The notes under the pieces were generated by a model. It was not told where the DNA came from and ran no database searches. It saw only the letters and a list, made by a program, of their open reading frames with translations. A DNA stretch of 64,000 nt from an uncultured Candidatus Saccharibacteria bacterium (GTDB lineage Bacteria > Patescibacteriota > Saccharimonadia > Saccharimonadales > Saccharimonadaceae): assembly GCA_937859515.1 (NCBI GenBank), contig CALMAK010000018.1, positions 40,215-104,214 of the forward strand, in the 5' to 3' direction. The number at the start of each line of letters is the position of its first letter. Position 1 is the stretch's first letter. This document shows positions 1 through 64,000 of this stretch, piece after piece. Made by a program: the position numbers and the translations under genes.

Positions 1-2
1 CA

Positions 3-329
3 ATTTTAGTGGTGGTGATGGCAGTTGCCTTGGTGGTGTATACGCGCCGACCGCCACGAGATATTCAGTATACACTCAGCCCTCAACAGGGCTTGTACGT
101 TGGTGATCGCCTTTATCATCTGGCAGATTTTAAGGCGTTTGGTCTGATTCGGGACGGCGAGCATCACTCGATTATGCTCATCCCTATCAAGCGGTTCGCA
201 CCTGGCGTATCGGTGTATTTCCCCGAAGAAGTAGGTGAACAGATTGTCGACATTCTAGGTCAACGCTTGCCAATGGAGACGCTAAAACTCGACCCCATTG
301 ACGTGCTTATCCGCAAATTGCGCCTCTAA
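3..329 (+). CDS. C-terminal part of a membrane protein with a PH-like domain
   Basis: The reading frame is open to the left edge, so the start lies outside the window. The visible part begins with the end of a hydrophobic segment (VVVMAVALVVY), followed by a basic stop-transfer stretch and a soluble domain of about 90 residues. This pattern (short beta-rich domain after a membrane segment, with a YVGDRLYHLADFKAF motif) resembles bacterial PH-like domain membrane proteins of CPR genomes, but I recognise the family only loosely. No function is assigned. Confidence 0.6.
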   Translation: MLVVVMAVALVVYTRRPPRDIQYTLSPQQGLYVGDRLYHLADFKAFGLIRDGEHHSIMLIPIKRFAPGVSVYFPEEVGEQIVDILGQRLPMETLKLDPIDVLIRKLRL

Positions 330-351
330 GTTGCCTTTTCAAGAGGTGCTG

Positions 352-404
352 TGGTACAATAACCGATGTTCGCCGTTGAAACTCAACGGCAAAGTACCTT
401 CTAG
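352..404 (+). promoter_or_regulatory. Extended -10 promoter, 12-codon mini-ORF and hairpin ahead of tRNA-Arg
   Basis: TGG-TACAAT (352-360) is an extended -10. Five nt later an ATG at 366 opens a 12-codon ORF (MFAVETQRQSTF, stop 402-404). Inside it GCCGTTGA (372-379) pairs with TCAACGGC (383-390). This is probably the tRNA promoter plus its processed leader; translation of the mini-ORF is only possible, not shown. Confidence 0.45.
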
Positions 405-451
405 TTACACGAAAGTATCACTATGCGTTTCGGCGTGTGGTGGTACATTAT

Positions 452-528
452 GCACCCGTAGCTCAGCTGGATAGAGCGTTTGCTTGCGGAGCAAGAGGTC
501 GCACGTTCGAATCGTGCCGGGTGTACCA
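452..528 (+). tRNA. tRNA-Arg (anticodon GCG)
   Basis: A full cloverleaf can be folded: acceptor GCACCCG/CGGGTGT, D-stem GCTC/GAGC, anticodon stem TTTGC/GCAAG around loop TTGCGGA (anticodon GCG at 486-488), and T-stem GCACG/CGTGC. The 3' CCA is encoded (526-528). It reads CGC and CGU. Most bacteria use an ACG (inosine) tRNA for this box, so the G34 form is worth noting. Confidence 0.95.
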
Positions 529-567
529 AAGTAAAAAGGCTAGTGAAAACTAGTCTTTTTACTTTGG
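526..567 (+). terminator. Terminator hairpin directly after tRNA-Arg
   Basis: A 19-nt arm (526-544) starting with the tRNA CCA pairs with 549-567 across a GAAA loop with one wobble. The second arm contains a T5 run. It probably ends tRNA-Arg transcription. Confidence 0.7.
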
Positions 568-572
568 TCATC

Positions 573-705
573 CCCGTTCCAACGGGCGACTCGCCAGCTT
601 GTCTGGCGGTAGTCGCACGTTCGGTGTAGCGAGAAAAGGAAACGAAAAGTTCTTTTCGTCCCTTTTTGAGCGAAGGAGGGCTTTAGCCCGATATCGTGCC
701 GGGTG
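573..705. repeat. Hairpin-rich element containing an interrupted copy of the tRNA-Arg 3' end
   Basis: Three hairpins lie in a row: CCCGTT/AACGGG (573-586), GCGACT-CGCCAG/CTGGCG-AGTCGC (586-616), and a long imperfect one (about 628-672). Within this, 612-623 is identical to tRNA positions 498-509, and 693-705 is identical to tRNA positions 511-523. The two tRNA pieces are adjacent in the tRNA but are separated here by 69 nt. No ORF is credible. It could be a decayed attachment site, a MITE-like element, or a structured RNA. Confidence 0.6.
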
Positions 706-771
706 CAAGCAACCGAAGGAGGCCTAAGGTCGATGCGTACCCCTATAAACATGATAGAATAGTGTAGGTCT

Positions 772-861
772 GGATGGGTGCAGGAGTGGTTGAACTGGCT
801 TGTCTCGAAAACAAGTGAGCCGGCAACGGTTCCGAGGGTTCGAATCCCTCTCCATCCGCCA
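772..861 (+). tRNA. tRNA-Ser (anticodon CGA)
   Basis: Class II tRNA with a long variable arm. Acceptor GGATGGG pairs with TCCATCC; anticodon stem CTTGT/ACAAG encloses loop CTCGAAA (anticodon 806-808, CGA, reads UCG). T-loop TTCGAAT and encoded CCA (859-861) are present. An extended -10 (TGA-TAGAAT, 752-760) lies 12 nt upstream. Confidence 0.95.
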
Positions 862-897
862 AGCAAAAAGCAGCTCGAAAAGGGCTGCTTTTTGCTT
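861..897 (+). terminator. Terminator after tRNA-Ser(CGA)
   Basis: AAGCAAAAAGCAGC (861-874) is the perfect reverse complement of 884-897, with a 9-nt loop and a T5 run inside the second arm. Confidence 0.75.
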
Positions 898-919
898 GGC
901 ATGATACGATAAAAGTACT

Positions 920-3043
920 ATGAAAAAACACTACCTCTTTATAATTATCGCAGCAATCCTTCTTGCTGGTGCGTCGGCACTTGGCTTTTATGCCTTTACT
1001 CAGATGAGAAAGACGGCAGCTGCCGCGCCGGATGAAGCGGCACTTGAGGAGGCGATTGGCGTTGAGTCGGTGCAAGTCAAAGACCGTACTATTACCTCCT
1101 CTCTTGGGTTTAGGACGCAGTATGATGCGACCATGGCGACTGCGCGTGCACAGGTGACGCACAGTCGGGTTGGTAGTTATGTTTCAGGTGAGGAGTTTGA
1201 TGGTGATGATTTGGATGAGACCCGTAACTACAGTATGTTTAAGTTTTCGATGACAGCGGAGGATGTCAAAACAAAACGATTGATACTTGAACAAGAGCTT
1301 GTGATTGGCACAAATATCAACGAAGATTTTTTTGAGAGTGCCAAAGCCAAACCAGAGAATGCTGGTCTTTCAGAGATGGAGATGGTCAAATCCTTTCTCA
1401 CAAAGACTCAGCTGGAGAACAGTTTCAATAATGAAAAGGTCACCATCTCTGACTCAACAGAGGTAGTAATCAATGGTGTAACTTATCAAAAGTTTACTGT
1501 TACCCATACACGAGTGGACTATGACCTGATCGAGACAAAAAATTGGGCTGATTACTATATCACGGTGCAAAATGGCCGACCGTATTGGGCGCACATCGAC
1601 AATATTACCGATACGACCACAAAGGATACGGCAGCATTTGAGGCAATTATTGCCGGGACAAGTTACCGCAAGCCAGGCGAGACGTCCGAACAAGCCGCCG
1701 ATACCGTGACTCCTTCTGTGCCAAAGGGTTCATCATATACACCGCAAAAAATCAGTACCAAAACGATGTTTGATGTGGTGCTGAAAAACCAGATTGCGGT
1801 AGTACGTGTCGGTACAATTCATTGTGCGGATGTCACACTGGGTGGCAGCGCAACACTGACGATTAATCATGCATGTACAGCAGGGGTAGGAAGTGGCTCA
1901 ATTGTCTCGAGTGACGGCTATATTGCCACCAACGGACATGTGACGCAGCTGGGCGATGCGGGAATTTTGACAACATGGCTGACGTTTGCGTATCAAGACG
2001 GCGTTACGAATGGCAGCTGGGGTGACATTGAACGATACGTAGACTATCTGGCAAAGGCAGGGGTCGTGCCTGGCGATAAATCAGCAACATTTCTCAGTAA
2101 TATAAAGGCGCAAGATCAGCAAGCGCTTGAGGCGCTTGGAAAATCAATTTCGTACATCACGAATATCGACTACCGATCACCTCGTACGACATACGCCATT
2201 CAGACGTCCGATGTGCCGATGAAATTGACGATGGAAAAAGGCAAGGACTTTACGTTTAACTATTCAAAGACAATCAAAGAGGCCGCGCATATCGCGTCAA
2301 ACTATAAGGTGAACGTTGACATCAATCAGGCGATTAATGATAACGTCAGTGATGTATCCATTTTGAAGATGAAAGGCACCTTCCCTGTCGTGACATTGGG
2401 CAGTGTGAGTAGTGTGAAGCCAGGCGATCGGGTGGTGGCGGTTGGATATCCAGCGTTTGTTGATGGTGGACTTACGACTGAAAAACGCAAGACGGTACCA
2501 GCCGTGACGCGTGGTAAGGTGAATTATATTGGTCCTGCCTCAAGCTATAGCTCGTATATTTTGATTCAAACCAGCGTGCCAATTGCTGGAGGTAATAGTG
2601 GTGGTCCAGCGTTTAATGATGACGGCGAACAAATTGGTCTTAATACATATGGGCAGATTATGTGCGCCGATCAACAATGTTTCGGCGATGGGACGGCGCG
2701 TGACATTGCCGATTACAAGGCACTAGCAAAAGAGGAAGGCATTACGTTTGAAGATGGTGATATTGCTAGGCGATGGAATGAAGGTGTAGAGGCGCTACAA
2801 GTTGGTGATTATACACGTGCCGCCTCACGATTTGACAGTGTGGCCCAGGATTACCCTGAGAACTATCTTGTATCGTCATTACAAAAGTATGCGGATAAAA
2901 ACAAGCCAGCCCTCTCGCCGACCCAAATGATTATGTTGTTTGTGGCGGTTGGACTGATGGTGGTTGGTGCGGTCGTGTTGGTCGTGATGGCGATATTACT
3001 AGCACGTCGCCACCGTCATACAGCACAGCAACCTATGGTGTAA
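920..3043 (+). CDS. Membrane-anchored trypsin-like serine protease with C-terminal membrane segment
   Basis: 707 residues. A hydrophobic N-terminal anchor (about 5-28) is followed by a region of about 250 residues of unknown fold, then a chymotrypsin-fold protease: His in TNGHV (about 340), Asp in DNVSDVSIL (about 478) and Ser in GNSGGPAF (about 560). The His-Asp gap carries an insertion of about 100 residues not seen in DegP/HtrA. A TPR-like stretch follows (about 617-660), then a second membrane helix (about 672-700) and a basic tail. No PDZ domain is visible. It probably works outside the membrane in protein quality control or in processing of surface proteins; the substrate is unknown. 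A TGA-TACGAT hexamer 9 nt before the ATG suggests an almost leaderless mRNA. It overlaps the convergent next gene by 11 nt. Confidence 0.85.
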   Translation: MKKHYLFIIIAAILLAGASALGFYAFTQMRKTAAAAPDEAALEEAIGVESVQVKDRTITSSLGFRTQYDATMATARAQVTHSRVGSYVSGEEFDGDDLDETRNYSMFKFSMTAEDVKTKRLILEQELVIGTNINEDFFESAKAKPENAGLSEMEMVKSFLTKTQLENSFNNEKVTISDSTEVVINGVTYQKFTVTHTRVDYDLIETKNWADYYITVQNGRPYWAHIDNITDTTTKDTAAFEAIIAGTSYRKPGETSEQAADTVTPSVPKGSSYTPQKISTKTMFDVVLKNQIAVVRVGTIHCADVTLGGSATLTINHACTAGVGSGSIVSSDGYIATNGHVTQLGDAGILTTWLTFAYQDGVTNGSWGDIERYVDYLAKAGVVPGDKSATFLSNIKAQDQQALEALGKSISYITNIDYRSPRTTYAIQTSDVPMKLTMEKGKDFTFNYSKTIKEAAHIASNYKVNVDINQAINDNVSDVSILKMKGTFPVVTLGSVSSVKPGDRVVAVGYPAFVDGGLTTEKRKTVPAVTRGKVNYIGPASSYSSYILIQTSVPIAGGNSGGPAFNDDGEQIGLNTYGQIMCADQQCFGDGTARDIADYKALAKEEGITFEDGDIARRWNEGVEALQVGDYTRAASRFDSVAQDYPENYLVSSLQKYADKNKPALSPTQMIMLFVAVGLMVVGAVVLVVMAILLARRHRHTAQQPMV

Positions 3044-3482
3044 ATGTCTTGGTGATTGCCATGAAGTCACGGCGCAGATCTTTTGTTTCGAACAATTCTT
3101 TCAGATATGGCTCCGACCGAGGTGCAGCAATACTGCGAATGGTACGAAAAAGAATAATAAATTTGGGAGTACCCGATAACTCTTGAATCCGCTGTAGTTT
3201 GTTAACAAAGTCACCAACTTGTGCGGATTGGTCGGTTGATAATTGTGGGCGGACATAACGAATAAGCAAGAAAAATATTACGAGCAATGCCGAGGCAACA
3301 GAGAATGCAATAATAAGAGGAAATGCCAGAACCCACCACCATGCATTGAAAGAGATGAGCCATATAAACAGTGGTACTAATATGACACCGACGCCTACCG
3401 TTAAAAACAGCGCAGATCGCCATAGCCGCGTGGCAAACTCTGACCCGATGGCGCGTATTGCCTGAAACATTCCTTTATTCAT
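3033..3482 (-). CDS. Small membrane protein, function unknown
   Basis: 149 residues with two adjacent hydrophobic segments (about 22-44 and 47-72), followed by a soluble, basic C-terminal half. The family is not recognised. TGT-TATACT ends 7 nt before the ATG, predicting a leaderless transcript. It is convergent with the protease gene, overlapping its last 11 nt, and divergent from the 517-residue membrane protein. Confidence 0.65.
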   Translation of the reverse strand: MNKGMFQAIRAIGSEFATRLWRSALFLTVGVGVILVPLFIWLISFNAWWWVLAFPLIIAFSVASALLVIFFLLIRYVRPQLSTDQSAQVGDFVNKLQRIQELSGTPKFIILFRTIRSIAAPRSEPYLKELFETKDLRRDFMAITKTFTP

Positions 3483-3545
3483 GTCCTTTAGTATAACATT
3501 TTAAGGTGTAATATTGGTCAAGAATGGTATACTAGTACATAGTTT

Positions 3546-5099
3546 ATGAATACTCTCAATACCAGGGCAGCGAAGTTTGCCGCTGCCCTATCGCAGGCGC
3601 AGCACTATCGAAACTATACTGTCGCCACCGACAGTCGTGCCGATACCTTTCATGTGGTGGGAGCTGGTGGCACCATTTCGGTGTTGTACGAGCAAATTCG
3701 CAATGCTGCTGAATATTCTGAGGATCACCTATTGTTGCAGCGCGCGATTCGCCGTTTTTATACGAGACTCTTTATTACTGGTGACATTAAGCAGCTGGAG
3801 GAAAGTGGCAGTGAGCTGATTACTGAGCTGACATTATCAGGATATCTTGCTAACGATTCAATACCACTAAGCAAGGTTGACGTTTTAACCCAAACTGCTG
3901 CTGATTATTACGCTGCATATGGCACGATCGACAAATCTCCACGTACGGTGCAATCATGGGTGGTTGACGTGCTTGCTATTGAAGTGCATTCGCACCTGAC
4001 AGATTATTTGGTGCGGGAAACGTTCGAGCAGTTTGTTTTCGAGCAGTTCAAGAGTTCTATTGACACCACATCGCTGTATGGCAAAAAAGCTCCAGAAGAT
4101 TACGAGCTGCTGTTATTTATTGCAGTGCATCGGGCAATTCTTAAATCTGACGATGCCACGATCAGGTGGGCCCTATTGCGCCGTTTTGCTAGCACCCCGC
4201 GAAAACTAGCCGAATATCAACGCCGTAACAAGGCGATCGATGACCTCCTTACCACCAAGGATAATAAGCGCCTCCAGCGGATGGTTAATCGCGAGGGCGC
4301 GGTATTTCGTATTCTGTGGCAAACCATTGAGCGCAACGATGATGCGGTAACGATGATAGAAAAGCCGGGGTCATTCCTCCAGATGTTTGAAGACACGGTT
4401 AATATGACCTACGAGGATATCGAGCATCGCATGAATCGTGGTGTGGTGCGCAGCATTCTCTTCCTTATCATTACGAAAGCAATTATTGGTGTGGCGATTG
4501 AGGTGCCGTATGATTTTTGGGTACATGGTGAGATTGCATGGCTGCCACTTGCGGTGAACCTGGCGTTGCCACCGCTGTATATGTTGCTATTGAGGTTAAC
4601 GCTGCTGATGCCGGGCCCAGTCAATACACGGGCACTGGTGTCACAGGCCGATACATTGCTGTACGGCAAAAAACAGCCCACCTACGAAGCGCCTAAGACG
4701 TCCGGCCAGTACGGAACCATTTTTAATACCGTTTATGCGTTGCTGATCATTGGTATATTTGGTGTTGTGTCATGGCTGTTGATGCAAATTGGGTTTACAA
4801 TCGTTCATTTGGCGATATTCTTTGTGTTCTTTTGTACGGCAAGCTTTCTCGGATTTCGTCTTAGCCGCAATATTCGCGATGTTGAGACGGTCGAGAACGG
4901 TATTAATGGCGTAGTAATGGTACGTGATTTTATTTATCTTCCTTTTGCGGTGGTGGGTCAAAAGTTGAGCCAAGGGTATGCGAAGTTCAACATCATTGCG
5001 ATTATCCTTGATATGGTGATTGAATTGCCACTAAAGGCGGTACTGGGGCTGATTCGCCGCTGGGGATCTTTTATTAGTTCAAAGAAGGATGAACTATAG
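3546..5099 (+). CDS. Large orphan membrane protein
   Basis: 517 residues. A soluble, mostly helical N-terminal part of about 290 residues is followed by four to five hydrophobic segments (about 300-320, 330-350, 395-415 and 418-440, with a further one near 470-490). It ends in a basic RRWGSFISSKKDEL tail. The family is not recognised. TGG-TATACT lies 12 nt upstream of the ATG, so the leader is very short. The stop lies 3 nt before the rlmH GTG, so the two genes are probably co-transcribed. Confidence 0.7.
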   Translation: MNTLNTRAAKFAAALSQAQHYRNYTVATDSRADTFHVVGAGGTISVLYEQIRNAAEYSEDHLLLQRAIRRFYTRLFITGDIKQLEESGSELITELTLSGYLANDSIPLSKVDVLTQTAADYYAAYGTIDKSPRTVQSWVVDVLAIEVHSHLTDYLVRETFEQFVFEQFKSSIDTTSLYGKKAPEDYELLLFIAVHRAILKSDDATIRWALLRRFASTPRKLAEYQRRNKAIDDLLTTKDNKRLQRMVNREGAVFRILWQTIERNDDAVTMIEKPGSFLQMFEDTVNMTYEDIEHRMNRGVVRSILFLIITKAIIGVAIEVPYDFWVHGEIAWLPLAVNLALPPLYMLLLRLTLLMPGPVNTRALVSQADTLLYGKKQPTYEAPKTSGQYGTIFNTVYALLIIGIFGVVSWLLMQIGFTIVHLAIFFVFFCTASFLGFRLSRNIRDVETVENGINGVVMVRDFIYLPFAVVGQKLSQGYAKFNIIAIILDMVIELPLKAVLGLIRRWGSFISSKKDEL

Positions 5100-5102
5100 G
5101 TT

Positions 5103-5558
5103 GTGATTCGAGTGATTGCGGTCGGTAAACGACACGAGACGTGGGTTGAAGCTGGTATTGAGCGCTATGAGAAGCGCCTGAAGAAGCCATACGACATAGA
5201 ATGGGTATTCTTGCCACATTCGCAGTTTGAGGCCGACAGGGCGCGCCAGGAAGAGTCTGGGCGCATACTATCGCGCCTTAAGGACAATGACTTCGTGATT
5301 CTACTGGATGAACGTGGCAAGAATATTGATTCCCCTGCCCTTTCTCGTTGTGTCGAAGCTGAGGTATCACGCGGACAACAAGTTGTCATTATTATCGGAG
5401 GAGCCTATGGCGTCGATGATACGATTCACCAGCGTGCAAATTTTGTGTGGTCTCTGTCGAAGCTTGTCTTTCCTCATCAATTGGTCCGCTTGATTCTTGT
5501 CGAGCAGATCTATCGTGTTCAAGAGATATCTCGTGGTGGCGCCTACCATCACATATAA
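5103..5558 (+). CDS. rlmH: 23S rRNA (pseudouridine-1915-N3)-methyltransferase RlmH
   Basis: 151 residues, the normal size for RlmH. This SPOUT-family enzyme methylates pseudouridine 1915 in helix 69 of 23S rRNA using SAM. Family signatures are clear: the N-terminal IRVIAVGKR, the glycine-rich SAM loop IIIGGAYGV, and the C-terminal FPHQLVRLILVEQIYR with the closing YHH. The start is a GTG with a purine-rich stretch (GAAGGATGAA) inside the end of the preceding gene, which suggests translational coupling. Confidence 0.95.
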   Translation: MIRVIAVGKRHETWVEAGIERYEKRLKKPYDIEWVFLPHSQFEADRARQEESGRILSRLKDNDFVILLDERGKNIDSPALSRCVEAEVSRGQQVVIIIGGAYGVDDTIHQRANFVWSLSKLVFPHQLVRLILVEQIYRVQEISRGGAYHHI

Positions 5559-5577
5559 ATACATAATTGACATACAG

Positions 5578-5606
5578 TTGACAAATAATAAAGCTTGTGC
5601 TATATT
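5578..5606 (+). promoter_or_regulatory. Consensus sigma-70 promoter
   Basis: TTGACA (5578-5583), 17-nt spacer, TATATT (5601-5606). A second TTGACA sits at 5567-5572. It drives the small secreted protein at 5640, leaving a leader of about 27 nt. Confidence 0.75.
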
Positions 5607-5639
5607 AGGTCATGTTAGCAAATAACAAAACAAACAATT

Positions 5640-5963
5640 ATGATTTACACACAAACACTTACACACCTTTTTGCAATAGCACTAAGCCTCAGTACGGCCA
5701 GTGGCGTGCTGATTCACGATACTAATGTCGATAAAGCAATGGTAAAGGCAGTATCCCAGCATGCGGATACGGTGGTTACTCTTGGAAATATACCTCACAC
5801 TCATAGTGAGCGTGGTTCGTTGCACCAAGCAATCCGTGATTTAAATGCATCACAACCTCGAACGCAGCCTCGCGGTCAGGAAGATCGTAAATATGTCCAG
5901 GCCAAGCCTTCGGCGCGCGGCCACCATCCATTTGATAACTACACACTACCACTTGTTGGTTAG
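5640..5963 (+). CDS. Small probable secreted protein
   Basis: 107 residues with a signal-like hydrophobic N-terminus (LTHLFAIALSLSTASGV) and a hydrophilic remainder rich in His, Arg, Gln and Pro. There is no recognisable domain. A near-perfect promoter sits just upstream, which is the main argument that this is a real gene. It is convergent with valS, with 4 nt between the stops and no clear terminator. Confidence 0.55.
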   Translation: MIYTQTLTHLFAIALSLSTASGVLIHDTNVDKAMVKAVSQHADTVVTLGNIPHTHSERGSLHQAIRDLNASQPRTQPRGQEDRKYVQAKPSARGHHPFDNYTLPLVG

Positions 5964-5967
5964 CGAA

Positions 5968-8526
5968 TTACGAGGCGTCAATAACGGACAGCTCTGCCTC
6001 GAGGCGCTTTTCGTACGATTGTTTTTGCTCTAGCTCCTTGCGCGTCTCATCAACGAGATGTGCGGGGGCTTTTTGGATGTAACTTTCATTAGACAGACGT
6101 CCGTTAAGATTCGCGATTTGCTGGCGGACCTCGCCAAGACGCTTTTCAAGATTGGTTTGATGTTCATATAGGGTGTCCTTGTCGACATCTAACCATGCTT
6201 CGCGGTTGGATGAAGCAAGGCGCAGTCCAATTGGTTGATCAACTTGCTTGATTTCCTTAACGCGTGTCAGGTGCACAAGAACATCGATATTGTCGGTAAT
6301 CAAACCGTCATTTTGGTAGAGAATGGAATACTTCTTCCCAAGGGGCAGCTCTGCAAGGACGTAACGGGTTTCGGACACGAATTCCTGGACTCGCTCAAAG
6401 GCCGCCGCCGCAATCTCGTCATGCGGATTATCGCTTGGCCATTGTTTGGTCATCAGCAGGTTGTGATGCCAGCCGAGCGTCTGCCAAATGGTTTCCGTCA
6501 CGAATGGGGCAAATGGGTGAGTAATCTTGAGAGTAGTATCAAGAACCCAGGCTAACATTTGAACATTATCTTGCTTTTTTGATACCTCAACATACCAGTC
6601 GGCAACGTCGTTCCAAACAGTGTGATAGACGGTCTCAGCGGCTTCAGCAAAGCGGTAGTTAGTCAGATGGTCTTCAATCTGGTCGGCAGCATTGTTGAGC
6701 TGACGTATGATCCAATGATCAGCAGTGCTTTCGGGTTGTAACTCACCCTGAGGCGTATAGTCATCACCGGTACGTGATTGGATGTAGCGTGCGATATTCC
6801 ATAATTTATTGCAGAAGTTGCGACCTGCCACGATTTTGCTGGTTGAGAAGGCCTGGTTTTGCCCTGCTGAACGACTAGCGATAATACCCATGCGAAGGGC
6901 ATCAGATCCGTATTCGGCGACGATTTCCATTGGGTTGATGACGTTCCCCTTGGATTTACTCATTTTTTGACCGTGCTCATCGAGAATGAGGCCATGAAGA
7001 TAAACGTGGCGGAATGGTACCTGATCAGTTGCGTAAAGGCCCAGCATGATCATACGGGCAATCCAGGCGTAGAGGATATCCACGCCAGTCTCAAGTACAG
7101 AAGTTGGGTAAAAACGAGCAAGGTCGCCACCATCAAGATAATCGGTGGTGATGAATGGCCACTGACCACTGCTAAACCAGGTGTCAAACGTATCTTCTTC
7201 GCGACGATATGTTGTTCCATTCACAACAACTTCTTTTTCGTCTACTCTTTCATCAAAAATCCAGTCGTTCGGATCATTAACATTTTGGAACATTGGAATC
7301 GGGATGCCCCATGGGATTTGGCGGCTGAGGTTCCAGTCTTTTAGGTTGTCATAGTATTGGATTAAAGCGCGCTTTTTACTGGCGGGGCTGAACGAAATCT
7401 CCCCTGCTTCAACTGCTTGTTTTGCACGATCCGCCAGGGGCCGCACGTTAAGGAACCATTGGTCCTTGATGAGCGGTTGGATGGGCTCACCGGATTTGTA
7501 GTCATAGCCAACAGAATGTTCGATAGTTTCTTCACCACGCAGTAATTCGCTGGCTTGAAGTGCTGCAAGAACGCGCTTGCGAGCGGTTAGTACATCAAGA
7601 CCAGCAAATTGAGCCGGTACGTTAATCATCGTGCCATCAAAATCGATTACCTGGATTCGTGGCAAATCGTGCCTCTGCCCTACCTCGAAGTCGTTCGGAT
7701 CATGGGCGGGCGTGATTTTTACGGCACCAGTTCCAAAAGTCGGATCAACGTATTCGTCGGCGATAATAGGGATTTCGCGTTCGACGATCGGGAGAAGGAC
7801 GCGGGTGCCAATGAGGTGCTTGTAGCGCTCATCCTCAGGGTGAACGGCAATAGCAGTGTCACCTAAAAGTGTCTCGGGACGAGTCGTAGCAATGATAATT
7901 TCACCAATTTTATCGAGCGTAGGATAGGCGATTTTCCACAGTGTCCCCTTCTCTGTTTTGTGGTCGACCTCAATGTCAGCATAACTGGTCTGGTACTTCG
8001 TGCTGTAATTAACGATTCGCTCACCCCTGTAAATAAGACCTTCGTCCCATAACCGTTTGAAGGTGCCGTAGACAGTGCGAATCACCTTCTCGTCCAGAGT
8101 AAAAACAAGATCCTGCCAACTGGCACTAACGCCTAAAGCGCGCAGTTGCAGCTCCATGTTGCCCCGTTGTTGCTCAACAAAGTTCCAGACCTGACTGTAT
8201 AGCTGTTCACGGCTGAAATCAAAGCGATTTTTGCCCTGTTTAGTCAGTTCCTTTTCGTATACAACCCATGTTTCAAATCCAGCATGATCAGCGCCGGGAA
8301 TATAAGCAACATCTCTTCCCTTCATGCGGTGAAAGCGTGAAAGGATATCTTCGAGCTGAACCGTTAATGCGTGTCCAGTGTGGAGGTTGCCGTTGGCATT
8401 TGGCGGCGGCATCACGATACTGTAGGGTTCGCCCTCCCCTTGTGGTGCGAATTTCCCACTGGTTTCCCACATGGCGTAGATATTTGGTTCGTAAGTATTT
8501 GGTTCGTACGTTTTAGCCAGCTTCAT
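5968..8526 (-). CDS. valS: Valine--tRNA ligase
   Basis: 852 residues, class Ia aminoacyl-tRNA synthetase charging tRNA-Val. Seen in order: the HIGH-type motif NLHTGHAL (about 47-54); the CP1 editing domain with TTRPETLLGDTA; FDTWFSSGQWPF; the KMSKSKGN loop; the anticodon-binding helical domain; and a C-terminal coiled-coil arm (about 790-850) typical of ValS. The N-terminus holds a tandem TYEPN-TYEPN, a 15-bp duplication that aligns badly with other ValS proteins. Three CACGTG-centred palindromes lie upstream. Confidence 0.97.
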   Translation of the reverse strand: MKLAKTYEPNTYEPNIYAMWETSGKFAPQGEGEPYSIVMPPPNANGNLHTGHALTVQLEDILSRFHRMKGRDVAYIPGADHAGFETWVVYEKELTKQGKNRFDFSREQLYSQVWNFVEQQRGNMELQLRALGVSASWQDLVFTLDEKVIRTVYGTFKRLWDEGLIYRGERIVNYSTKYQTSYADIEVDHKTEKGTLWKIAYPTLDKIGEIIIATTRPETLLGDTAIAVHPEDERYKHLIGTRVLLPIVEREIPIIADEYVDPTFGTGAVKITPAHDPNDFEVGQRHDLPRIQVIDFDGTMINVPAQFAGLDVLTARKRVLAALQASELLRGEETIEHSVGYDYKSGEPIQPLIKDQWFLNVRPLADRAKQAVEAGEISFSPASKKRALIQYYDNLKDWNLSRQIPWGIPIPMFQNVNDPNDWIFDERVDEKEVVVNGTTYRREEDTFDTWFSSGQWPFITTDYLDGGDLARFYPTSVLETGVDILYAWIARMIMLGLYATDQVPFRHVYLHGLILDEHGQKMSKSKGNVINPMEIVAEYGSDALRMGIIASRSAGQNQAFSTSKIVAGRNFCNKLWNIARYIQSRTGDDYTPQGELQPESTADHWIIRQLNNAADQIEDHLTNYRFAEAAETVYHTVWNDVADWYVEVSKKQDNVQMLAWVLDTTLKITHPFAPFVTETIWQTLGWHHNLLMTKQWPSDNPHDEIAAAAFERVQEFVSETRYVLAELPLGKKYSILYQNDGLITDNIDVLVHLTRVKEIKQVDQPIGLRLASSNREAWLDVDKDTLYEHQTNLEKRLGEVRQQIANLNGRLSNESYIQKAPAHLVDETRKELEQKQSYEKRLEAELSVIDAS

Positions 8527-8550
8527 ATCAAAGTCTTTACCCTGTCTTGC

Positions 8551-8635
8551 TTTTCACGTGAAAAAAGAACACAAAACTACACAAATGTTTTCCCGTGAAA
8601 ACATGTGCATTTCCCATCCTTTTTCACGTGTTTGT
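8551..8635 (-). promoter_or_regulatory. Three spaced palindromes upstream of valS (putative operators)
   Basis: TTTTCACGTGAAAA (8551-8564) and GTTTTCCCGTGAAAAC (8587-8602) are followed by a weaker TTTTTCACGTG-TTTG (8620-8634). Their centres are 37 and 33 bp apart, on roughly the same face of the helix. They occupy most of the gap between the FemAB gene and valS. The binding protein is unknown. They could instead be RNA hairpins in the valS leader. Confidence 0.5.
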
Positions 8636-8696
8636 TTTCACCTACCATTATACCATTAAAAGGAATGGTCAAAAGAGATAATTTTGGCAGGTGTGG

Positions 8697-9620
8697 TTAT
8701 CGTAATTTTTTACGAATACTTTGATAGGTTCGGTAGATCCGGTACTGTAGTGGCCGTAATGGCAGGTCCCAGGCTCCAGGGTAGGTAACTTCCTTGCCAC
8801 CGAACGACTTCTTGAATCGTGTGAATCCAGCCCAAGGATGTTTCGGATTATCGTTAGGTGCGATTCCGTAAAGGTCAAAATACTTCAATCCGGCGTCTTT
8901 GGCATCCAGAATCATCTGACCAACCAATGCCGTACCTGCGCTTAGTTTACGGTATTCATCACTTGCTGCAGCATGAGCGTACGTTCGAGTATCGGCGCTG
9001 TCGTATACGAGAGCGGCGGCAATCGGTGTATTCTCAAACTCTGCAATGTATAAGGCGGCGGCTTTGATAGGGAAGAGAGCCAGAGTCTGAGTGCGGAAGT
9101 ATTCTTCGCTGTGTGGGGTGATGTGGTTGCGGTGAGCAACACGCGCCAGGAGGGAAGTGAGAACGGTGATTTCACTGGGGTCGTGGCTGATGCGGATAGT
9201 CATGCCTTTTTTGTGGTAATTACGCGTGATATTGCGGCTGTTTTGACTCATTGCGGCCAGTATCTCGTCCTTTGTATGTGATAGATCGATGATCTGAGTA
9301 TGAGCTGGTTGCAGTTGTTGATAAGTGACGGGGCGAAAATCATGAGATTTCAGATAATCCGTCGTAACGCCAGATTGCGGTTCAACGCGAATGAAGGTGA
9401 CGCCTTGTTGGTGAGCAACCTTTTTTAAGGACGTAACGGCTGAGTCAAACGACGTTTCATCCATAACAGCTGGGCCATAGGGAGCATAGAGGCGTGTGTT
9501 TAGGATGCCACTCTCTTTTATGGCCAAGTATGACCAGTTGTCACCATTATCGGTGAAGGTTTCGCGATTCAACTTCTGCTGAAATGTTCGCCAAGCTTTT
9601 GATTGTAAAAACGAAATCAT
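8697..9620 (-). CDS. FemAB-family peptidoglycan bridge aminoacyltransferase
   Basis: 307 residues. Members of this family add amino acids from aminoacyl-tRNA to the stem peptide of lipid II, on the cytoplasmic face of the membrane. Tandem GNAT-like folds are indicated by HTQIIDLSHTKDEILA, the SRNITRNYHKKGM helix and the C-terminal YFDLYGIAPNDNPKHPWAG then FTRFKKSFGG block. It starts 1 nt after the tsaD stop, so it is translated from the same mRNA. It is the third FemAB gene in this window; the other two are at 17.9-19.9 kb. The amino acid added cannot be read from sequence. Confidence 0.9.
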   Translation of the reverse strand: MISFLQSKAWRTFQQKLNRETFTDNGDNWSYLAIKESGILNTRLYAPYGPAVMDETSFDSAVTSLKKVAHQQGVTFIRVEPQSGVTTDYLKSHDFRPVTYQQLQPAHTQIIDLSHTKDEILAAMSQNSRNITRNYHKKGMTIRISHDPSEITVLTSLLARVAHRNHITPHSEEYFRTQTLALFPIKAAALYIAEFENTPIAAALVYDSADTRTYAHAAASDEYRKLSAGTALVGQMILDAKDAGLKYFDLYGIAPNDNPKHPWAGFTRFKKSFGGKEVTYPGAWDLPLRPLQYRIYRTYQSIRKKLR

Positions 9621-9621
9621 T

Positions 9622-10851
9622 TTACGTTGTTTCCTTTACAACATTTCGCCAAGCCGTCTTAGTCATAGAAAGGCTAGGAATGACCTCGAGTGATAGGGGG
9701 TCGACGGTGGTACCGTATTGTACGTGATAACAGCCAAGAGTGGCGATCATGGCTGCGTTGTCGGTACAGAGTTGCATGGGGGCATATTCAATAGGAATTG
9801 GGAGGCGTTCGGATAGTTGTCGACGCAGTTCGGTATTGGCGGCAACGCCTCCGGCAATGACAATGGAGGCGGGCTGATAATCGTTAAATGCTTTCTCGGC
9901 TTTGTCTACCAGGGTTTCAACCGCTATATGCTGGAAGCTGGCAGCAAAGTCAACTCTCTGAGTGTCTGAGACGCGCTGTGGCAACTGATGGGAAGGGAAG
10001 GTGAAGTCCACACCAGTTTCACGTTGGACGGCGCGCAGAACGGCTGTCTTAAGCCCAGAGAATGAAAAATCGTAGGCACCTTGTACTTTTGCTTTAGGTA
10101 ATTGATATTTGTGCGGATCGCCATCGAGCGCGGCTTTGGCGATGGAGGGGCCGCCGGGATAGGGAAGGCCAATAATTTTTGCCACTTTGTCGAAGGCTTC
10201 GCCAACGGCATCATCAGTGGTTTGTCCGAGGAGTTCGTAATCGCCGTGGTCGCGAAAGAGGACGAGCTGGGAGTGACCACCAGAGACGATGAGGGCGAGC
10301 ATGGGGAAGGTGGGTTGTTTTAAAGGGAGTTGCAACTTGCTAACACCGCTCCCGTCGTATACTTCGCTACGTAGGTCGCTGGATTCGGGTCCTGTCGGTC
10401 GGTCCGCCCCTGTGTCTCCAACAGTCGACACGGGTGCCGCACCGTCTCCCGCCACCCGAGCTGGCGCCACCTGAGTACCTTGTTCAATAATAAAGTTTGC
10501 ATACACGTGTGCTTCAACATGATGAATGGCATACAGTGGTTTTTTGTGTAGGATTGCCAGCGTTCGAGCAGCAAGTGTACCGACGAGCAGCGAGCCGATG
10601 AGCCCGGGTGCGTAGGTGACGGCAATTGCATCGATATCATTCCAGGTGCAGCCGGCGTCAGTTAACGCCTTATTGATGACGGGATTGATCATTTCAATGT
10701 GACTGCGTGCAGCAACCTCTGGAACAACACCGCCATATTCAGCATGGATGTCGATTTGCGAGTGTACGACACTACTTAATAGCTGCCGGCCGTCCTCAAC
10801 CACGGCGGCAGCGGTTTCATCACAACTGCTTTCGATTCCCAAAACTTTCAC
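9622..10851 (-). CDS. tsaD: tRNA N6-adenosine threonylcarbamoyltransferase TsaD with an internal insertion
   Basis: 409 residues against about 340 in typical TsaD. The enzyme transfers threonylcarbamoyl to A37 of ANN-decoding tRNAs with TsaB and TsaE. It has GIESSCDETAAAVV (start of the ASKHA fold), the metal-binding HHVEAH (about 110-115), IVSGGHSQL and GGVAANTELR. Between residues about 124 and 180 sits an insertion rich in Gly, Ala, Pro, Asp and Ser (10312-10482), with a more GC-rich base composition than the flanks. The start is GTG; TGC-TAAACT ends 7 nt before it, so the mRNA is probably leaderless. It is divergent from the MurE-type gene. Confidence 0.95.
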   Translation of the reverse strand: MKVLGIESSCDETAAAVVEDGRQLLSSVVHSQIDIHAEYGGVVPEVAARSHIEMINPVINKALTDAGCTWNDIDAIAVTYAPGLIGSLLVGTLAARTLAILHKKPLYAIHHVEAHVYANFIIEQGTQVAPARVAGDGAAPVSTVGDTGADRPTGPESSDLRSEVYDGSGVSKLQLPLKQPTFPMLALIVSGGHSQLVLFRDHGDYELLGQTTDDAVGEAFDKVAKIIGLPYPGGPSIAKAALDGDPHKYQLPKAKVQGAYDFSFSGLKTAVLRAVQRETGVDFTFPSHQLPQRVSDTQRVDFAASFQHIAVETLVDKAEKAFNDYQPASIVIAGGVAANTELRRQLSERLPIPIEYAPMQLCTDNAAMIATLGCYHVQYGTTVDPLSLEVIPSLSMTKTAWRNVVKETT

Positions 10852-10892
10852 TAAAGCTAGTTTAGCATCCAGAAGTGGTAAAATAGAAACAT

Positions 10893-12182
10893 ATGGGTAT
10901 GAAGCAAAAGTTGGTAAAGAGTGTGCGTGGGACGCTTCCGGAAGGAACGGTGCATAAAGTTGAGGAGGCGTATCGTCGGACTCGAGTAAAAGTAGTGTCA
11001 GCGCGGTATGGCAATCCGGCTAAGGATCTTCGTGTGATAGCTGTGACGGGAACGAATGGTAAGACGACGACGGTGAACTATATCAATGAGATCTTGAAAG
11101 AAGCAGGGCTAACGACGGCGATGTTCAGTACGGCATTGATAGAAGTTGCAGGGGAGCAAAAGCTTAACGATCTCAATATGTCGGTCGGTAGTGTAGCACA
11201 GATGCAACGGTTCTTTCGTGATGCAAAAAAGGCCAAGGTAGATTATGTCGTGCTGGAGATTACCAGCCACGCCTTGCATCAGCACAAGCTCGCCACCGTG
11301 CCAATCGCGGTAGCGATTATGACCAATCTTACCCAAGATCATCTTGACTATCATAAAACGATGGACGCATATGCGGCGGCAAAATCGAAGCTGTTCGCCG
11401 GTGAACCGCGGTTTATTGTGTTGAACCGTGATGATGAATGGTTTGATTATTTTGACAAGTTTCCTGCGGGCTCGCAAAAGATTACCTATGGCACTCATGA
11501 TGAAGCCGAAGCACGAATCGACCGAGTAAAGTTGTACCGTAAGGGCAGTGAAGCTCGAGTAGTGATTGACCATCAGACCAAACTTGAGCTCGCAACGGCT
11601 TTGCCAGGTAAGTTCAATGTCTACAATATGACAGCGGCAGCGGCGACGGCCTATATTTTGGGTATCAAGCGCAGCGATATTGTAGAAGGTGTCGCAAACC
11701 TTGAAGGGGTGCCAGGACGGTTTGAGCGGGTGGTTGAGGGTAAGGATTTTGACGTGATTGTTGATTATGCTCACACACCAGATGCGTTGGAAAAGCTACT
11801 TGAGGCCGCCAAATCGACGACCAAGAATCGTGTGATTTTGGTGTTTGGTGCTTGTGGTGACCGCGACAAGATTAAACGGCCGATTATGGGTGAGATTGCA
11901 GCGCATATGGCTGATCGTATTATTTTGACTGACGAAGAAAGCTATAATGAGGATCCAGAAATAATTCGCCGCATGGTTTACGAAGGTATCGAGCAGGGCA
12001 ATGGTACAGGTAAGACCACCGAGATTGCTGATCGCCGCGAGGCTATCAAGAAAGCTCTTGATATCGCAACGAAGGGTGACACAATTCTTATTACCGGCAT
12101 GGGTCACGAAGTGTTTCGCATTGTTAACGGCGAGCGCATTCCATGGAACGACGGTGATGTGGTGCGAGAATTACTAGGATAA
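10893..12182 (+). CDS. murE: MurE-type Mur ligase lacking most of the N-terminal domain
   Basis: 429 residues. Mur ligases add an amino acid to UDP-MurNAc-peptides with ATP; this one resembles UDP-MurNAc-dipeptide ligase (MurE). It has the P-loop AVTGTNGKTTTVNYI (about 50-64), EITSHALHQHKL, TNLTQDHLDYH and the C-terminal FGACGDRDKIKRP. It is about 60 residues shorter than usual, the missing part being the N-terminal UDP-binding domain. Where MurE enzymes have DNPR (DAP-adding) or related Lys-type motifs, this one reads DEESYNEDPE, so the amino acid substrate is uncertain. TGG-TAAAAT ends 8 nt before the ATG (leaderless). Confidence 0.85.
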   Translation: MGMKQKLVKSVRGTLPEGTVHKVEEAYRRTRVKVVSARYGNPAKDLRVIAVTGTNGKTTTVNYINEILKEAGLTTAMFSTALIEVAGEQKLNDLNMSVGSVAQMQRFFRDAKKAKVDYVVLEITSHALHQHKLATVPIAVAIMTNLTQDHLDYHKTMDAYAAAKSKLFAGEPRFIVLNRDDEWFDYFDKFPAGSQKITYGTHDEAEARIDRVKLYRKGSEARVVIDHQTKLELATALPGKFNVYNMTAAAATAYILGIKRSDIVEGVANLEGVPGRFERVVEGKDFDVIVDYAHTPDALEKLLEAAKSTTKNRVILVFGACGDRDKIKRPIMGEIAAHMADRIILTDEESYNEDPEIIRRMVYEGIEQGNGTGKTTEIADRREAIKKALDIATKGDTILITGMGHEVFRIVNGERIPWNDGDVVRELLG

Positions 12183-12241
12183 GAGAGAACCCCGCAGCCC
12201 AGGTGGGCGCGGGGCGCTCTCTTCCTGGGGTTGCGGGGTTA
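12183..12241. terminator. Nested alternative hairpins between convergent genes
   Basis: CCCCGC (12191-12196) can pair either with GCGGGG (12210-12215), extended by GAGAG/CTCTC, or with the GCGGGG at 12234-12239, extended by CAGG/CCTG. The two pairings exclude each other. It probably acts as a bidirectional terminator for the MurE-type gene and the GC-rich gene on the other strand. Confidence 0.6.
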
Positions 12242-12553
12242 ACGGTAGTGCACTGAAACTGGGTAGTGTGCGTCGATCAGCATGGTAAGTGCGGCGACAC
12301 GCTGAGCTTCGAGTGCGGGCAGGACGGTGGTGTCGAGTCGTACGATCTCGGCTGAGGCGCGGCGGTATTGCTCGTCGGTGTAGTAGGTACCAACAAGGTA
12401 TGCCGTGAGATGCTCGATACGCTGATGCGTGATTCGAATGTCCTTTAGCACCTCCTTGAGGTAATTCGCTGCCTCATTGAGTGCGTCTCCTGTGGAGAGT
12501 GCGCTCTCGAGGATGCACAATTCGTCAGCATCCTCCTGGGATGAATCGGTCAC
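12239..12553 (-). CDS. GC-rich single-gene cassette, small helical protein
   Basis: 104 residues from a GTG start chosen for its AGGAAGGAG site 5 nt upstream; the longer frame to 12784 would overlap the next gene. The protein is predicted helical and acidic, with Tyr and His near the end. There is no recognisable family. Codons are strongly G/C-ending compared with neighbours. It has its own promoter (12588-12615) and a GC-rich hairpin right after the stop, so it is a self-contained unit, probably acquired. Confidence 0.65.
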   Translation of the reverse strand: MTDSSQEDADELCILESALSTGDALNEAANYLKEVLKDIRITHQRIEHLTAYLVGTYYTDEQYRRASAEIVRLDTTVLPALEAQRVAALTMLIDAHYPVSVHYR

Positions 12554-12587
12554 GGTGACTCCTTCCTCTCGATCAACCGTGCAGGAT

Positions 12588-12615
12588 ATTATAGTATAAC
12601 CAGATACATTTGCAA
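12588..12615 (-). promoter_or_regulatory. Promoter of the GC-rich gene at 12.4 kb
   Basis: Read on the minus strand: TTGCAA (12615-12610), 16-nt spacer, TATAAT (12593-12588). The leader to the GTG is about 28 nt. Confidence 0.6.
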
Positions 12616-12647
12616 GAGTGGGACGATGATATTTGGTGGAAGATTGC

Positions 12648-12938
12648 CTAAAGTTGATCGCTGCTTTCGGTGAGTTCGCCAAGGAGGATGTCGACTTCAT
12701 CGCTGATAATCTCACCAAGATCTTGTACATTTGCCTGCAGCCAGGCTGAGACAGTCGCATCGTCTGCGTGCTCGAGTGTGGCAAGTTCTGCGGCTTGCTC
12801 GGGGGTAAGTTCGAGGGCTATTTCATTGACCACACGATCGTTTAGGGTGCTTTCAAAATGTTCCGACAGGGACTCGTAATCCTGGCCACTGAGTACGATT
12901 CCGATGCTATCGAGAACGGCTTTGGTAAGAATTGGCAT
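12648..12938 (-). CDS. Small acidic helical protein
   Basis: 96 residues, acidic (E, D, L, A), with a central LELTPEQAAELATLEH stretch and an acidic C-terminus. It resembles small uncharacterised proteins common in CPR genomes (possibly the DUF5663 group; not certain). The ATG follows directly on the stop codon of the FHA protein gene, so the two are co-translated and may work together. Confidence 0.7.
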   Translation of the reverse strand: MPILTKAVLDSIGIVLSGQDYESLSEHFESTLNDRVVNEIALELTPEQAAELATLEHADDATVSAWLQANVQDLGEIISDEVDILLGELTESSDQL

Positions 12939-14666
12939 TTATTTTTTCTCCTTTGTTGGTGGTAGTTGTGAGGCAACGGCATTATGGGCAGCTTTTTGCT
13001 GAGCTGTTCTGGCATCCTCGGCGGCTTGTCGACGAGTTGCAGTGTGTTGTTTGGCGGTGTCGTGTGCGTCCTGATCGGCCTGAGCCTTTTCGGTGAGTCG
13101 TGTCTGCTCGGCAGTAAGACGCTCGACTTCATTGGTTAAGAACGTTACGTTTTGATCAAGGCTTTCAGCTTCGGCTGTCAATGCTTCAAGGGTGCGCTCA
13201 GCCTCGCGCAACTCAATACCGGCGACGAAGTAGCGAGGATCGCGCTCGTCGAGACTTTCGCGTTCGGCTGTCAGTGCCTCGATCTTCTCTGAAGTTGAGG
13301 TGGTCGCATCAGCAACCGAAGCTTGTCGTTCAGATGCAGCTTGCAGTTTTGAAGAATATTCTTTTGCTTGTTTGGAAGTGACGTTTAGGGCTTCCTTGGT
13401 CTGAGTATGTGTCTTATGGGTACGCTCTTCGGATTTTTCGGCTTTTTTCAGCTCACGTGCACGAATAGTGGCGACGCTCGAAGCATCACCAATTGCCTCA
13501 AGAATAACATTTGGATGATTTTTGATGACATCCTTAACGATTTTGCGTCGTTCCACAAAGCCGGCACCCTGATCTTTCAATTCATGACGGAGTGCTTTGC
13601 GTGAGCGTGCGAGCTCGGCACGATCCTTTAGTTCTTTGACGTAATCACCTTTTCGCTTTTCAAAGTTGTCTTTTACTGAGGTGCGACGATCTTTCATACG
13701 ACCAGTAACGGCGTCATACTCACTTTTAATACGATTACGTTTGGCGGTGACTTTTTCGAGTTTTTTCGAGCGGCGCTGGTGAATCCATGTCCCTTCGGTT
13801 GCGGCAGCAACGCGTGCCTGGTGACGTGCGACTCGTCCTTCGGCAAGTGATGTGCGAAGACCAAGACGCATTTTCTTCGGAGTGTCGAGGGTATTTTTCC
13901 AGGCTGCTTGGGCTGATTCAACAGCGCGCAGGCGTTGGTTACCGACGGCACGCACTGCCTGTCGAACGGGATAGCGCCGGCCAAGCAATTCAGCGTCGCT
14001 GTGACGAATTTCAGCATCAGGTTCGGCGTCAATCGCAGCTGATGGGTCTTCTTCTGTGTCGTCCGTATCAGGTTCAACATGTCCCTCGATACTTTCACCA
14101 GTTACCGCAATAGCTTCTTCGGGAGTATGAAGGGTGGTGCCGTTGGTTGAATCAAGGTCAATCAGGGAGAGGTTGCCTTCTGTGTCAACGTACAGCTGCA
14201 GGTGTTGGCGCGAAATACCGTCGAGATCAGGGGTGAGGTCAGGGTCAGATGTGCGTCCCATTTCAATCTGTTCACCCTTATTGATGAAACGATAGGTAAA
14301 GTTGTCTGGGGTGGTTCCATCACCGCGCTGTCGGGTTTCACTTCCATCGTTAGGAGAGCTAATAACCAGATAGTCGCCGCCATTTGCGTCGAATAGTTGT
14401 CCTTCATATGAGTATTGATCGCCAACACGATCGAGCTTTGAGACATCGACGACTTGGTAAAGGGCGCCTTTTTTGCGACGGTCGTCGTACTTGTCTTCGG
14501 CGCCAAGATGAAAGGCAGCGACTTCGGGTGCGTCTGTGGTGGTATGCTCTGCCGAAATGGTTACAGGGGTGTTGGCAGGTAATTCGGACGAACTCCACTG
14601 ATCACGCAATACCTCATTGCGCTCGGCGGTGTTCTGATCGGTGGTGGAAGGTTGTTTTTCTGTCAT
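12939..14666 (-). CDS. FHA-domain protein with long coiled coil
   Basis: 575 residues. The N-terminal half holds a forkhead-associated (phosphothreonine-binding) domain: IEMGRTSDPD, GISRQHLQLY and DLDSTNGTTL (about 125-185) are the classic GR, SxxH and NG signatures. An acidic linker follows, then about 340 residues of coiled coil rich in Lys, Arg, Glu and Ala. It has no membrane segment or signal. It probably acts as a scaffold that reads Ser/Thr phosphorylation, but no kinase is present in the window. The promoter is TTGACT, 16 nt, TATAAT. The next gene starts immediately at its stop. Confidence 0.8.
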   Translation of the reverse strand: MTEKQPSTTDQNTAERNEVLRDQWSSSELPANTPVTISAEHTTTDAPEVAAFHLGAEDKYDDRRKKGALYQVVDVSKLDRVGDQYSYEGQLFDANGGDYLVISSPNDGSETRQRGDGTTPDNFTYRFINKGEQIEMGRTSDPDLTPDLDGISRQHLQLYVDTEGNLSLIDLDSTNGTTLHTPEEAIAVTGESIEGHVEPDTDDTEEDPSAAIDAEPDAEIRHSDAELLGRRYPVRQAVRAVGNQRLRAVESAQAAWKNTLDTPKKMRLGLRTSLAEGRVARHQARVAAATEGTWIHQRRSKKLEKVTAKRNRIKSEYDAVTGRMKDRRTSVKDNFEKRKGDYVKELKDRAELARSRKALRHELKDQGAGFVERRKIVKDVIKNHPNVILEAIGDASSVATIRARELKKAEKSEERTHKTHTQTKEALNVTSKQAKEYSSKLQAASERQASVADATTSTSEKIEALTAERESLDERDPRYFVAGIELREAERTLEALTAEAESLDQNVTFLTNEVERLTAEQTRLTEKAQADQDAHDTAKQHTATRRQAAEDARTAQQKAAHNAVASQLPPTKEKK

Positions 14667-14766
14667 GTTTATTTTTAGTTAACAATAATTTTATTATACA
14701 TAAATCTATCAAAAAGTCAATGCTTATTACTGTCGAAAACAGAGAGTGAGTGGTATAATAAGATGA

Positions 14767-16032
14767 ATGATTTCTACTGCGAGAGTCAAGAAGAGGTTGT
14801 ACCTTATTGTGGTGCGGTATTTTCGCATGTTTGCGAATATTTCACTCAAACGCTGGAAACCGCGAATCATTGCGGTGACGGGTTCAGTGGGTAAGACGAC
14901 ACTGTTGAATCTCCTTGAGGTACAGTTGGGCGCACGGGCACATTATTCACATAACGCCAATAGTTCATATGGGATTGCATTTGATATCTTGGGCATGGAT
15001 GGGGTGCGTGGATCAAAGTTACGATGGTTTTATTTATTTGTTGCAGCACCAGTGCGTAGTGTATGGTTTCGCCACAACGAAGAATTCTTTGTGGTGGAGA
15101 TTGATGGTGAACGGCCAAAAGAGACAGAGTTTTTGGCCAGTTGGTTGCAACCTGAAGTAACGTTGTGGGTGAGTGTTGGTCGTACGCATGCCGTATATTT
15201 TGATGGACAGGTCAAGGCTGGTTTGTTTGATTCGGTTGACGAGGCGATTGTGCATGAGTTTTCATATTTACCAAAATACACCTCAAAACTTGTGGCCTTC
15301 AATGGTGAAAGTGAACTGATTGTTCGTACGATGGAGGCGATTGAAGGTGCGGAGAAGGTTGGCGTCACTGATGCATTGGTGACGGATTACAAGGTGTGGC
15401 CGGATAAAACCAAAATCACCGTTGGCGACGTGACATATGTATTCAATGAGCCAATGCCGGGTGAAGTGTATACGCAACTGGCACTACTGGCAGAACTAGC
15501 GAAATATCTAGGTGAACCTGCGGTGACCGACCTTACTGCTTATGTGCAGCCACCAGGGCGAAGCAACTTTTTTGAAGGTAAGAATGGTGTCAGACTAATT
15601 GATAGTACCTATAACGCGCATCTTATCAGTGTGCAGTCGATCATAGATTTATATAAAGACATGCAGACTGAGCACAAATGGATTGTGATTGGTGATATTG
15701 TCGAGCAAGGCGAAGCTGAGGCCGAGGAGCACGCAAAGTTGGGACGTCTGCTGCGAGAGGCGGAGTTTGAGCGATATGTGTTGGTAGGACGACGAACACA
15801 AAAGTATACGTATCCAGAAATGGACGCTGATAGGACGGTGACATTCCTGCATCCCAAGGACGCGCTGAACTATCTTGAGACTGAGCTTGCGGGCAATGAA
15901 ACGGTGTTATTTAAAGGTAGTCAGTATCTTGAGGGTGTGGTTGAGCATTTGCTTGCGGATCCTCATGATATCGCAAAATTACCACGTCAAGAGCCAGCCG
16001 CCAAGAAGCGCCGTGCAAAGTGGGGGTTATAA
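14767..16032 (+). CDS. MurF-like Mur ligase, first gene of a cross-bridge operon
   Basis: 421 residues. It has the Mur ligase P-loop AVTGSVGKTTLLNLL (about 36-50), the central domain with WVSVGRTHAVYF, and the C-terminal ligase domain with RLIDSTYNAHLISVQ, WIVIGDIVEQG and FKGSQYLEG. These are MurF (D-Ala-D-Ala adding) hallmarks, but the N-terminal substrate domain is missing and an unusual hydrophobic segment (WFYLFVAAPVRSVWF) sits after the P-loop. TGG-TATAAT ends 7 nt before the ATG (leaderless). The next gene begins 1 nt after its stop. It may be a true MurF or a paralogue used for a modified peptide. Confidence 0.8.
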   Translation: MISTARVKKRLYLIVVRYFRMFANISLKRWKPRIIAVTGSVGKTTLLNLLEVQLGARAHYSHNANSSYGIAFDILGMDGVRGSKLRWFYLFVAAPVRSVWFRHNEEFFVVEIDGERPKETEFLASWLQPEVTLWVSVGRTHAVYFDGQVKAGLFDSVDEAIVHEFSYLPKYTSKLVAFNGESELIVRTMEAIEGAEKVGVTDALVTDYKVWPDKTKITVGDVTYVFNEPMPGEVYTQLALLAELAKYLGEPAVTDLTAYVQPPGRSNFFEGKNGVRLIDSTYNAHLISVQSIIDLYKDMQTEHKWIVIGDIVEQGEAEAEEHAKLGRLLREAEFERYVLVGRRTQKYTYPEMDADRTVTFLHPKDALNYLETELAGNETVLFKGSQYLEGVVEHLLADPHDIAKLPRQEPAAKKRRAKWGL

Positions 16033-16033
16033 A

Positions 16034-16726
16034 ATGAGCAAGACGTTATATATCATTCACGGCTGGACATACAGCATTGAACCTTGGACGGCAACGGTAT
16101 CGATTTTGCGCACCAAAGGTATTAACGTGCACCAACTACGGGTGCCGGGACTCACTGCCAAAAGCAGTGACGTGTGGGATATTGACGGTTATGTAGAGTG
16201 GCTGCGCAGTGAATTAGAGGGCATGGAGAATCCTATTGTGCTGGGGCATAGCAACGGCGGACGCATTTTATTGAATTATCTTAAGGCATATCCAGGTAGT
16301 TTTGAAAAACTTATTCTCTTGAATGCTGCAGGGATTAATGTGAGTAATGAAAAGATTTCAATGAAACGTCGTGTATTTAGGATCGCCGCGAAGATACTAA
16401 AGCCACTAAAGTATATTCCGCTGGTGCGAAAGGTGGTGTATCGCCTGATTGGTGGTAGTGATTATGACCGCGCGCCAGCAAATATGAAAAAGACATTGCA
16501 CAACATGCTAGAAAGCGATAAAAATCTTGATTTGACGGACATTCAAACACTAACAGCTGTGTTGTGGGGCAAAGATGACCCTATTACACCACTAGCGCAG
16601 GGGAATAAGATGGCGCACGACCTACCGAATGCCACAATCCGTGAATTTGATGGGTGGGCACATGCACCGTACATTACACACCCCGTTGAACTTGCCGAGG
16701 CAATTATGCAGGAGCTCGAGGCATGA
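16034..16726 (+). CDS. Alpha/beta hydrolase
   Basis: 230 residues from the ATG right after the MurF-like stop; a longer in-frame extension exists but lies inside that gene. It has the oxyanion region IHGWTYSIEPW, nucleophile elbow GHSNGG (Ser about 78), acid in WGKDDPIT and catalytic His in WAHAPYI. There is no signal peptide, so it is cytoplasmic. Its place in a peptidoglycan-bridge operon suggests a role in making or editing a precursor or aminoacyl donor. Its stop overlaps the next start (ATGA). Confidence 0.85.
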   Translation: MSKTLYIIHGWTYSIEPWTATVSILRTKGINVHQLRVPGLTAKSSDVWDIDGYVEWLRSELEGMENPIVLGHSNGGRILLNYLKAYPGSFEKLILLNAAGINVSNEKISMKRRVFRIAAKILKPLKYIPLVRKVVYRLIGGSDYDRAPANMKKTLHNMLESDKNLDLTDIQTLTAVLWGKDDPITPLAQGNKMAHDLPNATIREFDGWAHAPYITHPVELAEAIMQELEA

Positions 16727-17898
16727 TATTTCAAGCCTTAGGTGCACGGTACGGTTTTGGCGCAGCGGTGAAGCATGCGTTTACTCGTGGGTCCAAACAA
16801 GATAGTGAAAAACTGCGACAGGCGCTGGTCAAACGATATGGCGGAGAAGCGGTGTTGTATCAGAAGGGTCGCGCGGCGTTGGCAGCGGCGATTCGCCTTG
16901 CGACAGGCGGTAAAGGAACGGTCGCTATCAGTGGGCTAACGTGCTATAGCGTAGTGCAAGCGGTTGAGGCTGCGGGCTGCACGCCAGTATTCGTCGATAT
17001 TCGCGAATCTGATCTGCAATTTGGCGCTAAGGAGCTGATAGCAGCAGCGAAAAAGCATACTGGCATCAAGGCGGTGGTTATTCAGAACATGTTGGGGATT
17101 CCTGCTGACATTGCTGCCATTCAGAAGGTGGCCGATACGGCAGACATGATACTGATTGAAGACCTGGCGCATTCAGCGGGGGCGCAATATGCGGATGGTC
17201 GCGAGGTAGGTACGATTGGCGACATTACGATGCTGTCATTTGGTCGTGATAAAGCGATTGATAGCGTCAATGGTGGTGCACTGGTGGTGCGAAACCACAA
17301 GGAATCTCTCGCATTTCCAACCATTGCACCGTCACTATCGGTGCAATTGCGTGATCGGATATACCCACTGATTGCATGGTTAACGCGTGCACTGTATCCG
17401 GTGAGAGTCGGACGGTATGTGATGGGTGCCAGTATTAAACTAGGTCTTGTCCGCCGATCGGCTGATGGTGAGGTTGATGAGACGGTGTGTTTGCCACATT
17501 GGCAAGCAAAACTTGCGTATCAGCAGGTAGTGTCACTGACGACGACTGCTGTGAAGCGTCGCCAGAAGGCACAAACCTACGGTACGTACCTCAAAGATCT
17601 ATCGCCTGCAGGTATGGGACAGGCAGGTGGAGCACCGGTACGCGTGCCGCTCCTGGTCGATAGTCGAGATACAGTGATTACGTATCTTGCGACGCGTGGT
17701 ATCCAAGTGAATGATATTTGGTATGATGTGCCAGTATCGCCGCAGCGATTGTATGACAGGGTTGAGTACCCAGTCGATGAATGTCCGAATGCCGTGCGTG
17801 TTGCCAGCAAGCTGGTTAATCTTCCGACGCATGAGCGCATCAAAAGCGCTGATATCAAGCGCATCAGTCAATTAGTGAATGAGGCAGTAAAGGTATGA
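16723..17898 (+). CDS. DegT/DnrJ/EryC1-family PLP-dependent enzyme
   Basis: 391 residues, fold type I PLP enzyme. Seen: the LYQKGRAALAAAI substrate loop, the LIEDLAHSAGAQY Asp that contacts the PLP nitrogen, and SFGRDKAIDSVNGGA carrying the Schiff-base lysine (about 185). Family members usually transaminate keto-sugars, but some act on amino acids. Between a hydrolase and two FemAB transferases, it may supply an unusual amino donor or amino sugar for cell-wall peptide bridges. Four-base ATGA overlaps occur on both sides. Confidence 0.85.
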   Translation: MIFQALGARYGFGAAVKHAFTRGSKQDSEKLRQALVKRYGGEAVLYQKGRAALAAAIRLATGGKGTVAISGLTCYSVVQAVEAAGCTPVFVDIRESDLQFGAKELIAAAKKHTGIKAVVIQNMLGIPADIAAIQKVADTADMILIEDLAHSAGAQYADGREVGTIGDITMLSFGRDKAIDSVNGGALVVRNHKESLAFPTIAPSLSVQLRDRIYPLIAWLTRALYPVRVGRYVMGASIKLGLVRRSADGEVDETVCLPHWQAKLAYQQVVSLTTTAVKRRQKAQTYGTYLKDLSPAGMGQAGGAPVRVPLLVDSRDTVITYLATRGIQVNDIWYDVPVSPQRLYDRVEYPVDECPNAVRVASKLVNLPTHERIKSADIKRISQLVNEAVKV

Positions 17899-18893
17899 CG
17901 AATATCAGCGAAGGACAGTGGCAGCAGTTTGTAGCGACACGTCGCGAGGCAAACTTTTTACAAAGTGTCGAGTGGGCGAGTGCAAACGAGAAGGTCGGCC
18001 ACAGGATTGTGCGTGGTGGTGTGAAACGTGAAGACGTGTTGGTTGCCGGGTGGCAGGGCATTGTCAAGGATGCGCGCCGTGGACGATACTTAGAGGTGCC
18101 AGGGGGGCCATTGGTTGATTGGCACAATGATGAGGTAGCAGCGGAGATTATTGGGCAGCTAAAGGTGGTGGCAAAAGAGCAAAAGTGTGTGTTTGTGCGG
18201 ATTCGCCCACAGGTGAATGACAGCGAAGAGATTCGCGCAAAATTAAGAGCCTCACGACTGCACGTTGCACCATTTCACCTTCATGCTGAACACACTAACA
18301 TTCTTGATCTCACAAAAACCGAAGATGAGCTGCTCTCTGGTATGCGTCGCCAAACTCGTTATGAAGTTCGCGCGGGCAAGAAAAAAGGTGTGGAGGTGAG
18401 TTGGCGGTCAGATGAAGCGGCGGCCGAAGAATTTTTCACCGTACAAGCTGACACGGCACAGCGCCAAGGCTTTATTCCACCATCGCGTGAGTTCCTGGCT
18501 GCGCAGGTCACCGCATTTGGTGAAAATGCGCGAATATATCGGGCAGAAAAAGATGGAGTGTTGCTGAATCTTGCGCTTGTGTTATTTTCAGGCGAGGAAG
18601 CAGATTATTTTGAAGCAGCCTCGACCCCAGAGAGCCGTAGCCTACCAGGCGCCTATGCGATTCAATGGCAGGCGATCTGCGATGCCAAAAGCATGGGTAA
18701 AAGCCGATATAATTTTTGGGGAATTGCCTATAGTGATGATCCAAGTCATCGCTTTGCAGGGGTTACAACCTTTAAGCGAGGCTTTGGCGGTGACGATATA
18801 ACCTATGTGCCGGCGCACGATATTGTACTAAAGCATACCTATCTAAAGACATGGCTGATTGAAACTGTAAGGAAAAAACGAAGGAAATTATAA
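17895..18893 (+). CDS. FemAB-family peptidoglycan bridge aminoacyltransferase
   Basis: 332 residues with two GNAT-like domains. Motifs shared with its downstream neighbour: NFLQSVEWASANEKVG at the N-terminus, HTNILDLTKTEDELLSGM, RQTRYEVRAGKKKGV, and YNFWGIAYSDDPSHRFAGVT then FKRGFGG near the end. It probably adds one residue of the interpeptide bridge from an aminoacyl-tRNA. Start overlaps the upstream stop (ATGA). Confidence 0.92.
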   Translation: MTNISEGQWQQFVATRREANFLQSVEWASANEKVGHRIVRGGVKREDVLVAGWQGIVKDARRGRYLEVPGGPLVDWHNDEVAAEIIGQLKVVAKEQKCVFVRIRPQVNDSEEIRAKLRASRLHVAPFHLHAEHTNILDLTKTEDELLSGMRRQTRYEVRAGKKKGVEVSWRSDEAAAEEFFTVQADTAQRQGFIPPSREFLAAQVTAFGENARIYRAEKDGVLLNLALVLFSGEEADYFEAASTPESRSLPGAYAIQWQAICDAKSMGKSRYNFWGIAYSDDPSHRFAGVTTFKRGFGGDDITYVPAHDIVLKHTYLKTWLIETVRKKRRKL

Positions 18894-19915
18894 TGGCGAT
18901 TGAGATTCGAGATGTAACTGATAAAAATGAATGGGATGACTTTGTGACGGCACACCCAGAGGCAAATTTTTTGCATGCCTGGCAATGGGGTGAATTTCAT
19001 ATCTCACGTGGTAAGACGGTGATTCGTCGTGGTGTGTATGTTGGCAAGGATCTTGAGGGGGTGTACGAAGGTGTGGTTGAGACGGCACGCCGCGGTACAC
19101 ACCTGGCAATCGCAGGAGGTCCGATTGTTGATTGGGGCAATGCTGATGTTGTCCAATTGCTGCGTGATGATATGAAAAAACAAGGTGAGGTGCATGGTTG
19201 CGCGTTTGTGCGTGTCAGGCCGCAGCTGGAAAAATCAGATGAATCATCGGCACTGTTTGATCGACTTGGCTTTAAGCCTGCACCGTACTATCTTAGTGTT
19301 GAACACGCGGGCATTCTTGATCTGACAAAATCAGAAGAGGAGTTATTAAAGGGTATGCGTCAACGTCTGCGTCGTGCACTGCGCAAGGCCGAGAAGAATA
19401 ACATCACAGTTGAAACGAGCACCAACTCTGATGATATTGCCGAATTTTACCGTATCCAGTTGGAGACAGCCAGACGACACGACTTTACGCACTTTAGTGA
19501 GGACTTTTTGAAAAAACAGTTCAAGTCATTTGCGGATGATAACTCAGCAGTGCTATACACCGCACGGCATGAAGGTGAAGTTTTGGCGCAGAACTTTATG
19601 ATTTTTTATGGCAACGAAGCGTCATATCACTATGGGGTTAGTACGGAATTGGGAACAAAATTATCTGGTGCGCCACTGTTACACATGCAAGCCATGCGTG
19701 ATGCACGCGAACGAGGCATCAAACGATATAGTTTTTGGGGGATTGTTGATGAGGATGATACCGACCACCGGTTTTATGGTGTCAGTGTATTCAAGCGTGG
19801 ATTTGGTGTGGATGAGCTGAAATACGTTCCTGCCCATGACTTGATTCTCTCCCCAGTAAAATATCGCCTCAACTGGATTATTGAGACAATACGGAGAAAA
19901 GCCCGTCGAGTTTAA
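18893..19915 (+). CDS. FemAB-family peptidoglycan bridge aminoacyltransferase
   Basis: 340 residues, clearly paralogous to the gene before it (NFLHAWQWGEFHISRGKT, HAGILDLTKSEEELLKGM, RQRLRRALRKAEKNN, YSFWGIVDEDDTDHRFYGVS). In known systems FemX/FemA/FemB paralogues act in sequence on successive bridge positions, so two adjacent copies suggest a bridge of at least two residues. It overlaps the preceding stop by one base and ends the operon. Confidence 0.92.
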   Translation: MAIEIRDVTDKNEWDDFVTAHPEANFLHAWQWGEFHISRGKTVIRRGVYVGKDLEGVYEGVVETARRGTHLAIAGGPIVDWGNADVVQLLRDDMKKQGEVHGCAFVRVRPQLEKSDESSALFDRLGFKPAPYYLSVEHAGILDLTKSEEELLKGMRQRLRRALRKAEKNNITVETSTNSDDIAEFYRIQLETARRHDFTHFSEDFLKKQFKSFADDNSAVLYTARHEGEVLAQNFMIFYGNEASYHYGVSTELGTKLSGAPLLHMQAMRDARERGIKRYSFWGIVDEDDTDHRFYGVSVFKRGFGVDELKYVPAHDLILSPVKYRLNWIIETIRRKARRV

Positions 19916-19963
19916 AGCACAAGCAAGTTGACAAAAACACAATTTTTTGCTATGATATTAATC

Positions 19964-21172
19964 ATGAACGAACAAAAACAAAAAAGTCCCTCAATTGCAT
20001 TTATCGACGCCGTCCGTAAGGTGGATCGAGACACCCTTGACCAGCCAATTGCTGATGATGACCCACTGTTGGACATGCTGGAAGGTATGGCCATTGATTC
20101 GGAACCACTTTCCGATGAAGAGGTACAAGAATTAAAAGAGAAAAAATTGCATCGAAAAGAGCGAGCATTTGTGCGCGGTCTTGCCGAGAAGGCGGCGTTG
20201 TCTATCCAGGTTGCTGCCGGAGAGGATGTTGATTTAGGGTCAGAGTTGACCGAGAACTTGCGACGCAACCTAGGCAGTATCGGAATTAATCCAAATGATG
20301 TGCGAGGACTTCGTGTGCAGAAAGAAGAGTCTACGCCAAAAGACAGGGGTGAAGCTGTGCCTGGCAGTCACGTGCCAGCTGTACTTGAAAAACATAGGGC
20401 TCCTATTGATGAGATAGAAGTGGGTACAGGTCTGTGGTCTGCACGTGATACCCGAGCCGTGACGAAGGGGTTTCTTGATACCTACTTGCCAGTACAAGAC
20501 CAGCTTGATAAGAAGCGTTTTAGTGGGGGAGGCAAGCTTGATGCAATCGCCACAGTTAATGCCTTCAGTCATGCGTTCGTCAAACGCCTTGCCAGTCTTC
20601 CTAACTCGATTCTTGCTACGGGTGCGATTAATGATGTCGAAACTGGGATTGTTGACCAGCTGGAGCTGCGTGCCGACGATTTTAGGCGGCGGAGGATCAC
20701 TGAGGCAAAACAGGGTGAGGTTTTTGGTGAGCTCCCTGAGATTCAAACATTACGGAGACGCGTGCTAGATGGCGTTCGTACTGAATTCATTGCGCACAAA
20801 CTGCTTGATAAGCATAAGAATGAACTTGGCATGACAGAAGTAGCTTTTTCATCCACAGAACAAGATGTGAAGGAGGGATGGGACCTGTCTCTTACACATG
20901 AGTCGGGCACTCGCTACTATATAGACGTCAAGCGTTCGGGTGCATTTCGCGACCTTATTGAGAAAAGTGACCAACGCGTTACGGCAATACCTGGTCTTGA
21001 GGGCGTGGTTATTAAACAAAATGCTATCGTAGGTCCGGTCGTGGTGATTGCGGCTGACGATCTGGCGGGTATTCGGCCGGTGGCCAACCGTCTCGAGGCG
21101 ACATCTGGCAATATATTGCTGGAAAGTATTAAGGATGGCATAATTGCTATTGACAATATTAGAAAAGAGTGA
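19964..21172 (+). CDS. Probable PD-(D/E)XK-type nuclease domain protein
   Basis: 402 residues from ATG 19964. A longer frame starts inside the -35. The promoter is TTGACA (19928-19933), 17 nt, TATGAT (19951-19956) preceded by TGC, ending 7 nt before the ATG, so leaderless. The first 190 residues are acidic or helical and unrecognised. Residues about 270-325 show a plausible PD-(D/E)XK core: Glu in RTEFIAHKLL (about 274), Asp in EGWDLSL (about 307), then YYIDVKRSG with DxK at about 321-323. Fold and activity are inferred. The gene stands alone, with no methyltransferase or helicase nearby. Confidence 0.6.
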   Translation: MNEQKQKSPSIAFIDAVRKVDRDTLDQPIADDDPLLDMLEGMAIDSEPLSDEEVQELKEKKLHRKERAFVRGLAEKAALSIQVAAGEDVDLGSELTENLRRNLGSIGINPNDVRGLRVQKEESTPKDRGEAVPGSHVPAVLEKHRAPIDEIEVGTGLWSARDTRAVTKGFLDTYLPVQDQLDKKRFSGGGKLDAIATVNAFSHAFVKRLASLPNSILATGAINDVETGIVDQLELRADDFRRRRITEAKQGEVFGELPEIQTLRRRVLDGVRTEFIAHKLLDKHKNELGMTEVAFSSTEQDVKEGWDLSLTHESGTRYYIDVKRSGAFRDLIEKSDQRVTAIPGLEGVVIKQNAIVGPVVVIAADDLAGIRPVANRLEATSGNILLESIKDGIIAIDNIRKE

Positions 21173-21178
21173 TACTAT
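21150..21178 (+). promoter_or_regulatory. Promoter of the small Cys-rich gene
   Basis: TTGACA (21150-21155), exact 17-nt spacer, TACTAT (21173-21178). It lies in the last codons of the preceding gene. Confidence 0.65.
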
Positions 21179-21228
21179 GTTATTATGCTCTCAGATCGTG
21201 AGCTGTTCAGGAAGGGAAGGTGAAGCGA

Positions 21229-21426
21229 ATGTTTCATCAGAACTGCGAGGCTGTCTCGCGAGGTAAGTGTGCGCAGCGACCGGGTTACACGGTCAACGTG
21301 CGCGGGCAGAACATGTCGCTCTGCTACTACCACGCCAAGATGGCGGGACACTTCAAGTCGGGCATCCAGCCCGAGTACACGACTTGGATCGGACCCCTTG
21401 TCATCAAGGGAACGTCCGGGAAGTGA
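21229..21426 (+). CDS. GC-rich single-gene cassette, small Cys/His protein
   Basis: 65 residues from ATG 21229, 8 nt after GGGAAGG; an in-frame GTG at 21220 is the alternative. Cys in QNCEA, RGKCAQ and LCYYHAK plus His suggest a small zinc-binding fold, unproven. Codons are strongly G/C-ending, unlike neighbours. It has its own promoter, a hairpin in the leader (GCTC/GAGC around 21187-21202) and a terminator-like hairpin after it. The family is unknown. Confidence 0.6.
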   Translation: MFHQNCEAVSRGKCAQRPGYTVNVRGQNMSLCYYHAKMAGHFKSGIQPEYTTWIGPLVIKGTSGK

Positions 21427-21478
21427 ACACAGCACATGAGAGGAGATGCACTATGCCGGGTTGAGAAACCTCCCTGGC

Positions 21479-21508
21479 GGCCTCGGTATGCACCATGCTA
21501 CCGAGGCC
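21479..21508 (+). terminator. Hairpin after the small Cys-rich gene
   Basis: GGCCTCGGTA (21479-21488) pairs perfectly with TACCGAGGCC (21499-21508). There is no T tract, so termination is not certain. It lies just upstream of the groES operator. Confidence 0.5.
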
Positions 21509-21518
21509 ACTCTCATTT

Positions 21519-21561
21519 CTGGCACTCGTACTTGACGAGTGCTAATTTATTTTTATATACT
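21519..21561 (+). promoter_or_regulatory. CIRCE operator and promoter of groES-groEL
   Basis: CTGGCACTC-N9-GAGTGCTAA (21519-21545) matches the CIRCE inverted repeat TTAGCACTC-N9-GAGTGCTAA, with the left arm two bases off at its outer end. CIRCE is bound by the heat-shock repressor HrcA. The right arm overlaps a -35 (TTGACG, 21532-21537) with TATACT at 21556-21561 (18-nt spacer). Heat induction by HrcA release is inferred from known CIRCE biology. Confidence 0.92.
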
Positions 21562-21592
21562 ACAGATACGAATAAGAAATTAGGAGGAAAAT

Positions 21593-21859
21593 ATGAGTGC
21601 ACCAATTACTCCCCTTGCTGATCGCGTGGTTGCCGTACGCGAAGAGGCGAAAACGCAGACAGCAAGTGGAATATATTTACCGGATAACGCAAAAGAAAAG
21701 CCGATACTTGCAGAAGTGAAAGCAGTTGGTCCTGATGTAAAGGGATTAAAGGTGGGCGATAAGATTGTTTATAAAGAATACTCTACAACCGAATTGAAGA
21801 TTGACGGAGTTGAATATTTGTTAGTAAAAGAAGAAGACGTCCTTGCGACAGTGAATTAG
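21593..21859 (+). CDS. groS: Co-chaperonin GroES
   Basis: 88 residues, slightly shorter than the usual 95-100. It has PLADRVVAVREEAKTQTASG at the N-terminus with the mobile loop TASGIYLPDNAKEKP, and VGDKIVYKEYSTTELKIDG. It forms the heptameric lid on GroEL. A strong TTAGGAGG site precedes the ATG. The leader is long, in contrast with leaderless neighbours. It is followed after 9 nt by groEL. Confidence 0.97.
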   Translation: MSAPITPLADRVVAVREEAKTQTASGIYLPDNAKEKPILAEVKAVGPDVKGLKVGDKIVYKEYSTTELKIDGVEYLLVKEEDVLATVN

Positions 21860-21868
21860 GAGGATTAT

Positions 21869-23509
21869 ATGGCGAAGAAAGTTTTTTATGATGACGATGC
21901 ACGCGATCGTGTACTTGGCGGTGCAAAAGCACTTTATGATGCTGTAAAGGTTACGTATGGACCAAAGGGTCGTAATGTCGTGATTGCCAAGGGTTACGGT
22001 GGTCCAACCGTGACACACGACGGTGTAACAGTGGCGGAAAGTGTCGACCTGCCCGAAAACGACGACGAAAAGCTTGGCTACAAAGTTGGTGCAGAGCTGA
22101 TTAAGCAAGCTGCGAGCAAGCTCAATAAAGTTGCTGGTGACGGTACGACCACTGTCACCGTTTTGACCTATAATATTTTGAAAGAAGCCAATCGTCTGAT
22201 TGCCGCTGGCCATAACCCGCAAGAGCTGCGCAAGGGCATTGAGGCGGCAGGAGCTGAAGTCGTAAAGGCACTTGATGGCCTGAGTGAGAGTATCGAAGGT
22301 AAGAGCGATCGTGTAGCCGAGGTGGCAACTATTTCAGCCGGTGATGAGACGATCGGTAAACTAATTGCTGATGTTATCGAGAAAGTCGGTAAAGATGGCG
22401 TTGTGACGGTTGAAGCGGGCCAAGGTCTTGACCTCGAGGCGGAAGTCGTGGAAGGCTTCTCGCTTGATCGCGGCTGGAGTAGCCCCTTCTTTGTGACTGA
22501 TGCAAGCCGCCAAGAGGCTGTGTATGAAAAACCAGCAATTGTTATTACTGACAAGAAAATTTCAAGTGCACAAGAATTTCTGCCAATCATTGAGAAATTG
22601 GCACAGGCGGGCAAGAAAGATATTGTTCTTATCGCTGATGAGGTAGAGGGTGAGGCACTGAGTGTACTTATTCTCAATAAACTGAAAGGTGTATTAAATA
22701 CGGTGGCCGTCAAGGCGCCAAGTTTTGGTGATCGACGTAAAGAAATTCTTGAAGATATCGCAGTACTTACTGGTGCGACAGTGATTGCCGAAGATCGTGG
22801 TCTGACATTTGAGAATGTTGGTCTTGAAGTGGTCGGCTCGGCCCGTAAGGTGATTGTCGGTAAAGATGAAACAACGATTATCGAAGGTGCTGGCTTGGCG
22901 GCTGATACCGAGGCCCGTATTACCCAAATTGCGGCTCAAGCGGACAATACAAGCAGCAACTACGATAGGGAGCAATTTGATAAGCGCGCGGCAGCACTGA
23001 GTGGCAAAGTCGCGGTCATCAAGGTGGGTGGTGCAACTGAGACCGAGATTGATGAAAAGAAGTTTCGTGTGGATGACGCAGTGGCAGCCACCAAGGCGGC
23101 ACTGGCCGAGGGTATTGTACCCGGTGGTGGCGTTACCCTTGTCAATCTCGCGACAACCGTAAAGGCAGATGGTGCCGACAGTATCAGTGCCGGCCGCCAG
23201 ATCCTCAAGAACGCACTCCGTGTGCCATTCCTGCAAATTACCGAGAATGCTGGCCTGAACAGCGAAGCACTACTGGCTCAGGTTGAGTCTGGCAAGGCAG
23301 GCCAGGGAATTGACGTCAACAACCCCGATAAGGGACTGGTTGATGTTAAGAAAGCTGGCGTGATTGATCCGGTCAAGGTTACAAAAGAAGCCGTACAGAA
23401 CGCAGTGTCGATTGCGTCAACTGCGGCAACGATGGGTGCATTGGTCGTGGATATTCCAGAGCCGGAAGCCTCAGCCGCCCCAGCTGGCGGCATGGGTGGC
23501 ATGTACTAG
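21869..23509 (+). CDS. groL: Chaperonin GroEL
   Basis: 546 residues, normal length. Landmarks: VTYGPKGRNVVIAKGYGGP, the ATP-binding AGDGTTTVTVL, the apical domain and the C-terminal GGMGGMY tail. It folds substrate proteins in the cytoplasm with GroES. TTAGGAGG lies upstream; it is in an operon with groES under CIRCE control. Confidence 0.98.
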   Translation: MAKKVFYDDDARDRVLGGAKALYDAVKVTYGPKGRNVVIAKGYGGPTVTHDGVTVAESVDLPENDDEKLGYKVGAELIKQAASKLNKVAGDGTTTVTVLTYNILKEANRLIAAGHNPQELRKGIEAAGAEVVKALDGLSESIEGKSDRVAEVATISAGDETIGKLIADVIEKVGKDGVVTVEAGQGLDLEAEVVEGFSLDRGWSSPFFVTDASRQEAVYEKPAIVITDKKISSAQEFLPIIEKLAQAGKKDIVLIADEVEGEALSVLILNKLKGVLNTVAVKAPSFGDRRKEILEDIAVLTGATVIAEDRGLTFENVGLEVVGSARKVIVGKDETTIIEGAGLAADTEARITQIAAQADNTSSNYDREQFDKRAAALSGKVAVIKVGGATETEIDEKKFRVDDAVAATKAALAEGIVPGGGVTLVNLATTVKADGADSISAGRQILKNALRVPFLQITENAGLNSEALLAQVESGKAGQGIDVNNPDKGLVDVKKAGVIDPVKVTKEAVQNAVSIASTAATMGALVVDIPEPEASAAPAGGMGGMY

Positions 23510-23525
23510 CCTAAAAAAGAAAACA

Positions 23526-23566
23526 AGCCTCTCGCGAGGAGAGAACTTGTTCTCCTGCGAGAGGCT
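23526..23566. terminator. Bidirectional terminator hairpin after groEL
   Basis: AGCCTCTCGC (23526-23535) pairs with GCGAGAGGCT (23557-23566), extended inward by GGAGA-type pairs around ACTTGT. An A-rich stretch on the left gives a T run for minus-strand transcription of the lipoprotein gene. Confidence 0.75.
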
Positions 23567-23590
23567 GAGACCTCTGCATGTTGTTGTATG

Positions 23591-24037
23591 TCACTTCGCG
23601 AATGATGGCGGGACAATGCCGTCATTCGCCCGTGGGTTGATGGGGTCGAGCAGATTTCCCTTGAAATCGGCGAAACGCATCTGCATGGCCTCACCGTCAC
23701 CCTTGAACCGCATCGGCTGCAGCTCTGTGTCATCACCGAACTTGAGCATTGGGACACAGACTCTGTTCCACTCACCGTCTCCACTCTGGGAGATGGAGCA
23801 GCCCATCTGGGTGTGATCGGGGTCGATCTCCCAGCCGAGCTCGGCGAGAAGCGGCTCGACGTCGTTGACCCACGCGTACTCGTCGTTCGGCGAAGGCTTC
23901 TTCGTCGGTTCGGCGGTCTGCGTGGTCGGCGCGGGCTCCGTGGTGGTGTTGGTGTCGTCCTTGGTGCCACAGGCGGTCAGGGTGACCAGAAGGGCGGCCG
24001 CAGCGACGACCACACCAATACGCTTGATGTTAAACAT
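23591..24037 (-). CDS. GC-rich single-gene cassette, predicted lipoprotein
   Basis: 148 residues. A basic N-terminus and hydrophobic stretch end in a lipobox (LVTLTAC, Cys about 23), followed by a Thr/Pro/Lys-rich linker and a domain of about 100 residues with two further Cys (MGCSIS, NRVCVPM) that could form a disulfide. Predicted to sit on the outer face of the membrane. Codons are strongly G/C-ending, giving an actinobacterial look. TTAGGAGAGAAC precedes the ATG, with a leader hairpin CTGTCGCC/GGCTGACAG upstream. The family is not recognised. Confidence 0.75.
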   Translation of the reverse strand: MFNIKRIGVVVAAAALLVTLTACGTKDDTNTTTEPAPTTQTAEPTKKPSPNDEYAWVNDVEPLLAELGWEIDPDHTQMGCSISQSGDGEWNRVCVPMLKFGDDTELQPMRFKGDGEAMQMRFADFKGNLLDPINPRANDGIVPPSFAK

Positions 24038-24092
24038 GTTCTCTCCTAAGAGTAGGGGTCTCGCTGTCAGCCGAATGGCGACAGATACATGT

Positions 24093-24121
24093 ATTTTAGC
24101 ATAAATATGTTAAGATGTCAA
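24093..24121 (-). promoter_or_regulatory. Consensus promoter of the lipoprotein cassette
   Basis: Minus strand: TTGACA (24121-24116), exact 17-nt spacer, TAAAAT (24098-24093). The transcript would have a structured leader of about 50 nt. Confidence 0.75.
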
Positions 24122-24189
24122 TAATCATAGATATAGTAACGCAAAGTGCCATACCTGATGATGTGGCAAGATGTGCACTATGAACGAGA

Positions 24190-24660
24190 TTATTGTTGTG
24201 GGTTTGAGAGATAATCGATTTCTTTGATGATATCAAGAAGAGCTTGTGCTTTGCGGGCTTCGTCAGCGATGGCCTGTGCAGCAGCGTGAGCCGGAGCGAT
24301 GAGGGTGCGATCGTCAGTACTGCGAAGCAAGAGGAGGTAGGTGTCAAACTTTTCTTCTGGCTGAAGATTAAGCTTGTCAACGAGGGGACGCAGTTCATTA
24401 ATGGCTTCGTTCTTGATTGGAGTGAGATCATCACCAACAACAGGGGGTGCTGCAGCAGCCGTGGTATCAAGGCCAGCCAGCGAGGTATCTGCAGGATCAG
24501 CTGCAATTGGGTCTACCGCAGGGTCTGCGGCTGGCGTTGGTGCGGGTGTCTCTTCGAATTGCAATGAATCGTCTGCTTGTTGACTGACACCAGCAAGAAC
24601 TTTTGCCAGTTCTTGGTCGTCACTTATTGGTTGTGTTGCTGTCGGTTGAATATCTACCAT
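24190..24660 (-). CDS. Ala/Pro/Asp-rich protein, function unknown
   Basis: 156 residues. A low-complexity acidic N-terminal half (many Pro, Ala, Asp, Thr) is followed by a helical C-terminal domain (about 85-150). It has no signal or membrane segment. Base composition is like the native genes, not the cassettes. The family is not recognised. Confidence 0.6.
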   Translation of the reverse strand: MVDIQPTATQPISDDQELAKVLAGVSQQADDSLQFEETPAPTPAADPAVDPIAADPADTSLAGLDTTAAAAPPVVGDDLTPIKNEAINELRPLVDKLNLQPEEKFDTYLLLLRSTDDRTLIAPAHAAAQAIADEARKAQALLDIIKEIDYLSNPQQ

Positions 24661-24760
24661 GGTCCCACCCTTGTCTGAATGTATCAGTTACTACTTATGC
24701 TTCTTTGTTATATACTGTATCATAGGAAGAGGAATTGAGTAAATAGTAAAAGGGCGGGAT

Positions 24761-25804
24761 ATGTTAGACGATAACAATGTAATCAAACAACGTGATCCCA
24801 GCAATGCGCTGGCGATTGCAGCTGATGAATATAAGCAGGCAGAATTTGAAGCGACAATAGTCAACGCTGATCACGATGGTCGGATAATTAAAAATGTCGT
24901 TGTGGCTGGTATGGGTGGATCGGCATTAGCTGCCTTGATCGTGAAGGTGTGGCTTCGTGATGTTTTGAAGGTGCCCTTTGAAGTGGTGCGTGGGTACAGC
25001 TTACCACACTACGTTGATGCCAATACCTTGGTGATTGTCAGCAGTTGCTCGGGCAATACTGAGGAGACATTGGGGTGTTTGACACAGGCACGTGAACGCA
25101 ACGCACAGGTGACAATTATGACTTCTGGCGGTGCCTTGCTGCAGCAGGCGCAAGACCTGTTGATTACCCATGTTGTGCTGCCTGATCGTGCCGTGATTGA
25201 ACCGCGCATGACGACAGTGGCGCAGACTCGTGCCTTGGCACAATTGTTGGCGCATTTTGGCATCATCTCCGGACAGTATTATGAAGAGATCGCCCTTCAG
25301 GCAAGTAAGTTAGCTACCGCATCAAAAAAGTGGACAGCAGATATCACCACCGACAAGAATCTCGCCAAGCAGTTAGCATTACTAGCAGTGGGTAAGTCAG
25401 CAGTTATTTATGGTGGAGAGCTTACGGCACCGTTGGCATACAAGTGGAAGATTAGCTGGAATGAGAATAGCAAGAATGTTGCGTTTTGGAACGAGTATCC
25501 AGAGTTTAATCATAATGAATTTTTGGGCTGGACGTCACATCCCGTTGAAAAACCATACGTAGTGATTGACTTATGTAGCCGTTTTGAACACCCACAGGTA
25601 CAGCGTCGATTTGAGATTAGTGATCGATTACTAAGTGGCAAACGGCCAAAGGCGACACGCGTTGAATTGACGGGCGATTCAATCCTTGAGCAATTGCTGT
25701 GGGGCTGTATACTGGCGGACTTTGTCAGTATTTATCTTGCAATCCTCAACGGAGTTGATCCCACACCGGTCGCATTGATTGAAAAATTGAAACAAGAGCT
25801 TTAA
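24761..25804 (+). CDS. Bifunctional phosphoglucose/phosphomannose isomerase family protein
   Basis: 347 residues, the usual size. A tandem SIS-domain sugar-phosphate isomerase linking fructose-6-P with glucose-6-P or mannose-6-P. Seen: VVAGMGGSALAALIVK, VIVSSCSGNTEETLGCL, and WKISWNENSKNVAFWNEYPE then FNHNEFLGW with the catalytic Glu and His of the PGI/PMI group. With zwf in this window, it suggests hexose phosphates feed the oxidative pentose route. It overlaps the convergent permease gene by 4 nt. Confidence 0.9.
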   Translation: MLDDNNVIKQRDPSNALAIAADEYKQAEFEATIVNADHDGRIIKNVVVAGMGGSALAALIVKVWLRDVLKVPFEVVRGYSLPHYVDANTLVIVSSCSGNTEETLGCLTQARERNAQVTIMTSGGALLQQAQDLLITHVVLPDRAVIEPRMTTVAQTRALAQLLAHFGIISGQYYEEIALQASKLATASKKWTADITTDKNLAKQLALLAVGKSAVIYGGELTAPLAYKWKISWNENSKNVAFWNEYPEFNHNEFLGWTSHPVEKPYVVIDLCSRFEHPQVQRRFEISDRLLSGKRPKATRVELTGDSILEQLLWGCILADFVSIYLAILNGVDPTPVALIEKLKQEL

Positions 25805-27024
25805 GATTGCTGTTTTAATGATTCGATAGGGTTTTTTCGTGCTGCCCGTGCGGCAGGGTAGAGGCCGAAAATAATACCTATAATAGATGCGGTACCAACC
25901 GCAACCAACGCTGCTTGCCAGGTAATCACAGGATCGAAAGCCAGAAAGAGACTGATAATAAAGGCAAGCGCGAGGCCGCCTAATCCACCAATGATACCAC
26001 CAATAAGACTCATGAGAAGCGATTCGATAAGGAACTGCCAGATGATATCACTGTGGGTAGCACCTAATGCCTTACGGATACCTATCTCGCGTGTGCGCTC
26101 GGCAACATTAACCAGCATGATATTCATGATGCCAATACCACCTACAAACAATGATATGCCAGCAATAGTTGCGGTGACACCGGCAATGATGAGGAATAGT
26201 TGACTGGTGGGCTCAGCGATGGAATCACCAACCAGGACGGAGAAATCTTGCTCGCCGCCATGGCGCGCCAATAGATCCTTGTTTAGTTTAATAACGGTTG
26301 CGTCGAGGTTGGCAATCGAGTCAACTTTGACATTAACCTGTTGGATTTGGGCAGTTGGGTTAAGTCTAAGGATCTGGTCCTTGCTGAGAAGGGCGATGGC
26401 ATTAAAGTCAAAGCCGTTGAAGTTCATTGGGTTGTGTTGACGTTCCATGACGCCACCAACACGGAATTCTTGACCACGAATTGTGAGGGTTTTGCCAAGG
26501 GAATTTTCGGTACCGAATAAATCAATCGATAGCTGCATGCCAATGGTAATGATGTTCTCGTTAGTGGTGTCAAAACTGCCCATACTAACCTTGACGCCGC
26601 TTATATCAAGAAGTGATTCGGATGAACCAACGACAACTCCTTGGTTGACGGCATCTTCATTGCTGGTGATGTTGGCATGAAGAACAATAATAGGAGCAAC
26701 GGCTTCAACGGTCGGTAGCGTTGCAATGTGGGCTGCGTCCGACAGAGTGATGGTGCTCGTCGTGATAGTTCCATGAGCCTGTTGGTTAACGAGGTCATTC
26801 ATCGATCCAGCGGCTGGGGCTCCTGGACGAATGACAGCAATGGTGCCACCTGCTTCATCGACTTGATTGGCCACAATTTGGCTGGCGCCAGTGGCAAGGG
26901 ATAAGATTGCAACAATACTGGCGATACCGATGGCAACGCCACTAATAGTTAAGAAGGTGCGCATGCGGTTAGCGCGCAGCGAGTCGCGGGCGTTCTGGAT
27001 ATGATTAAGGAGGAGTAGTTTCAT
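25801..27024 (-). CDS. MacB/FtsX-type ABC transporter permease
   Basis: 407 residues: N-terminal membrane helix (about 22-45), a MacB-type extracytoplasmic domain (about 46-270) and three C-terminal helices with the VAERTREIGIRKALGATHSDI coupling motif. It has the typical start RMRTFLTISGVAIGIASIV. Relatives export peptides or lipoproteins or sense envelope stress. It overlaps the ATPase gene by ATGA, so the two form one transporter. Confidence 0.92.
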   Translation of the reverse strand: MKLLLLNHIQNARDSLRANRMRTFLTISGVAIGIASIVAILSLATGASQIVANQVDEAGGTIAVIRPGAPAAGSMNDLVNQQAHGTITTSTITLSDAAHIATLPTVEAVAPIIVLHANITSNEDAVNQGVVVGSSESLLDISGVKVSMGSFDTTNENIITIGMQLSIDLFGTENSLGKTLTIRGQEFRVGGVMERQHNPMNFNGFDFNAIALLSKDQILRLNPTAQIQQVNVKVDSIANLDATVIKLNKDLLARHGGEQDFSVLVGDSIAEPTSQLFLIIAGVTATIAGISLFVGGIGIMNIMLVNVAERTREIGIRKALGATHSDIIWQFLIESLLMSLIGGIIGGLGGLALAFIISLFLAFDPVITWQAALVAVGTASIIGIIFGLYPAARAARKNPIESLKQQS

Positions 27025-27803
27025 TGTGCAGCCTCTGCTTCTTTTGTAACTTTGCCGAGGGATCGCTTGGCGAGGGTGCCTTCTTGGTCGGCCGCGGGTG
27101 TGTCATTGGTGTCGGTGTCAATGGTGCCATCAATCATGGTGATAACGCGGCTGGCGTAGGTGGTCAGACGGGGGTTGTGGGTGACCATAATAATGGTGTT
27201 GCCGCGTTTATGAATGTCAGACAATTCTTCCATAATGATATGACTGGCGCGACTGTCGAGGTTACCGGTTGGCTCGTCGGCGAGGATAATTGACGGATCG
27301 TTGACGAGGGCACGTGCAATGGCTACGCGCTGGGTCTGTCCGCCACTGAGTTGCCATGGCATGTAATACTCACGTTCATTAAGATGAAATGTTTTGAGGA
27401 TGGTACTGGCGAGCGATAGTCGCTTATTGCGGCGCATACCTTTATACGTAAGAGGAAGAGCGACGTTTTCAAGTACGGTGAGGCGAGGAATAAGGTTGAA
27501 ACTTTGAAATACAAAGCCAATGGTTTTGCTGCGGATGCGGGCTTGGCGGCTGGCAGAAATAGTTGCAACAGAAGTGCCATCAAGTTGGTATTCACCTTCG
27601 GTTGCTTGGTCAAGGAGACCAAGGATATTAAGGAGGGTTGTTTTACCGCAGCCCGAGGGTCCCATAATTGCCACAAATTCACCTTTTCGAATGGTGAGAT
27701 TGACGCCATCGAGGGCATTATGTTCGGCATCACCAACCCCGTAGCGCTTTTTGACGCCTTTAAGCTTGATAACGATTGGTGATTTTTTCCTGTTTTTTGC
27801 CAC
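27021..27803 (-). CDS. MacB/LolD-type ABC transporter ATPase
   Basis: 260 residues from GTG 27803, chosen because CATAAT ends 7 nt before it; an in-frame upstream extension to 27845 looks unconserved. It has Walker [13 protein letters not shown], signature [15 protein letters not shown], Walker [13 protein letters not shown] and the H-loop MVTHN. It powers the permease encoded next. The C-terminal tail of about 40 residues is basic and Ala-rich, beyond the usual LolD length. Confidence 0.92.
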
Positions 27804-27879
27804 TACTTCTATTATGCGAGTAAAGGGAGGGTACGGCAACCACAAGCATGACGTGAAATGAACAATAGGTATAGGAAAG

Positions 27880-28329
27880 TTAGAGGAGTGGCAGGTAGGT
27901 TGGAAGAAGTTCTGGCAGGAACCGTATTGTTAACAGGATCGCAATAACAGAGATGATGGCATAGCGAATCATAAGGTTACGTTCAACTGGATGGATATGC
28001 CACTGCAAGCGGATCGCACCAATAAGCATAAGAATGAGAGGGATAGCTAAGAGAAGTCCTGCAACGATCATGGCAATAAACGGTGCGATGAAGAACATTG
28101 CAAAGACAACGGCGCCACCAGATGCACCTGCGTCTTTGGTTGCAATGAAGGTAAGAACAATGGGGAGTACGAGCGCAACAAGAGTGACGATACCGATAAT
28201 CGCACTAATGATGTGGGCTGCACGGAAAAGGGATGAACTGGCCTCGGAAAGAGGGAGTTTCTTGGTATGTAAAAGAGAACCGATAAAGGGGCTTCGTGGC
28301 TTCTTTGGTTGTTGGTTATCTGGATTCAT
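27880..28329 (-). CDS. Small membrane protein, function unknown
   Basis: 149 residues from ATG 28329, since TGC-TATACT ends 8 nt before it (leaderless); a longer frame runs through the promoter. After a basic N-terminus come three to four hydrophobic segments (about 40-65, 75-105 and 125-145). The family is not recognised. It is divergent from the DUF3592 gene, sharing a 43-bp promoter region. Confidence 0.65.
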   Translation of the reverse strand: MNPDNQQPKKPRSPFIGSLLHTKKLPLSEASSSLFRAAHIISAIIGIVTLVALVLPIVLTFIATKDAGASGGAVVFAMFFIAPFIAMIVAGLLLAIPLILMLIGAIRLQWHIHPVERNLMIRYAIISVIAILLTIRFLPELLPTYLPLL

Positions 28330-28372
28330 ATGGCTATAGTATAGCAATATTCGCATTTGCTAGAATAGGGGT

Positions 28373-29119
28373 ATGGATAATCAGCAACACCAACAGAATG
28401 ATACAACCAACCAACAATTACCCGTGTATGATGGCAATAACCAAGTAGCCAGTACTATTAACATCAGCCCGCGGACGGTTCGACGATTCGGCAGAGGGGT
28501 TGGCAGGGTTTTTGGTATTGGGATGATCCTTTTCAGTCTCCCGTTTCTTATCATTGGTATTATCTCGGTTATAAGCTCACTTGGTAGTATTGGTAATGCA
28601 ACGACTGAAGGGACGGTGACGGGTATCGAGCGTGATCACATGGCAGATTCGGATGGTAGTAGCATGGATACCTGCCAGGTACTGTATGAGTTTAGTCTTG
28701 ATGGCAAACAATATTCAGGCAAGTCGATCATGAGCAGTAGTACCTACTGTGGTATATCTCGGGGTTCAACAGTGAATGTGTCGTATAAAGCCGATAACCC
28801 AGCCAGCAATCATTATCATGATTCAGGCGATCTTAATTTCATTATCTTTGGTACTGTCTTTACGGTCATTGGCCTGGTGCCCTTTGTTATGGGCGTCAGT
28901 GCACTGGTTGCTGTGCGTAAAAGCAGCCAGCACGAAGATATTGACGGTGATGGACTGCATGGTGATATGAACCCAGCCACTGATGAACAGATGAGGTTAA
29001 TCGAGGCAGGATTTCGTCAGCTGGGCCAGTTTTATACACCACCTAGTCGTCGACCAACACAGTCTGAGGCGCGCGAAACCTTGCGGCAGATTCAGACTCA
29101 GTTGAATGTGCCTAGGTAG
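28373..29119 (+). CDS. DUF3592-type membrane protein
   Basis: 248 residues: membrane helix (about 50-72), an extracytoplasmic beta domain of about 75 residues with two Cys ([19 protein letters not shown]) and the typical [13 protein letters not shown] segment, a second helix (about 160-182), then a cytoplasmic tail starting with an EF-hand-like [13 protein letters not shown]3592 proteins have no known function. TGC-TAGAAT ends 6 nt before the ATG, so leaderless. Confidence 0.75.
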
Positions 29120-29178
29120 TACGGGTGGGTATAGACAGCGCACGCTTGGCAATAAGTTTGCTAAGATAGATAGTACGC

Positions 29179-29268
29179 GGAGAGGTGGCCGAGTGGCTGA
29201 AGGCGCACGCTTGGAAAGCGTGTATACGGGTAACCGTATCGCAGGTTCGAATCCTGTTCTCTCCGCCA
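29179..29268 (+). tRNA. tRNA-Ser (anticodon GGA)
   Basis: Class II tRNA: acceptor GGAGAGG/TCTCTCC, anticodon stem CACGC/GCGTG around TTGGAAA (anticodon 213-215 of the 29000 block, GGA, reads UCC and UCU), long variable arm TATACGGG/ACCGTATC, T-loop TTCGAAT and encoded CCA (29266-29268). TGC-TAAGAT (29159-29167) is its likely extended -10. Confidence 0.95.
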
Positions 29269-29271
29269 AAT

Positions 29272-30198
29272 TTAGTGAGTTGATTGACCCGATTCGTCTT
29301 CTTGAATTGTGTTTCGGTACAATTCAAGAAGACTTTGAGTTGACGACATCTCTTTGCCTGTACTCTGGTCTACCCATTTAATGCTACAAACATCGGTATT
29401 GATGCGACACTCCTTAATACCCATCCAGTTTGAATTTAGGTGTCGTGCTTCGTAGGCTAACGCCGCATCTATGTCACCCACTTGTTCGAGTTGCATGACC
29501 TCTTCAAGCACCGACATACTTGAATATAGAACATATGCGTTGTAGTATTCATCGAATTCTTTATTATTTTCGATTATTTTATTGTTATGATTCTTCAGCT
29601 CTTCTAATTCTTCTGGCGTCATGTGCTGGTCGCTACATGGACTATCGGCACCCGACCATATAGCATCGGCATAAGTTTTTGCTTCTACTATCTTTGTATT
29701 AATGGGCGCATAGTCGATACTAACCTTCTTCATGATATCTTCATCATATATGGAAGAATCACCTATATGCGTAGGGCTGTACCTGCTCACTTGGCGGCAT
29801 AGAGAGATGTTTTGCTGATATCGCGCATAGTCAGGGTGTGCCCTGTAGAGAACCCCACTAGTAAATTGCACAGCCATAATGATTAGGAATGTTATCGGTA
29901 TGATAAGTGGAAATATATAATAAGCCCATTTTTTACGGGCTTTCCGGTGAGCGTAGCTTAGCCCAAAAATCAGAGCAATTATGACAACCGCGAACAATAC
30001 AGTTTGAAAAAGTCGAAATAGCGCGACGGTGGCAAGGGCTTCGCCAAGTCCCATATGTTCATTCGTTGTCACTATCGCCAACCTAAGAAAGTATAATCCA
30101 ACTAATGCTGCTGGGCCTAAGAAGGTGATGGCTGCAAAGTACTGAATGGATATGGGCCTTTTTGTGGATCTTTTGGCTATCTGTTTAGGCTCTTGCAT
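29272..30198 (-). CDS. Membrane protein with extracytoplasmic domain, function unknown
   Basis: 308 residues. A basic N-terminus is followed by three hydrophobic segments (about 18-42, 52-75 and 83-107), then a soluble domain of about 190 residues, mostly helical, with four Cys ([29 protein letters not shown]) that may pair outside the cell. The family is not recognised. An AGGATAGAC site precedes the ATG. Confidence 0.65.
29296..29333. terminator. 15-bp perfect inverted repeat at a convergent gene junction
   Basis: GTCTTCTTGAATTGT (29296-29310) and its exact complement (29319-29333) are separated by 8 nt. It overlaps the last codons of the minus-strand membrane protein and lies 28 nt after the tRNA. 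No T tract, so the terminator role is inferred. Confidence 0.45.
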
Positions 30199-30267
30199 GT
30201 CTATCCTGATTAACTAATAATTGATTGTATTATACAGTAGTAGCATCTTTTATAAAATAAAACCAAA

Positions 30268-30406
30268 AACACTATATATAGTGTTGTGAATAATAAACAC
30301 GACACCATAAGGGGTTAATGCGTGTGTGGTGAAAAATACCTTCCAAAAAGGCTTGAAAACCATATATGTAGGGTCTATAGTTATTGGTAGACACTACATG
30401 TGTAGT
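30268..30406 (+). promoter_or_regulatory. NrdR-like boxes and promoter of nrdA-nrdB
   Basis: A perfect 18-bp palindrome, AACACTATATATAGTGTT (30268-30285), matches the core of the NrdR repressor box. Further weaker copies: 30302-30315, ACCATATATGTAGGGT (30359-30374) and ACTACATGTGTAGT (30393-30406). The last two have centres 33 bp apart. The 30359 copy fills the 17-nt spacer between TTGAAA (30353-30358) and TATAGT (30376-30381), an ideal repressor position. NrdR assignment rests on known box sequence; the nrdR gene itself is not in this window. Confidence 0.75.
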
Positions 30407-30441
30407 AGTTCAATAAAACAGACATATGCGCAAGGAGGAAC

Positions 30442-30510
30442 ATGCGCCACCAGATGAGAGACTGGATGGTGTTCTTCTTGCACCTCTTGAATGAAGAGGC
30501 TTATGTGTGA
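30442..30510 (+). CDS. Upstream small ORF in the nrdA leader
   Basis: 22 codons (starts MRHQMRDWMVFF, ends NEEAYV, TGA at 30508-30510) with a perfect AAGGAGG site 3 nt before the ATG, better than the site of nrdA itself. It contains a CCTCTT/GAAGAGG hairpin (about 30483-30499). It may be a regulatory leader peptide or a real microprotein; the Trp, Phe and Leu content is unremarkable. Confidence 0.5.
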   Translation: MRHQMRDWMVFFLHLLNEEAYV

Positions 30511-30542
30511 GGGTAATAACTAACAAATAAAGGGAATAGGGT

Positions 30543-32951
30543 ATGAGTTCTATTACAGTGGTCAAGCGAGATGGCACCCGCGAACCATTTGACGCCAATA
30601 AAATTAACTTGGCGTTGGTGAAGGCAAGTGAGGGTTTGCCTGATCAAATTAGTAAAGTTGTCGAGGTAGCAAGTCAATTGCAGCTGACATTATTTGACGG
30701 TATTACGTCAGAGCAACTGGATGAGGCGGTCATTAATACGACATTGCAGAATGTTAAAGACGATCCAGATTTCGATAAAATTGCAGCACGTCTTTTGTTG
30801 AAGACAATCTACAAGAAGGTATTAGGCGCCTACGAAACACCAGAAGATTTAAAGAAGCTTCATGAAAAGGAGTTCCCAAAGTATCTCAAGCAAGCAGTTG
30901 AACTTGGCTTGCTTGACTCTCGCATGAATGATAACAAAATCTTTGATATTAAAAAGTTGGCAGCGGCTTTGAATCCAGAAAAGGACGATCTTTCGAAATA
31001 TCTTGGGGTGATTACGAACAAGAATCGCTATGCACTGCGCAAAGGGTCGGGTGATCCGATTGAGGTGCCACAATTTACGCACATGCGTATTGCGATGGGC
31101 CTGAGTTATAACGCCACTGACCCAACGGAAAGCGCACTTGATTTTTACGAGCACATGTCGAGCCTCGACTATGTTCCGGGCGGTTCGACCAGGGTAAACG
31201 CCGGTGGTGCACATCCACAGCTGTCAAACTGTTTCTTGATAAATGTTGATGATGATATGGAGTCAATCGTAAAGTCTGTTCGTGATACGGCGTTTATTGC
31301 TAAGGGCACAGGTGGTATCGGTATTGGCTTTACAAAGCTCCGCGCTGCGGGATCTCCGGTCAAAACAACGAACACTGAATCAACCGGTCCAATTCCGTTC
31401 ATGAAGATGATTGATACGGCGTTGTTTGCAGTGAGTCGTAAGGGAAAGAAGGCTGGCGCTGCCGCCCTTTATATGGAAAATTGGCACCTTAATTTTCCTC
31501 AGTTCCTCGACCTCAAACAAAATAGTGGCGATCCATATCTACGTACGCGATTTGCTAATACTGCGGTATTTATTAGTGATGAATTTATGAAGCGTGTTGA
31601 GAAGGATGAGGATTGGTATCTGTTCGACCCAGCAGAAGTTATGGATCTCACTGAACTGTACGGTGCTGAGTTTAGCAAACGCTACAAAGAATACGTCAAG
31701 TTGGCCGAAGCTGGCAAACTGCGCAAGTTCGAGAAGATCTCGGCTCGTCAGCAGTTCCGTGCTATCCTGATTCAACTGCAGGCTACCAGTCACCCATGGC
31801 TAACCTGGAAGGATACTATCAATGTTCGTGCATTGAATAATAATACGGGTACTATCCATCTTTCTAATCTTTGTACGGAGATTACGTTGCCACAAGATAA
31901 TGAGAATATTGCCGTCTGTAACCTTGTGAGTATTAATCTCTCGGCACACCTCCGCGAAGATAAGACATGGGACTTCGACCGTCTCGCTGACAGTGCGCGC
32001 AGTGCCATTCGCCAGCTTGATAACCTCGTAGATGTTACTAACCTGCCAGTACCAGAAGCTATGAACGCAAACAGTCAGACGCGTGCACTGGGTCTTGGAT
32101 TCATGGGCCTTACGGATGTGATCGAAAAGCTTGGCTATAGCTATGAGTCAGAAGAAGCGTACGAGCTGGTTGATCAGCTGAGTGAATACATTAGCTACTA
32201 TGCTATTGATGAGTCGGCTGAGCTTGCCAAAAAACTTGGTAGCTACCCAGCGTTTAAGGGCAGTGGCTGGAGCAAGGGAATCTTGCCAATCGATACGGTT
32301 GATGCACTAGCAGCTGACCGTAAAGTCAAAGTAAATGTTAACCGCAAGGCTCGTCTTGATTGGGAGAAGCTTCGCGCTAAGGTGAAGAAGGGTATGCGTA
32401 ACGCCACCCTTATGGCGATTGCACCAACGGCAAACATTGCGCACATTGCTGGTACGACGCCAGGGCTAGACCCGCAGTTTGCACAGATCTTTAGTCGTAG
32501 CACATTGAACGGTAAGTTTTTGGAAGTGAACCCAAATCTTGTTCGTGAATTGAAGCGACTTGAATTGTGGGATGAAGTGAAGGATGAAGTGTTTGCTAAT
32601 CAGGGCGATATCCAGAATATCGATACGATTCCTGATGATGTTAAGGCAGTATATCGCACTAGTTTCCAGTTATCGCCCTATGCGTTTATCGAAGTGGCAG
32701 CTCGTGCGCAGAAATGGGTTGACCAGGCAATTAGCCGCAATATGTATCTTGAGACGCGTGATATCGACGAGTACGTGAAGATTTACAGTGAGGCATGGCG
32801 CCGTGGTCTCAAGACAACCTATTACCTGCACGTTAAACCGCGTCACCAGTCGGAGCAAACTACTGTGTCTGTCGAAAAGATTGCTGAGACGAAGATCAAG
32901 AAACAGGGTGGAGCTGCACGCGGATTCGGCTTTGCGAAACGAAGTTCATAG
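30543..32951 (+). CDS. nrdA: Class I ribonucleotide reductase alpha subunit lacking the C-terminal cysteine pair
   Basis: 802 residues. Reduces ribonucleotides to deoxyribonucleotides with NrdB. An N-terminal ATP-cone (VVKRDGTREPFDANKIN, about 5-95) gives dATP feedback. Catalytic residues are present: Cys in LSNCFLINV, the Asn-Cys-Glu triad in LSNLCTEITLP, and the partner Cys in AVCNLVSINL. PTANIAHIAGTTPGLDPQF is the conserved substrate loop. The protein ends GFGFAKRSS with no cysteine pair, although class I enzymes with these active-site Cys need one to be re-reduced by thioredoxin. nrdB follows after 47 nt. Controlled by NrdR-like boxes. Confidence 0.97.
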   Translation: MSSITVVKRDGTREPFDANKINLALVKASEGLPDQISKVVEVASQLQLTLFDGITSEQLDEAVINTTLQNVKDDPDFDKIAARLLLKTIYKKVLGAYETPEDLKKLHEKEFPKYLKQAVELGLLDSRMNDNKIFDIKKLAAALNPEKDDLSKYLGVITNKNRYALRKGSGDPIEVPQFTHMRIAMGLSYNATDPTESALDFYEHMSSLDYVPGGSTRVNAGGAHPQLSNCFLINVDDDMESIVKSVRDTAFIAKGTGGIGIGFTKLRAAGSPVKTTNTESTGPIPFMKMIDTALFAVSRKGKKAGAAALYMENWHLNFPQFLDLKQNSGDPYLRTRFANTAVFISDEFMKRVEKDEDWYLFDPAEVMDLTELYGAEFSKRYKEYVKLAEAGKLRKFEKISARQQFRAILIQLQATSHPWLTWKDTINVRALNNNTGTIHLSNLCTEITLPQDNENIAVCNLVSINLSAHLREDKTWDFDRLADSARSAIRQLDNLVDVTNLPVPEAMNANSQTRALGLGFMGLTDVIEKLGYSYESEEAYELVDQLSEYISYYAIDESAELAKKLGSYPAFKGSGWSKGILPIDTVDALAADRKVKVNVNRKARLDWEKLRAKVKKGMRNATLMAIAPTANIAHIAGTTPGLDPQFAQIFSRSTLNGKFLEVNPNLVRELKRLELWDEVKDEVFANQGDIQNIDTIPDDVKAVYRTSFQLSPYAFIEVAARAQKWVDQAISRNMYLETRDIDEYVKIYSEAWRRGLKTTYYLHVKPRHQSEQTTVSVEKIAETKIKKQGGAARGFGFAKRSS

Positions 32952-32998
32952 GATAACTGGGATACGAAACGTAATAACAAGAATAAGGGAGAAATAAT

Positions 32999-34000
32999 AT
33001 GGCAGATTATCAACATCCACAGGGAGGAATTCTAGGATCGGGGCTCCGTGATGGACTGAGCTTACATCCTGTCCGTTATCAATGGGCAATGGATCTGTAC
33101 AACCAGGCGGTGGCGAACACATGGTTTCCGAACGAAGTGCAGCTGGTACAGGATCTACAAGACTTTGAAAAGCTAACTGATGACGAAAAACATGCCTTGA
33201 AGACAGTGATTAGTTATCTCAACCCAAATGAACTGTTGATTAACAAGTCACTGGCGTTTGGTATCTACCCATACGTCAATGCTGCTGAAGCACAGTTGTA
33301 TCTGTCAAAGCAGATGTGGGAAGAGGCTAATCACTTCATGACCTTTGAGTACATTATCGAGACCTTTCCGTTTGACCGTGAAGAGATTTATGCCGCCGGA
33401 TTCGGCAAAAAGTCGCTGGCTGATAAGGCAGATTTCCAAAACAAGCACCTTGATGTCATGTTGGATCCAAACTTGGATATCTACACATTGGAAGGCAAAA
33501 AGCAGTTTGTGCGCAGCCTAGTTGCCTACAACATCGTGTTAGAAGGCATCTGGTTCTACAGTGGATTTATGGTAGGCATGAGTTTCCGCCAGCGCAACTT
33601 GTTGCGTAATGTCGGATCGCTGCTGGACTGGATTACTAAGGACGAGAACCTTCACCTGACATTTGGCATCAACTTGCTGTTGACGATTTTGGACGAAAAC
33701 CCAGAACTGCAAACACAAGAGTTTGCCGATGAAATTCGCGCGCTGATTCTTCAGGCCGTTGAACTGGAGAAGGCATACAACGAAGATATGCTGCCAAAGG
33801 GTATCCTTGGTCTTAACGCTGACTATGTCAATCAATACGTCATGCATATGACCGATCGTCGCCTGGTTGAGCTGGGATTTGAGCCTGAATACAACGTACC
33901 AAATCCTGCCAAGTGGATGGCGACTGCTAATGACACATTGGAACTGGTGAACTTCTTTGAAAGTACCAATACCAGTTACGAAGTAAACAGCGGAAACTAA
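32999..34000 (+). CDS. nrdB: Class Ic-type ribonucleotide reductase beta subunit
   Basis: 333 residues, ferritin-like. Metal ligands seen: Glu78 (LNPNELLIN), Glu109 and His112 (MWEEANHFMTFEY), Glu182 (VLEGIWFYSG), and Glu216 and His219 (KDENLHLTF). The radical tyrosine of E. coli NrdB (His+4) is Phe116 here, and the first ligand is Glu instead of Asp. This Glu plus Phe pair is the signature of the Chlamydia-type class Ic protein, which uses a Mn/Fe centre and no tyrosyl radical. AAGGGAGA precedes the ATG. Co-transcribed with nrdA. Confidence 0.96.
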   Translation: MADYQHPQGGILGSGLRDGLSLHPVRYQWAMDLYNQAVANTWFPNEVQLVQDLQDFEKLTDDEKHALKTVISYLNPNELLINKSLAFGIYPYVNAAEAQLYLSKQMWEEANHFMTFEYIIETFPFDREEIYAAGFGKKSLADKADFQNKHLDVMLDPNLDIYTLEGKKQFVRSLVAYNIVLEGIWFYSGFMVGMSFRQRNLLRNVGSLLDWITKDENLHLTFGINLLLTILDENPELQTQEFADEIRALILQAVELEKAYNEDMLPKGILGLNADYVNQYVMHMTDRRLVELGFEPEYNVPNPAKWMATANDTLELVNFFESTNTSYEVNSGN

Positions 34001-34007
34001 CTAAACA

Positions 34008-34541
34008 ATGAGCGACCGACTAGTTGTTTACATGAGCACCGAAAGTGACTTGAAGCATCGCGCAGTTGCGGCTGCAATGAAGCGAGAGGGTATTGAAGTT
34101 GAGGTTAAGGGTAAAAAACTTGAATCGGGTGTCCCCGAACAGCCGTACTCACTCGATGAGTCGCTTGAAGGTGCTATGAATCGTCAAGGGGCGCTTCGTA
34201 GGCTTGGGGTAGCGGCAGATTTTTTTGTCACTGTTGAAAGTGGGCTTCACCCAGTGGCTGACGGTGTGTATGGGTGTGTCGCCGTGGTTATTGAACGACC
34301 CGGAGGGCCTGCCTATACGGGACTTTCGATTGATCTTAAGTACCCACAAGAGGTACTTGATGTCGTACCGTCGCAGTATCCAGATGTTGGCACGTGGGCT
34401 ATGCAAGTAAAAGGTGCAAAAGAAAAGGATCCGTACTCAGTTTTTACTGGTGGTCGCAGAACTCGTCAGGATACGGTAGAGGACGCAGTAAGGAATGCAC
34501 TTACGAGTCTTCTTGTTGCAGAGGAAGAAGCAGCTAATTAA
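34008..34541 (+). CDS. DUF84/YjjX-type inosine/xanthosine triphosphatase
   Basis: 177 residues. Seen: KHRAVAAAMKREG, ESGVPEQPYSLDESLEGAMN and FFVTVESGL, the conserved blocks of the YjjX family, which hydrolyses non-canonical ITP and XTP. It starts 7 nt after nrdB and probably shares its transcript, fitting a nucleotide-pool role. Confidence 0.8.
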   Translation: MSDRLVVYMSTESDLKHRAVAAAMKREGIEVEVKGKKLESGVPEQPYSLDESLEGAMNRQGALRRLGVAADFFVTVESGLHPVADGVYGCVAVVIERPGGPAYTGLSIDLKYPQEVLDVVPSQYPDVGTWAMQVKGAKEKDPYSVFTGGRRTRQDTVEDAVRNALTSLLVAEEEAAN

Positions 34542-34582
34542 CGCAAGACATCAAGCAGAAGTAAATAGCGGGAAGTAGTTTC

Positions 34583-35170
34583 ATGCAAACAGAGATAGAA
34601 GTTAAATTTGTCGATATTGACATAGATGACATGCGCAAGCGCCTGCAAGAGGCGGGGGCAACGCTAGCACAACCGATGCGCCTGATGCGGCGACAGGTGT
34701 TTTACTTGGTTGATCGTAACAAAGACGCCTATGTACGGGTGCGCGATGAGGGCGATAAGGCAACGATGACATACAAGTGGTTCGACGAGATCGGCCTGCA
34801 TGGTGCAAAAGAGGTTGAGGTGGTTGTCAGTAGTTTTGAGGATGCGCGCAGCATTTTGCAGAATTCTGGTCTGGTACCAAAAAGTTACCAAGAAACTCGC
34901 CGCGAGACTTGGTATCTCAACGAAGCAGAGGTCGTGATTGACGAATGGCCGTGGCTGCGACCGTTTATTGAGATCGAGGCTGGGAGCGAGCAGATCGTGC
35001 GTGATGCTGCTTCGGTGCTTGGCTTTGACTGGAGCGAGGCGGTTTTTGGTGCGGCGACTGAGGCGTACCGTCAGCAGTACAAGGATTTGCCTGCGGACTT
35101 CATCATGGATGATGTGCCAGAGATCAAATTTGATGCGCCGCTTCCGGGGCGGCTGAAGGAGGAAGTATGA
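34583..35170 (+). CDS. CYTH-domain protein
   Basis: 195 residues. The N-terminal EIEVKF (ExExK), YVRVRDEGDKATMTYK and EVVIDEWPWLRPFIEIE define the CYTH tunnel fold, which binds triphosphates with metal ions. Members include class IV adenylate cyclase, thiamine triphosphatase and inorganic triphosphatase; substrate cannot be told here. The next gene overlaps by ATGA. Confidence 0.88.
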   Translation: MQTEIEVKFVDIDIDDMRKRLQEAGATLAQPMRLMRRQVFYLVDRNKDAYVRVRDEGDKATMTYKWFDEIGLHGAKEVEVVVSSFEDARSILQNSGLVPKSYQETRRETWYLNEAEVVIDEWPWLRPFIEIEAGSEQIVRDAASVLGFDWSEAVFGAATEAYRQQYKDLPADFIMDDVPEIKFDAPLPGRLKEEV

Positions 35171-35574
35171 CTGAAGAAGTACAAGGGGTATTTGATGAGA
35201 ATGTTATCGGAACAATTGCGACAATCAATGAAGACGGGTCTCCATGGTCGTCGCCACTCCATATGGTAACGGACGGTGAGTACGTGTACTGGTTCTCAAA
35301 AGAGACGACCGCGCATTCACAGAACATCGCACGCGATAGCAGGGTCAGTGTCTCGCTGGTTTCGTCTGACATGAGTAAGGGCCCAAAGGGTGTCTACGTA
35401 AATGGTCGGGCTGAAGTGTTGTCGGGTGACGATGATATTCGGGCGCGAAATGTTGCTACAAAACGTCTTGGATCGTTGCCACCAGTGTTTGATGTTGCTA
35501 CTGCCTATCGGCTACCTCTGGGACAGTACGACGATGAGAAATCCACAGGTAATTGTTGGTATTTTTACAGCTAA
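35167..35574 (+). CDS. Pyridoxamine 5'-phosphate oxidase-like flavoprotein
   Basis: 135 residues. A split-barrel FMN-binding fold is indicated by IGTIATINEDGSPWSSPLHM, YVYWFSKETTAHSQNIARDS and VSVSLVSSD. It is too short for PdxH. Relatives bind FMN or F420. Start overlaps the CYTH gene by 4 nt; last gene before the 57-residue protein. Confidence 0.85.
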   Translation: MTEEVQGVFDENVIGTIATINEDGSPWSSPLHMVTDGEYVYWFSKETTAHSQNIARDSRVSVSLVSSDMSKGPKGVYVNGRAEVLSGDDDIRARNVATKRLGSLPPVFDVATAYRLPLGQYDDEKSTGNCWYFYS

Positions 35575-35591
35575 AAAGCACTTGAAAATGC

Positions 35592-35619
35592 TTGTGTTAC
35601 GCTATATATGGCGTATAAT
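35592..35619 (+). promoter_or_regulatory. Promoter with NrdR-like box for the CEGCQ small protein
   Basis: TTGTGT (35592-35597), 16-nt spacer, TATAAT (35614-35619). The palindrome ACGCTATATATGGCGT (35599-35614) fills the spacer, just as a similar box fills the spacer of the nrdA promoter. I see no second box 33 bp away. Confidence 0.65.
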
Positions 35620-35673
35620 CAGATACATAAACCACCACAAAAAGAATATAAGGGTAATTAGGGGAAACACAAA

Positions 35674-35847
35674 ATGAACGCATCACAAATCATTTCAGAC
35701 GATATGACTTTGGAGGAAAAGCTGGCAGCGATTGATCAGGCAATGGCAAATGCTAACGCTTCAGCACAGGCCTCAGCAGCAGCAAATGGCACGACGTTTG
35801 CGCCGCTTGATCCAGCTGACCTTACGATGTGTGAGGGCTGCCAATAG
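35674..35847 (+). CDS. 57-residue protein ending in CEGCQ, candidate detached NrdA redox tail
   Basis: 57 residues: a helical, acidic N-terminal part (TLEEKLAAIDQAMANANA), an Ala/Ser/Asn-rich linker and the ending PLDPADLTMCEGCQ. Many class I NrdA proteins end in a very similar cysteine pair (the E. coli one is C-E-S-G-A-C-K-I; CEACQ-like endings are common from memory). The NrdA in this window has no such tail. A GTAATTAGGGG stretch 14-24 nt upstream is a weak ribosome site. It has its own NrdR-like promoter and terminator. Alternatives: a RiPP precursor or a small thiol carrier. Confidence 0.75.
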   Translation: MNASQIISDDMTLEEKLAAIDQAMANANASAQASAAANGTTFAPLDPADLTMCEGCQ

Positions 35848-35867
35848 GCAGTGACATGATAAGGGAG

Positions 35868-35893
35868 GGCTCGTACATAGTGCGAGCCTTTAT
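35868..35893 (+). terminator. Terminator after the CEGCQ gene
   Basis: GGCTCG (35868-35873) pairs with CGAGCC (35883-35888), followed by TTTATT. It isolates the small gene from the ZIP transporter gene. Confidence 0.7.
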
Positions 35894-35899
35894 TGTTCT

Positions 35900-36691
35900 A
35901 TGGTGTATGCACTACTGATCACGCTTTTGGCCGGACTTGCTACCAGCATTGGTGGGCTGTTAGCAACGCACAAAAAGGTGCTCGACCGTCCGATGCTGGC
36001 GACATCATTGGCATTTGCGGCAGGGGCGATGCTATTTGTGTCGTTTGTCGAAATATTGCCGCTAGGATTATCGATGACGGGCGAGTCAAATAAGATAATG
36101 GAATGGTGGGTGTATGGGGCATTTTTTGCGGGTATCGCGATGGTGTTGGTCATTGACCGCATACTGCCAAAGTCGTTGAATCCAAATGAAGTGGAGGGTG
36201 GAGAAGATCATCTCAGCATTACCGATAGAAAGACGAATAAGAAGCTACTTCGTAGTGGCGTATTGGTAGCGTTAGTACTGGCGCTCCATAATTTTCCTGA
36301 AGGTATGTCGACGTTTTTAGCATCATACCAGGATGTAAGTGTTGGTATTACATTGGCAGTGGCGATTGCGATTCATAATATCCCAGAAGGTATTGCCGTG
36401 GCAGCACCAGTGTATGCGGCGACCAAAAGTCGTAAGAAAGCCTTTTGGTGGGCGACTATCTCGGGCCTGGCCGAGCCACTGGGTGCAGTGGTGGCGATTG
36501 TGTTATTGCAGTTTGTTGTTCCGATGGAGTTCACTGGCCTATTGTTTGGGTTTGTGGCCGGCATGATGGTATTTGTCGCGATTGACGAGTTGCTGCCCGC
36601 CGCCCGCCGCTATCAAACCGATAAGCACCAAGTAGTCTATGGACTCATTGCAGGATTTGCAGTAGTAGCGTTAAGCTTATTGCTGCTGTAA
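35900..36691 (+). CDS. ZIP-family metal transporter
   Basis: 263 residues, eight hydrophobic segments. The metal-binding helices carry ALHNFPEGMST and AIHNIPEGIAVA, the paired HNxPEG motifs of ZIP/ZupT importers of zinc and other divalent metals including Mn and Fe. A hydrophilic loop (about 90-115) lies between helices 3 and 4. Given a class Ic NrdB that would need Mn and Fe, the uptake of these metals is relevant, but specificity is not readable. Confidence 0.93.
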   Translation: MVYALLITLLAGLATSIGGLLATHKKVLDRPMLATSLAFAAGAMLFVSFVEILPLGLSMTGESNKIMEWWVYGAFFAGIAMVLVIDRILPKSLNPNEVEGGEDHLSITDRKTNKKLLRSGVLVALVLALHNFPEGMSTFLASYQDVSVGITLAVAIAIHNIPEGIAVAAPVYAATKSRKKAFWWATISGLAEPLGAVVAIVLLQFVVPMEFTGLLFGFVAGMMVFVAIDELLPAARRYQTDKHQVVYGLIAGFAVVALSLLLL

Positions 36692-36703
36692 AATAGGGAT
36701 AGT

Positions 36704-37996
36704 ATGAAGACGAAACTTCTTATTTTTGGGATTACTGGTGACCTCAGTACGCGTAAGTTGCTGCCAGCGCTGCGCGCGATTATTAACACGGGTGATTTTG
36801 ACGACGTATCGATCATTGGGGTATCGCGTAAAACAGTAAATGTTACGGAATTATTACAGAAGTCGCTTGGTGGCATCGACCTCAAAGATCGTATTTCGAT
36901 TGTGACGATGAACCTGGCTGAGGCTGAGGATTATCGGCATCTTAAAGACGAGATAGCCCTGGGTAGTGACGAGCAATTGGTTGTGTATCTATCAGTACCA
37001 CCAATGGCGGCAACGCAAATCGTTGACTTTATGGGTGAGGCTGGCATTAATACACCAAACGTCAAGATATTGTTTGAAAAACCATTTGGTGTCGATCACG
37101 CATCGGCACAGGATATTATTACACGCACGGCTAGGTATTATACCGAAGATCAGCTGTATCGCATCGATCACTACCTAGCGAAGGAAATGGCACAGAATAT
37201 CGTGGCGTTTCGTGGTCGAAATGCCCTATTTAGTCATATTTGGAACAATAACTTTATTCAGTCGATTGAGATTATTGCCAGCGAACGGATTGGTATTGAG
37301 GGAAGAGTACAGTTTTATGAACAAACTGGCGCACTGCGCGATGTTGTACAGGGTCACTTGATGCAATTACTAGCACTAACGTTAATGGATATTCCGCACG
37401 ACTTTGATTGGCATGTACTACCCGATCTCCGTCTTAAGGCATTGGAGCAGCTACGTCCAGCGGATCCTGACCTGGCAGTACGTGCACAGTACGAAGGATA
37501 CCAGGAAGAGGTCCAGAATCCAGGCAGTCAAACTGAGACTTTTGTTAGCCTTCAGTTGCAGTCTGACCAGCCGCGTTGGTTGGATGTGCCAATACGTTTG
37601 GTTGCTGGTAAGGCCCTGGACGAAAAGACGACAGAGGTGCGTATTCACCTTAAGAAATTACATGAAGCTCAAAGTAACTGCATCGTCTTTAAGATTCAGC
37701 CTGATGAGGGCATTCGTATCGATTTATTTGTCAAAAAGCCTGGCTATGCCCGTGAGTTTGCATCGCGTTCACTAGGGTTCAACTTTCCTGAAGATGAAAA
37801 GTTACCTGACGCCTACGAGCAAGTGATAGTTGACGCCATCCATAGTCGTAAAAGCCTTTTTACCAGCAGCAGCGAAGTCCTGCGCAGCTGGGAGCTGTTG
37901 GCCAAGGTGCAATATGCATGGGACATGGACGCTAGTCCAGTCATGCAGTACAAAAAAGGGTCGAATATCGCGTCTATTGTTGGCGGCGAAGCATAA
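36704..37996 (+). CDS. zwf: Glucose-6-phosphate dehydrogenase
   Basis: 430 residues, shorter than the usual 480-500. It has the NADP-binding LLIFGITGDLSTRKLLPAL, FEKPFGVDHASAQ and the active-site RIDHYLAKEMAQNI. It oxidises glucose-6-phosphate to 6-phosphogluconolactone, making NADPH. TAAAAT ends 9 nt before the ATG. It overlaps the convergent membrane-protein gene by 23 nt. Confidence 0.95.
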   Translation: MKTKLLIFGITGDLSTRKLLPALRAIINTGDFDDVSIIGVSRKTVNVTELLQKSLGGIDLKDRISIVTMNLAEAEDYRHLKDEIALGSDEQLVVYLSVPPMAATQIVDFMGEAGINTPNVKILFEKPFGVDHASAQDIITRTARYYTEDQLYRIDHYLAKEMAQNIVAFRGRNALFSHIWNNNFIQSIEIIASERIGIEGRVQFYEQTGALRDVVQGHLMQLLALTLMDIPHDFDWHVLPDLRLKALEQLRPADPDLAVRAQYEGYQEEVQNPGSQTETFVSLQLQSDQPRWLDVPIRLVAGKALDEKTTEVRIHLKKLHEAQSNCIVFKIQPDEGIRIDLFVKKPGYAREFASRSLGFNFPEDEKLPDAYEQVIVDAIHSRKSLFTSSSEVLRSWELLAKVQYAWDMDASPVMQYKKGSNIASIVGGEA

Positions 37997-38459
37997 AGCA
38001 AAGAGCGATAAACGACAAAACGGCGAAGACGCCGCTGGAGACGAGTGCGGTGAACGGCGTGGACATACCTTTTGGCCAGCCGAATTGGTGCCCGACCATG
38101 AGGATCATAATAAATAGGATACACAGTACAAGGAATGGTCCTGTACTTTTGGCGAACATCTCAAAAACACGTGATGCGTATGAGAGGGCAAACTTTCCAC
38201 CAATCCCAACCCCAGTCATGATGAGAAACGAGGCTGAGATGCCTGACAGTCCCATTGACCATAAGTATTCGAGGTTGAACATAAGGAGTAGCAGTAGAAA
38301 ACAGATGAATCCCAGAAATAACGCCACTTTTGTGCGAGCAAATGAGGGCGGTGTTGGCAGGCGTCGTCTGCGCTCAAGATTCTTCTCGTATATTTGACCT
38401 TGTGTGAGGGCAGTTGGGTAGAGGGTCTGAAGGTCAACCTTTTTGTTTTTATCGTCCAT
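37974..38459 (-). CDS. Membrane protein, function unknown
   Basis: 161 residues from ATG 38459, with AAAGGAG just upstream; a longer frame to 38492 runs through the likely TATACT. A basic soluble N-terminus is followed by four hydrophobic segments (about 42-62, 67-88, 103-122 and 133-153). The family is not recognised. Tail-to-tail overlap with zwf. Confidence 0.65.
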   Translation of the reverse strand: MDDKNKKVDLQTLYPTALTQGQIYEKNLERRRRLPTPPSFARTKVALFLGFICFLLLLLMFNLEYLWSMGLSGISASFLIMTGVGIGGKFALSYASRVFEMFAKSTGPFLVLCILFIMILMVGHQFGWPKGMSTPFTALVSSGVFAVLSFIALCFMLRRQQ

Positions 38460-38495
38460 GACTCCTTTAGTATAGCACGATAACATCTCCACTTA

Positions 38496-38544
38496 TCCAC
38501 ATATATAGCGTAGTGTAACTACTACAACACCTTATATATAGCGT
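38496..38544 (+). promoter_or_regulatory. Paired NrdR-like boxes upstream of pyrG
   Basis: TCCACATATATAGCGT (38496-38511) and ACCTTATATATAGCGT (38529-38544) are alike and their centres are exactly 33 bp apart, the same spacing as the nrdA pair. A TATAAT (38563-38568) lies 8 nt before the first pyrG ATG. Placing pyrG in an NrdR-type regulon is inference. Confidence 0.55.
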
Positions 38545-38576
38545 ACCAATGCGAAATAATGATATAATGAAACCCC

Positions 38577-40175
38577 ATGGAAGAGCAATCAAACATGGGA
38601 GCGAAAAAATACATATTTGTAACTGGGGGTGTACTCTCGGGGGTAGGAAAGGGCATTACCGCGGCCAGCGTGGGTGCCGTCTTGCAGGCCAAAGGTCTTG
38701 CTGTTTCAATTCAAAAATGCGACCCGTATCTCAATGTAGATGCGGGTTTGCTTAATCCTGCGGAGCATGGTGAGTGTTTTGTGACGAAAGACGGGGCAGA
38801 GACGGACCTCGATCTGGGGCATTATGAGCGATTCCTCGATCTGGAGCTGACGCAAAAGAATGCGACGCTGTCAGGACGATTATTACTGGACCTGATTCAA
38901 AAAGAACGCGATGGTGGATTCGGTGGTAAAACCGTACAGTTGGTACCGCATCTCACTGGTGCAATTCAGGATAAGATTCTTGAAGCCGGTGAGGATAGCG
39001 ATGTCCATATTGTTGAGATTGGTGGAACGGTTGGCGACTACGAAGGATTATCCTTTGTCGAGGCGATTCGTGAGTTCGCCTGGCGGGTCGGACGCGAAAA
39101 TTGTTTGTTTGTACATGTGGTATATGTGCCGTTTATTGGTACCAGTAAGGAATTTAAAACAAAGCCTGCCCAGAATGCTCTGAACGATTTGCGAGGATTT
39201 GGTATTGTACCGGATGCAGTGATTGTGCGTAGTGACGAGCCGGCACCGCAGAGCGTCGCGAAAAAGATTGCGCTGTTTGGCGGTGTGCCAGAGAAGCAGG
39301 TTCAGTTGATGCCAAATGTTGATACCGTATTTCGTATTCCGTCGATTGTCGCCAGTAACGGTCTCCACGAGCTGCTGTCTGACTTTACTGGTGTTTCCAA
39401 GAAGCCTCATCTGGCTAAATGGGATAAGATTATTGCCGCACAGGCTGCGATGCCTATCAAGCGGGTTACCGTTGGTTTGGTTGCAAAATACATGGACAAC
39501 GAAGACACATATATCTCAGTTGTTGAAGCGCTGAAGGCGGCCGCATGGAAACTAGAGATTGGCCTCGCGATCAAGTGGATCAATGCTGAAGATGCCACTG
39601 ATGAGGATTTCGACAAAGTTGATGCCTTGTTGGTGCCGGGTGGATTCGGTACTCGTGGCGCCGAGGGGAAGATTGCTGCGGCAAAATATGCACTGGAATA
39701 TGATATTCCATACCTTGGTATCTGTCTTGGGTTGCAGGCAGCAGTGATTGCGGCAGCTCGTCTTGGCGGCCTGAAACAGGCAAATAGCGCCGAGTTTGAT
39801 CCTAAAACTCCTGAAAACGTGGTGTATATCATGGAGGGTCAGGAAGGTAAGGAATCGACAGGCGGTACCTTGCGACTGGGTGATTATACCGCCAAACTAC
39901 AAAAAGGATCGAAGGTGGCCGAGCTGTATGGCACATCAACAGCAACCGAGCGACACCGTCACCGGTATGAGGTGAACCAGGTGTTTCTAAAAGCAGTTGA
40001 GAAAGGTGGCTTGATTGTCAGTGGTACGAGTCCAGATGGAAAATTGGTGGAGTATATTGAGGCATCAGGTCATCCGTACTTCGTTGCTACACAGGCGCAT
40101 CCTGAATTTCGCAGTCGTCCATTTCGTGCACACCCACTGTTTGTTGGGCTGCTGGAGAATGCTTTGCGAACATAG
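38577..40175 (+). CDS. pyrG: CTP synthase
   Basis: 532 residues from ATG 38577; ATG 38595 is a possible alternative, giving the usual short N-terminus before KYIFVTGGVLSGVGKG. The synthetase domain (about 1-270) has the P-loop and CDPYLNVDAGLLNPAEHGE. The glutaminase domain (about 300-530) has Cys in GICLGLQ and His-Glu in AHPEF. It converts UTP to CTP using glutamine. Predicted leaderless or nearly so. Confidence 0.97.
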   Translation: MEEQSNMGAKKYIFVTGGVLSGVGKGITAASVGAVLQAKGLAVSIQKCDPYLNVDAGLLNPAEHGECFVTKDGAETDLDLGHYERFLDLELTQKNATLSGRLLLDLIQKERDGGFGGKTVQLVPHLTGAIQDKILEAGEDSDVHIVEIGGTVGDYEGLSFVEAIREFAWRVGRENCLFVHVVYVPFIGTSKEFKTKPAQNALNDLRGFGIVPDAVIVRSDEPAPQSVAKKIALFGGVPEKQVQLMPNVDTVFRIPSIVASNGLHELLSDFTGVSKKPHLAKWDKIIAAQAAMPIKRVTVGLVAKYMDNEDTYISVVEALKAAAWKLEIGLAIKWINAEDATDEDFDKVDALLVPGGFGTRGAEGKIAAAKYALEYDIPYLGICLGLQAAVIAAARLGGLKQANSAEFDPKTPENVVYIMEGQEGKESTGGTLRLGDYTAKLQKGSKVAELYGTSTATERHRHRYEVNQVFLKAVEKGGLIVSGTSPDGKLVEYIEASGHPYFVATQAHPEFRSRPFRAHPLFVGLLENALRT

Positions 40176-40209
40176 TTGTACACAACCACAAGCGTGATAC
40201 AATACAGTT

Positions 40210-40365
40210 ATGAACATCAAAAATCAACATCATCTTTTTGAAAACGAACACATCGACGATTACAGCGTGCTGAACTTCTTGTTGCAGAATGTTAAGGGGC
40301 TTAGCCCGTCATCATTTGTGCCTGAATTTGCCGTCTATGACGATAGTGAGACAGATAGCGAATGA
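40210..40365 (+). CDS. 51-residue protein coupled to the pilin gene
   Basis: 51 residues, acidic, starting MNIKNQHHLFENEHIDDYSV and ending DSETDSE. It is supported by TGA-TACAAT ending 6 nt before the ATG (leaderless) and by the ATGA overlap with the pilin start. No known family. It may be a regulator or assembly partner of the pilin. Confidence 0.65.
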   Translation: MNIKNQHHLFENEHIDDYSVLNFLLQNVKGLSPSSFVPEFAVYDDSETDSE

Positions 40366-40961
40366 AAAGACGAGGTGGGTTCACTATCATCGAAGTTGCG
40401 GTGGTGGTGATTATCATTGCCATCCTCGTGACGTTATCGGCAGCAGTGTATCGTGGGATTCGCGAGCGTGCTGAAGCATCAGCAATTATTACTCATGTAA
40501 AGCAGTATGCAAATATTCTTGAACTATATATTGTCCAAAACGGCCGAGCACCGCGCGCAAGTTGGCGATGCTTGGGGGATGCGACAACGTTACCGGCGGG
40601 CAATGGATATGAGGAAAACTTTTGCTTTAATCCCGCTAGTAACCATAATGGAGCGAATGGTGGTATACCGGCACCTGCAGATCCAGCATTGATGGAGGAG
40701 TTGCGCGGTATTGAGAACGGATTGCCTACCTCTACATTTCCAGAAGTAAAGGGCTGTGTAGCCGGAAGGACGGTACGAGGGGTCATTTACGATGGCTCAA
40801 CAAATAACTTCCCAGATTATTCTGCGGTTATTGTGTATTGCACGAAACTGAAGACCTGTCCGATTGGTGATAGGGTTGCCTGGTGGACGGGTACTAATCC
40901 CGATATCTCCGGCTGTGCCTATAGACTTTCTAAGAATGAGATGGGTCAGCCACGGCAATAA
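40362..40961 (+). CDS. Type IV pilin-like protein
   Basis: 199 residues. A short basic leader ending in Gly, then FTIIEVAVVVIIIAILVTLS with Glu5 of the mature protein: a prepilin-peptidase site and N-terminal pilin helix (class III signal). The globular domain holds several Cys (RWRCLGD-type, NFCFNP, GCVAGR, YCTK, KTCP, SGCAY) that could form disulfides. Saccharibacteria use type IV pili for host contact and twitching; that role is inferred. No pilus machinery genes are adjacent. Confidence 0.88.
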   Translation: MKRRGGFTIIEVAVVVIIIAILVTLSAAVYRGIRERAEASAIITHVKQYANILELYIVQNGRAPRASWRCLGDATTLPAGNGYEENFCFNPASNHNGANGGIPAPADPALMEELRGIENGLPTSTFPEVKGCVAGRTVRGVIYDGSTNNFPDYSAVIVYCTKLKTCPIGDRVAWWTGTNPDISGCAYRLSKNEMGQPRQ

Positions 40962-41011
40962 AGTCTCTTGTAATATCTGTTTAACAGATGAGACATGGTA
41001 CACTGGTAGTG

Positions 41012-42679
41012 ATGAACGAGACGATTGTTACTATTATAAAGAAATTATTTGACCAGACTGTGGATGTCGAGATTAGCCGTCCTGACCCACAATTTGGTGA
41101 TTGGTCGACGAATGTCGCGTTGCAGCTAGCGAAACCGCTAGGTAAGAATCCACGTGTAATTGCCGAAGAATTGGCGGGCACGCTGCGAGAAACGGGTGAG
41201 TATGCAGCAGTGGATGTGGCGGGGCCTGGATTTATCAATATTACAGTAAGTGATAGTGCGTTGCTGGCTGCGATGCGACAAGAGCCAGTGAAGGTGTATG
41301 ACGGACGTGCTATTGTTTTTGAGTATAGCTGCCCGAATGCGTTCAAGGAGCTTCATACAGGACATTTGTATCAAACGGTGTTTGGTGATATTGCTTCACG
41401 GCTGATGCTCGTAGGGGGTGCGAAACTGCAGCGGACGAGTTTTGGTGGCGATGTGGGACTCCATGTGGCAAAGTGTTTGTGGGGAATGCGTGAGACATTA
41501 GGCGGTGAGTACCCAGAAAAGCTGGCGACGACTGTTGAGGATGATGCGTTTGCTCGGTCACGCTGGATCAGTGGTTGCTATGTACGCGGGGCGAAAGCGT
41601 ACGAGGATGACGCGGATGTTAAGGCTGAAATTGATGAGCTAAACAAAACAATTTATGGCTTTCATGCGGCCAATGACCACGATTTGCCCTTGGCGCAGAT
41701 GTATTGGACGACGCGTCAGTGGAGCTATGATTATTTCGATGCATTCTATCAATTGATTGATGTTGAAACATTGCGGTATTACCCAGAAAGCGAAACTGCC
41801 ATTGTTGGTATGCAGGTGGTGGATGAGCAACTCGCAAAAGGTAACCTGAGAGAGTCTGATGGTGCAGTTGTTTTTGAAGGCGACGAATCAAAGCATCTTC
41901 ATACGCGCGTATTTGTGACGAGTAAGGGTCTACCGACCTATGAAACTAAAGACATTGGTGTCATTTGGAAAGAAAAAGAAGATTATAATTTTGAGCATCG
42001 ATATTTACTGACAGGTAATGACCAAAAAGAATATATGCGTGTGGTATTTGCCGCCGCCGAGACTTTCCGCCCTGATCTTGCAGGTGCCATGACGCATCTG
42101 ACCAACGGTACGGTAAAGTTTGCAGATGGCAAAAAGATGAGCAGCCGCCTGGGCAACGTGACGCGTGCGCTTGATGTGATTGATATTGTACGCGAAAAGG
42201 TGCGCATGTTGATTGATGATGAATCGCTCATCGAACAAGTGACATTAGGCGCAATTAAGTATGCATTTGCTCGGTACAAACTAGGTGGTGACATTGCCTT
42301 TGATGTTGAGGAGACGGTAAGTTTGCAGGGAAATTCTGGTCCGTATCTTCAGTATGCACATGCGCGTGCGCGTAGTATCCTCGAGAAAGTGACGGCTGAA
42401 CTGCAGCCACTCACAGGCATTCAGGCTGAAGATCGTGCGTTAGTGCGCAAGCTTGGTGAGTATAGTGACGTGGTGACGCTTGCGATTCGTCATCTCGAGC
42501 CACATCATATTTGCCACTATCTTTTTGAACTGGCACAAGAATTCAATCGTTATTATGAGAAGAATCAAGTGGTCGGATCGGATACTGAAGGCCATCGAGC
42601 TAGTTTAGTGAATATCTATGCCGACACATTGCAAGCGGGTCTTACGATGTTGGGTATTCACGCACCAGAACGAATGTAA
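41012..42679 (+). CDS. argS: Arginine--tRNA ligase
   Basis: 555 residues from ATG 41012, since TGG-TACACT ends 7 nt before it; the longer frame from 40988 crosses the promoter. Class Ia synthetase: N-terminal tRNA-binding domain, HIGH-type ELHTGHLYQ, GKKMSSRLGN in the KMSKS position, and the helical anticodon domain with QYAHARARSILEK. It charges tRNA-Arg. Confidence 0.96.
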   Translation: MNETIVTIIKKLFDQTVDVEISRPDPQFGDWSTNVALQLAKPLGKNPRVIAEELAGTLRETGEYAAVDVAGPGFINITVSDSALLAAMRQEPVKVYDGRAIVFEYSCPNAFKELHTGHLYQTVFGDIASRLMLVGGAKLQRTSFGGDVGLHVAKCLWGMRETLGGEYPEKLATTVEDDAFARSRWISGCYVRGAKAYEDDADVKAEIDELNKTIYGFHAANDHDLPLAQMYWTTRQWSYDYFDAFYQLIDVETLRYYPESETAIVGMQVVDEQLAKGNLRESDGAVVFEGDESKHLHTRVFVTSKGLPTYETKDIGVIWKEKEDYNFEHRYLLTGNDQKEYMRVVFAAAETFRPDLAGAMTHLTNGTVKFADGKKMSSRLGNVTRALDVIDIVREKVRMLIDDESLIEQVTLGAIKYAFARYKLGGDIAFDVEETVSLQGNSGPYLQYAHARARSILEKVTAELQPLTGIQAEDRALVRKLGEYSDVVTLAIRHLEPHHICHYLFELAQEFNRYYEKNQVVGSDTEGHRASLVNIYADTLQAGLTMLGIHAPERM

Positions 42680-42723
42680 TGCTTGCATCGACAGGTTAAT
42701 TGTTGTACGTTAAGAAGTGAACT

Positions 42724-42795
42724 ATGAAAGCTATATGTCACATCACTCCATGCATGATTCTCGGTCTCATGTTCGATGTGCCCTCGGCGCCGTAG
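42724..42795 (+). CDS. Leader peptide of the attenuator
   Basis: 23 codons, MKAICHITPCMILGLMFD then VPSAP, stop TAG 42793-42795. AAGAAGTGAA lies just before the ATG. Two Cys, three internal Met or Ile-rich stretches, but no run of one amino acid that would name the signal. Function is as a ribosome-position sensor, inferred from its overlap with arm A. Confidence 0.5.
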   Translation: MKAICHITPCMILGLMFDVPSAP

Positions 42796-42822
42796 TTTGC
42801 ACGTATCTGCATCCGAAACGAC

Positions 42823-42848
42823 CGCCGAGGGAAACCTCGGCGTTTTTT
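42823..42848 (+). terminator. Rho-independent terminator inside the leader
   Basis: CGCCGAGG-GAAA-CCTCGGCG followed by TTTTTT: 8 perfect pairs with a stable tetraloop and a T6 run, located 61 nt before the downstream gene. Confidence 0.9.
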
Positions 42849-42908
42849 GTTGAAGCGATGCGTCTGACCTTGGGGACCGTCCCCGAGGCAAAACAATTTG
42901 GAGGAGGG

Positions 42909-43157
42909 ATGACACTCTCAGGAACACGGCATACTGGCGGAAGTCAGGACTGCCGGCATGTGACGGCTGCACTCAAAAAGACCGGTGGTTCTGTACGAGC
43001 CACAACCTGGTCTGATGTGCGGTCAAAGCTGAAGCTGGGTCGATGCATGACAACACAGACGTTGAAGTCGACAGTCATGTCGATGAAAACGACTGACGAC
43101 CTCGAGGTCCGAGTTGTGCCCGACAAGGGCATCATCTCCATCAAGCTGTCCCGTTAG
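42909..43157 (+). CDS. GC-rich single-gene cassette, small basic protein
   Basis: 82 residues from ATG 42909, which follows GGAGGAGGG. Longer in-frame starts exist upstream but would run through the terminator. The protein is basic (many Lys, Arg, Thr), with two Cys and a beta-like ending DDLEVRVVPDKGIISIKL. No known family. G/C-ending codons; expression is gated by the attenuator; a large hairpin follows. Confidence 0.6.
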   Translation: MTLSGTRHTGGSQDCRHVTAALKKTGGSVRATTWSDVRSKLKLGRCMTTQTLKSTVMSMKTTDDLEVRVVPDKGIISIKLSR

Positions 43158-43184
43158 GTCCTACAGGACTGCAACGGGCATTCC

Positions 43185-43229
43185 CCGGCTGGCATCAACG
43201 ACACTATCCCAGTCGTTGGTGCCAGCCGG
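43185..43229 (+). terminator. 18-bp hairpin after the attenuated gene
   Basis: 43185-43202 pairs with 43212-43229 with a single G-T wobble and a 9-nt loop. No T tract follows (CCCATCATCTTTCC), so it may be a stabilising or factor-assisted structure instead. Confidence 0.65.
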
Positions 43230-43264
43230 CCCATCATCTTTCCTCCAATAATTCCTTAAATAAT

Positions 43265-44359
43265 ATGTACACAGATCGCTTAACGACACCACATACTGAC
43301 ATTTCTGAATTTGGCGTAACACCCGAACCTATTTTAGATTCGACAAGATTTAAAATGATTAAGGAGGTGTATCAATCATCAGAGCAATCGTACGATGACA
43401 GGGTTGAGGCGGCAAATGCCACGGCGGATCTCGTGCGGCGTACACTACGGTTTGAAAAGCATACATCAGCACATCCACCGTTTAGCCCCGAGATGCTGGG
43501 TCAGACACAACGGACAAATTGCCACGGCCACTCAATTGTTACTTCGGAATGTCTTGATGAGGTTGGTGTCGACCACTGGATTAGTTTTGCAAACCAGCAC
43601 TCATTTATTGTACTGGAGGATGAGTTGCAGCATGACGGAGTGTCGCATCGAGTAAACTTACTTGATACAGCAGAGAAACATCTATACATTGATATGACAT
43701 CGGCGTTTGCGGGAACAGCGCTTGCCAAGCAAGGCGGTGAGTATGGCGCGGTGAATACAATTCGTGGTGATATTATTTTGGAACGCTCGCATTTTGCGAA
43801 TAAGGAAGCCGCACGGGCAGAGCGCCTATGGATGAGTTTTGCGTCGGAGAGTAGTCGTCGTTTCAAGGATGAGATGGCGTTGAGGCGTGATAATATACTC
43901 GTTATGCGGTCGTATCGACCTGAGCAAGGACGCGCATTACTGGCGTCGTATACGAATTTTGTTCATGCAGTTTTGCAAAGAGAGTTCTGGACGGCCCATC
44001 AAAACCTCACGCCGCTTGGCGGATTGTATCCTGATATTGACCGTCGTAATAAGCTGGTTGCTCCTACCCAAACAATACGTGCACTCGGACAAACAGGAGA
44101 GATTGCGGCTGCACTCGATGACGTCCGTATTATTGAAGAAAGCTTGTGGCCAACCGAAGATCTCACGTTGCGGCTATGGCCGGCTGACCAGCGAAGACGA
44201 TTGGGGATGCTGGCGGGGAGCGCCGATCTTATTGATGCTTCGATTGAGGCCTATGAAGAAATTATTGATGAGCGGAGCAAGCAACGTAAGTCGACGGTTG
44301 CGGTGCGTGGTCGCTTGGCAAAAACACAACGTCAAAGGGCGCAGTTGTTTATACCCTAA
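43265..44359 (+). CDS. Orphan protein with a possible transglutaminase-like Cys-His-Asp arrangement
   Basis: 364 residues, no signal or membrane segment. TNCHGHSIVTSECL (Cys about 86), ANQHSFIVLED (His about 112) and VNLLDTAEKHLYIDM (Asp about 134) follow the order and spacing of transglutaminase-like cysteine folds, but similarity is only at this motif level. The C-terminal half is helical and may hold TPR-like repeats. Native codon use. Function unknown. Confidence 0.6.
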   Translation: MYTDRLTTPHTDISEFGVTPEPILDSTRFKMIKEVYQSSEQSYDDRVEAANATADLVRRTLRFEKHTSAHPPFSPEMLGQTQRTNCHGHSIVTSECLDEVGVDHWISFANQHSFIVLEDELQHDGVSHRVNLLDTAEKHLYIDMTSAFAGTALAKQGGEYGAVNTIRGDIILERSHFANKEAARAERLWMSFASESSRRFKDEMALRRDNILVMRSYRPEQGRALLASYTNFVHAVLQREFWTAHQNLTPLGGLYPDIDRRNKLVAPTQTIRALGQTGEIAAALDDVRIIEESLWPTEDLTLRLWPADQRRRLGMLAGSADLIDASIEAYEEIIDERSKQRKSTVAVRGRLAKTQRQRAQLFIP

Positions 44360-44404
44360 GGGGTAGTGTATGCTATGGCTATAAACTAATTGTGGAGAAA
44401 CGAA

Positions 44405-44818
44405 ATGGCAGAATCAAAAAAGACGCAGCGACCTTCAGTAAAGAGTGTTGCGGCAAAAACAAAAGCGAAAGCAGCTTCAGCAGTGAAGGGCGGTGCTGGA
44501 CATGGTAGTGGATTTGTAGAATTCATTCGCACCCAAGGTGTGGTTGGGCTTGCGGTCGGTCTCGCAATCGGTACCGCAGCAGGCGATACGGTGGCAAAAT
44601 TGGTTGAAGGATTCATTAACCCAATCGTACAATTTCTCGTAGGATCGCAAGCAGGCCTGCAAGCTGCCGTATGGCATGTCGAGCTATGGGGACGTAATGC
44701 GGACTTTGCATGGGGGGCATTTGTGTCATCGGCGATTACGTTGCTTGCGACAGCACTCGTAATCTACTGGATTATCCATGTGTTGAAGCTAGATCGCCTT
44801 GATAAGAAAAAAGATTAA
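44405..44818 (+). CDS. mscL: Large-conductance mechanosensitive channel MscL
   Basis: 137 residues from ATG 44405 with GTGGAGAAACGA upstream. A Lys/Ala-rich N-terminal extension of about 35 residues precedes the conserved FVEFIRTQGVVGLAVGLAIG (TM1) and the C-terminal TM2 (ITLLATALVIYWIIHVL), ending in a basic tail. MscL opens under membrane tension to release solutes. The basic extension is unusual. Confidence 0.92.
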   Translation: MAESKKTQRPSVKSVAAKTKAKAASAVKGGAGHGSGFVEFIRTQGVVGLAVGLAIGTAAGDTVAKLVEGFINPIVQFLVGSQAGLQAAVWHVELWGRNADFAWGAFVSSAITLLATALVIYWIIHVLKLDRLDKKKD

Positions 44819-44835
44819 TTATCTCGGTAGATATT

Positions 44836-44864
44836 AAAAACGGCGTCATTCTGACGCTGTTTTT
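44836..44864 (+). terminator. Terminator after mscL
   Basis: AAAAACGGCGTC (44836-44847) pairs with GACGCTGTTTTT (44853-44864) with a 5-nt loop and a T5 run. Confidence 0.85.
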
Positions 44865-44893
44865 AATTCTAAATAATACCAAGTTTAACTTCT

Positions 44894-44969
44894 CCACGAG
44901 AAGTATTGGTTGGTAGTAGAGTCACCCTGATGTGGTCTTCTCATCTACGCTACCCAATACTCCTCGTGG
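44894..44969 (-). ncRNA. Conserved 3' RNA element, copy 1
   Basis: On the minus strand, just after the stop of the interrupted gene, a long stem (CCACGAG-AGTATTGG against its complement, 44894-44969) encloses a 33-nt core, 44948-44916. The core starts GTAGA, ends TCTAC and contains CCACATCAGGGTGAC. A 35-nt relative (45850-45884) follows the paralogous gene. The closing pair differs in a compensating way (A-T here, G-C there). A regulatory or mRNA-end element is inferred. Confidence 0.6.
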
Positions 44970-44976
44970 ATTGAAG

Positions 44977-45660
44977 TTAGGCGGCGATTTTGCCTCGATC
45001 TCGATTGGGACGGCCGTGGAACGAACGGTCATCTCGCTTGGTCCGCTTGGACGATCGCCCTGACTTGCGCTTGCGTTGCTTGCGAGCAGGATCGTACTTG
45101 TCAAACACACTGACAGGGACGTACCAGATCGCACCGACGCATACGAGTTCATGGTCCTGGACCATTCGCTCGATCGCAACGTTCAGTAGCCATCAGCGCA
45201 TCAGATCGACGAATTGATCGCGTTCGCGTTTGCTCTCTTGGAATCCATACTCCCGCCTGAAAAAGCTCGGGCAGATTTCGGATCCGCTGATGAGGGCTGA
45301 GCGGCGGCGCTTAGTGTCCTGTGGCGACTTAAGCCGGTGCTCGTCTGGTGTCATGAGATGCTTGCTCTCACGATGACGCTGCTTACGTACCCTGTTGGCA
45401 CGGCGGCTATCGGACGCATCAATGAAATCAGTAAGGGCGTTGATGCTATCACCGACGCCTCTCACCTCATGACACGTGCCACGTCCTGTCAACGGAACAC
45501 TGGCAAACCGAATCGCTTCCAGTACGCGCGTTCGTGCGATGCGAACTCGCTTTTCGTACTCCTCTCCGTTTCCGAGAAAGTCCTCGGGTCGTTCCTTGTA
45601 GAAAGTTGTGTCGATTGACACGTAGCGAGCGTTTCCGCTCGCATCACGAGCTATAGGCAT
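44977..45660 (-). pseudogene. GC-rich paralogue interrupted by one in-frame TGA
   Basis: ATG 45660 follows TTAGGAGCACT. 155 codons lead to TGA at 45195-45193, and the same frame then continues for 71 codons to TAA at 44979-44977. The downstream part (IERMVQDHELVCVGAIWYVP) aligns with the C-terminus of the gene at 45905-46405 (IESLVREQAIWHDGCVWNIL), and the upstream part aligns too (IARTRVLEAI, RGTCHEVRGVG). So the stop splits one homologous protein. It may be a recent nonsense mutation, programmed readthrough (next codon TGG) or two separate proteins. The C-terminus is very basic. Confidence 0.65.
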
Positions 45661-45811
45661 AGTGCTCCTAACTTCTGAGGTGCGTCATCGCGCGGATTTG
45701 CGCCGAGTATAGCCTCGCAGGGATGATAAATATTATTAAAGATTGCTTAACGGAAAAAGGCAAGCACAACAGGATTAACGGTGAGTCGTGTTACTTTCAA
45801 AGAAATGACAG

Positions 45812-45833
45812 CGCCCCCTCGTGTGAGGGGGCG
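45812..45833 (-). terminator. Hairpin CGCCCCCTC/GAGGGGGCG
   Basis: Nine perfect G-C-rich pairs (45812-45820 with 45825-45833) around a GTGT loop, downstream of the conserved RNA element on the minus strand. No long T run. Confidence 0.65.
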
Positions 45834-45839
45834 TATGCG

Positions 45840-45891
45840 CCGTGGTTCGGTAGGGTCACCTTGATGTGGCTATTCCCATCCTACTACACGG
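45840..45891 (-). ncRNA. Conserved 3' RNA element, copy 2
   Basis: Minus strand, after the 166-residue gene: outer CCGTG/CACGG stem, inner GTAGG/CCTAC, and the core CCACATCAAGGTGAC (core span 45884-45850). It matches copy 1 at nearly every core position with a 2-nt indel. Position after the coding region is the same in both. Confidence 0.6.
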
Positions 45892-45904
45892 ACAAGCACC
45901 TATA

Positions 45905-46405
45905 TCATCCTCCTTGTCGGACGGTACGATGTGCGGTTTTGGCCGCTTTCGTTACCTTCGTGATTGCACGCTGCTCGGCACGGTATGTCGATAGCGTGGA
46001 TGGCAGGATATTCCAGACGCACCCGTCATGCCAGATGGCCTGCTCGCGAACGAGACTTTCGATTGCTAGCCGGATTGTCCGTTCATGAATCTGTCTCACG
46101 AGCTCAGCGTAGCAAGGCCGGGCTAACCCCAGCAGGTGCGCTGGTAGCGACGGAAGGGTTGTGAGCGATACAAATGACTTCATTCGTCGATCAAGCACGA
46201 ACGTCGCTAGTTCACTCTGCCTGGGACCGGCACCACCAATGTAGTGGTTGGTTCCACGGATTGCTCCGGAATGTACCTCAGTAGCGCGGTCAAACGCGCG
46301 TAGTACTCGTCCACGTGCAATCTGCACGACATCATGAAGCTGGGTCGCATCATAGACATCGGACAGATCAAACTGTGGAATCCATGGCCGTCTTTGACTG
46401 GACAT
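45905..46405 (-). CDS. GC-rich single-gene cassette, intact member of a two-gene family
   Basis: 166 residues from ATG 46405, preceded by CCAGGAGTATCTC; the longer frame to 46438 has no such site. No signal. Conserved with the interrupted neighbour: IARGRVLRAF, RGTNHYIGGAG, and IESLVREQAIWHDGCVWNIL, a helix followed by strands that could be a winged helix. The tail is basic (TKVTKAAKTAHRTVRQ), so nucleic-acid binding is possible. No known family. It carries the conserved RNA element downstream. Confidence 0.7.
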   Translation of the reverse strand: MSSQRRPWIPQFDLSDVYDATQLHDVVQIARGRVLRAFDRATEVHSGAIRGTNHYIGGAGPRQSELATFVLDRRMKSFVSLTTLPSLPAHLLGLARPCYAELVRQIHERTIRLAIESLVREQAIWHDGCVWNILPSTLSTYRAEQRAITKVTKAAKTAHRTVRQGG

Positions 46406-46505
46406 GAGATACTCCTGGTCTTGTAGGTGCGACAACACGGATTGGATGCCAATTTAGTTATACACTGCTCGCCCTCATGGCACAAGGCATGGTATAGTAG
46501 CTGTG

Positions 46506-47042
46506 ATGAGCGAGAGCGTAAAACTTCTTTGGATTGACCTTGAGATGACGGGACTTAGTCCTACTGACGACAGAATCATGGAGATAGCAGCGATTGCAAC
46601 CGATTGGGATTTTAATGAGGTCGCGACGTACGAAGCAGTAAAAAAGGTCGGCACTAATCTTATGAAACAACGTATGGTGGGTGAGTTCTGGGACAAGTAT
46701 TCGGGCGTGCGTGATGCATTGCAGGCGCAGAACGAGACTGGCAAGAATGGTCGTACGGTCGAGAATGAACTATTGGCATTTCTTGATAAGCATTTTGCTG
46801 ACGGCGACCAGGTAATTTTGGCGGGCAATTCGATTCATCAAGACCGAAAATTTATCGAGAATGAATGGCCACGTCTGAACGAACGGTTGCATTACAGGAT
46901 GCTCGATGTTAGTGCTTGGAAAGTAGTTTTTGATGGCAAGTACAAAAAGAAGTTCGCCAAACCCGAAGCTCACCGCGCAATGGAAGACATCCGAGGCAGT
47001 ATTCAGGAGCTCAAGTATTATCTTGGCAAAGTTCGCGTCTAG
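46506..47042 (+). CDS. orn: Oligoribonuclease
   Basis: 178 residues, DEDDh exonuclease that degrades 2-5 nt RNA. Motifs: WIDLEMTGLSP (DxE), GNSIHQDRKFI and HRAMEDIRGS (His and Asp). TGG-TATAGT ends 7 nt before ATG 46506; a GTG 3 nt earlier is less likely. Confidence 0.95.
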   Translation: MSESVKLLWIDLEMTGLSPTDDRIMEIAAIATDWDFNEVATYEAVKKVGTNLMKQRMVGEFWDKYSGVRDALQAQNETGKNGRTVENELLAFLDKHFADGDQVILAGNSIHQDRKFIENEWPRLNERLHYRMLDVSAWKVVFDGKYKKKFAKPEAHRAMEDIRGSIQELKYYLGKVRV

Positions 47043-47057
47043 CCGTACACTATACCT

Positions 47058-48266
47058 ATGACAATACAGGTGAGGGGGCGACGGCGTGTATGGCCATTCG
47101 CGATTGGCGTAGGCGTATTACTTGCGGTTGCTTGCCTGGTGACTTGGAAAGTGTGGCCGCGGGACGACTCATCGGCACCGGTTAATAACGGTGCGTCGAT
47201 CGTAGCGGCAACACCAGTACAAATAACCTCAGATATTCTTTTCTTGGGAAATACGTTTTGGGGACGATATACGGGGGAGTATGCTGCTAAAAGCGAACTT
47301 GGCAACGCCTATCCATTCTCAAAGCTGAGCGAACTTGATCGTGATAAATATGATGCATGGATCTCTGGGCTTGAGTGTCCATTGAAGGCGAGTGTTCATA
47401 TGACGGCAGCTCAGCAAGAGGAGAACCTACAGTTCAACTGTTCGCCTGATTTTGTACCCGAGGCGAAGAAATGGTTTACGGCATTTACACTTGCTAATAA
47501 CCATACCGATAACCAGGGGGCCGATGGCTTTGCTGAAACACAGGAGCATCTTGAGGCGGCTGGGATCCAGTATTTTGGGCATTATGACCCTGATGTAATT
47601 GACGATATATGTGAAGTGATTGCGCTGCCAGTCACAGTACGATACAGCGACGATAGTACAAAGAAGCAGGCGCTCCCTGTAGCAATATGTGCGTATCATG
47701 GAGTATTTAAGATTCCGTCTCAGGCTGCCGTTGATGAGATTGCTCGCTATAGCAAGGTGATGCCAGTATTTGCTATGCCACATATGGGTGCAGAATATAA
47801 GCCTGTACCTGATCAAATCAAAACTGATTTTTATCACGGCCTGATTGATGCCGGTGCCGATGTAGTGATAGGTGATCACCCACACTGGATACAATCAACC
47901 GAAGCCTATAAAGGAAAACTGATTGTATATTCGATGGGCAATTTCATGTTTGACCAAAACTGGAACCCCGAGTTAATGCGATCGGCGGCGATTCATACGC
48001 AGATGACAATTAAGGACGGAGCATTACAGGATTGGTTGTCACTGGGTGAATCGTGTCGTACGTATAAAGATAATTGCCTTGATACGGCAGAGCAGAAGGG
48101 GCTGGCGCGGTTGCAGCCTTCGTATGGGTTTGAGGCTTTCGGTACGCAAACTGACAAGCGTGCACTGACGGGTCTGGCGGATGACGCGACAGAGCGGTTA
48201 ATACTGGACCGTCTGCGCTGGGATACCACAATGAGTGAACTTACCTCGCCATACGGACCGTTGTAG
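47058..48266 (+). CDS. CapA/PgsA-family metallophosphatase-like protein
   Basis: 402 residues. An N-terminal membrane anchor (about 10-30) is followed by the CapA fold: LFLGNTFWGRYTGEY, GLECPLKAS, LANNHTDNQGADGF, MPHMGAEYKPVP and IGDHPHWIQSTEAYKG. Relatives take part in poly-gamma-glutamate capsule synthesis or act on surface polymers. TACACT ends 6 nt before the ATG. Faces outside. Confidence 0.88.
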   Translation: MTIQVRGRRRVWPFAIGVGVLLAVACLVTWKVWPRDDSSAPVNNGASIVAATPVQITSDILFLGNTFWGRYTGEYAAKSELGNAYPFSKLSELDRDKYDAWISGLECPLKASVHMTAAQQEENLQFNCSPDFVPEAKKWFTAFTLANNHTDNQGADGFAETQEHLEAAGIQYFGHYDPDVIDDICEVIALPVTVRYSDDSTKKQALPVAICAYHGVFKIPSQAAVDEIARYSKVMPVFAMPHMGAEYKPVPDQIKTDFYHGLIDAGADVVIGDHPHWIQSTEAYKGKLIVYSMGNFMFDQNWNPELMRSAAIHTQMTIKDGALQDWLSLGESCRTYKDNCLDTAEQKGLARLQPSYGFEAFGTQTDKRALTGLADDATERLILDRLRWDTTMSELTSPYGPL

Positions 48267-48310
48267 TCTTGTATCTCTCTTGACTCTCATTTCGTAGTAC
48301 AATAAATACT

Positions 48311-48655
48311 ATGACGCATAAAGAGCTTGAAGCATATATCCTTAGTTTTCCAAACACGTGGCTTGATTATCCATTTGGTGAGGGCACGAGTGTATATAAG
48401 GTGGGTGACAAAGAAGCAAATAATGGAAAGTTATTTGCGATTATTGCAGATGAATCAAAGCCACTACGAGTCAGTCTAAAATGTGATCCGCTGCTGGCGG
48501 TGAACTTGCGCGAAAAGTACGAGTCGGTGCTGCCTGGATATCATTTGAACAAAAAACACTGGAATACGATTATATGCACTGGTCAGCTATCTCAGGATGA
48601 GATATATGATCTTGTACGTCTTAGCTATAATCTTGTTACTGACGTGTCGGCCTAG
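48311..48655 (+). CDS. MmcQ/YjbR-family protein
   Basis: 114 residues with the typical WLDYPFGEGTSVYKVGDK, LKCDPLLAVNLREKY and GYHLNKKHWNTI. The fold resembles a DNA-binding double-wing domain, but function is unknown. TACAAT ends 7 nt before the ATG. Its 3' end overlaps the convergent gene by 4 nt. Confidence 0.92.
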   Translation: MTHKELEAYILSFPNTWLDYPFGEGTSVYKVGDKEANNGKLFAIIADESKPLRVSLKCDPLLAVNLREKYESVLPGYHLNKKHWNTIICTGQLSQDEIYDLVRLSYNLVTDVSA

Positions 48656-49551
48656 CTAGACGAGGCGCTATATTCTTCAAGTTGCTTTTGAAGAGGCTCG
48701 AGGTTTTTGTAGGTCGTCTCAAGGTAGGTACGCAATTCGGCATTGTCGGTCATCTTATGGATTGAGTCAAGCTGTACCATGATAGTTGTTAATCTGAATG
48801 ACATTTCTCGGGCATAGACGCGGTCAAAGACACCGTTAAGGCGTGCATCCTCTAGTTTTTCGGTCGTCTCAACGCTTGTATCGTCTGCTTCTGCTGCTTT
48901 TGCATTGCCAACGGGAACACCTGCAGTGGTAAATGCATTTGTCAGTCCGGTGCCGGCATTTGTTAGTTGTATCGTGAGACTGCTATTAAGGGCATCAAGC
49001 TCTCTGCTTCGGAGATTTTCTTGGGCATTTTTGGCGATGAACCCGGTAGCTCCAACGCGAGTTGTTACTTGTTGACTCAGCGCGGCAATATTTGGCTTGC
49101 TGCCCTGAAGAACGGTTGCGATGGCGAAGCCAAGAAACGCCAGAAGTATGACACCGCCAGCAATCGCAACTTGTTTACGCGAGAATCCAAATGAAGCTTT
49201 TTGTTGGGGTGCAATTTGCTCAAGGTAGTCAATGGGCGCAATGCCATCTGGTGTAAGTGGCAGTTCTGGAGAATTGTAGGTGCCGTTTGGCTGCAATGGT
49301 TGTGCGGGTGCTTGTGGCATTGGCTGTGGGTATGTCTGAGGTTGAGCCACGGGCGCAGGCTGTGGTTGTTGAGGTTGCTGCAGCTGCCACGGATCAGGGG
49401 ATTGCATAGGAGCAAATCCTTGTTGAGGTTGTTGGGGCCCTGGTGCAGGGTAGCCTTGTGGTTGTATGGGCTGCTCTGGCTGAGGTGAAAGGGGCGCAGG
49501 TCCTTGCTGCGGAGGATATGGTGGCTGCTGGCCTGGCTGTTGAGGATACAT
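48652..49551 (-). CDS. Pro/Gln-rich single-pass membrane protein
   Basis: 299 residues from ATG 49551; TGC-TTAAAT ends 6 nt before it. The cytoplasmic N-terminal 120 residues are low-complexity Pro and Gln (PQQPGQQPPYPPQQ and similar). A membrane helix (about 128-150) and a helical extracytoplasmic domain of about 140 residues follow. Such architecture is frequent in CPR genomes; function unknown. Confidence 0.7.
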   Translation of the reverse strand: MYPQQPGQQPPYPPQQGPAPLSPQPEQPIQPQGYPAPGPQQPQQGFAPMQSPDPWQLQQPQQPQPAPVAQPQTYPQPMPQAPAQPLQPNGTYNSPELPLTPDGIAPIDYLEQIAPQQKASFGFSRKQVAIAGGVILLAFLGFAIATVLQGSKPNIAALSQQVTTRVGATGFIAKNAQENLRSRELDALNSSLTIQLTNAGTGLTNAFTTAGVPVGNAKAAEADDTSVETTEKLEDARLNGVFDRVYAREMSFRLTTIMVQLDSIHKMTDNAELRTYLETTYKNLEPLQKQLEEYSASSS

Positions 49552-49604
49552 ATCCCCATTTAAGCACAAACACTAACAGAGGTAAATAGTGGTATACTAA
49601 AAAT

Positions 49605-49781
49605 ATGCAAGTAAGCGTCCTCCATCAATACTCACTTGTGTCTGCGCATCGTTCTCGAGGCGCATCTGGCATTTTTTGTGTCTCAACGTATAGTCCCATA
49701 CGTTTCTCCACAAGAAAATCCCAGCTGACACACTCGACAACGACGCTTGAGTCAACAAGGAGTATCGATGCAGGACGCTAA
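49605..49781 (+). CDS. Leaderless 58-codon upstream ORF overlapping dnaG
   Basis: TGG-TATACT (49590-49598) ends 6 nt before ATG 49605. The ORF runs 58 codons (starts MQVSVLHQYSLVSAH, ends TRSIDAGR) and stops 14 nt inside dnaG. It holds hairpins TGCGC/GCGCA and AACGTAT/ATACGTT. The protein looks non-conserved (Ser, Arg, Thr), so a translational-coupling or leader role for dnaG-rpoD is more likely than a functional protein. Confidence 0.5.
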   Translation: MQVSVLHQYSLVSAHRSRGASGIFCVSTYSPIRFSTRKSQLTHSTTTLESTRSIDAGR

Positions 49782-51513
49782 AGAGGAAGTGCGCGCAAGG
49801 CTGAATATTGAGGACGTTATCGGAGAGTACGTTCAGCTCAAACGTGCGGGGCGCAACTTTAAAGGCCTCAGTCCGTTTAGCGGTGAAAAAACACCAAGTT
49901 TTATGGTGAGTCCTGATAAACATATCTGGCATGATTTCTCGAGTGGTAAGGGTGGTGATATCTTTAGTTTCGTCATGGAAGTAGAGGGTATGGACTTTCG
50001 CCAGGCATTAGAACATTTGGCGCGCCGTGCCGGGGTAGACCTCTCGATATATCAGTCTGCACGTAGTGGTGAGATTGCAAAGAAGAAAAAACGACTGCTG
50101 GAGGCGCATCGCTTGGCGTCACAGTATTATCAACAAAGTCTTCTGAGTAATCAGCATGCCTTGCAGTATGTCTTTAAGAAGCGTGGCCTGAGTAAAGAAA
50201 TTGTTCGAGATTTTCAGATTGGGTATGCACCATCAAGCGGTGATGCCTTGGTGCAGTTTTTAACTAAAAAAGGATTTTCCAAAAGCGAGCTTGCTGATGC
50301 GGGATTAACGAATCGCTTTGGTGGTGACTTGTTTCGTGGACGCATGATGGTAGCATTAATGGATTCGGGTGGACAGGTAATTGGGTTTACGGCACGCATT
50401 ATCGAGGATGATCCTAACGCACCAAAGTATCTCAATACGCCACAGACATTACTGTACGATAAGGGTCGTCATGTCTTCGGGCTTTCGCAGGCAAAAGAAG
50501 CGATTCGTTCGCATGATTATACCGTCATTGTTGAAGGCAACATGGATGTCATTAGTAGCCATCAGGCGGGTGAGACGATGGTGGTCGCGACAGCAGGTAC
50601 TGCGATGACCGAGCATCACCTTAAGGCATTATCGCGTCTCAGTGCACAGGTGCGTTTGGCGTTTGATGGTGATAAGGCGGGCATCGCAGCAACCGAGCGT
50701 GCGATTCCGATTGCGCAGACTGTCGGAGTAGAGCTGACGATTATTACGCTGCCAGGTGAAGCAAAGGACCCGGATGAGTTGATTCAACAAGATGTGGCAT
50801 TATGGCGTAAGGCGATTGAGAGCGCCGAGCCTGCGGTGGACTGGCTCCTCGGGCAGTATGAATCACGCGTTGATATGAAAACTGCAGCAGGCAAGCGGCA
50901 GTATACTTCGGCCGGTTTGAACCTCGTGCGAGCATTATCGGATCCGGTTGATCAAGATCATTATGTGCAGGTTATGGCACGCACGACTGGAGCGTCCATT
51001 GAGGCCCTGAGGGAGAAAATGTCTCAGGGTACTTCTGAGGCACCAGTGCGGCTGCGCCCAGTGGCAGCAACTGCGAAGGTAGATGATCCAGCGGCCGATA
51101 CCTCTCGCCAGGATGATCTATTGGCGGCGCTTTTGATCGATCCGGCTGCGCGCCAGCAATTACACGCATCTCATGTATTACTATTTGAAGGTGAAGCGCG
51201 TCAGGACATTGCCGCGTACTTGGCCGAACATCAGGAAATGATCGAAGACACACCTCAGTTATTGCAAAAACATGATACGTATGTCAAAATACTATTATTA
51301 CGTGCCGACACTCGGTATGCCGCATGGGACGCCAAAGATCGCTCCCTCGAAGTGGCCCGACTGCTCCGCCAGTGCATAACAGAACACAGCAAACTAAAAA
51401 GAGAACAATTAATTGACGAATTACGCGATGCCGAAGATCAGGGTGATGATGAACGGTCAAATGCAATTCGTGCTGAGCTCAATACGCTTATAAAGGAGAT
51501 AAAGCATGGCTGA
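49768..51513 (+). CDS. dnaG: DNA primase DnaG without zinc ligands
   Basis: 581 residues from ATG 49768 with AAGGAGTATCG upstream. It synthesises RNA primers at the fork. The N-terminal zinc-ribbon region keeps its shape ([31 protein letters not shown]), but all four usual Cys/His ligands are replaced (Ser, Ser, Asp, Ser). The TOPRIM domain has VIVEGNMDV and FDGDKAG. The C-terminal helicase-binding part is short. It overlaps rpoD by 8 nt, a macromolecular-synthesis operon. Confidence 0.95.
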
Positions 51514-52606
51514 TGACACAACAAATGACAAATCGATTGATGACGAGACGCAGGACGTTGTTGACGCAAGCGGTGGATTTGTTTCAAGTCTCACCGACAT
51601 CGAGGGTCCAGCGGTTGATGAACTGGAAGAAGAGGAAGAAGACATTGATCTTCTCAACCAAGGACAATATTTTGATGATGCGAGCGACGACTCGGTACGC
51701 CTCTACTTGCGCGAAATTGGTAAAATTCCACTGCTGAATGGTGAGGAAGAGTTAGAGCTGGCGCAAAAGGTGGTGGCTAATCGTGATGAATTAGCCGAGG
51801 TGCAGGAAAAGCTTGCCGATGAAGATACGAAGCTAAACGAGCGTCAAAAGCTAGAGGCTAAAGCGGCGAAGTTGAGTAAGCCAAAAGACAAGATGGCCGA
51901 AGCAAACATGCGTCTCGTAGTGTCAATTGCAAAGCGTTACAGTGGTCGCGGTCTTGATCTTTTGGACTTGATCCAAGAGGGAAATACGGGACTGCTGCGT
52001 GCGGTTGAAAAGTTTGATCCCGACAAAGGCTTTAAATTCTCAACGTATGCCACCTGGTGGATCCGCCAGGCGATTACTCGTGCGATTGCCGATCAGGCGC
52101 GTACGATTCGTATTCCTGTGCACATGGTTGAGACTATCAATAAATTGCTGCGTACCCAGCGCCGCATGACTCAAGAGCTCAATCGCGAACCAACCATTGA
52201 AGAATTGGCTGTCGAGCTAGAGATGGAGCCGGAGAAGGTTGAATATGTCATTAAGATTAAACAAGATATCACATCGTTAGATGCAGGTGTTGGTCGTGAC
52301 GAGGGTGAAGATGACAGTGTATTGGGCGATTTCATCGAAGATGAGGATACTGCGACACCTGAAGAGTCGGCTGCAAATCAGCTGCTAAAGGAGCAGGTCC
52401 AGAGTGTTCTGTCGAGTTTGTCTGAGCGCGAACAAAAGATTATCAAGATGCGTTTTGGTCTTGAGAATGGCAAAAGTCATACGCTTGAAGAAGTGGGGCA
52501 AGAGTTTGCGGTCACTCGTGAGCGTATTCGTCAGATCGAAGCAAAGGCACTCGCCAAGCTTCGTAAGCACAAGGATGCTAAAAAGCTGCACGAATATCTT
52601 GGATAG
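51506..52606 (+). CDS. rpoD: Primary sigma factor RpoD/SigA
   Basis: 366 residues. An acidic N-terminus and region 1.2 ([16 protein letters not shown]) are followed by region 2 ([35 protein letters not shown]), region 3 ([14 protein letters not shown]) and region 4 ([33 protein letters not shown]). Region 1.1 is largely absent. The region 3.0/2.5 helix would read the TGn motif seen upstream of many genes here. GGAGATAAAGC precedes the ATG inside the dnaG end. Confidence 0.97.
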
Positions 52607-52618
52607 ATAATGTAATGA

Positions 52619-52640
52619 GGAGGGGCTTGCCCCTCCGCTT
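52619..52640 (+). terminator. Terminator after rpoD
   Basis: GGAGGGGC (52619-52626) pairs with GCCCCTCC (52629-52636) and is followed by GCTTTGTTTT. Confidence 0.8.
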
Positions 52641-52712
52641 TGTTTTGGAATGAATGCTCCACTCCCTAAAGCTTGGTCTTACGACCTCGTACTTGCGGTG
52701 CTGAACGTCACG

Positions 52713-53279
52713 TTAAAAGTCGATTTCCTTGAGGATCCTGTCCAGATTAATATCAAACGCCTCGATGTCATGATCGTTGATGATGAAGTGGTCAGCCATA
52801 GCGATTGGACCACCCTTGTTTAGTAGCTCGATTTCGTTCCAGTCACGAGTCTTTGCTTCTTCGGCAGTCAGTGGCCGCTCGGGGCGATTAGCGAGACGGT
52901 GATGGCGAATATGTCGTGGTGCAAGCACAGCAATGAGGGAGAGTTCACCGGGGAAGGCGTGCTTTAGGGCTTTATACTCTGTCCACGAGTATAACCCGTC
53001 GGCAATAATGCGGTGTTGGCCCGCTTCGACCAAATCTTGAATCTGAGTAATGATACGCTTGGCAATAAAGTCGTCACCTTCCTCGGCACGGAGTTTTTTG
53101 CGAATCATCGCTTCATTTTCTGGGTTGATATCAAGACCAGCTTCTTTAACGGCCGCCAAAACAACGCCACCAAAGTATACTTTTGGGTGTCCTTTTTCGG
53201 TGAGGTAATCAACGGCAGTACTTTTGCCACTACCTGGCATGCCAACAAAGGCGATAATCTTAGTTTTGGAATGAGTCAT
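52713..53279 (-). CDS. P-loop kinase-like protein (dephospho-CoA kinase or UPF0200-like)
   Basis: 188 residues. Walker A is VGMPGSGKSTAVDYL (about 13-27), and the rest (VYFGGVVLAAVKEAG, IADGLYSWTEYKAL, HRLANRPERPLTAEE) resembles the archaeal-type dephospho-CoA kinase or UPF0200 group of nucleotide kinases. Substrate not determined. Divergent from the next gene. Confidence 0.7.
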   Translation of the reverse strand: MTHSKTKIIAFVGMPGSGKSTAVDYLTEKGHPKVYFGGVVLAAVKEAGLDINPENEAMIRKKLRAEEGDDFIAKRIITQIQDLVEAGQHRIIADGLYSWTEYKALKHAFPGELSLIAVLAPRHIRHHRLANRPERPLTAEEAKTRDWNEIELLNKGGPIAMADHFIINDHDIEAFDINLDRILKEIDF

Positions 53280-53351
53280 AGCACTATTGTATCAGAGGTG
53301 GTTCTTGACATGAAAAAATTGCTCGGTAGAGTGACATATATAAGCATAACA

Positions 53352-53945
53352 ATGGTAGAGAAGAAGGGTTTTCTTGTGATACTAACGGAATCAATGCAAG
53401 GCACAAGTGAGCAGATGCCCGAAAGGGGGCGGCATCTCACCGAGGCGCAACGACGGTCGCTACATCATATTGAGGCGCAACTACAATCAGAAAAGCATCA
53501 CGACGGCACCGATAAATGGTGGCGTTTTTTTGATGCCGGTGTTCGTGATGAGCATGGTGCGGTGTGGGCGCTCTATAATGATTTCCACCATCAGGAGGCT
53601 CCAGAAGGCTGGAAGATGTTCTATTGTCCACCTCATGAGGAGGAGTTTCAGAACATCGAGATTGACAGGGCGCTGTATACGGTGATTCCAGGGAATACTA
53701 GACACGAGGATACGCATACGATGCAACTTGATGTTGGCGGCGAGGCAAATCGACCAATGGGTATGGTGCATAATGATATTCTTAATATTCTGTTCCGGGG
53801 CGAGAAACCTCCGATTGTGAGGTTTTGGTCTGATAAAACTGCAATGATACCCGTTGCAATCGAGCAAACAGGAGAGGAGGGGTATTCGCGTCCTATCATT
53901 GAGATGGGCGCGCGTGCACTTGAAGTTGAGCGCCCCGCCGCGTAG
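53352..53945 (+). CDS. Protein of unknown function, His/Glu-rich
   Basis: 197 residues from ATG 53352. The start is uncertain: GTG 53376 (AAGAAGG 8 nt upstream) and ATG 53394 are alternatives, and a longer frame from 53013 overlaps the opposite gene. Soluble. Segments WWRFFDAGVRDEHGAVW, HHQEAPEGWKMFYCPPHEEE and RHEDTHTMQLDVGG are unusual, and clustered His could bind metal. The family is not recognised. Confidence 0.55.
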   Translation: MVEKKGFLVILTESMQGTSEQMPERGRHLTEAQRRSLHHIEAQLQSEKHHDGTDKWWRFFDAGVRDEHGAVWALYNDFHHQEAPEGWKMFYCPPHEEEFQNIEIDRALYTVIPGNTRHEDTHTMQLDVGGEANRPMGMVHNDILNILFRGEKPPIVRFWSDKTAMIPVAIEQTGEEGYSRPIIEMGARALEVERPAA

Positions 53946-53974
53946 CATCCCTTATGTCTGTTATACTAAGGCAT

Positions 53975-56503
53975 ATGAAACGTTTGGTGGTAATTGATGG
54001 TATGTCGGTGTTTTATCGCGGGTATTTTGCAATGCCAGGCCTCAGTTTATCTGATGGTACGCCAACGGGTGGTGTGTTTGGTTTTGCGTCGATTGCGATT
54101 GAAGTAATTAAAAAGCTTAATCCTGATTATGTGGCTGTGGCTTGGGATATTCGCGGTAGCAGTACCAGTAAACGCAGTGCGATATATCCGGAATACAAGG
54201 CTGGACGAACTAAGCCACCGGAGGATTTTTATGCGCAGATGCCAATTTTGCATGAACTGCTCGATAGTTTTGGGTGGCCGTTGTATGAATTGGCAGAGTA
54301 TGAGGCGGATGACATTATGGGGACGTTCGCGACCGAGGCAAGCGCGAAAGGCATTGAGACTTGTATTGTGACGGGCGATTACGATATGTTGCAACTGATC
54401 TCCGACACGGTGTCAGTATATATTACTAAAAAAGGCAGTGATCTGATTGAGTTTAATGACGCGGCATTTAACGAAAAGTACGGTATTCGAGTTGACCAAT
54501 TTATCGATTACAAAGCGCTCATTGGTGACACGAGTGACAATATTCCAGGTGTTCGTAAGGTTGGTCCAAAATCGGCACAGAAGCTACTCAATGATTATGG
54601 GACGCTCGATGGGGTGTATGAGCACCTTGACGATTTGAAGGGTATGGTAAAGATAAACCTCGAGGAAGATCGTGACAATGCATACCTCAGTCGACAGTTA
54701 GCGGGTATTTATTGTGATGCACCGGTGCAGCTCGATTGGGATATTGCCGATGTCAATGACACGGACCTCGATAGGGTATCTGATATTCTCAAGCGTCTTG
54801 AGTTCACTTCATTGGTGCGACGACTACCGAAACATATGCAGCAAACGGCTGATGTCGGGTTACATTTTGAAACCTCTCATCAGGTGGATGTTGTCGAGCA
54901 GCCATGGCCAAGTGAACTGACGTTTGATGGCCCTGCAGTGTTATATCTTGAAGATGAAGTATTGTGGGTATCACCCAATAAAAACGTTGTCTATCGGCGC
55001 GACGCGCAAGGTGTGGATGTATCGGTGTGGCGAGCGTTAGAGTTTGGTACGGTTATTGCCTATGATGTGAAACGGCTCTATCATGACCTGGCATCACGGG
55101 GTGTGTCGTCGGTAAAATTCGGCGAGGTGCATGACATTCGTCAGGGCGCATTTTTGATTGACCCTTTAAGGCGTGATCGAAGTCTTGCGGCGTTGGCCGA
55201 TGAGGAAGTTGACGGCCCACAGACTACTGTGGCAGCACTATGGAAGGTGTACGCTTGGCAACAAGATGCATTTGAACACTCTCCTCGTGTTGCTGATGTG
55301 GCGCGTAACCTTGATTTTCCAGTCATCTATCCACTGTTTTTAATGGAGCATCGTGGTATACGTATAGATTCATCACTACTGGCAACGATGAGCGTGGAAT
55401 TAGGCAATGAACACGCCAAGCTTGAACAAGAAATGTATAACATGGCGGGCATTGAGTTTAACATTGCCAGTCCGGCACAGTTATCTGAAGTGCTATTCAC
55501 CAAGCTGCAATTACCAACTACAGGAGTCAAAAAGGGTAAGACAGGGTATAGCACTGATCAAAAAACGTTGGATAAGTTGCGTGGTCTGCATCCGATTATA
55601 GAATTGATTGAGCGTACACGTGAACTTGCTAAGCTAAAAAATACCTATGTAGATACCTTACCGCAGCTGGCCGATGAGAACGGTTGCATTCATACCACCT
55701 ACGAGCAAGACGTGGCTGCCACGGGGCGGCTGAGCAGTAACCATCCGAACCTGCAAAATATTCCAGTACGTACCGAGATCGGGCGTCGTATCCGTGAAGC
55801 ATTTGTCCCGTCGGACGGTAAAGTGTTCGTCAGTGCTGATTACGGTCAATTCGAATTGCGGCTCGCAGCCGTGTTGGCGGATGATCAACAGATGATCAAC
55901 GATTTTAATAGTGGTATTGATATTCATACCAAGACTGCCAGTGATGTTTACGGTATTCCACTCGACAAAGTGACCAAAGATCAGCGACGCGACGCCAAGG
56001 TGATTAATTTTGGTGTACTGTATGGCATGAGCCCGCACGGCCTTGCTGCTGCAACTGGCATGACCTTCGGTGAGGCAAAACAATTCATCGATCAATATTT
56101 TGCGGTTCGTGCACCGATTCGTCGGTATATTGATGCCACCTTGCAACAAGCCCGTACTGATGGATATGTTGAGACGTATTATGGGCGTCGGCGTCCGACC
56201 CCAGATATTCACAGTAGTAATTTCATGGTTCGTCAGTCAGCTGAGCGTGCTGCGGCCAACATGCCAATTCAGGGCACTGAGGCAGACCTCATGAAACGTG
56301 CAATGTTGGTAGCTGAAGAGCGACTGACAGGTAAGGCCGAGCAACTGCTTCAGGTGCACGACAGCATCCTTGTTGAATGCGCCCCCAAGGATGTGGATGA
56401 GGTCTCAGCAATTCTCAAAACTTCGATGGAATCGATTGCACCAGAACTTTCTATTAATCTGGATGTTGATGTATCAACTGGTAAAAATTGGGGAGAGCTG
56501 TAA
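53975..56503 (+). CDS. polA: DNA polymerase I
   Basis: 842 residues from ATG 53975; TGT-TATACT ends 7 nt before it. The N-terminal 5'-3' exonuclease (VVIDGMSVFYRGYFA, YEADDIMGT, ALIGDTSDNIPGVRKVGPKS) is intact. The central 3'-5' exonuclease region lacks its acidic residues. The polymerase domain has motif A (SADYGQFELRLAAVL), motif B (KVINFGVLYGMS) and motif C (QVHDSILVE). Motif A has Phe where E. coli has Ile709 and motif C has Ser where the family has Glu, both unusual. Confidence 0.96.
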   Translation: MKRLVVIDGMSVFYRGYFAMPGLSLSDGTPTGGVFGFASIAIEVIKKLNPDYVAVAWDIRGSSTSKRSAIYPEYKAGRTKPPEDFYAQMPILHELLDSFGWPLYELAEYEADDIMGTFATEASAKGIETCIVTGDYDMLQLISDTVSVYITKKGSDLIEFNDAAFNEKYGIRVDQFIDYKALIGDTSDNIPGVRKVGPKSAQKLLNDYGTLDGVYEHLDDLKGMVKINLEEDRDNAYLSRQLAGIYCDAPVQLDWDIADVNDTDLDRVSDILKRLEFTSLVRRLPKHMQQTADVGLHFETSHQVDVVEQPWPSELTFDGPAVLYLEDEVLWVSPNKNVVYRRDAQGVDVSVWRALEFGTVIAYDVKRLYHDLASRGVSSVKFGEVHDIRQGAFLIDPLRRDRSLAALADEEVDGPQTTVAALWKVYAWQQDAFEHSPRVADVARNLDFPVIYPLFLMEHRGIRIDSSLLATMSVELGNEHAKLEQEMYNMAGIEFNIASPAQLSEVLFTKLQLPTTGVKKGKTGYSTDQKTLDKLRGLHPIIELIERTRELAKLKNTYVDTLPQLADENGCIHTTYEQDVAATGRLSSNHPNLQNIPVRTEIGRRIREAFVPSDGKVFVSADYGQFELRLAAVLADDQQMINDFNSGIDIHTKTASDVYGIPLDKVTKDQRRDAKVINFGVLYGMSPHGLAAATGMTFGEAKQFIDQYFAVRAPIRRYIDATLQQARTDGYVETYYGRRRPTPDIHSSNFMVRQSAERAAANMPIQGTEADLMKRAMLVAEERLTGKAEQLLQVHDSILVECAPKDVDEVSAILKTSMESIAPELSINLDVDVSTGKNWGEL

Positions 56504-56504
56504 T

Positions 56505-56912
56505 ATGAAATTACAGGTCGGTGTGAAGGTGTTGATCCATCAAGATGGCAAGTATCTTTTTTTGCGCCGAAGCGCTGCATTTAAAGCAGGTCCACAGAAG
56601 TGGGATATACCGGGTGGCAGAATTGAGCCCGACGAGCCATTAGGAGTGGCACTTGCGCGCGAGGTACACGAAGAAACGGGATTGCAGTTAACGGGTACTG
56701 ACAAGTTACTTGCTGCACAGGACATATTTGTCCCGAATAAAGAAGTACATGTAGTGCGGCTCACCTATATTGGGAGGGTGGATGGGGATGTGATAATTAG
56801 TGATGAGCATGATGATTATCGATGGATGACACTTGAGGCAGTTGGCGTAGAACCTCACGTTGATTCGTATCTCAAGGAGGTGCTACAGACATTGGAGAGT
56901 GGCAATGGCTGA
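56505..56912 (+). CDS. Nudix hydrolase
   Basis: 135 residues from ATG 56505, with GGGGAGAG upstream at the polA end. The Nudix box is GGRIEPDEPLGVALAREVHE followed by ETGL. It cleaves nucleoside diphosphate derivatives; it may clean damaged nucleotides, since it lies between polA and dut. Overlaps the HIT gene by 8 nt. Confidence 0.9.
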   Translation: MKLQVGVKVLIHQDGKYLFLRRSAAFKAGPQKWDIPGGRIEPDEPLGVALAREVHEETGLQLTGTDKLLAAQDIFVPNKEVHVVRLTYIGRVDGDVIISDEHDDYRWMTLEAVGVEPHVDSYLKEVLQTLESGNG

Positions 56913-57387
56913 GCAGTGTATTTTTTGTGAAGAGTATGGTGGTGGCTGGAATACGTTTGCCGAGACTGATCTGTGGCGTGCGCGGTGGGATTTATATCCA
57001 GCAACACCAGGTCATGTTGAGATTCTACCAAAACGCCATGTGCAGCACATCGAGGAACTAACTGACGATGAATTGAATGCGATGATGTGGTTTGCACGGT
57101 ACGTCATGGAGCAAGTGCAAGGGGCGGATTTAATTGGTCTTTATACGGCGCTACTGCCAGATAGCAATGAGAAGAATCAGCCACTGCTGTCCTCGGCATT
57201 ATTAGCGGCGCAGTATCATCATAGGCAACCGGAAGCGTTCAATATTGGTATTAATGATGGTCCAGCAGCTGGGCAGAGTGTCCACCATCTTCATCTGCAT
57301 ATTATGCCGAGATGGGAGGGTGATGTGCCGAATCCAAGAGGTGGCGTGCGCAATTTGTTTCCCAATGACACCTATAAGGAGATATAA
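56905..57387 (+). CDS. HIT-family hydrolase
   Basis: 160 residues from ATG 56905. The catalytic triad motif is SVHHLHLHIMPR (H-x-H-x-H). The N-terminal CIFC pair resembles the zinc site of some HIT proteins. RWDLYPATPGHVEILPKRH is the conserved strand. It acts on nucleotide conjugates such as AMP derivatives. It is followed directly by dut. Confidence 0.9.
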   Translation: MAEQCIFCEEYGGGWNTFAETDLWRARWDLYPATPGHVEILPKRHVQHIEELTDDELNAMMWFARYVMEQVQGADLIGLYTALLPDSNEKNQPLLSSALLAAQYHHRQPEAFNIGINDGPAAGQSVHHLHLHIMPRWEGDVPNPRGGVRNLFPNDTYKEI

Positions 57388-57828
57388 ATGAATATTAGTA
57401 TCGTGAAGTTAAACAGTGCGGCGGTCGTACCGCAATACCAGACTGCAGGCGCAGCTGGTGCAGATATTCACGCGTGCATTGACGAGACAATTACACTGCA
57501 GCCGATGGAACGACGCATGATTCCGACGGGACTTGCGATGGCAATTCCTGAAGGCTATGAAGTACAAATCCGCGCTCGCAGCGGTATGAGTATCAAGTAC
57601 GGTATTACTATGATCAATGGTATTGGGACGATTGATGCGGATTATCGTGGCGAGGTGGGTGTGCTGTTGGTTAACCTGGGTGCTGAACCATTTATGGTCG
57701 AACCCGGCATGCGTATTGCACAAATGGTTGTTGCAAAATACGAGGTGGCTGAGTGGCGCGAGGTTGATGAGCTCAATCAAACCGAGCGTGGTACGGGCGG
57801 ATATGGTAGCACTGGTCATCAGTCTTAG
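57388..57828 (+). CDS. dut: dUTP diphosphatase
   Basis: 146 residues, the normal size of the trimeric enzyme. Motifs 1-5 are present: AGAAGADIHA, RARSGMSIK, NGIGTIDADYRGEVGV, RIAQMVV and the C-terminal RGTGGYGSTG. It converts dUTP to dUMP, preventing uracil in DNA and supplying dTMP synthesis. The start directly follows the HIT stop, with AAGGAGATATAA overlapping it. Confidence 0.97.
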   Translation: MNISIVKLNSAAVVPQYQTAGAAGADIHACIDETITLQPMERRMIPTGLAMAIPEGYEVQIRARSGMSIKYGITMINGIGTIDADYRGEVGVLLVNLGAEPFMVEPGMRIAQMVVAKYEVAEWREVDELNQTERGTGGYGSTGHQS

Positions 57829-57870
57829 TAGCTGATTGACTAAAGACTAGGGATATACTACTGTAGTGGT

Positions 57871-58479
57871 ATGTCACGTTATTCACGAAATCGATTCCTC
57901 CCTATACTACTTGTTGTCGTTGTCATGATTATCGCCATCGTGGCGTTGGTGTCGTTGGCGCGTGCAATTTTCTTTTCGGGTGATCGATCTTCAAATACAA
58001 CGCAACAGATTGATGTTAGTCGTGAGGCGTTGTTAAATACTGCAGAAGGGCACAGCGTTCGGATGACGATTCGTGGTCCCATTGTAGCTGACGAGACGTT
58101 TAACTCGTACCGTATTACCATTACACCATCTTCACGATCGCTAGTGACATACAAGGGGTATCTTGGTGGTCAGATTGATGCAGTTCAGTTGGGTAACAAT
58201 GTTTCAGCATACGAAGAGTTTGTGCACGCCCTTGATAAGGCGGCGCTACCAACTGGCACGCAATTTCCTGCGGACAAGGATGATACGCGCGGTATCTGTG
58301 CGACAGGACGTATTTATGAGTACGAAATTATCAATGGTGACGAGGTGGTAAAGCGCCTCTGGACCTCAACCTGCAAAGGTTCGCCTGGATCGTTACAGGC
58401 CAGCGCCGACCAACTGACAAATCTCTTTATTGTGCAGATTCCTGATGCAAGAGACGTATTGAATAAGATCAGCATCTAG
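57871..58479 (+). CDS. Single-pass membrane protein, function unknown
   Basis: 202 residues. A basic N-terminus and hydrophobic helix (about 9-36) precede an extracytoplasmic domain with a Cys pair (RGICATGRI, TSTCKGSPG) that may form a disulfide. TATACT lies 11 nt before the ATG. The next gene starts 2 nt after the stop. Family not recognised. Confidence 0.7.
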   Translation: MSRYSRNRFLPILLVVVVMIIAIVALVSLARAIFFSGDRSSNTTQQIDVSREALLNTAEGHSVRMTIRGPIVADETFNSYRITITPSSRSLVTYKGYLGGQIDAVQLGNNVSAYEEFVHALDKAALPTGTQFPADKDDTRGICATGRIYEYEIINGDEVVKRLWTSTCKGSPGSLQASADQLTNLFIVQIPDARDVLNKISI

Positions 58480-58481
58480 GT

Positions 58482-59054
58482 ATGTCGACAAAAGCAATTA
58501 TATTTGACTGTTTCGGGGTGCTATATCACGGAGCGCGGAGTTTTGTGCTGGACCAGGTATCAGATGAGATACGTCCTCGAGTGAATGAATTATTTGATCA
58601 GGCAGATTATGGCATAATCACGACTGCTGAGTTTGTCGAGCAAGTCGCCGAAGAAATGGGTGTTTTGGCCCAGGATGTTGAAGTGATGCTTTCGTCACAA
58701 TATCGGCGTAACGAAATGTTGGTGTCACGCCTTGAAAGGCTTCGCATCAAGTATCGAGTGGGGCTTTTAAGTAATGTCAACGATACATTAATTCGACGAT
58801 TATTCACTGATGAAGAATTAGAGCGTTTTTTTGATGTGGTGGTCATGTCGAGCAGCGTTGGTATGATAAAGCCACACCCCGAGATCTATGAACTGACGGC
58901 ACATCGTCTGGGCGTTGATCCGCATGAATGTATCATGATCGACGACGTACTGGCAAATATTGATGGCGCTAGGGCAGTTGGTATGGACGGGGTGATTTGT
59001 GAGTCAACCGAACAGTGCCTCGCTGATTTACGTAGCAAAGGCGTTGATATATAA
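58482..59054 (+). CDS. HAD-superfamily hydrolase
   Basis: 190 residues. Motif I is IFDCFGVLYHG, with Cys between the two motif Asp positions instead of Asp (DCFG versus DxDG), so the acid/base residue is absent or shifted; motif II is LLSNVND, motif III lysine in MIKPHPEIY, motif IV IDDVLANIDGA. A small helical cap is present. Phosphatase activity is likely but needs checking given motif I. mutM starts at its stop. Confidence 0.85.
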   Translation: MSTKAIIFDCFGVLYHGARSFVLDQVSDEIRPRVNELFDQADYGIITTAEFVEQVAEEMGVLAQDVEVMLSSQYRRNEMLVSRLERLRIKYRVGLLSNVNDTLIRRLFTDEELERFFDVVVMSSSVGMIKPHPEIYELTAHRLGVDPHECIMIDDVLANIDGARAVGMDGVICESTEQCLADLRSKGVDI

Positions 59055-59936
59055 ATGCCTGAACTACCAGAAGTCGAAACTGTCCGTCGTGGCCTTGAGG
59101 GTCTGATGATTGGACACGTTATCTCGCGGGTGCATCATGATACTGATAAAAGTTTTCCAAATGCACCAGATGATGTCGAGGCGTTCGTAGTTAATGCCAG
59201 CATCGTGGCTGTTCGCCGCCGCGCAAAAGTTTTATTGATTGAGCTTTCGTCAGATTATACATTAGTTGTTCATCTAAAAATGACGGGGCAGCTGGTGTTT
59301 GTTGGTGATAGTCGCTTTGGGGCGGGGCATCCGAATGATAGTCTCATCGGTAATCTCCCAGACAAATCTACCCGAGTAACTCTTGACTTCGCCGATGGTT
59401 CGCATCTCTTTTTCAACGACCAGCGCAAGTTCGGTTGGATGAAGCTGTATCCGACTATTGAAGTGCCGAACATCAATTTTATGCAAAAAGTCGGACCCGA
59501 GCCGCTGGAGGACGATTTCACCCCTGAGATTTTCTACGAACGATTACAGAGACGCAAGAATACAACGATTAAGGCGGCGATTCTTGATCAGACCGTGTTG
59601 GCTGGAGTTGGCAACATCTATGCTGATGAGGGGTTGTGGGGCGCAAAGCTTCACCCGGCGACAAGAGTCAAAGATGTATCACGCAAGAAGATCACCGACC
59701 TCTGGCGCGAAATCCGCGACGTCATGACTCTCGCCATCGAAAAAGGTGGATCGAGCAATCATACTTACATCAATGCCGAAGGCAAAAAGGGGAGCTACAT
59801 GGACTTTGCCCGTGCCTTTCGTCGTGAGGGATTGCCATGTCCGCGACACCCCGACGTATTGATTGAAAAGATTAAGGTTGCGGGGCGGGGCACGCATGTT
59901 TGCCCTGTCTGTCAGGTTGCACCGAAAACAGTATAG
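59055..59936 (+). CDS. mutM: Formamidopyrimidine-DNA glycosylase MutM/Fpg
   Basis: 293 residues. N-terminal PELPEVETVRRGL with the catalytic Pro1 (after Met removal) and Glu2, central KMTGQLVF, the helix-two-turn-helix QTVLAGVGNIYADE, and a C-terminal zinc finger where the second of the first ligand pair is His (LPCPRH) and the last pair is CPVC. It removes 8-oxoguanine and opened purines. The CHCC finger replaces the usual CCCC. Confidence 0.97.
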   Translation: MPELPEVETVRRGLEGLMIGHVISRVHHDTDKSFPNAPDDVEAFVVNASIVAVRRRAKVLLIELSSDYTLVVHLKMTGQLVFVGDSRFGAGHPNDSLIGNLPDKSTRVTLDFADGSHLFFNDQRKFGWMKLYPTIEVPNINFMQKVGPEPLEDDFTPEIFYERLQRRKNTTIKAAILDQTVLAGVGNIYADEGLWGAKLHPATRVKDVSRKKITDLWREIRDVMTLAIEKGGSSNHTYINAEGKKGSYMDFARAFRREGLPCPRHPDVLIEKIKVAGRGTHVCPVCQVAPKTV

Positions 59937-59940
59937 ATAA

Positions 59941-59969
59941 TTGAATTTTTGCAACTAATATGTTATAAT
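59941..59969 (+). promoter_or_regulatory. Promoter of the lipoprotein cassette at 60 kb
   Basis: TTGAAT (59941-59946), exact 17-nt spacer, TATAAT (59964-59969). The 5' leader of about 58 nt holds a GGTG/CACC hairpin. Confidence 0.65.
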
Positions 59970-60033
59970 ATAAGGTATGCACTAGGTGTTTCGCACCGTG
60001 CGAGCACCGTTACAGTTAGGAGAGAGGAAACGT

Positions 60034-60675
60034 ATGTCTTCCACCAAGGCTTCACGCCGACCCCGCCCCGTCGTGGCCATCATCTTCGCCCTCGTCGTGG
60101 GGGTGGTGTTGTCGGCCTCTGGCTGCGCGGCTGGAGGCCAGGCCTTCGACGACCTCAATGGTGCCCTGAAGGGGCGCCAAGGCGTCATGATGACGTTCAA
60201 CGAGGAAAGCCAGCTGATCGACCGGGTTGAGGGGGTGTCATTCCACTTCAGCCGGGACACGACGTTCGACACCCACGACTCGGAAGGGTCATCCAACAAG
60301 GATTCGGCTGTGGTCCAGGTATCCCTGGGCAGCAGTCACATCCATCACGTCGGCTCGACGATGATCTTCGCCGAGGCGGGGATCGTCAACGTCACCGAGG
60401 GGCTGCCGGACACGGTCCGGCTCAGCAATACTGACCCTGGTACGCCGTGGCTGAACAACATCCGTCACGACTTCCAGAACCTCTGGGAGGGGAAGGCCAA
60501 GACGATCATGATTCGGTCGCAGAACGGCACGCCGTTGGCGGTCTACGCTGGCAACGCGGTCGAGATCTTCAGCAGTGATATGCCGAAGACCACGGTGTTC
60601 CGGGTCGACGGCAAGCTGCTGCTGGTGTATCGGGCAGACTACACCGTGTACGACACGGACTTGCTCGACAAGTAG
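60034..60675 (+). CDS. GC-rich single-gene cassette, predicted lipoprotein
   Basis: 213 residues from ATG 60034, which follows TTAGGAGAGAGGAAACGT. A basic N-terminus, a hydrophobic stretch and a lipobox-like ASGC (Cys about 31), then a soluble domain of about 180 residues with no known family. Nearly every third base is G or C, strongly unlike neighbours and like actinobacterial genes. Its own promoter, leader hairpin and terminator make it a self-contained unit. Between mutM and holA. Confidence 0.75.
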   Translation: MSSTKASRRPRPVVAIIFALVVGVVLSASGCAAGGQAFDDLNGALKGRQGVMMTFNEESQLIDRVEGVSFHFSRDTTFDTHDSEGSSNKDSAVVQVSLGSSHIHHVGSTMIFAEAGIVNVTEGLPDTVRLSNTDPGTPWLNNIRHDFQNLWEGKAKTIMIRSQNGTPLAVYAGNAVEIFSSDMPKTTVFRVDGKLLLVYRADYTVYDTDLLDK

Positions 60676-60701
60676 CTGCTTCTTCTCGCCCACGGTGATG
60701 G

Positions 60702-60749
60702 CCGGAGTGCATAGGGATCCCCCTATGTACTCCGGTCTGTTGTTTTTTC
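60702..60749 (+). terminator. Terminator after the 60-kb lipoprotein
   Basis: CCGGAGTGCATAGGG (60702-60716) pairs with 60721-60735 with one wobble, followed by TCTGTTGTTTTTTC. Confidence 0.85.
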
Positions 60750-60779
60750 AGGGGGATTTACTGGTATAGTGGGGGGAGT

Positions 60780-61685
60780 ATGATTACACTTCTCATGGGA
60801 GAAAACAGTTACGAAATTCATCATCAGTTGCGGCAACTAGCAGCTGACTTTCGGGGTCAAACAGAGAAGATTGATGGTGCGGAGCTAGAACTGCAGCAAC
60901 TGCCAGATCTATTGATGGGGAGCAGCTTGTTTAGTGAAAAAAGACTGGTTATTATTCGCGACCTCTCTCGCAACAAGATATTATGGGACAAGCTGCCCGA
61001 CTGGGTGGGCCGAATCAGTGACGACATTCACCTTGTTATCACTGAGCCCAAGCCTGATAAACGTACCAAAACTTACAAGGCGCTGCAAAAGGTTGCGACC
61101 GTTATCGAGCACAAGCCGTGGGGCGAGCGTGATTATACTCAGGCAGAAAAGTGGGTAGTGGTAGAGGCCAAGGCACGCCAGTTGACTCTGACGCCCACCC
61201 TCGCGCGGCTGCTGGTTGCACGAGTTGGTGTTGATCAGTGGCAGTTGGGTCAGGCGCTAGACAAGCTACGGTTCATGAATACGGTGACCGAGGAGGTAAT
61301 TACTGAGGTTATTGACGCACGGCCTGCTGAAAATGTATTTGATTTGCTTGAGACGGCACTGCGGGGTGATAGTGTGCGAGTTCAGGAAATGATTGCCGCG
61401 CTTAGTCAGACTGACGATGCGTATCAAACGTTTGGTCTCTTATCTGGGCAGGTGTTTCATCTTGCGGCGCTAGCGGTGGCACGCGACGGTGATGATGTGG
61501 TGCGCGATCTTGCCGTTCATCCTTTCGTGATTTCAAAGCTGCGACCGTATGCCAACCGATTGGGTGCGCGTAAGGTGGGTGATATCGTTAATTATCTGGC
61601 CAAGGCTGATGAGACTATGAAGACAACCGATATGGATCCGTGGTTGGTGGCCGAACATGCGCTGCTAAAGGTTGCTGGTCAATAA
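60780..61685 (+). CDS. holA: DNA polymerase III subunit delta
   Basis: 301 residues. Delta opens the beta clamp within the clamp loader. Recognisable: ITLLMGENSYEIHHQLRQL, LFSEKRLVIIRDLS, HLVITEPKPDKRTKTYKAL and the C-terminal helical collar. TGG-TATAGT lies 9 nt before the ATG, with a G-rich stretch that could also act as ribosome site. Convergent with rpsT. Confidence 0.92.
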   Translation: MITLLMGENSYEIHHQLRQLAADFRGQTEKIDGAELELQQLPDLLMGSSLFSEKRLVIIRDLSRNKILWDKLPDWVGRISDDIHLVITEPKPDKRTKTYKALQKVATVIEHKPWGERDYTQAEKWVVVEAKARQLTLTPTLARLLVARVGVDQWQLGQALDKLRFMNTVTEEVITEVIDARPAENVFDLLETALRGDSVRVQEMIAALSQTDDAYQTFGLLSGQVFHLAALAVARDGDDVVRDLAVHPFVISKLRPYANRLGARKVGDIVNYLAKADETMKTTDMDPWLVAEHALLKVAGQ

Positions 61686-61686
61686 A

Positions 61687-61710
61687 AAACCGCACCTTGG
61701 GGTGCGGTTT
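61687..61710. terminator. Bidirectional terminator between holA and rpsT
   Basis: AAACCGCACC (61687-61696) pairs with GGTGCGGTTT (61701-61710), with an A run on one side and T run on the other. Confidence 0.9.
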
Positions 61711-61727
61711 CAGGTACGGAGGGTCGG

Positions 61728-62135
61728 TTATTTCTTTGCAGGAGCTTTTTTTGCTGCAGGCTTTTTTGCAGCAGTTGAAGCTGTTTTCGTAGCTGGCTTC
61801 TTGGCAGCGGTAGTCTTGGCTGCAGGCTTCTTTGCGGCAGTTGTCGTCTTGGCTGCAGGTTTTGCAGCTGCTTTTTTTGCTGGGGCAAGCTTGACGCCAG
61901 CTTCCTTAGCAATACGTGCCAATTGGCTCTTGCGGCGGGCAACAGTGTTCTTCTTTAGAAGACCTTTTTTTACAGCAGTATCAAGTTCGCTGTGTGCAGC
62001 AGCTAGTGTCTCGGCACTAGGCTTGGCATGAAATGCCTTAACGGCACCCTTGATATCGCGCTTGATGCCAACGTTGCGGTCTCGGCGCTTGATAGTTTGT
62101 TTTGCTCGCTTAATAGCGGATTTGATGATTGGCAT
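61728..62135 (-). CDS. rpsT: Ribosomal protein S20 with a Lys/Ala-rich tail
   Basis: 135 residues from ATG 62135, with GTAAAGGAAACTAC upstream; S20 is normally about 87. The first 85 residues are a standard S20 (PIIKSAIKRAKQTIKRRDRN, KKGLLKKNTVARRKSQLARI). The remaining 50 are AAKKPAAKT-type repeats, like histone H1 tails, probably binding RNA or DNA. The promoter is at 62185-62213. Confidence 0.95.
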   Translation of the reverse strand: MPIIKSAIKRAKQTIKRRDRNVGIKRDIKGAVKAFHAKPSAETLAAAHSELDTAVKKGLLKKNTVARRKSQLARIAKEAGVKLAPAKKAAAKPAAKTTTAAKKPAAKTTAAKKPATKTASTAAKKPAAKKAPAKK

Positions 62136-62184
62136 GTAGTTTCCTTTACCTCTAATAGATTTGATATATACAATCAAGGTGTGA

Positions 62185-62213
62185 TTATAGAGGAAAAGGG
62201 CAAAAATGTAAAG
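62185..62213 (-). promoter_or_regulatory. rpsT promoter
   Basis: Minus strand: TTTACA (62213-62208), exact 17-nt spacer, TATAAT (62190-62185). Confidence 0.75.
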
Positions 62214-62228
62214 AGGTCATGTAATTTT

Positions 62229-62258
62229 ATTGACGCTGTAAAGACGCTTGTGTTATAG
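62229..62258 (+). promoter_or_regulatory. Promoter of the DHH-like gene
   Basis: TTGACG (62229-62234), 18-nt spacer, TATAGT (62253-62258). Leader about 34 nt, with AAAAAGGATGTC before the ATG. It is divergent from the rpsT promoter. Confidence 0.65.
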
Positions 62259-62298
62259 TAGTCCCAAAGTATAGCTAATACAAACAAAAAAGGATGTC

Positions 62299-64000
62299 AT
62301 GAACGATCCAAAAGTAAAACAACAGATAGCTGATAAGATACGCGACGCTTCTAACATCTTGGTGACGGTCAGTAAAAATCCGTCGGTTGACGAGCTGTCT
62401 GCTGCGCTTGGTCTGACGCTGTTATTGAATAAGATGGACAAGCATGCCACGGCTATCTTTAGTGGCCAGACGCCACCTGCTATTACCTTTTTGGAGCCAG
62501 ATAAGACATTTGAGGGGACGACAGATAGCCTACGCGATTTTATTATTGCCCTCGACAAAGAAAAGGCCGACCATCTTCGCTATAAGCTAGAAGGAGATTT
62601 GGTAAAAATCTATATCACGCCGTATCGTAATACGATTACTAGTGATGATCTCGAGTTTAGCCAGGGTGACTACAATGTTGAACTTGTTATTGCGTTGGGC
62701 GTTGAGGACAAAGATAATCTTGATGAGGCGTTGGATGGCCACGGCAAGATTCTTCATGATGCCACAGTTATCACCCTCACTGCGGGCGAGCAAACGAGTA
62801 ACCTTGGCAGTGTTGACTGGCATGATGCCAATGCGAGTAGTCTTAGCGAGATGCTAACATCTCTTTACGAGTCAATGAAGCTGGACAAGAAGTTGCTAGA
62901 TCAGTCAATTGCCACGGCGTTCTTGACCGGTATTGTTTCGGCGACTGAACGATTCAGTAACCCACGCACATCATCGCGTGTTATGACGATTGCTGCAACC
63001 TTGATGGCGGCTGGTGCTGATCAGCAACTCATTGCAGCCCAGCTGGAAGAAGCCGCGGAAGAGCCTGAAATCGAAAATGAGACTGATAATAGTGAGGAGA
63101 TTGCTGAGTCAAAAAATGGTGAGGTTGTTCTAGCCGAGGGAGAGTCTACGAAGCTAAAAGAAGATAAACCAGCGCCAACGAAGAAGAGGGCGAATGGTGA
63201 GCTTGTCATTAACCATCAAAAAGAAGGAACGCTCGAGGAGGTCGCCGAAGAGACGACCCGTGAGCGCCTTGAGGAATCGGCACGTGCTGCCGAGCGTGCC
63301 CTGGAGAAACAAGAAGAAGCTGCTGCAGCTATTGCACCACCTCCTGTGCAGCAGCCAGTTGCACCGCCAGCAGGAGCAGTTGATTTCACTCCGAGCAACC
63401 ATCAAGGTCAGGTAGCAACCTCAGCACAAGAAGCTCCAATGCTTGGCGGGACCTTAAATGCGACGTCCGAACAGGCCGAAGAGGATAAGCGCCGTGAGAT
63501 TGAACGCGACAAAAATAAGGTTATCTTATCGCATAGCTACCTCGGTGGAAGTGGACAACCTACTTATAATTCATCTATTAACAGTGTGAGTGCTGGTGAG
63601 GGTGGCGATGAGGCGGCCATCGACGTATTTGCTGCTGCTCCAACCGCAGGTTTGTCATCAGAGATAGAGCCAGCTTCAGCACCAACAGTTGAAGCCCCGG
63701 CAATTACTCCGCCATCAGAAAGTGTCGCAACGTTGCCCGAGCCTGTTATTCCTGAACCTACACCCGAGCCAGAGCCTTCAATCGTACCTCCGCCACCGGT
63801 TATTCCATCGGCACCAACGTTGGCTGATATCGATGCGCAAAACCGTACACCTCAACCATCTCCTGAGATGTCACACGACGAGGCTCGTGCAGCGATTGAT
63901 GCGGCCTTCGCTGCGTCGCCAATACCAGAAGTACCTCCATTGCCGCCAGCACCCGAAGCACCAGCGATGCCCGATCTTGCGTCGATTGGACTGCCGCTAC
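62299..64000 (+). CDS. DHH-like (degenerate phosphoesterase) protein, 3' end outside the window
   Basis: At least 567 residues; the frame is open to the right edge. The first 240 residues resemble the DHH phosphoesterase fold found in CPR proteins (ILVTVSKNPSVDELSAALGL, then TPPAITFLEPDKTFEGTTD), but the DHH-type metal-binding motif is not visible, so enzymatic activity is doubtful. The rest is a long Glu-, Ala- and Pro-rich low-complexity region (from about 255) with PEPTPEPEPS-like stretches. Possible membrane-distal scaffold; function unknown. Confidence 0.7.
   Translation, partial: MNDPKVKQQIADKIRDASNILVTVSKNPSVDELSAALGLTLLLNKMDKHATAIFSGQTPPAITFLEPDKTFEGTTDSLRDFIIALDKEKADHLRYKLEGDLVKIYITPYRNTITSDDLEFSQGDYNVELVIALGVEDKDNLDEALDGHGKILHDATVITLTAGEQTSNLGSVDWHDANASSLSEMLTSLYESMKLDKKLLDQSIATAFLTGIVSATERFSNPRTSSRVMTIAATLMAAGADQQLIAAQLEEAAEEPEIENETDNSEEIAESKNGEVVLAEGESTKLKEDKPAPTKKRANGELVINHQKEGTLEEVAEETTRERLEESARAAERALEKQEEAAAAIAPPPVQQPVAPPAGAVDFTPSNHQGQVATSAQEAPMLGGTLNATSEQAEEDKRREIERDKNKVILSHSYLGGSGQPTYNSSINSVSAGEGGDEAAIDVFAAAPTAGLSSEIEPASAPTVEAPAITPPSESVATLPEPVIPEPTPEPEPSIVPPPPVIPSAPTLADIDAQNRTPQPSPEMSHDEARAAIDAAFAASPIPEVPPLPPAPEAPAMPDLASIGLPL

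Follow-up and report, generated by a model that had tools for sequence, protein, structure and literature searches.

Phage morons are single genes that carry their own 3' end signals, differ in composition from their surroundings and are present or absent between core genes. An integron cassette joins one ORF to a folded element, attC, lying directly 3' of it, and the contents of the site vary; in attC and REP sites, the recognition bases lie at the foot of the hairpin. REP/RAYT hairpins occur in many intergenic copies per genome and place GTAG beside an imperfect hairpin, and type III toxin-antitoxin loci combine a protein gene with a small structured RNA (ToxI). Protein-binding or stabilizing elements of 3' UTRs are structured RNAs located on the sense strand between stop codon and terminator, and small RNAs derived from 3' UTRs usually consist of a compact conserved fold followed by a terminator.

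Here we describe an RNA element that follows single GC-rich genes in Saccharibacteria, epibionts with reduced genomes, and that is a structured RNA motif matching no described family. The gene and its element resemble a moron in their single gene, 3' end signals, foreign composition and variable presence between core genes, but they lie at recurrent hot spots of a bacterial chromosome and combine very divergent proteins, modeled as winged-helix-like, with a conserved 3' RNA core. As in integron cassettes, one ORF is directly followed by a folded element and the contents of the site vary; here, however, it is the tip of the hairpin that is conserved, no integrase was seen and modules lacking the core turn over too. 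GTAG stands beside an imperfect hairpin and a RAYT-like gene lies near one copy (genome G214), as for REP sequences, whereas a genome carries only one or two strong copies, invariably behind a single kind of gene, and the GTAG has CTAC as its pairing partner, a combination that changes to GCAG:CTGC. ToxI likewise couples a protein gene to a small structured RNA, but the present element is single-copy, downstream and free of repeats, and the protein model is winged-helix-like. With 3'-UTR elements it shares its sense-strand place between stop codon and terminator, although it is exchanged among unrelated mobile ORFs and matches no known family. Among the papers found by searches on Saccharibacteria (noncoding RNA, hammerheads, hot spots, integron cassettes) and on structured RNA in Patescibacteria, titles and abstracts mention no element of this kind. 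Together, conservation and placement suggest that the motif serves the mRNA of a mobile single-gene unit.

An RNA element behind two GC-rich genes

The window, a stretch of 64,000 nucleotides on contig C18, comes from a 0.9-Mb genome (G000) that is 98% complete. Within it, two GC-rich minus-strand genes sit between an mscL-like and an orn-like gene (Table 1). The original prediction held that a conserved RNA element with a different outer stem in each case follows both members of one gene family, and this was borne out. Both minus-strand cores are present and placed alike relative to their genes, beginning in the sense direction 28 nt past the stop codon in copy 1 and 20 nt past it in copy 2; the outer stems do differ, and profile comparison shows homology between the types to which the two genes belong (hhalign E 1.5e-16). 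The region of copy 1 (44885-44985) folds strongly, at -44.8 kcal/mol with z = -6.3, and the fold of copy 2 is weaker (z = -2.3). In a pattern scan of the 0.9-Mb genome, the 20-nt 3' half of the core occurred at two places only, even with three mismatches allowed, and the reversed control pattern had no match. Recent tandem duplication of the window units, which had been named as a finding that would overturn the prediction, is excluded because their DNA likeness is limited to a 31-nt core (E 5e-4), all other matches having E values of about 1 or worse.

Table 1. Coordinates of the genes and RNA features at the locus, and of hammerheads in other loci
Feature	Position	Strand	Remarks
mscL-like gene	44396..44818	+	Convergent with gene 1; left hot-spot border; name by inspection
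RNA element copy 1 with outer stem	~44894..44969	-	Stem arms 44954-44969 with 44894-44909, enclosing the core
Core of copy 1	44908..44948	-	R2 model 42.4 bits; descriptive and no test, as the copy is in the R2 training set
Gene 1 (type A)	44977..45660	-	227 codons, one in-frame TGA at 45193-45195; ends RSFHGRPNRDRGKIAA
Terminator-like hairpin, separate, 3' of element copy 2	45812..45833	-	9-bp stem, weak T run
RNA element copy 2 with outer stem	~45840..45891	-	Stem CCGUG/CACGG, enclosing the core; own arms pair better than swapped arms
Core of copy 2	45845..45884	-	R2 model 39.5 bits; descriptive and no test, as the copy is in the R2 training set
Gene 2 (type B)	45905..46438	-	177 aa; winged-helix-like model with long basic C-terminal helix
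orn-like gene	46503..47042	+	Divergent from gene 2; right hot-spot border; name by inspection
Hammerhead	L009:1191-1245	-	
Hammerhead	L030:2235-2289	+	
Hammerheads	L066-L078		Leaders

Structure and distribution of the RNA core

The element consists of a core of about 40 nt inside a long, copy-specific outer stem, P1, the sequence of which differs in nearly every genome. Inside P1 lies P2 (GUA:UAC or GCA:UGC), followed by a bulge that is usually GAU, and then P2b (GGG:CCC, GAG:CUC or AGG:CCU). An AA/GA internal loop separates P2b from P3, which is either CC:GG or GC:GC, a third pair (A-U, G-U or U-A) being common, and the near-invariant terminal loop has 7 nt, AYAUCAV. Arms of P1 fit their own partners better than swapped ones (averages of -26.2 versus -14.1 kcal/mol), with the own arm ranked first in 11 of 18 cases. 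A pseudoknot between the GAU bulge and the AUC of the loop, considered by eye, was rejected: it is broken in several copies and sterically unlikely.

Because the MAFFT alignments were padded with N by hand at length-variable positions and so lean on the author's reading, we used shuffled and slid controls. Over 16 copies, 95.7% of cells are paired, with 15 two-sided cells and five pairs showing two-sided compensatory changes. The alignment scores 0.324 for covariation, a value that none of 500 shuffles reached (0.145), and slid versions of the alignment pair at only 25-50%. Structure-preserving changes were present in a 14-copy set as well. One predicted detail did not survive: the pair beside GTAG, in which an A-T to G-C change had been taken as compensating, does not covary, and its A is part of the nearly invariant GAU bulge. 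The actual A-U/G-C exchange lies one helix further in, where P2b reads GAG:CUC versus GGG:CCC in 7 versus 9 of the 16 copies. Across 11 genera and unrelated ORFs the core covaries and its loop stays invariant, which implies that the core is under selection. It is better conserved than the neighboring proteins. None of the 4227 models of Rfam 15 matches at the element, whether at the gathering score or at permissive E-values.

To judge the distribution of the genes and the element we combined protein and RNA searches, in genomes that are mostly metagenome assemblies and with model E-values that are rough. With a loose cut-off, 18 of 151 genomes of the family showed distant homologues of gene 2, many of these matches being weak, and a profile search found the gene family in 19 of 394 genomes. 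A first covariance model, R1, comprising only P2 and P3, was built from six element copies beside those genes and run over 394 genomes, where it gave nine additional strong copies (E up to 0.0012), all in other genomes of the same Saccharibacteria family. Eight of these follow a sense ORF, 13-29 nt past its stop codon. The remaining one, in G114, starts right at the end of a contig; a truncated family gene lies at another contig end of that genome. Most ORFs ahead of the R1 copies had been missed by the protein profile. Two genomes, G214 and G131, matched R1 at lower score, and matches at E of about 0.04-0.08, which fall inside ordinary genes or lack such an ORF, were taken as chance.

R1 was superseded once P2b had been seen, and the second model, R2, gave a final set of 16 strong copies in 15 of 374 genomes. 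Overall, the element lies 13-45 nt past the stop codon on the same strand, and no strong copy in the searched genomes lies away from such a gene. The search, seeded beyond the window copies, thus yielded the further copies with structure-preserving changes that the prediction called for. The prediction of an element that follows members of a GC-rich gene family is strongly supported, and two points extend it: the genes ahead of the element include ORFs missed by the family profile, and in family members adjacent to tRNA-Glu a plain long hairpin often takes the place of the element. When genomes were drawn from the whole order, only those of the same family matched the element, and the protein profile, run on a draw from the class, found nothing beyond the family. 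An exact-pattern scan of GTDB gave 25 matches, five of them full elements and the other 20 at or below 18 bits with the full model; four of the five are in Saccharibacteria and the fifth is identical to the element of G016. The same kind of scan of IMG/VR gave 0 matches.

Module genes and their exchange at hot spots

Type A comprises gene 1 and its homologues in G187, G039 and G138, and type B comprises gene 2 and others. A third ORF set (G034, G140, G208 and G195) has sequence kinship to types A and B that is weak at best (hhalign P 0.0026), and its AlphaFold2 model (pLDDT 78) has a helix and strand order similar to that of the gene 2 model (pLDDT 87). Foldseek returned weak winged-helix-like matches only, none at E <= 0.001. 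The module proteins are very divergent, have basic tails and, as modeled, are probably winged-helix-like; a C-terminal motif, RxFHGRPxRDR, is found in type A and many type B proteins. The products of genes 1 and 2 have no match in Pfam or PHROGs, nor has the family one in NCBIfam, and tblastn searches with three module proteins, two against phages and one against plasmids, found nothing significant. Ratios of dN/dS of about 0.2 in two close pairs indicate purifying selection on the protein. GC3 of the module genes, from values entered by hand, averages 0.735 versus 0.50 in ribosomal-protein ORFs of the same genomes and is higher in 16 of 16 genomes; the ribosomal-protein control argues against high expression as its source. 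The in-frame TGA of gene 1 is a Trp codon in type A relatives, and past it the frame retains the coding sequence for the conserved C-terminus; read-through, an error of assembly or a recent nonsense change may account for it.

Modules recur at a few places: at mscL/msrB/orn, upstream of tRNA-Glu(UUC) and next to bL25-, pyrH- and argS-like genes (names by inspection). These hot spots are empty in relatives or filled with a different module. The mscL/orn site lacks a module in seven relatives, in five directly (G104, G116, G150, G031 and G077) and in two with msrB present (G058 and G032). In G045, of the same genus as the window genome, the site that holds both modules in the window is occupied (locus L111) by a different GC-rich gene of 85 aa, the 3' hairpin of which is plain and has no core. 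Modules with the core adjoin tRNA-Glu in G208, G202, G195, G214 and G131, whereas gene-family members at this place (L008, L010 and L032-L034) have a plain 12-18-bp hairpin in place of the core, followed by a separate terminator; in L031 the tRNA is partly masked. Tandem modules occur in the window and, upstream, in G208 and G195, and G195 has a putative promoter, TTGACT..TATAAA, picked out by eye. A RAYT-like Y1 transposase gene (G214) and a serine recombinase gene (G131) were seen by inspection downstream of the element near tRNA-Glu (L056 and L057).

The element is also exchanged among the genes, and RNA subtype and protein type are uncoupled. Cores with or without three extra bases occur with type A, type B and the third set, and both P1 arms of G167 are common to G214 and G131, the ORFs of which show no similarity. 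We read the module as a putative moron-like mobile unit made of one GC-rich gene and an exchangeable 3' RNA domain.

Proposed role of the element and rival explanations

Its sense-strand place between stop codon and terminator, together with a conservation above that of the protein, makes a cis-acting domain of the 3' UTR the best fit. We give a probability of roughly one half to the reading in which the element forms a structured domain of the 3' UTR of a moron-like module, most likely a protein-binding site that stabilizes or regulates the mRNA. In the proposed order, a GC-rich gene for a basic winged-helix-like protein would be followed by the RNA element and then a terminator, and the element would act in cis within its mRNA. 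Together with the internal loop, the near-invariant loop would form a putative binding site, either for a protein of the cell or for the basic one that the module itself encodes, and the long P1 stem would shield the 3' end; expression of the foreign gene may thereby be stabilized or autoregulated. Because a plain hairpin suffices for the members adjacent to tRNA-Glu, the core is not indispensable for such genes. Counting against the cis-acting reading, rapid exchange of the element is expected of a mobility site too.

The chief rival is a site of recombination or mobilization, folded as single-stranded DNA or as RNA, with an attC-like role and a core recognized by a recombinase or transposase. 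One gene with one 3' hairpin per module, hot spots of differing contents, cassette-like exchange at a fixed place (as between G000 and G045, and at the empty mscL/orn sites), tandem modules, the swapping of the element between unrelated ORFs and the transposase and recombinase genes adjoining two copies would all suit such a site. We nevertheless consider it unlikely. It is weakened by G045 and the tRNA-Glu copies, which show turnover at the same hot spots of modules that lack the core; the conserved part of the hairpin is its tip, whereas attC and REP recognition bases sit at the foot, and conserved R'/R'' ends of the attC kind are absent from an outer stem that differs in nearly every genome; and the modules have no recombinase gene as a constant neighbor. 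Also unlikely is a 3' UTR processed into, or separately transcribed as, a trans-acting small RNA. A compact conserved fold followed by a terminator and a conserved unpaired loop speak for it, but a scan found no promoter-like site in the window region, and there is no conserved seed besides the 7-nt loop. We hold it rather improbable that the module acts, for example in defense, competition or gene transfer, through a ribonucleoprotein composed of the RNA and the fast-evolving basic winged-helix-like protein, which would make the RNA core the hallmark of a new mobile ribonucleoprotein system in Saccharibacteria.

The remaining explanations deny the core a role of its own or assign it a catalytic or toxin-related one. 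In some copies, that of G134 among them, a T run comes directly after the outer stem, so that this stem may double as a terminator, and plain long hairpins stand at the same place in other modules; yet that the outer stem is a mere strong terminator or 3'-end hairpin, with the core an inherited passenger, is quite improbable given the selection on the core implied above and the separate terminator-like hairpin downstream in the window and in several other loci. The functions raised by the original prediction, namely processing, an sRNA or an RNA-antitoxin-like role, drew no positive evidence. A gene of about 100-240 codons beside a structured RNA recalls a type III (ToxIN-like) system, but the single copy without tandem repeats, a position downstream of the gene and not between promoter and toxin, and a winged-helix-like protein model that matches nothing in Pfam, PHROGs or NCBIfam leave an RNA antitoxin of that type very improbable. 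Least probable of all is an undescribed self-cleaving ribozyme that trims the 3' end of the mRNA: an internal loop and a bulge that are compact and hardly vary, set around short helices, could suggest one, and the same genomes also have true type III hammerheads, but none of the 4227 Rfam models matches at the element. Both the antitoxin and the ribozyme readings lack support. A compact RNA core has been kept while the adjoining proteins diverged beyond recognition. As the marker of a class of GC-rich single-gene modules missed by protein searches, the core can therefore serve as a search handle by which their origin and function become testable.

Hammerheads were considered in two further ways and set aside. 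A hammerhead-like reading of the element or its complement was rejected, as Rfam has no match at the element and the hammerhead matches lie elsewhere in the loci; nor are hammerheads a part of the module, since they adjoin only two or three module loci and otherwise lie elsewhere. No paper linking hammerheads and Saccharibacteria was found among the titles and abstracts. Type III hammerhead ribozymes themselves were detected in 24 of 38 genomes of the family (E <= 0.1), one above the Rfam cut-off and many at 35-45 bits with an intact core. They often lie just upstream of genes, such as dnaK- or kup-like ones, and two are found in a divergent leader directly upstream of a module.
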